A stretch of DNA of 11,402 nt from a bacterium (GTDB lineage: Bacteria > Desulfobacterota > DSWW01), in contig JAUWSZ010000026.1 of NCBI GenBank assembly GCA_030609865.1, positions 1 to 11,402 of the forward strand. The letters run 5' to 3'. Below are positions 1-11,402 of this stretch, piece by piece. The notes beneath the pieces were generated by a model. It had not been told where the DNA came from and ran no database searches. It worked only from the letters and a program-made list of their open reading frames with translations. A program made the translations under genes and the position numbers. Numbering within the stretch: the stretch's first letter is position 1; each line of letters starts with the position of its first letter.

Positions 1-295
1 AGTGTATCCTCATCAGCGTTTGCCGTTCGCCCGGCCGGAATGGCGCAATAAATCAAGAAGACCCAGGCAGCCTTACACAGCAAATTCAACACTCCTTGTC
101 TCGAGACCATGTGCAATCCTCCTCTACGGATGTTTTTACTTCTGCTAGCGAATGCAAAGTGTATACCACCGGCATAGATGGATGAGGGTCGGAAACATCT
201 AGGTAGACTTCCGACCGGCCCCTTTGCCGGAATGCGTTTGGCTCCTCAAGGGTCTCGAGGTCGCCACCGCCACCGTAGAGACCGTTTCTCCGGTC

Positions 296-322
296 TTTAC
301 AGATTGTCAAAAGATTTGACAA
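296..322 (+). promoter_or_regulatory. Putative upstream activator sequence (array 1) for a sigma-54 activator
   Basis: Three hexameric half-sites are seen: TTTACA at 296-301, TGTCAA at 305-310 (inverted) and TTGACA at 316-321. The last two lie in a perfect inverted repeat, TTGTCAAA (304-311) and TTTGACAA (315-322), around a 3-nt spacer. The first half-site starts 124 nt upstream of the -24 element of the sigma-54 promoter at 420, a usual distance for a bacterial enhancer-binding protein site. The same array, with identical internal spacing, occurs at 9107-9132 in front of the other sigma-54 promoter. Binding by the activator encoded at 7645-9081 is inferred. Confidence 0.72.
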
Positions 323-419
323 CGACCGTTCTTGCGCGAGGCCACCGGGCGCCTCGGTGTCCCGAAAAAAACCCCGAAAATTATGCTTCCCGTGCTCTGA
401 TCACGCGAGCTACGCCTCC

Positions 420-435
420 TGGCACGGCGGTTGCA
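420..435 (+). promoter_or_regulatory. Sigma-54 (RpoN) -24/-12 promoter 1
   Basis: TGGCACG at 420-426 and TTGCA at 431-435 are separated by 4 nt. This matches the sigma-54 consensus (TGGCACG, N4, TTGCW) at every specified position, with the GG and GC dinucleotides 12 nt apart. Transcription would start near 446 and read into the kinase gene at 669. The core is 18/20 identical to the promoter at 9230. Sigma-54 promoters need an ATP-dependent activator; one is encoded in this window, and a candidate activator site lies about 100-120 nt upstream. Confidence 0.88.
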
Positions 436-650
436 TTTGGTTGCAAAAGAGTATAAGAACATCGATTGAAGGGCCATTATCGCAACATACTCACAAGGCT
501 CTCTTTGGACCCGTCTGAACTGAACACCGTCAGCGCGATCACGGCTTGCCCGCTCCTACACCATGGCGGCTCGACCAACGTCACGAGGTGCGAAATAAGG
601 TTTTTGTTGGACTGTTGGTTCGTCCGGAGAGGGTCCGTTCCCGATGCAAG

Positions 651-660
651 AAGGAGAGGA
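651..660 (+). promoter_or_regulatory. Ribosome binding site that fixes the GTG start at 669
   Basis: AAGGAGAGGA lies 8 nt before the GTG at 669. No comparable site precedes the upstream in-frame ATG at 546. The extra 41 codons before 669 resemble no signal or domain, and the membrane segment begins right after the GTG. Confidence 0.8.
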
Positions 661-668
661 CGAAAAGC

Positions 669-2315
669 GTGTACAGACGGCTTAGGCTCAACATTATCAT
701 CCTGATCCTTCTCATCTCTCTGACCCCCTTTCTCTTGCTCGGCGCGATCATCTCCAATGAGTTCTCATTCATGTTCCGCAACGGCTTGGAGGAGCAGATC
801 AAATACCGCGCCCGGGTGCAGGCCAACGCAGTGGACCTCTACCTCAAGGGGCATGCCGCTATCTTGTCCGGGATCGCGGATCTTCACAGCATCGATTCCC
901 TGGTCAAGGGAGAGGAATTGGCCCACGTTCTTGGAATCATCAATGTCCGATCCGGTGGCTTCGTGGACCTGGGCGTCATCGATGATAAGGGACAACATCT
1001 GGCCTACGTCGGTCCCTACAACTTACACGGCCTGAACTACTACCAGGAGCGCTGGTTTGCCGAGGTTATGAGCAAGGGGCTCTACATCAGCGACGTGTAC
1101 ACGGGCTACCGGCAGATACCGCATTACATCATCGCCGTCCGGCGTCAGGAAAACCAGCGTGCCTGGATCCTCAGGGCCACGATCGATTCAGATGCCTTCA
1201 ACCTCTTTGTGCGTGAAGCCAAGGTTGGCCAAACCGGTGATGCCTTCATTATCAACCGAGAAGGCGTTTTCCAGACCAAGCCTCGCTTCGACGGTAAAAT
1301 CCTGGTCGAATCAGGGCTGAACCCATCCCTGTTCGGAGAGGGATCGGTCATCGAAAGGACAACGAGTGACGACAGGAGGATTCTGTTTGCCGGAAGCAGG
1401 CTGAAAAATAAGGATTGGCTCCTCGTCATCACGCAGGATGCAGCCGAGGGGATGGGAGCCTTCTTCAGGACGCGAACAGCCCAGCGGATCTATATGGCGA
1501 TCGGCTGCTGCGCGATCGTCTTGATCACGATCTTCACAACGCATCTGAGCGTCAGACGGCTCGAAAAGACCTATCAAAGAAGGGGCGAACTCAACGCGAA
1601 GTTGATTCAGTCAGACAAACTCGCTTCTCTCGGCAAGATGGCTGCCGGAATTGCCCATGAAATCAACAACCCCTTAGCCGTGATCGGCGAAAAAGCAGGC
1701 TGGATGGAAGACCTCCTGGAAGAAGAAGAGTTCCAAAAGAGCCCCAACTACCAGGAATACAAGACATCGCTCGAGAAGATCGGGCTCCACGTCGAACGGG
1801 TGCGGAAGATCATCTACAACATGCTCAGCTATGCCCGCAAGATGGAGCCTCACCTGGAAGATATCAATGTCAATGACGTTGTGAACCAGACGGTAAGCTT
1901 TCTCGACAACATTGCACGCATCAACAACATCAAGATCGAAACCGACCTGCAGCCCGACCTGCCGATCATCGCCGGCGACCAGGCGAAGCTGCAGCAGGTG
2001 TTCCTGAACCTCATCAACAACGCGATTGACGCGATCGGGAAGGACGGACAGGTACAGGTCCGTACGGGCAACAAGAATGCCCACATCACCATCGACATCA
2101 AGGACGATGGCCCCGGCATCCCGAAAAACCTGCAAAAGAAGATTTTTGATCCCTTCTTCACCACCAAGCAGACCGGGCAAGGAACCGGGCTTGGTCTGTG
2201 GATCTGTTTCGACATCGTGCAGAACATGGGCGGGGCGATCAAACTGGAGAGTGAGGAGGGAGGGGGATCAACCTTTTCGGTTACGTTGCCGGTTGTTCCG
2301 CCCCAAAGGAAATAG
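669..2315 (+). CDS. Membrane sensor histidine kinase with dCache-type periplasmic domain (HK1)
   Basis: The 548-residue protein starts at GTG 669, chosen because of the strong ribosome binding site. A transmembrane helix at about 8-28 and another at about 274-294 flank a periplasmic region of about 240 residues that looks like a double Cache domain (ERWF near 127-130, then the conserved-looking stretch YISDVYTGYRQIPHYIIAV). The cytoplasmic kinase is complete: H-box AHEINNPL with phospho-acceptor His330, N-box around Asn447-Asn451, G1 DDGPGIP (479-485), F-box DPFFTTK (494-500) and G2 GTGLGL (505-510). There is no obvious HAMP domain; the dimerisation helices follow a short linker after TM2. 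It should autophosphorylate on an extracytoplasmic small-molecule cue and pass phosphate to the receiver encoded 14 nt downstream. It is a paralog of the kinase at 9720: both have a GW..D(L/M)L motif after the H-box and similar Cache residues. Being in an operon with a DASS transporter suggests that it senses a transported anion, but the ligand is not readable from sequence. Confidence 0.93.
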   Translation: MYRRLRLNIIILILLISLTPFLLLGAIISNEFSFMFRNGLEEQIKYRARVQANAVDLYLKGHAAILSGIADLHSIDSLVKGEELAHVLGIINVRSGGFVDLGVIDDKGQHLAYVGPYNLHGLNYYQERWFAEVMSKGLYISDVYTGYRQIPHYIIAVRRQENQRAWILRATIDSDAFNLFVREAKVGQTGDAFIINREGVFQTKPRFDGKILVESGLNPSLFGEGSVIERTTSDDRRILFAGSRLKNKDWLLVITQDAAEGMGAFFRTRTAQRIYMAIGCCAIVLITIFTTHLSVRRLEKTYQRRGELNAKLIQSDKLASLGKMAAGIAHEINNPLAVIGEKAGWMEDLLEEEEFQKSPNYQEYKTSLEKIGLHVERVRKIIYNMLSYARKMEPHLEDINVNDVVNQTVSFLDNIARINNIKIETDLQPDLPIIAGDQAKLQQVFLNLINNAIDAIGKDGQVQVRTGNKNAHITIDIKDDGPGIPKNLQKKIFDPFFTTKQTGQGTGLGLWICFDIVQNMGGAIKLESEEGGGSTFSVTLPVVPPQRK

Positions 2316-2329
2316 GAGGAGACCGAGCC

Positions 2330-2803
2330 ATGGAGAACTTTCGTGTGTTGGTCGTCGACGACGAAACCGACTTCTTGGAGACCATCATCAAGCGCCTTCA
2401 TAAAAGAGGCCTGGAGGCGCAGGGCGTCCCGAGTGGGGAGGCCGCGATCGAGCTGATGAAAGAAAGGCGCTTTGACGTCGTGCTGCTGGACATCAAGATG
2501 CCCGGAGGCATGGACGGAATCGAAACGTTCAGAGAACTGAAGAAACTCCAACCGCTCACCGAGGTGATCTTCCTGACCGGACATGCTACCCTGGAAAGCA
2601 GTGTGGAAGGCATGAAACTTGGGGCCTTCGATTACCTGATCAAGCCGGTAAAACTGGATGATCTGCTACCGAAGCTCGCGGAGGCCTTCCAAAAGAAGAA
2701 CGCTCACGATCAAAAGATCCGAAAATACAAGATCCAGCAGTTGATCAGCCATCCCGCCAGCATTTTCGAACTGGAAAAGGATGATTTTTTTCCAGAAGAC
2801 TGA
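2330..2803 (+). CDS. Single-domain response regulator (RR1)
   Basis: A 157-residue receiver protein without an output domain. The phosphorylation site is intact: acidic pair Asp10/Asp11, phospho-acceptor Asp54 in VVLLDIKMP, switch Thr83 and Lys105 (IKP). After the receiver (about 1-120) comes a charged helical tail of about 35 residues. The start ATG has a strong TAGGAGGAG site that overlaps the kinase stop codon, so the two genes are translationally close (14-nt gap), which fits a cognate pair. A small oddity is an extra Gly in the loop after the phospho-acceptor (MPGGMDG instead of the usual MPGMDG). With no DNA-binding domain it probably acts by protein contact or as a phosphorelay intermediate; the partner is unknown. 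The gap after it (2804-2911) holds no convincing gene. Confidence 0.92.
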   Translation: MENFRVLVVDDETDFLETIIKRLHKRGLEAQGVPSGEAAIELMKERRFDVVLLDIKMPGGMDGIETFRELKKLQPLTEVIFLTGHATLESSVEGMKLGAFDYLIKPVKLDDLLPKLAEAFQKKNAHDQKIRKYKIQQLISHPASIFELEKDDFFPED

Positions 2804-2911
2804 AGACGATGCCTTCGGCTGAGTGGAATCGAAAACCGATAGACGATCTTTTCGGGAAGGAACCCAGCCCCAGTGGACGCAAGTTCTCGATGCAGCGAGG
2901 GAAGGAACAAG

Positions 2912-4492
2912 ATGATCCTGAAGAACAAGATCTTTCAGCTCTGCCTCGCCTTCGGGGTCGGCGCACTGGTCCTGTTGCTGCCCAGGCCCGAAGGAACGCG
3001 ATTCAAGATATCCGGAGATCCGGATCTGAGGCTCTATCAGCAGATCTCGGAGCAGTTCCAACTCCTGGAGCAAGAGCGGAACTCCCCTGAAGAATACGTG
3101 ATCGAACTAATAAAACCTGCGGGCATGAAGACGCCCGGTGCCTACCTTGCCCAAACCGCAGCGCAACTCGATTTATCCGGTGTCAAGATCGATTTTGTCG
3201 ACGGCCTGTCCCCAAAGGCAAAGAGGTTTCTGGCAGTCCTGGCGACTCTGGTCATCCTGTTTGTTCTCGAGCCGATTCCACTGGAGATCATCGCGATCTG
3301 TATCGGGGTCTTCCTGGTAATCATGGGGGTCGCCGATGTCAAAGAGGCCTGGGCGCCCTACATGCACCCGGTCGTGGTCTTCATCATGTGTTGTCTGATT
3401 TTTGCCATCGCACTCGACAGGGCCGGACTGACCCGGCGGCTCGGCTACCTCATCATCCGTAAGGCAGGCTCCAATGTGACCAAGTTCACGTTCATCATCT
3501 CCATTGGTCTCGGTTGGGCCTCAGCCTTCATGCACGACGCGGCTGCCTGCGCGATCGGTATCGTGACCATGCTTCCCCTGATGAAGGCAGCCGGCATCAA
3601 GCCCCACACGAACACGGCCAAGTTCATGATGCTTTCCTTACCCTTTGCCTGCTCTTGCGGCGGGATGGGGACCCTGGTGGGAGGAGGCCGTTGCATGGTA
3701 TCCGCGGCCTTTCTCAAGGAATTTACGGGCATCGAGATCACCTTCTTTGACTGGATTCTGTACGCCATGCCCGCCGCTCTGGTCACGGTGCCGTTAGCGG
3801 TGTTTATCGTCTATTTGGTCTTTCGCCCGGATCCGTCGATCGAGTTACCCAAGTTCGATGAAGAGATCGGTCCTTGGAGTTCCACGGAAAAGAAGGCGGC
3901 GATTATTATCGCCGCGACCTTCCTCCTATGGTTGACCAAAGGAATGCACGGGTTCCACTATTCCGTGACCGGAATGCTGGGAGTAGCATCCTTGGTCTTG
4001 TTCGGTGTCCTGAAGTGGCAAGACGTTCACGAACATCTGGAATGGGGGACGGCGCTCTTCATCTTTGGGGGGGGAATCTCACTGGGCCTGGCAATGGGCT
4101 ATTCGGGTGCTGCCGCGTATTTTGCCAACGTGTTTTTCCCAATGGTGCAGGGTGGGGGATGGCTCCTGCTGTTCGTCGGCGTCGGTGTTTTCGGGGCCCT
4201 GATCACGAATGCCATGGCAAACGTGGCTGCCGCGGCCCTGATCCTCCCGATCGTGATTCCCATGGCTCAGTTGGAGGGCGTGGACCCGACGATTATGGCC
4301 TTGTGCCTGGGAATGGCCACCTCTTTCGCGATGCTGCTGGTCATTGGGTGCCCCCCCAACGCCATCTCTTACAGCTACCGTCATTTCAAGGCAGCCGACC
4401 TGAGTAAGGTGGGCGTGGTCGCCACACCCGTTCTTCTTGCGGTTCTGGTATTGGTTGTATCCATCTGGTGGCGAATCATCGGGTTGTTGTAA
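2912..4492 (+). CDS. SLC13/DASS-family anion transporter
   Basis: A 526-residue polytopic membrane protein. I chose ATG 2912 over an in-frame GTG at 2873 because a GGGAAGGA-like site sits just upstream. A first helix (about 6-23) is followed by a hydrophilic stretch of about 75 residues (28-102), then a core of ten or more hydrophobic segments. The family signature appears in the second half as SFAMLLVIGCPPNAI (471-485), the DASS/SLC13 'PPNAI' element, and as NVAAAALILPI (437-447). Family members move di- and tricarboxylates, sulfate or related anions, usually with Na+. The hairpin motifs that form the anion and Na+ sites are unusual: HDA (208-210) stands where the first SNT is expected, ANV (436-438) at the second, and the first-half GTPPN loop reads VGGGRC (256-261). 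Substrate and coupling ion are therefore uncertain. Its place between two receivers, in one apparent operon with a sensor kinase, suggests that uptake is tied to signalling. Confidence 0.88.
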   Translation: MILKNKIFQLCLAFGVGALVLLLPRPEGTRFKISGDPDLRLYQQISEQFQLLEQERNSPEEYVIELIKPAGMKTPGAYLAQTAAQLDLSGVKIDFVDGLSPKAKRFLAVLATLVILFVLEPIPLEIIAICIGVFLVIMGVADVKEAWAPYMHPVVVFIMCCLIFAIALDRAGLTRRLGYLIIRKAGSNVTKFTFIISIGLGWASAFMHDAAACAIGIVTMLPLMKAAGIKPHTNTAKFMMLSLPFACSCGGMGTLVGGGRCMVSAAFLKEFTGIEITFFDWILYAMPAALVTVPLAVFIVYLVFRPDPSIELPKFDEEIGPWSSTEKKAAIIIAATFLLWLTKGMHGFHYSVTGMLGVASLVLFGVLKWQDVHEHLEWGTALFIFGGGISLGLAMGYSGAAAYFANVFFPMVQGGGWLLLFVGVGVFGALITNAMANVAAAALILPIVIPMAQLEGVDPTIMALCLGMATSFAMLLVIGCPPNAISYSYRHFKAADLSKVGVVATPVLLAVLVLVVSIWWRIIGLL

Positions 4493-4555
4493 CGAAAAAA
4501 GGAAAGGTGTTAGAATCCGAGGGAAGCATCGTAGAATAGGGAAAGGAAACCTGCC

Positions 4556-4996
4556 ATGATCAAGATCCCGATCAGCATCCTGATCGTTGATGACGAGGAA
4601 GACTTCGTCGAGATGCTCTGCCTGCGGTTGCAGGATCAAGGGCACAACGTCAAGGGGGTCCATGACGGCCAGGCCTGCCTGCAAGCCCTCCAGGAAGACG
4701 ATTTTGATGTGGTCATCCTGGACATCAAGATGCCCGGCATGGACGGTATAGAGACCCTGCAAGAAATCAAGAGGTTGGCCCCGATTGCGGAAGTGATCCT
4801 TCTCACAGGACACGGATCCATTGAAACAGCAGTGGACGGAATGAAGCTCGGCGCCTTTGATTACCTGAGAAAGCCTGCCGCGTTCGACGAGCTGCTGGAA
4901 AAACTGGAGGCGGCCAGAAAGAGGAAGGCGGAACAGGAAGAACGGATTCGGAGGGCGGAGTTGCAGGGACTTCTGCGGAGAACAGGGGACGTTTGA
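4556..4996 (+). CDS. Single-domain response regulator (RR2)
   Basis: A 146-residue receiver protein with all key residues: Asp12/Asp13, phospho-acceptor Asp56 (VVILDIKMPGMDG), Thr84 and Lys106 (RKP). After the receiver (about 1-120) a highly charged tail (about 118-142, rich in Lys, Glu and Arg) should form a helix or coiled coil. It is clearly a paralog of the receiver at 2330: both have GMKLGAFDYL around the switch Lys region and similar tails. A good AAAGGAA site lies 7 nt before the ATG. The 63-nt gap after the transporter shows no promoter or terminator that I can see, so it is likely co-transcribed. No second kinase is adjacent, so it may be a second target of HK1 or act on the transporter or another protein. 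That role is a guess. Confidence 0.92.
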   Translation: MIKIPISILIVDDEEDFVEMLCLRLQDQGHNVKGVHDGQACLQALQEDDFDVVILDIKMPGMDGIETLQEIKRLAPIAEVILLTGHGSIETAVDGMKLGAFDYLRKPAAFDELLEKLEAARKRKAEQEERIRRAELQGLLRRTGDV

Positions 4997-5052
4997 ATGC
5001 CGTATGGGGTTGGAGTGGAACCGCCAACCCCGAACTCACCACCGGAGGGGAC

Positions 5053-5057
5053 GGAGG
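5053..5057 (+). promoter_or_regulatory. Ribosome binding site that fixes the ATG start at 5066
   Basis: GGAGG lies 8 nt before ATG 5066. The in-frame ATG at 4997, next to the stop of the previous gene, has only a weak AGGGGA site, and its extra 23 residues are Pro-rich and not part of the methyltransferase fold. Confidence 0.65.
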
Positions 5058-5065
5058 ACGAAAGT

Positions 5066-5680
5066 ATGTTACCATCGTTGTTGCAAGATATGATCATGGT
5101 TCCGATGCACGCGCTGGAAGGGCTTTCGGTGAGATACGGTTTTTTCCGCGGCCTGTATCGCGCGATCGCACCGTTTTATGGGCGCTCCCGGGGTTCGCAC
5201 TATTTCGGGGAAGACCTTTTCCTCGATGCGATCAATCCAGGGGACAGCGTCCTGGAACTGGGCTCCGGCACCGGGTTTTTGACAAGGTGGGTCGGGAAGA
5301 AGGCCGGGAAGTGCGTGGGGCTCGAGCTGGAACAGGCCATGGTGGACAAAGCAAAGGAGCGGGGTGGCCCGGCCCGGTATGTGGTCGGGAGCATGGAAGA
5401 CATCCCGTTCGAATCCGAATCCTTTGACAGGTGCATCTGTCTGGGTGCATTCCACTGCGTGGATCCTGATAGCGTCGCTGCAGCGGTCTTTCGCGTGCTG
5501 AAAGACAAAGGCGAGTTTCTCGTTCTGATCGACGCCAAGATTATCCCCCGTTTTGCACCAGCCGCGGATCCGGTGCGTGTCAGGCATGCCCTGGAAGAAC
5601 AGGGGTTCGATCTGGTTGACGAAAGACGCGTCGGCAGGTTGTATGCGTGGTTCAGGGGAAGGAAAAAGAGCACGGCGTGA
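5066..5680 (+). CDS. Class I SAM-dependent methyltransferase (Methyltransf_11-like)
   Basis: A 204-residue soluble protein. SAM-binding motif I is VLELGSGTG (62-70), the acidic residue that binds the ribose hydroxyls is likely Glu87 in VGLELE, and the post-II region GSMEDIPF (108-115) is the usual 'D/E-x-PF' signature of UbiE-like enzymes. CLGAFHCVDP (125-134) fits motif IV/post-IV, and FRVLKDKGEFLVL fits the strand-helix after it. The N-terminal 50 residues are helical and carry no signal peptide. The acceptor substrate cannot be told; small-molecule and lipid/quinone methyltransferases share this pattern. It is the last gene of the transporter operon, 69 nt after the second receiver, with a possible alternative start at 4997 touching that gene's stop. 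A link to the transported compound is possible but unproven. Confidence 0.88.
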   Translation: MLPSLLQDMIMVPMHALEGLSVRYGFFRGLYRAIAPFYGRSRGSHYFGEDLFLDAINPGDSVLELGSGTGFLTRWVGKKAGKCVGLELEQAMVDKAKERGGPARYVVGSMEDIPFESESFDRCICLGAFHCVDPDSVAAAVFRVLKDKGEFLVLIDAKIIPRFAPAADPVRVRHALEEQGFDLVDERRVGRLYAWFRGRKKSTA

Positions 5681-5695
5681 GCGGGACGGCTGTCA

Positions 5696-5945
5696 AAGGA
5701 TTCCTCCTTGGTAAGCCATCACATCCGAGCGACGAAATCTCCAGAACCTGCCCTGTTTACCAGCCTTGATTAGATTACTCCTGCCCCAGCCTCGAAGAAT
5801 CAGCAATGACCATGCCAACGCGAAGGGTCCAGGGCGTTCGCCCCAACCCGCTAGAAAAGCAGTGCTGTCTGGCAATTTGGGCGACCTTGGCCAGGCCGTC
5901 CGTTGGACTACATGTCAGAGATTCTTGCGGAGTGTAAAACTTCAT
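5696..5945 (-). pseudogene. Decayed excisionase-like helix-turn-helix gene
   Basis: Read on the - strand, an ATG at 5945 begins MKFYTPQE, a typical opening of small excisionase/MerR-like HTH proteins. About 100-150 nt later, in another frame (5791-5696), comes ILRGWGRSNLIKAGK and then GRFWRFRRSDVMAY, which match the second helix and the wing (consensus like vGrqWRfrrsDv.ay) of the same family. The order and strand are right, but the spacing is too long between the first two parts and too short before GRFWRF, and the frames differ. The gene is therefore broken, probably by an insertion and small deletions. The opposite strand reads nothing sensible here. Confidence is limited because the pieces are short. 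Confidence 0.45.
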
Positions 5946-6028
5946 ATCATCACAAAACCAGACCAAGGGACCATGACCGTGTTGGCGTAGGCCCTTTTGC
6001 CCCAAGAAGGTAGGTTTTTTAAGGAGTT

Positions 6029-6057
6029 TTGACTCTATTACGACGGTTGATTATGAT
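6029..6057 (+). promoter_or_regulatory. Sigma-70-type promoter for the kinase/activator operon
   Basis: TTGACT at 6029-6034 and TATGAT at 6052-6057 are separated by exactly 17 nt, each one base off consensus. Transcription would start near 6064, about 110 nt before the kinase ATG. No sigma-54 element was found here, so the activator operon looks expressed independently of its own product. Confidence 0.6.
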
Positions 6058-6127
6058 GCTTGCAGGTTGCTACCTCGCCTTCATCGACCGGATCCATGAT
6101 CGGGCTTCTGGAGGGAACGGGAAAACG

Positions 6128-6163
6128 ATGAGACGATTTCTGTTTGCTTCTCTCCCCTTATAA
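6128..6163 (+). other. Possible 11-codon leader reading frame
   Basis: ATG 6128 opens MRRFLFASLPL and stops at TAA 6161-6163, 12 nt before the kinase ATG. GGAGGG at 6110-6115 lies 12 nt upstream, a slightly long spacing. The kinase start itself has only a weak site (CGGA), so translation of the small frame could help initiate the kinase. This is speculative. Confidence 0.25.
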
Positions 6164-6175
6164 CGGACATCTACT

Positions 6176-7660
6176 ATGGCGAAGCACCTCAGCTTACGGG
6201 GTCGAATCTTTCTAATCCTCGCGATTTTGGTCCTCATCACCGTGTGCGGCGGATCGGTCATGATCTGGTACACCTACCAGATGGAGTCCCTGTTCACTCG
6301 ATCTGTAGAAAGAGAAATGGCGAAGATCCTGGCGGTTGAGGATTTTCTGCAGGAACTGATCAAGCACAAGGGATTTGTCTCCTACTACTTCATGGACGGG
6401 GATGTGAAATGGCTTACGCGCCTGAAGGAGCAGCGCCAGGCATTTCGGGAACATTTTGCGAACGCCGAGAGACTGGCCTTCACAGCCGAGGACAGGGCTG
6501 CCCTCCAGCGGATCGAATCGAAATACATCCAGTATATCGAATCGAAGGATCGAGTGATCGACCTTTACGAATCGGGCAAACGGGAGGAGGGCTACGTCTT
6601 ACACCAGGAGGTCCGCGAATACTTCGATGAAATGCTGGAGCTCTGTGAGGCCTATGAGGTCATGCACACCAGAAGGCTCCGTAAGATGCAGCTCGAGAGC
6701 CAGGAGCAGGCGAGTCGAATGCGAGCCATCGCGGCAACCGTGATCTTGTCGGCTGTTTTCTTGAGCCTGTTGTTGGTCTTTGTCCTGCTCAGGCAAATCT
6801 TCGGTCCGATTCGGCGTCTGATAACGGAGGCAGAGCGGTCTGGGGGATCGGCGGGTGCGGCGAACGAGATGAAGGCGCTGAGCCACGAAGTGCGAGAGCT
6901 AATCGAGGATGCAGACCAGACCCAGCAGGAGCTGGAAAAGAGCCGATCGAGACTCGTGCAGGCGGAAAAAATGGCCATGGTGGGCAGGTTGGCCGCCGGG
7001 GTGGCGCACAGCATCCGGAATCCCCTGACCTCGATCAAGATGCGGCTCTTCTCACTCGAGCGGTCCCTGGATCTTCCCGCCAACCAGAAGGAGGACTTTG
7101 AGGTCATCTCCGAGGAAACCCGCCACATCGATACCATCGTTCGGAACTTCCTCGAATATGCAAGGCCTTCTAAGCTAAAGATGCAGAAGATCAGCCCCTC
7201 GGAGTTGATCGACATGAACCTCCAGCTTCTCCGCCATCGCTTCAAGTCATACGGGGTGAACGTTGATCTGAGGCGCTCAGAGCCGCTCCCGGAGATCCTG
7301 GCCGACCCGGACCAGTTGAAAGAGGTCTTCGTGAACATCCTGATAAATGCCTGCGAGGCCACGGGTGAGGGGGGTTCGATCTCGATCGAGGAAGAGATAG
7401 CAGAATTGCAGCCCCTGGGGCTTGTTTCGGTGATTCGAATCAGGGACAACGGCCCGGGGATTCCCGCCGAACTTCAGGAGAACGTCTTCGAGCCATTTTT
7501 CAGTACCAAGGAAGACGGCACTGGGCTAGGCCTGAGCATCGCTGTGAGGATCGTTGCACAGCATGGGGGGCGGTTGAGTCTTGAATCAGAGGAGGGGCAG
7601 GGCACGACGTTCATCATCACCCTGCCGTGTCGGGAGGACAAGAGTTGGGAACAATCCTGA
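6176..7660 (+). CDS. Membrane sensor histidine kinase with helical periplasmic sensor (HK2)
   Basis: A 494-residue kinase. TM1 (about 10-32) and TM2 (about 183-206) bracket about 150 residues that are almost all helical and charged, resembling a four-helix-bundle (4HB_MCP-like) sensor rather than Cache. A linker of about 50 residues after TM2 (IFGPIRRL...) looks like a short HAMP or coiled-coil signalling helix. The catalytic part is complete: H-box AHSIRNPLTSIK with His278, N-box VNILINACEA (386-395), G1 RDNGPGIP (423-430), F-box FEPFFSTK (438-445) and G2 GTGLGL (448-453). It belongs to the NtrB/ZraS-like group of kinases that partner sigma-54 activators. Its 3' end overlaps the activator gene by 16 nt, so the two are almost certainly a cognate pair. 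The cue is unknown. The ATG has a weak ribosome site, but no better in-frame start is present and TM1 follows directly. Confidence 0.92.
   Translation: MAKHLSLRGRIFLILAILVLITVCGGSVMIWYTYQMESLFTRSVEREMAKILAVEDFLQELIKHKGFVSYYFMDGDVKWLTRLKEQRQAFREHFANAERLAFTAEDRAALQRIESKYIQYIESKDRVIDLYESGKREEGYVLHQEVREYFDEMLELCEAYEVMHTRRLRKMQLESQEQASRMRAIAATVILSAVFLSLLLVFVLLRQIFGPIRRLITEAERSGGSAGAANEMKALSHEVRELIEDADQTQQELEKSRSRLVQAEKMAMVGRLAAGVAHSIRNPLTSIKMRLFSLERSLDLPANQKEDFEVISEETRHIDTIVRNFLEYARPSKLKMQKISPSELIDMNLQLLRHRFKSYGVNVDLRRSEPLPEILADPDQLKEVFVNILINACEATGEGGSISIEEEIAELQPLGLVSVIRIRDNGPGIPAELQENVFEPFFSTKEDGTGLGLSIAVRIVAQHGGRLSLESEEGQGTTFIITLPCREDKSWEQS
7632..7638 (+). promoter_or_regulatory. Ribosome binding site that favours the TTG start at 7645
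   Basis: GGGAGGA lies 6 nt before TTG 7645, inside the kinase gene. The alternative in-frame GTG at 7627 lies upstream of this site and lacks one of its own. Starting at TTG gives [10 protein letters not shown], the usual opening of a receiver domain. Confidence 0.65.
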
Positions 7661-9081
7661 TCGTTGACGACGATGCACAGCTGCGACAGAGCTTCGAGAA
7701 GATCCTGATCGAGGAGGGGCACACCGTTCGGACCGCGCCCACCGGCGAAGAAGGCATCGAATGGGTGAAGAAGGGGGTGCCGGATCTCGCCATCATGGAT
7801 GTGCGCTTGCCGGGAATGGACGGGTTGGAGGCATTCGGGATCATCCATGATCTGGAACCCAAGCTTTCTGTCATCATCATGACTGCTCACGGGACCACAG
7901 AGACGGCCATCGAGGCAACCAAATTGGGGGCCTTTGATTACGTGACCAAGCCCTTCGAGATCCCGGACATGTTGGCCCTGATCAACCAGGCCCTGGAAGC
8001 GGGCCGGCTGATGCGATCGAAGGTGGAGATGGACGCACTTCCTCAGTCGGCTACGGCCGAGGCTTTGATCGGCCGTAGCAAGGTGATGCAGGAAGTATAC
8101 AAGGACATTGGACGCGTTGCCCCCACAGATGCAACTGTCCTGATCCGTGGTGATTCCGGAACCGGAAAGGAACTGGTCGCGCGCGCCATCTACCAGCACA
8201 GTCTACGGGCTGAAAAACCATTCCTGGTCGTCAACTGTGTGGCCATCCCGGACACCCTGCTGGAAAGCGAACTTTTTGGATACGAGAGAGGTGCGTTTAC
8301 CGGGGCCGGCCATCGCCGTGTGGGGAAGATCGAGCAGGCCAACGGCGGCACCGTGTTTCTGGACGAGATCGGCGACATGCCGTTCAACATTCAGGCGAAG
8401 ATCCTTCGCTTGCTCCAGGAGAAAAGCATCGAGCGTCTTGGAGGCCGACAGCCCATCCCTGTAGACGTCCGGATCATTGCGGCCACCAACCGTGATTTGG
8501 AAAAGGCCATGCAGGAGGGCGGATTCCGTGAGGATCTTTATTATCGGCTGAAGGTCGTAACATTACACTTGCCTACCCTCCGGGACCGGGCAGAGGACAT
8601 TCCGCTGCTGGCCGACTATTTCCTGAGCCGCTTCTCCAGGGAGATGGATATGGAGAACCCTGGACTCATAGAAAAGGCGAAAGAGACACTGAGGAGCGAC
8701 TCCTGGCCAGGCAACGTTCGGGAGCTGGCCAACACCATCCAGAAGGCCCTCATCTTCAGCCGCGGCGTGCCGATCGGCCCTGAGGATGTCTCTCATGCGA
8801 TCCGAGAGAGGAGCGCTGCCACCCCCGTAGGCGGAGAGACAGTAGAGGTGACGATGCGAAAATGGGTGAACGAAATGCTCAGATCCGCTCCGTCGGAAGG
8901 ACATCTTTTCGAGGGTCTGATGGATCGATTCGCTCGGATCCTGATCACGGAAGCCCTCAACATCACGAAAGGCAATCGAAGCCGAGCCGCAAAGTTCATC
9001 GGCCTTTCTCGACCGACCCTCCTGTCGAAGATCGAAAAGTACCGGATTAGGATCGAGACCAAGGTTGGGGAAGAGCAATAA
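7645..9081 (+). CDS. NtrC-family sigma-54-dependent response regulator
   Basis: A 478-residue protein (484 if GTG 7627 is used) with the classic three domains. Receiver (1-120): Asp8/Asp9, phospho-acceptor Asp52 in [11 protein letters not shown], Thr80, Lys102. AAA+ sigma-54 interaction domain (about 140-375): Walker A GDSGTGKE (169-176), intact GAFTGA loop (216-221) that contacts sigma-54, Walker B VFLDE (237-241), FREDLYYRL with the arginine-finger region (294-302) and sensor [10 protein letters not shown] (354-361). C-terminal Fis-type helix-turn-helix (about 432-466): [20 protein letters not shown] then LLSKI. It should hydrolyse ATP to open sigma-54 promoters when phosphorylated by the kinase encoded upstream. 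Two sigma-54 promoters lie in this window, each with the same upstream operator array, and make natural targets; that binding is inferred. A linker of about 45 residues (388-432) between the AAA+ and DNA-binding domains resembles no domain I know. Confidence 0.95.
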
Positions 9082-9106
9082 GTCCCAGGCTTACCCACGG
9101 GTGCGA

Positions 9107-9132
9107 TTTACAGTCTGTAAAAGATGTTGACA
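9107..9132 (+). promoter_or_regulatory. Putative upstream activator sequence (array 2) for a sigma-54 activator
   Basis: Half-sites TTTACA (9107-9112), TGTAAA (9116-9121, inverted) and TTGACA (9127-9132) have start-to-start spacings of 9 and 11 nt, exactly as in array 1. The first two lie in a perfect inverted repeat, TTTACAG (9107-9113) and CTGTAAA (9115-9121), around one base. The array begins 123 nt upstream of the sigma-54 promoter at 9230 and 25 nt after the activator gene's stop. The two arrays match at 19 of 26 positions without gaps. Confidence 0.72.
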
Positions 9133-9229
9133 GACATCCTCCTCGGGCCCATCCCTCCAGACACTCACTAACTAATTGAATCCATACGTTTTTGACCGCT
9201 GAATCCCTTCTTCCTGGACCAGCCGCCAC

Positions 9230-9245
9230 TGGCACAACGGTTGCA
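9230..9245 (+). promoter_or_regulatory. Sigma-54 (RpoN) -24/-12 promoter 2
   Basis: TGGCACA at 9230-9236, 4 nt, then TTGCA at 9241-9245. Only the last base of the -24 block departs from consensus, and the GG-GC distance is 12 nt. The predicted start near 9256 gives a 5' leader of about 27 nt to the ATG at 9283 and makes the alternative GTG at 9262 unlikely. It lies 149 nt after the activator gene and separates it from the next operon. Confidence 0.87.
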
Positions 9246-9282
9246 TTTGTGTTCATAAATCGTGCATACAGTGGGAACGACC

Positions 9283-9690
9283 ATGGACAGGGAATTTACG
9301 ATTTTGATAGCGGACAGGAACCGTCGCATTCGCGAGTTTCTTAGGCGCGAATTTGTGTTGGAGGGATATCACGTACGGCTGGTTGGGGACAGGCACGAAC
9401 TGTCCACCATGATCCGGGGAGACGATACGTTGGATCTCCTTGTCCTGGACAGTGAGATTCTTCCCCCGGACGAATTCCGAATCGTTGCGCAACTTGAGAA
9501 TCGCATACCACCTCTTCCGCTCATCATTCATAGCTTTTCGACGGAATGTGTGGATGTGTGCCTTGCCCGTGCGGCCGCAGCATTGGTAGAAAAAAGAGGC
9601 AACATAGGGGAATTGAAGAAAACAGTGAAGCAGGCATTGCGCAGCGAATACCCCTGCCGGTTTGACCATTCTGAACTGAGGCCGCAATAG
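9283..9690 (+). CDS. Degenerate single-domain receiver (RR3)
   Basis: A 135-residue protein with a receiver-like fold pattern: ILIADRNRRIREFL at the start, LLVLDSEI around the expected phospho-acceptor Asp56, Ser84 where the switch Thr/Ser is expected, and Lys104 in LVEKRG. The acidic pair is altered: Asp11 remains but the second Asp is Arg12, and the usual KP and MPGMDG signatures are missing. Mg2+ binding may therefore be weakened, although Asp56 and Lys104 persist. I chose ATG 9283 over GTG 9262 because the latter lies about 6 nt from the predicted transcription start. It is the first gene after sigma-54 promoter 2, and the kinase at 9720 follows after a 29-nt gap, so they likely work together. 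It could be a phosphorylation-poor regulator or a protein-contact module. A receiver relationship is fairly sure; activity is not. Confidence 0.82.
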   Translation: MDREFTILIADRNRRIREFLRREFVLEGYHVRLVGDRHELSTMIRGDDTLDLLVLDSEILPPDEFRIVAQLENRIPPLPLIIHSFSTECVDVCLARAAAALVEKRGNIGELKKTVKQALRSEYPCRFDHSELRPQ

Positions 9691-9719
9691 CCGGATGCGG
9701 GTCACTCTGGGGAGCGAAT

Positions 9720-11402
9720 GTGCAGGATAGGAACACCGAAAGGATGAATCGCCAGGCCGAAGGTCAGGCCGCAACCGGTCCGAAAGACGACGTTGCCTCC
9801 GCAAGGATCACGGATACGAGAGAGTATTTTCGCCGGCTTCGGCGCCGGCTTCAGATCGGGGTCTCCTTCTCCTTTCTTGTCCCCCTGGGGATTCTTTCTC
9901 TCTATTTCCATTTCCAGCTCAACCTGACCTTGCAAGAGAGCGGCAAGCTGCACCTGACGACCCTTGCCACAAGCCAAGGCAATACCATTGACCTGTTTTT
10001 GCAGGAACGTGTGGTCAACATTTTCAATCTCTTCCATCGGGGCGACTTCGAGCTTCCACCCACGCCCGATGGCATGCGGCGGTATCTTCAGGCCTTGCGG
10101 GAGGCCAGTGACGCGTTCGTGGATGTGGGATTTCTCGATGCCTCCGGTAAGCAGGTTGAATACGCAGGCCCTTATCCTTATCTACAGGGGAAAGACTACA
10201 GCGGAGAACCGTGGTTCCGGACCTTGATCGCAAAGGAGCGTAACTACCATATCACGAATATTTATCTCGGCTTTCGGAAAAAACCGCACTTTACCATCGC
10301 CGTAAAGCAGGATTTCCGGGGCAAGCCGACCGTATTGCGTGCGACCCTCGATCCGGACAAGTTCTACATGTTTCTCCGTACGATGAGCCGGGGTAAAGGA
10401 GTGCATTCCTCCCTGGTCAGTCGGGAGGGGACCTGCCAGGTCGTGGACCCGGACAGAGGCGCCCTTCTCGGGCCCTCTGACTACATTCCCCCGGAGAAGG
10501 AGGGATCCGGGGCCCAAGAGATTGCCAACAACGGCGACACGGAGCTCGTCGCGTATGCCTGGCTGAAAGAGGTCCCGTGGGCCCTGATCGTCAGGCAGCC
10601 ACTGGGGGTCGCTTATGCAACGATGTACAGGGCCCGCCGGATCATGATCGTGAGTATCGTCGTACTCGTATTGATGATCATCACCGTGGTCTGGCTGATC
10701 ACGGACCGATTGCTTCGTCGCGCACAGGCATCCGAAGAATCGAGGATGTCGCTTAAGTCGCAACTCATCCACGCTGCCAAGCTGGCTTCGGTTGGCGAAC
10801 TTGCCTCGGGAGTCGCGCACGAGATCAACAATCCCCTGGCCATTGTTGCTTCGGAAAGCGGCTGGATACAGGACATGTTGGATCCTCAGTTTGGAATGGA
10901 CTTCTCTGCCGATAAGGTCCGGCAGTCTTTGAAGCAGATCGATCACGCTGTTTTTCGTGCGAAGAACATAACACACAAACTGTTGGGCTTCGCACGGAAG
11001 AACGAACCTCGGCTTTCCGTCTGCAATGTGAATCAGATTTTGGATGATGTGGTCAGCGGTCTCAAGGAACAGGAATTCAGTGTCTCGAATATCCGACTGA
11101 TTCGTGAGTATGCTCCGGATCTTCCCGACGTTCTCCTGGATCCCGATCAAATGCAGCAGGTGTTTCTGAATCTGGTCAACAATGCACAAGACGCAATGGA
11201 TGGCGCCGGCACGATCACGCTCACAACCCAACGGGCAGAGCAGTCCATTCGCGTTACGGTTGCCGATACGGGAAAGGGCATGACTTCGGGAGAAATCGAA
11301 AAGATCTTCTTTCCCTTTCATACGACCAAAGAAGTGGGGAAGGGGACCGGACTCGGGCTGAGTGTGAGTTTGAGCATCGTGGAGGCCGTGGGAGGTCGCA
11401 TA
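9720..11402 (+). CDS. Membrane sensor histidine kinase with dCache-type domain (HK3), cut by window end
   Basis: The frame is open for 561 codons to the window edge; only the last few tens of residues should be missing. I chose GTG 9720 because GGGGAG (9709-9714) lies 5 nt upstream; ATG 9744 is a possible alternative. TM1 is at about 46-65, after a hydrophilic N-terminal stretch of about 45 residues that HK1 lacks. A periplasmic Cache-like domain of about 240 residues follows, with EPWF (163-166) and ITNIYLGFRKKPHFTIAV (178-195), and TM2 is at about 308-328. Kinase motifs are H-box AHEINNPL with His367, N-box LNLVNNAQDA (483-492), ADTGKGM (515-521), F-box FFPFHTTK (530-537) and G2 GTGLGL (542-547). 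The Cache residues around YI(S/T)..Y.G(F/Y)R..PH and the GW..DML motif after the H-box mark it as a paralog of the kinase at 669. It lies in the operon driven by sigma-54 promoter 2, so this sensor would be made only when an activator is on. Confidence 0.92.
   Translation, partial: MQDRNTERMNRQAEGQAATGPKDDVASARITDTREYFRRLRRRLQIGVSFSFLVPLGILSLYFHFQLNLTLQESGKLHLTTLATSQGNTIDLFLQERVVNIFNLFHRGDFELPPTPDGMRRYLQALREASDAFVDVGFLDASGKQVEYAGPYPYLQGKDYSGEPWFRTLIAKERNYHITNIYLGFRKKPHFTIAVKQDFRGKPTVLRATLDPDKFYMFLRTMSRGKGVHSSLVSREGTCQVVDPDRGALLGPSDYIPPEKEGSGAQEIANNGDTELVAYAWLKEVPWALIVRQPLGVAYATMYRARRIMIVSIVVLVLMIITVVWLITDRLLRRAQASEESRMSLKSQLIHAAKLASVGELASGVAHEINNPLAIVASESGWIQDMLDPQFGMDFSADKVRQSLKQIDHAVFRAKNITHKLLGFARKNEPRLSVCNVNQILDDVVSGLKEQEFSVSNIRLIREYAPDLPDVLLDPDQMQQVFLNLVNNAQDAMDGAGTITLTTQRAEQSIRVTVADTGKGMTSGEIEKIFFPFHTTKEVGKGTGLGLSVSLSIVEAVGGRI

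Follow-up and report, generated by a model that had tools for sequence, protein, structure and literature searches.

A three-half-site array as the probable operator of an NtrC-family activator in Desulfobacterota

An 11,402-nt stretch of Desulfobacterota DNA (contig JAUWSZ010000026.1; here "the window", meaning this whole stretch) contains two predicted sigma-54 promoters, each preceded by the same array of three half-sites, with the gene of a sigma-54 activator between them. This raises the question of whether the arrays are the sites through which that protein would control both promoters, and what such control would serve. On sequence evidence, the arrays are very probably operators (upstream activator sites) of the activator, and we hold with high confidence the overall proposal that it binds them and switches on both sigma-54 promoters together with the sensor and transporter operons behind them. 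Motif, spacing, co-occurrence, adjacency, conservation at the start of the recognition helix and target content were computed; binding, kinase pairing, signal and substrate we infer.

Arrays, promoters and genes of the window

296..321, plus strand: array 1, TTTACA-N3-TGTCAA-N5-TTGACA, predicted operator of operon 1; PWM score 32.4
420..435, plus strand: sigma-54 core 1, TGGCACGGCGGTTGCA (420-439, TGGCACGGCGGTTGCATTTG); predicted start near 446, placed from the -12 element
669..2315, plus strand: dCache sensor histidine kinase 1; probable GTG start, frame open from 546
2330..2803, plus strand: RR1, receiver-only response regulator with canonical phosphorylation residues
2906..4492, plus strand: DASS-family sodium-coupled anion symporter (PF03600/PF00939), related to VcINDY
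4556..4996, plus strand: RR2, receiver-only response regulator with canonical residues
4997..5680, plus strand: methyltransferase (Pfam Methyltransf_11)
5802..5817, minus strand: sigma-54 core 3, TGGCATGGTCATTGCT, beginning at 5817, 121 nt downstream of array 3
5913..5938, minus strand: array 3, degenerate, TTTACACTCCGCAAGAATCTCTGACA; PWM score 12.4
6176..7660, plus strand: putative cognate kinase with 4HB_MCP sensor, HisKA and HATPase_c
7645..9081, plus strand: NtrC-family activator with receiver, AAA+ domain with GAFTGA, and Fis-type HTH
9107..9132, plus strand: array 2, TTTACA-N3-TGTAAA-N5-TTGACA, shortly 3' of the activator stop codon; PWM score 39.3
9230..9245, plus strand: sigma-54 core 2, TGGCACAACGGTTGCA (9230-9249, TGGCACAACGGTTGCATTTG); predicted start near 9256
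9283..9690, plus strand: RR3, degenerate receiver-only protein (28.0 bits for Pfam Response_reg, whose cut-off is 30.2)
9720..11402, plus strand: dCache sensor histidine kinase 2 (dCache_1 50.9 bits, HisKA, HATPase_c), continuing past the window end

The half-sites TTTACA, TGTMAA and TTGACA begin at 296, 305 and 316 and again at 9107, 9116 and 9127, as a first-pass annotation had stated, and the 26-mer pattern has exactly these two matches on both strands of the window and none in 200 dinucleotide shuffles of it. Half-sites 2 and 3 read as a 17-bp inverted repeat (TGTMAA-N5-TTGACA), which overlaps a 15-bp inverted repeat formed by half-sites 1 and 2. Since the consensus among relatives is TTTACA-N3-TGTAAAAAA-N2-YTGACA, we regard the A-tract 3' of half-site 2 as part of the motif and half-site 3 as YTGACA. 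A chance origin of the arrays was ruled out by the shuffles and by reversed-pattern controls. Array 3 (5938-5913, minus strand) had been overlooked in the earlier annotation; as background for it, scores of at least 12 occur at 5 of 6.5 million reversed-control positions, and we found no clear gene downstream of its core.

Both predicted promoters fit the -24/-12 pattern TGGCAY-N5-TTGCW, cores 1 and 2 being its sole plus-strand matches in the window, and 200 shuffles gave none; an RpoN-dependent transcript would be expected to start about 12 nt past the GC. Re-measurement returned the previously reported values for the identity of the cores (18/20 between 420-439 and 9230-9249) and for their distances from the array starts (124 nt for array 1, 123 nt for array 2), and ungapped side-by-side comparison of the flanks found no sustained similarity outside the motif, again as described. 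Some promoters lie far from any ORF and an RNA product was therefore considered; an Rfam search of the window gave no match.

The activator exceeds the Pfam cut-offs for PF00072 (108.7 bits), PF00158 (244.6 bits) and PF02954 (35.6 bits), and it has the receiver, sigma-54 AAA+ domain, Fis-type HTH and intact GAFTGA (beginning at residue 216 of 478) expected of the NtrC family. The view that it is the only sigma-54 activator of the window held, the sigma-54 interaction domain being present in one of nine scanned window proteins. Its score against TIGR01818, the NtrC NR(I) equivalog, is 496.8 bits, below the cut-off of 558.6; JGI labels many of its relatives NR(I). A relative of the 6176..7660 kinase precedes the activator at 33/40 ortholog loci. 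Kinase 1, whose GTG start we infer from the AAGGAGAGGA stretch, scores 44.8 bits for dCache_1, slightly below the cut-off of 45, and exceeds the cut-offs for HisKA and HATPase_c. The DASS protein qualifies as a DASS anion symporter (TIGR00785, 231.3 bits, cut-off 198.6), with solved relatives named as dicarboxylate, citrate and SLC13A1 carriers, and the methyltransferase reached no NCBIfam cut-off.

Distribution and spacing of the array in the phylum

Across the phylum, 66 of 395 genomes have the strict array (138 matches vs. 4 for the reversed pattern), as do 33 of 40 genomes picked for the ortholog (64 matches vs. 1 in the reversed control). It occurs in 59/79 genomes with an activator ortholog vs. 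7/316 without (p=1e-44, genomes counted as independent), so that the array, searched for near sigma-54 motifs in related genomes, follows the activator's orthologs, and this co-occurrence supports the earlier suggestion that it is the activator's binding site. With up to 10 strict arrays per genome (G348), several promoters in one genome share an operator that follows its regulator across genomes, as in a single-operator regulon. The idea of a local regulon stood only in part: both window operons carry the array, but the regulon is phylum-wide.

Conservation of the array alongside the activator is general rather than complete, as 20 of the 79 ortholog-bearing genomes have no strict array. Nine of these 20 were fetched, and a degenerate array lies near the activator in seven and none in two (L299, L300). 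Desulfovibrionaceae activator loci have an array scoring at least 14 in 13/20 cases and none in 7/20; of nine further-examined loci drawn from among the matches listed in an activator scan, two have such an array, and several of these loci are short contigs. In the family of G031, 29/59 genomes have exactly one activator match at E <=1e-130.

A sigma-54 core lies downstream of 161/187 distinct array sites (mirrored control, 12), or 151/175 vs. 12 after grouping sites with similar flanks and spacers; the other 26/187 sites have no good core. Among sites with a core, 92 lie at 119-124 nt and 22 one helical turn nearer. The 61 sites outside 118-126 nt stay in step with the helix (p about 4e-4 for a period of 10.5 bp, which, unlike 11 bp, was not picked after seeing the distances), and this stepping supports the earlier idea that the arrays present the same helical face to the promoter.

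Target genes and alternative readings

Recurrent targets behind arrays are dCache kinases, receiver-only proteins, TauE/SafE and DASS anion transporters, and universal stress proteins (Usp). Relatives of RR3 are the commonest first gene, with 28 first genes in the largest cluster. TauE occurs in 27, DASS in 8, universal stress proteins in 15 + 8 and, occasionally, ATP sulfurylase in 3 of 161 array operons. In this tally window operon 2 counts as empty, an antisense ORF having been chosen over its genes, and two genes of L008 and one of L163 are each assigned to two arrays. Further targets are CBS, CoA-transferase-type, PPDK-like and [2Fe-2S] thioredoxin-like proteins. Across 156 arrays, these genes favor the promoter side over the mirrored side (TauE, 45 vs. 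2; Usp, 26 vs. 0; histidine kinases resembling the window's, 44 vs. 5, which is not a dCache count). Array operons hold 46 BLAST-labelled kinase genes (in 36 operons); the scan took in the 40 that are 300 aa or longer, and 36 of them have dCache_1 at E <=0.001. Among 29 distinct DASS frames in the collected loci, four (L017, L022, L024, L244) are receiver-DASS fusions with intact phosphorylation residues, hinting at protein-level control of the transporter.

Could a different regulator, merely co-occurring with the activator in the same lineages, bind the array? The seven genomes with an array and no close ortholog, which carry 6-26 other NtrC-family matches each, leave some room for this, yet we judge it improbable, because the activator gene is no more than 10 kb away from 39/130 arrays (~0.5% expected in a 4-Mb genome) and 26/187 array sites fall within the 600 nt past an ortholog's end. 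The association also holds within dsrA carriers (190 genomes at E <=1e-100, against 188 over the family's own cut-off): the array is present in 56/71 dsrA-positive genomes with the activator vs. 4/119 without (p=4e-29), and in 3/8 vs. 3/197 dsrA-negative genomes (p=7e-4), whereas array presence shows no link with dsrA in genomes that lack the activator (4/119 vs. 3/197, p=0.43). Recognition-helix residue P457, moreover, is invariant in 99/99 distinct orthologs (>=55%) and mostly N or R in 18 distant homologs (<48%), both sets taken after length and coverage filters; the helix evidence comes mostly from this residue, since the distant homologs share R456 and L459 and the orthologs differ at residue 460. 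That the two window sites are alike through a recent duplication of a promoter region has a next to negligible probability: the similar cores and the dCache kinase with receivers in both operons would fit it, but the flanks and spacers of the two sites are unlike in ungapped comparison, and motif and spacing are common to the 187 distinct sites and to the 175 left after grouping.

What the regulon serves is more evenly balanced. There is a substantial chance, not far short of even, that the operator is correctly assigned and the regulon answers to general stress or carbon and energy status instead of sulfur oxyanions, as the Usp, CBS, CoA-transferase-type, PPDK-like and thioredoxin-like targets would suggest. 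Against this stand the TauE, DASS and ATP sulfurylase genes behind arrays and the presence of dsrA in 71/79 activator genomes vs. 119/316 others. We find it most likely that the system adjusts how sulfur oxyanions or similar anions are sensed and transported.

Proposed mechanism and comparison with known systems

The 4HB-sensor kinase encoded directly upstream (6176-7660) presumably phosphorylates the activator, which would bind the three half-sites. Probably a dimer would occupy an inverted pair, and the remaining half-site, along with the A-tract, would assist further binding or bending. DNA looping over roughly 120 nt would bring it into contact with sigma-54 RNA polymerase, and the promoters at 420 and 9230 would be switched on together, co-expressing operon 1 (dCache kinase, receiver, DASS transporter, receiver, methyltransferase) and operon 2 (receiver, dCache kinase). 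As the fusions with intact phosphorylation residues point to protein-level gating, we also put forward, tentatively and while leaning somewhat against it, a control of anion transport in two tiers, common to the phylum's sulfate reducers, the anion probably being sulfate or sulfite. The 4HB-kinase/NtrC-type pair would install sensor-transporter modules via the three-half-site operator. Inside each module the dCache kinase would phosphorylate receiver-only proteins whose direct target is the DASS or TauE transporter, so that transport would be gated at the protein level and not via DNA.

The usual sites of NtrC-family activators are inverted repeats that lie upstream of a -24/-12 promoter. The window activator shares its receiver, AAA+ domain with GAFTGA and Fis-type HTH with activators of the NtrC/ZraR/AtoC type, and the core of the system is an NtrC-type regulon, a known kind; it differs from the NtrC type in its three half-sites with A-tract, its sensor and transporter targets and its score below the TIGR01818 cut-off. 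Three half-sites have precedent: D. vulgaris DVU0539/DVU0946, DVU0118 and DVU2956 are described as sigma-54 regulators of transporter or Usp operons, the tested DVU2956 site has three conserved half-sites, and DVU0542-0545 encode a Usp, a putative sulfate exporter, a small membrane protein and a Usp, with molybdate phenotypes (PMC3333781, PMC10102598, PMC4641369). We liken these regulators to the window activator by description (targets, half-site number); DVU2956, unlike the window activator, is described as having no N-terminal domain, and TTTAC, TGTAAA and TGACA were not found in the main texts of the D. vulgaris regulator papers, logos and supplements aside. LurR/NrfR of D. vulgaris are likewise sigma-54 response regulators with several upstream sites (PMC6456213), but their reported 16-bp sites (e.g. 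GTCCGCTTTTCAAGAC) are unlike the window array, and LurR was set aside as a counterpart because of this difference. Neither motif nor regulon is named in the titles and abstract openings of the literature surveyed (few subscription papers; figures excluded).

How sulfate reducers control electron-acceptor uptake and export is poorly known, and a 2025 paper proposes a scheme (PMC11887813). In Desulfosarcina variabilis, DASS transporters stand beside dCache histidine kinases, response regulators and CBS proteins, and WalR-type regulators acting on promoters were proposed for the DASS cluster (PMC11887813). The window departs from that scheme in that RR1, RR2 and RR3 show only a receiver domain, and its controller is likely a sigma-54 activator with a defined operator in place of a WalR-type regulator. 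With a defined operator, a regulator and a list of targets from across the phylum, such control is open to direct testing, and the fusions of receiver and transporter are suggestive of two-component signalling that bypasses DNA.

Probable operator arrays and promoters in the window

The first-pass annotation had placed a three-half-site operator array and a sigma-54 (-24/-12) core upstream of both operon 1 and the RR3 operon, and the window sequence carries them exactly so, together with a third, weaker array:

296-321, + strand: array 1, with its core starting at 420
Behind array 1: operon 1, in order a dCache histidine kinase, RR1 (receiver-only), a DASS-family anion symporter, RR2 (receiver-only) and a methyltransferase (4997-5680)
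5938-5913, minus strand: third, weaker array (PWM score 12.4)
After operon 1: a 4HB-sensor kinase gene overlapping the NtrC-type activator gene (7645-9081, + strand)
9107-9132, + strand: array 2, with its core starting at 9230
9283-9690: RR3, a degenerate receiver-only protein, then a second dCache kinase, incomplete at the window end

Nine window proteins were scanned for Pfam domains, and the receiver was the sole domain of RR1, RR2 and RR3. RR3 has lost one acidic-pair residue and the conserved Thr; even so, the gene most often found first behind an array encodes an RR3 relative. The kinase-activator pair could be expressed from a sigma-70-like promoter at 6029-6057 (chance expectation 0.6).

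PWM scores of at least 12 were reached at 5 of 6.5 million control positions, and a core, TGGCATGGTCATTGCT, lies 121 nt (the modal spacing) downstream of the third array. Array and core span 5938-5802 on the minus strand, oriented away from the kinase-activator pair; we found no clear gene behind this core in the window, and a transcript from it would be antisense to the methyltransferase gene. Because two related loci (L014, L015) have an RR3-like gene behind an array in the same divergent position, the third array may be a relic, or may drive a small RNA.

Conservation of the array and its promoter spacing

Among the matches listed, which are no census, 40 loci have activator orthologs at 63-79% identity (L001-L039, L046; records mostly titled Desulfobacterales, Syntrophobacterales, Desulfovibrio or Deltaproteobacteria) and the other 40 are at 45% or less. 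The array recurs amid random flanks in 28 of the 40 ortholog loci (≤3 mismatches with a core, or ≤1 without), and its consensus over related loci is TTTACA-N3-TGTAAAAAA-N2-YTGACA. A strict pattern, TTKACRNNNTGTMAANNNNNNBGACA, was present in 33/40 ortholog genomes (64 matches vs. 1 for the same pattern read backwards) and in 66 of 395 genomes sampled from the phylum to which G009 belongs (a record titled Desulfobacterales; Thermodesulfobacteriota at NCBI; 138 matches vs. 4).

A strong core lay 60-300 nt downstream of 161/187 distinct strict sites vs. 12 in the mirrored upstream window, with no good core found in that downstream range at the other 26; grouping sites by similar flanks and spacers gave 151/175 vs. 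12. Array-to-core distances (n=161) were 119-124 nt in 92 (mode 121), a main peak that includes the window's 124 and 123 nt, with further classes at 107-113 nt (22), 97-100 nt (8) and 86-91 nt (7). Helical phase was kept outside 118-126 nt (61 sites; p ~4e-4 at 10.5 bp, 2e-6 at 11 bp), and likewise in the grouped set (56 sites; p=8e-4 and 5e-6).

Co-occurrence of array and activator

The proposal that the array follows the activator through related genomes was borne out. Orthologs (E of 1e-150 or better; 52-74% identity) occurred in 79/395 phylum genomes, of which 59 had both, 20 the ortholog only, with 7 array only and 309 neither (Fisher p=1e-44, ancestry uncorrected). Since 71/79 ortholog genomes, vs. 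119/316 others, carry dissimilatory sulfite reductase (dsrA), we retested the association within the 190 dsrA-positive genomes, where arrays occurred in 56/71 with and 4/119 without the activator (p=4e-29, ancestry uncorrected); in dsrA-negative genomes the counts were 3/8 and 3/197 (p=7e-4, ancestry uncorrected). Arrays in genomes lacking the activator did not track dsrA (4/119 vs. 3/197, p=0.43).

Within 10 kb of an activator gene lay 39/130 arrays, spread over 31 of the 59 genomes, and 26/187 sites followed the end of an ortholog by no more than 600 nt. From the 20 genomes that have the ortholog but no strict array, nine loci were retrieved: seven had a degenerate array near the activator and two (L299, L300) had none there. 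Among 20 activator loci of Desulfovibrionaceae (the family of G031), 13 had an array scoring at least 14 and seven had none; nine rechecked loci from the related-locus listing, several of them short contigs, had an array only in L001 and L013. The array-only genomes are G048, G049, G081, G101, G117, G185 and G370; full-length NtrC homologs in them reach 43-47% identity at best, and shorter AAA+ pieces up to 59%.

In the activator's DNA-binding domain, N444, R456, P457 and L459 are invariant across 99 distinct orthologs and T458 is kept in 97, while residue 460 varies. P457 is the distinctive residue, being mostly N or R in 18 more distant homologs, which often share R456 and L459. This conservation is compatible with predicted binding to a single conserved operator, and is not proof of it. 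TGTMAA-N5-TTGACA shares its 17-bp geometry with the classical NtrC site.

Regulon content and relation to known systems

Recurrent products of the 161 array operons were kinases resembling the window's dCache kinase (36; dCache_1 in 36/40 scanned), RR3-type receivers (28), TauE/SafE transporters (27), Usp proteins (15 and 8, two clusters), DASS transporters (8) and ATP sulfurylase (3); Pfam upheld the TauE, Usp, DASS and ATP sulfurylase labels in 86 distinct scanned proteins. Among genes lying within 4 kb of the array and transcribed outward from it, TauE was on the promoter side of 45/156 arrays vs. 2/156 on the other, and Usp 26 vs. 0. In four Desulfovibrionaceae loci (L316, L321, L325, L327) the array directly precedes a block encoding a dCache-type kinase, receiver(s), TauE, a ~237-aa protein and a PPDK-like protein; in another, L311, array and block are separated by a 140-aa frame. 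Both window targets are thus typical regulon members. The earlier reading of the locus is supported except for its local scope, the regulon being wider and more coherent than sequence alone could show.

Coordinates of ATP sulfurylase genes that follow an array and sigma-54 core, and of receiver-DASS anion symporter fusions
L174:2895-4115, ATP sulfurylase
L105:1-1137, ATP sulfurylase
L182:4708-5982, ATP sulfurylase
L017:6477-8735, fusion
L022:9784-11871, fusion
L024:4709-6871, fusion
L244:4857-6944, fusion

A ~98-aa protein (L087:548-844 and relatives), with an apparent signal peptide and no Pfam match, is encoded in 11 array operons and lies 5' of TauE in 10 of them. At L269 and L270 (genomes G117 and G082), an array and core precede a large protein with a sigma-54 interaction domain (837 aa in L270), which suggests a cascade.

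An N-terminal receiver is fused to 4/29 distinct DASS frames of the collected loci, each with acidic pair, Asp, Thr and Lys intact; on the simplest reading, phosphorylated receivers would gate the transporter. DASS, TauE, ATP sulfurylase and the dsrA link point to a role in sulfur-oxyanion handling; the regulon may alternatively serve stress or energy functions. In Desulfosarcina, dCache kinases are described alongside DASS sulfate transporters in gene clusters (PMC11887813), and molybdate phenotypes are reported for a sigma-54 cluster of D. vulgaris that encodes Usp and a putative sulfate exporter (PMC10102598); neither finding demonstrates sulfate sensing by the window system. The system may control anion transport in this group. 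Its predicted design, in which an NtrC-type activator works through an upstream operator, is well supported and ordinary in kind, and its regulon may overlap one already mapped in D. vulgaris.
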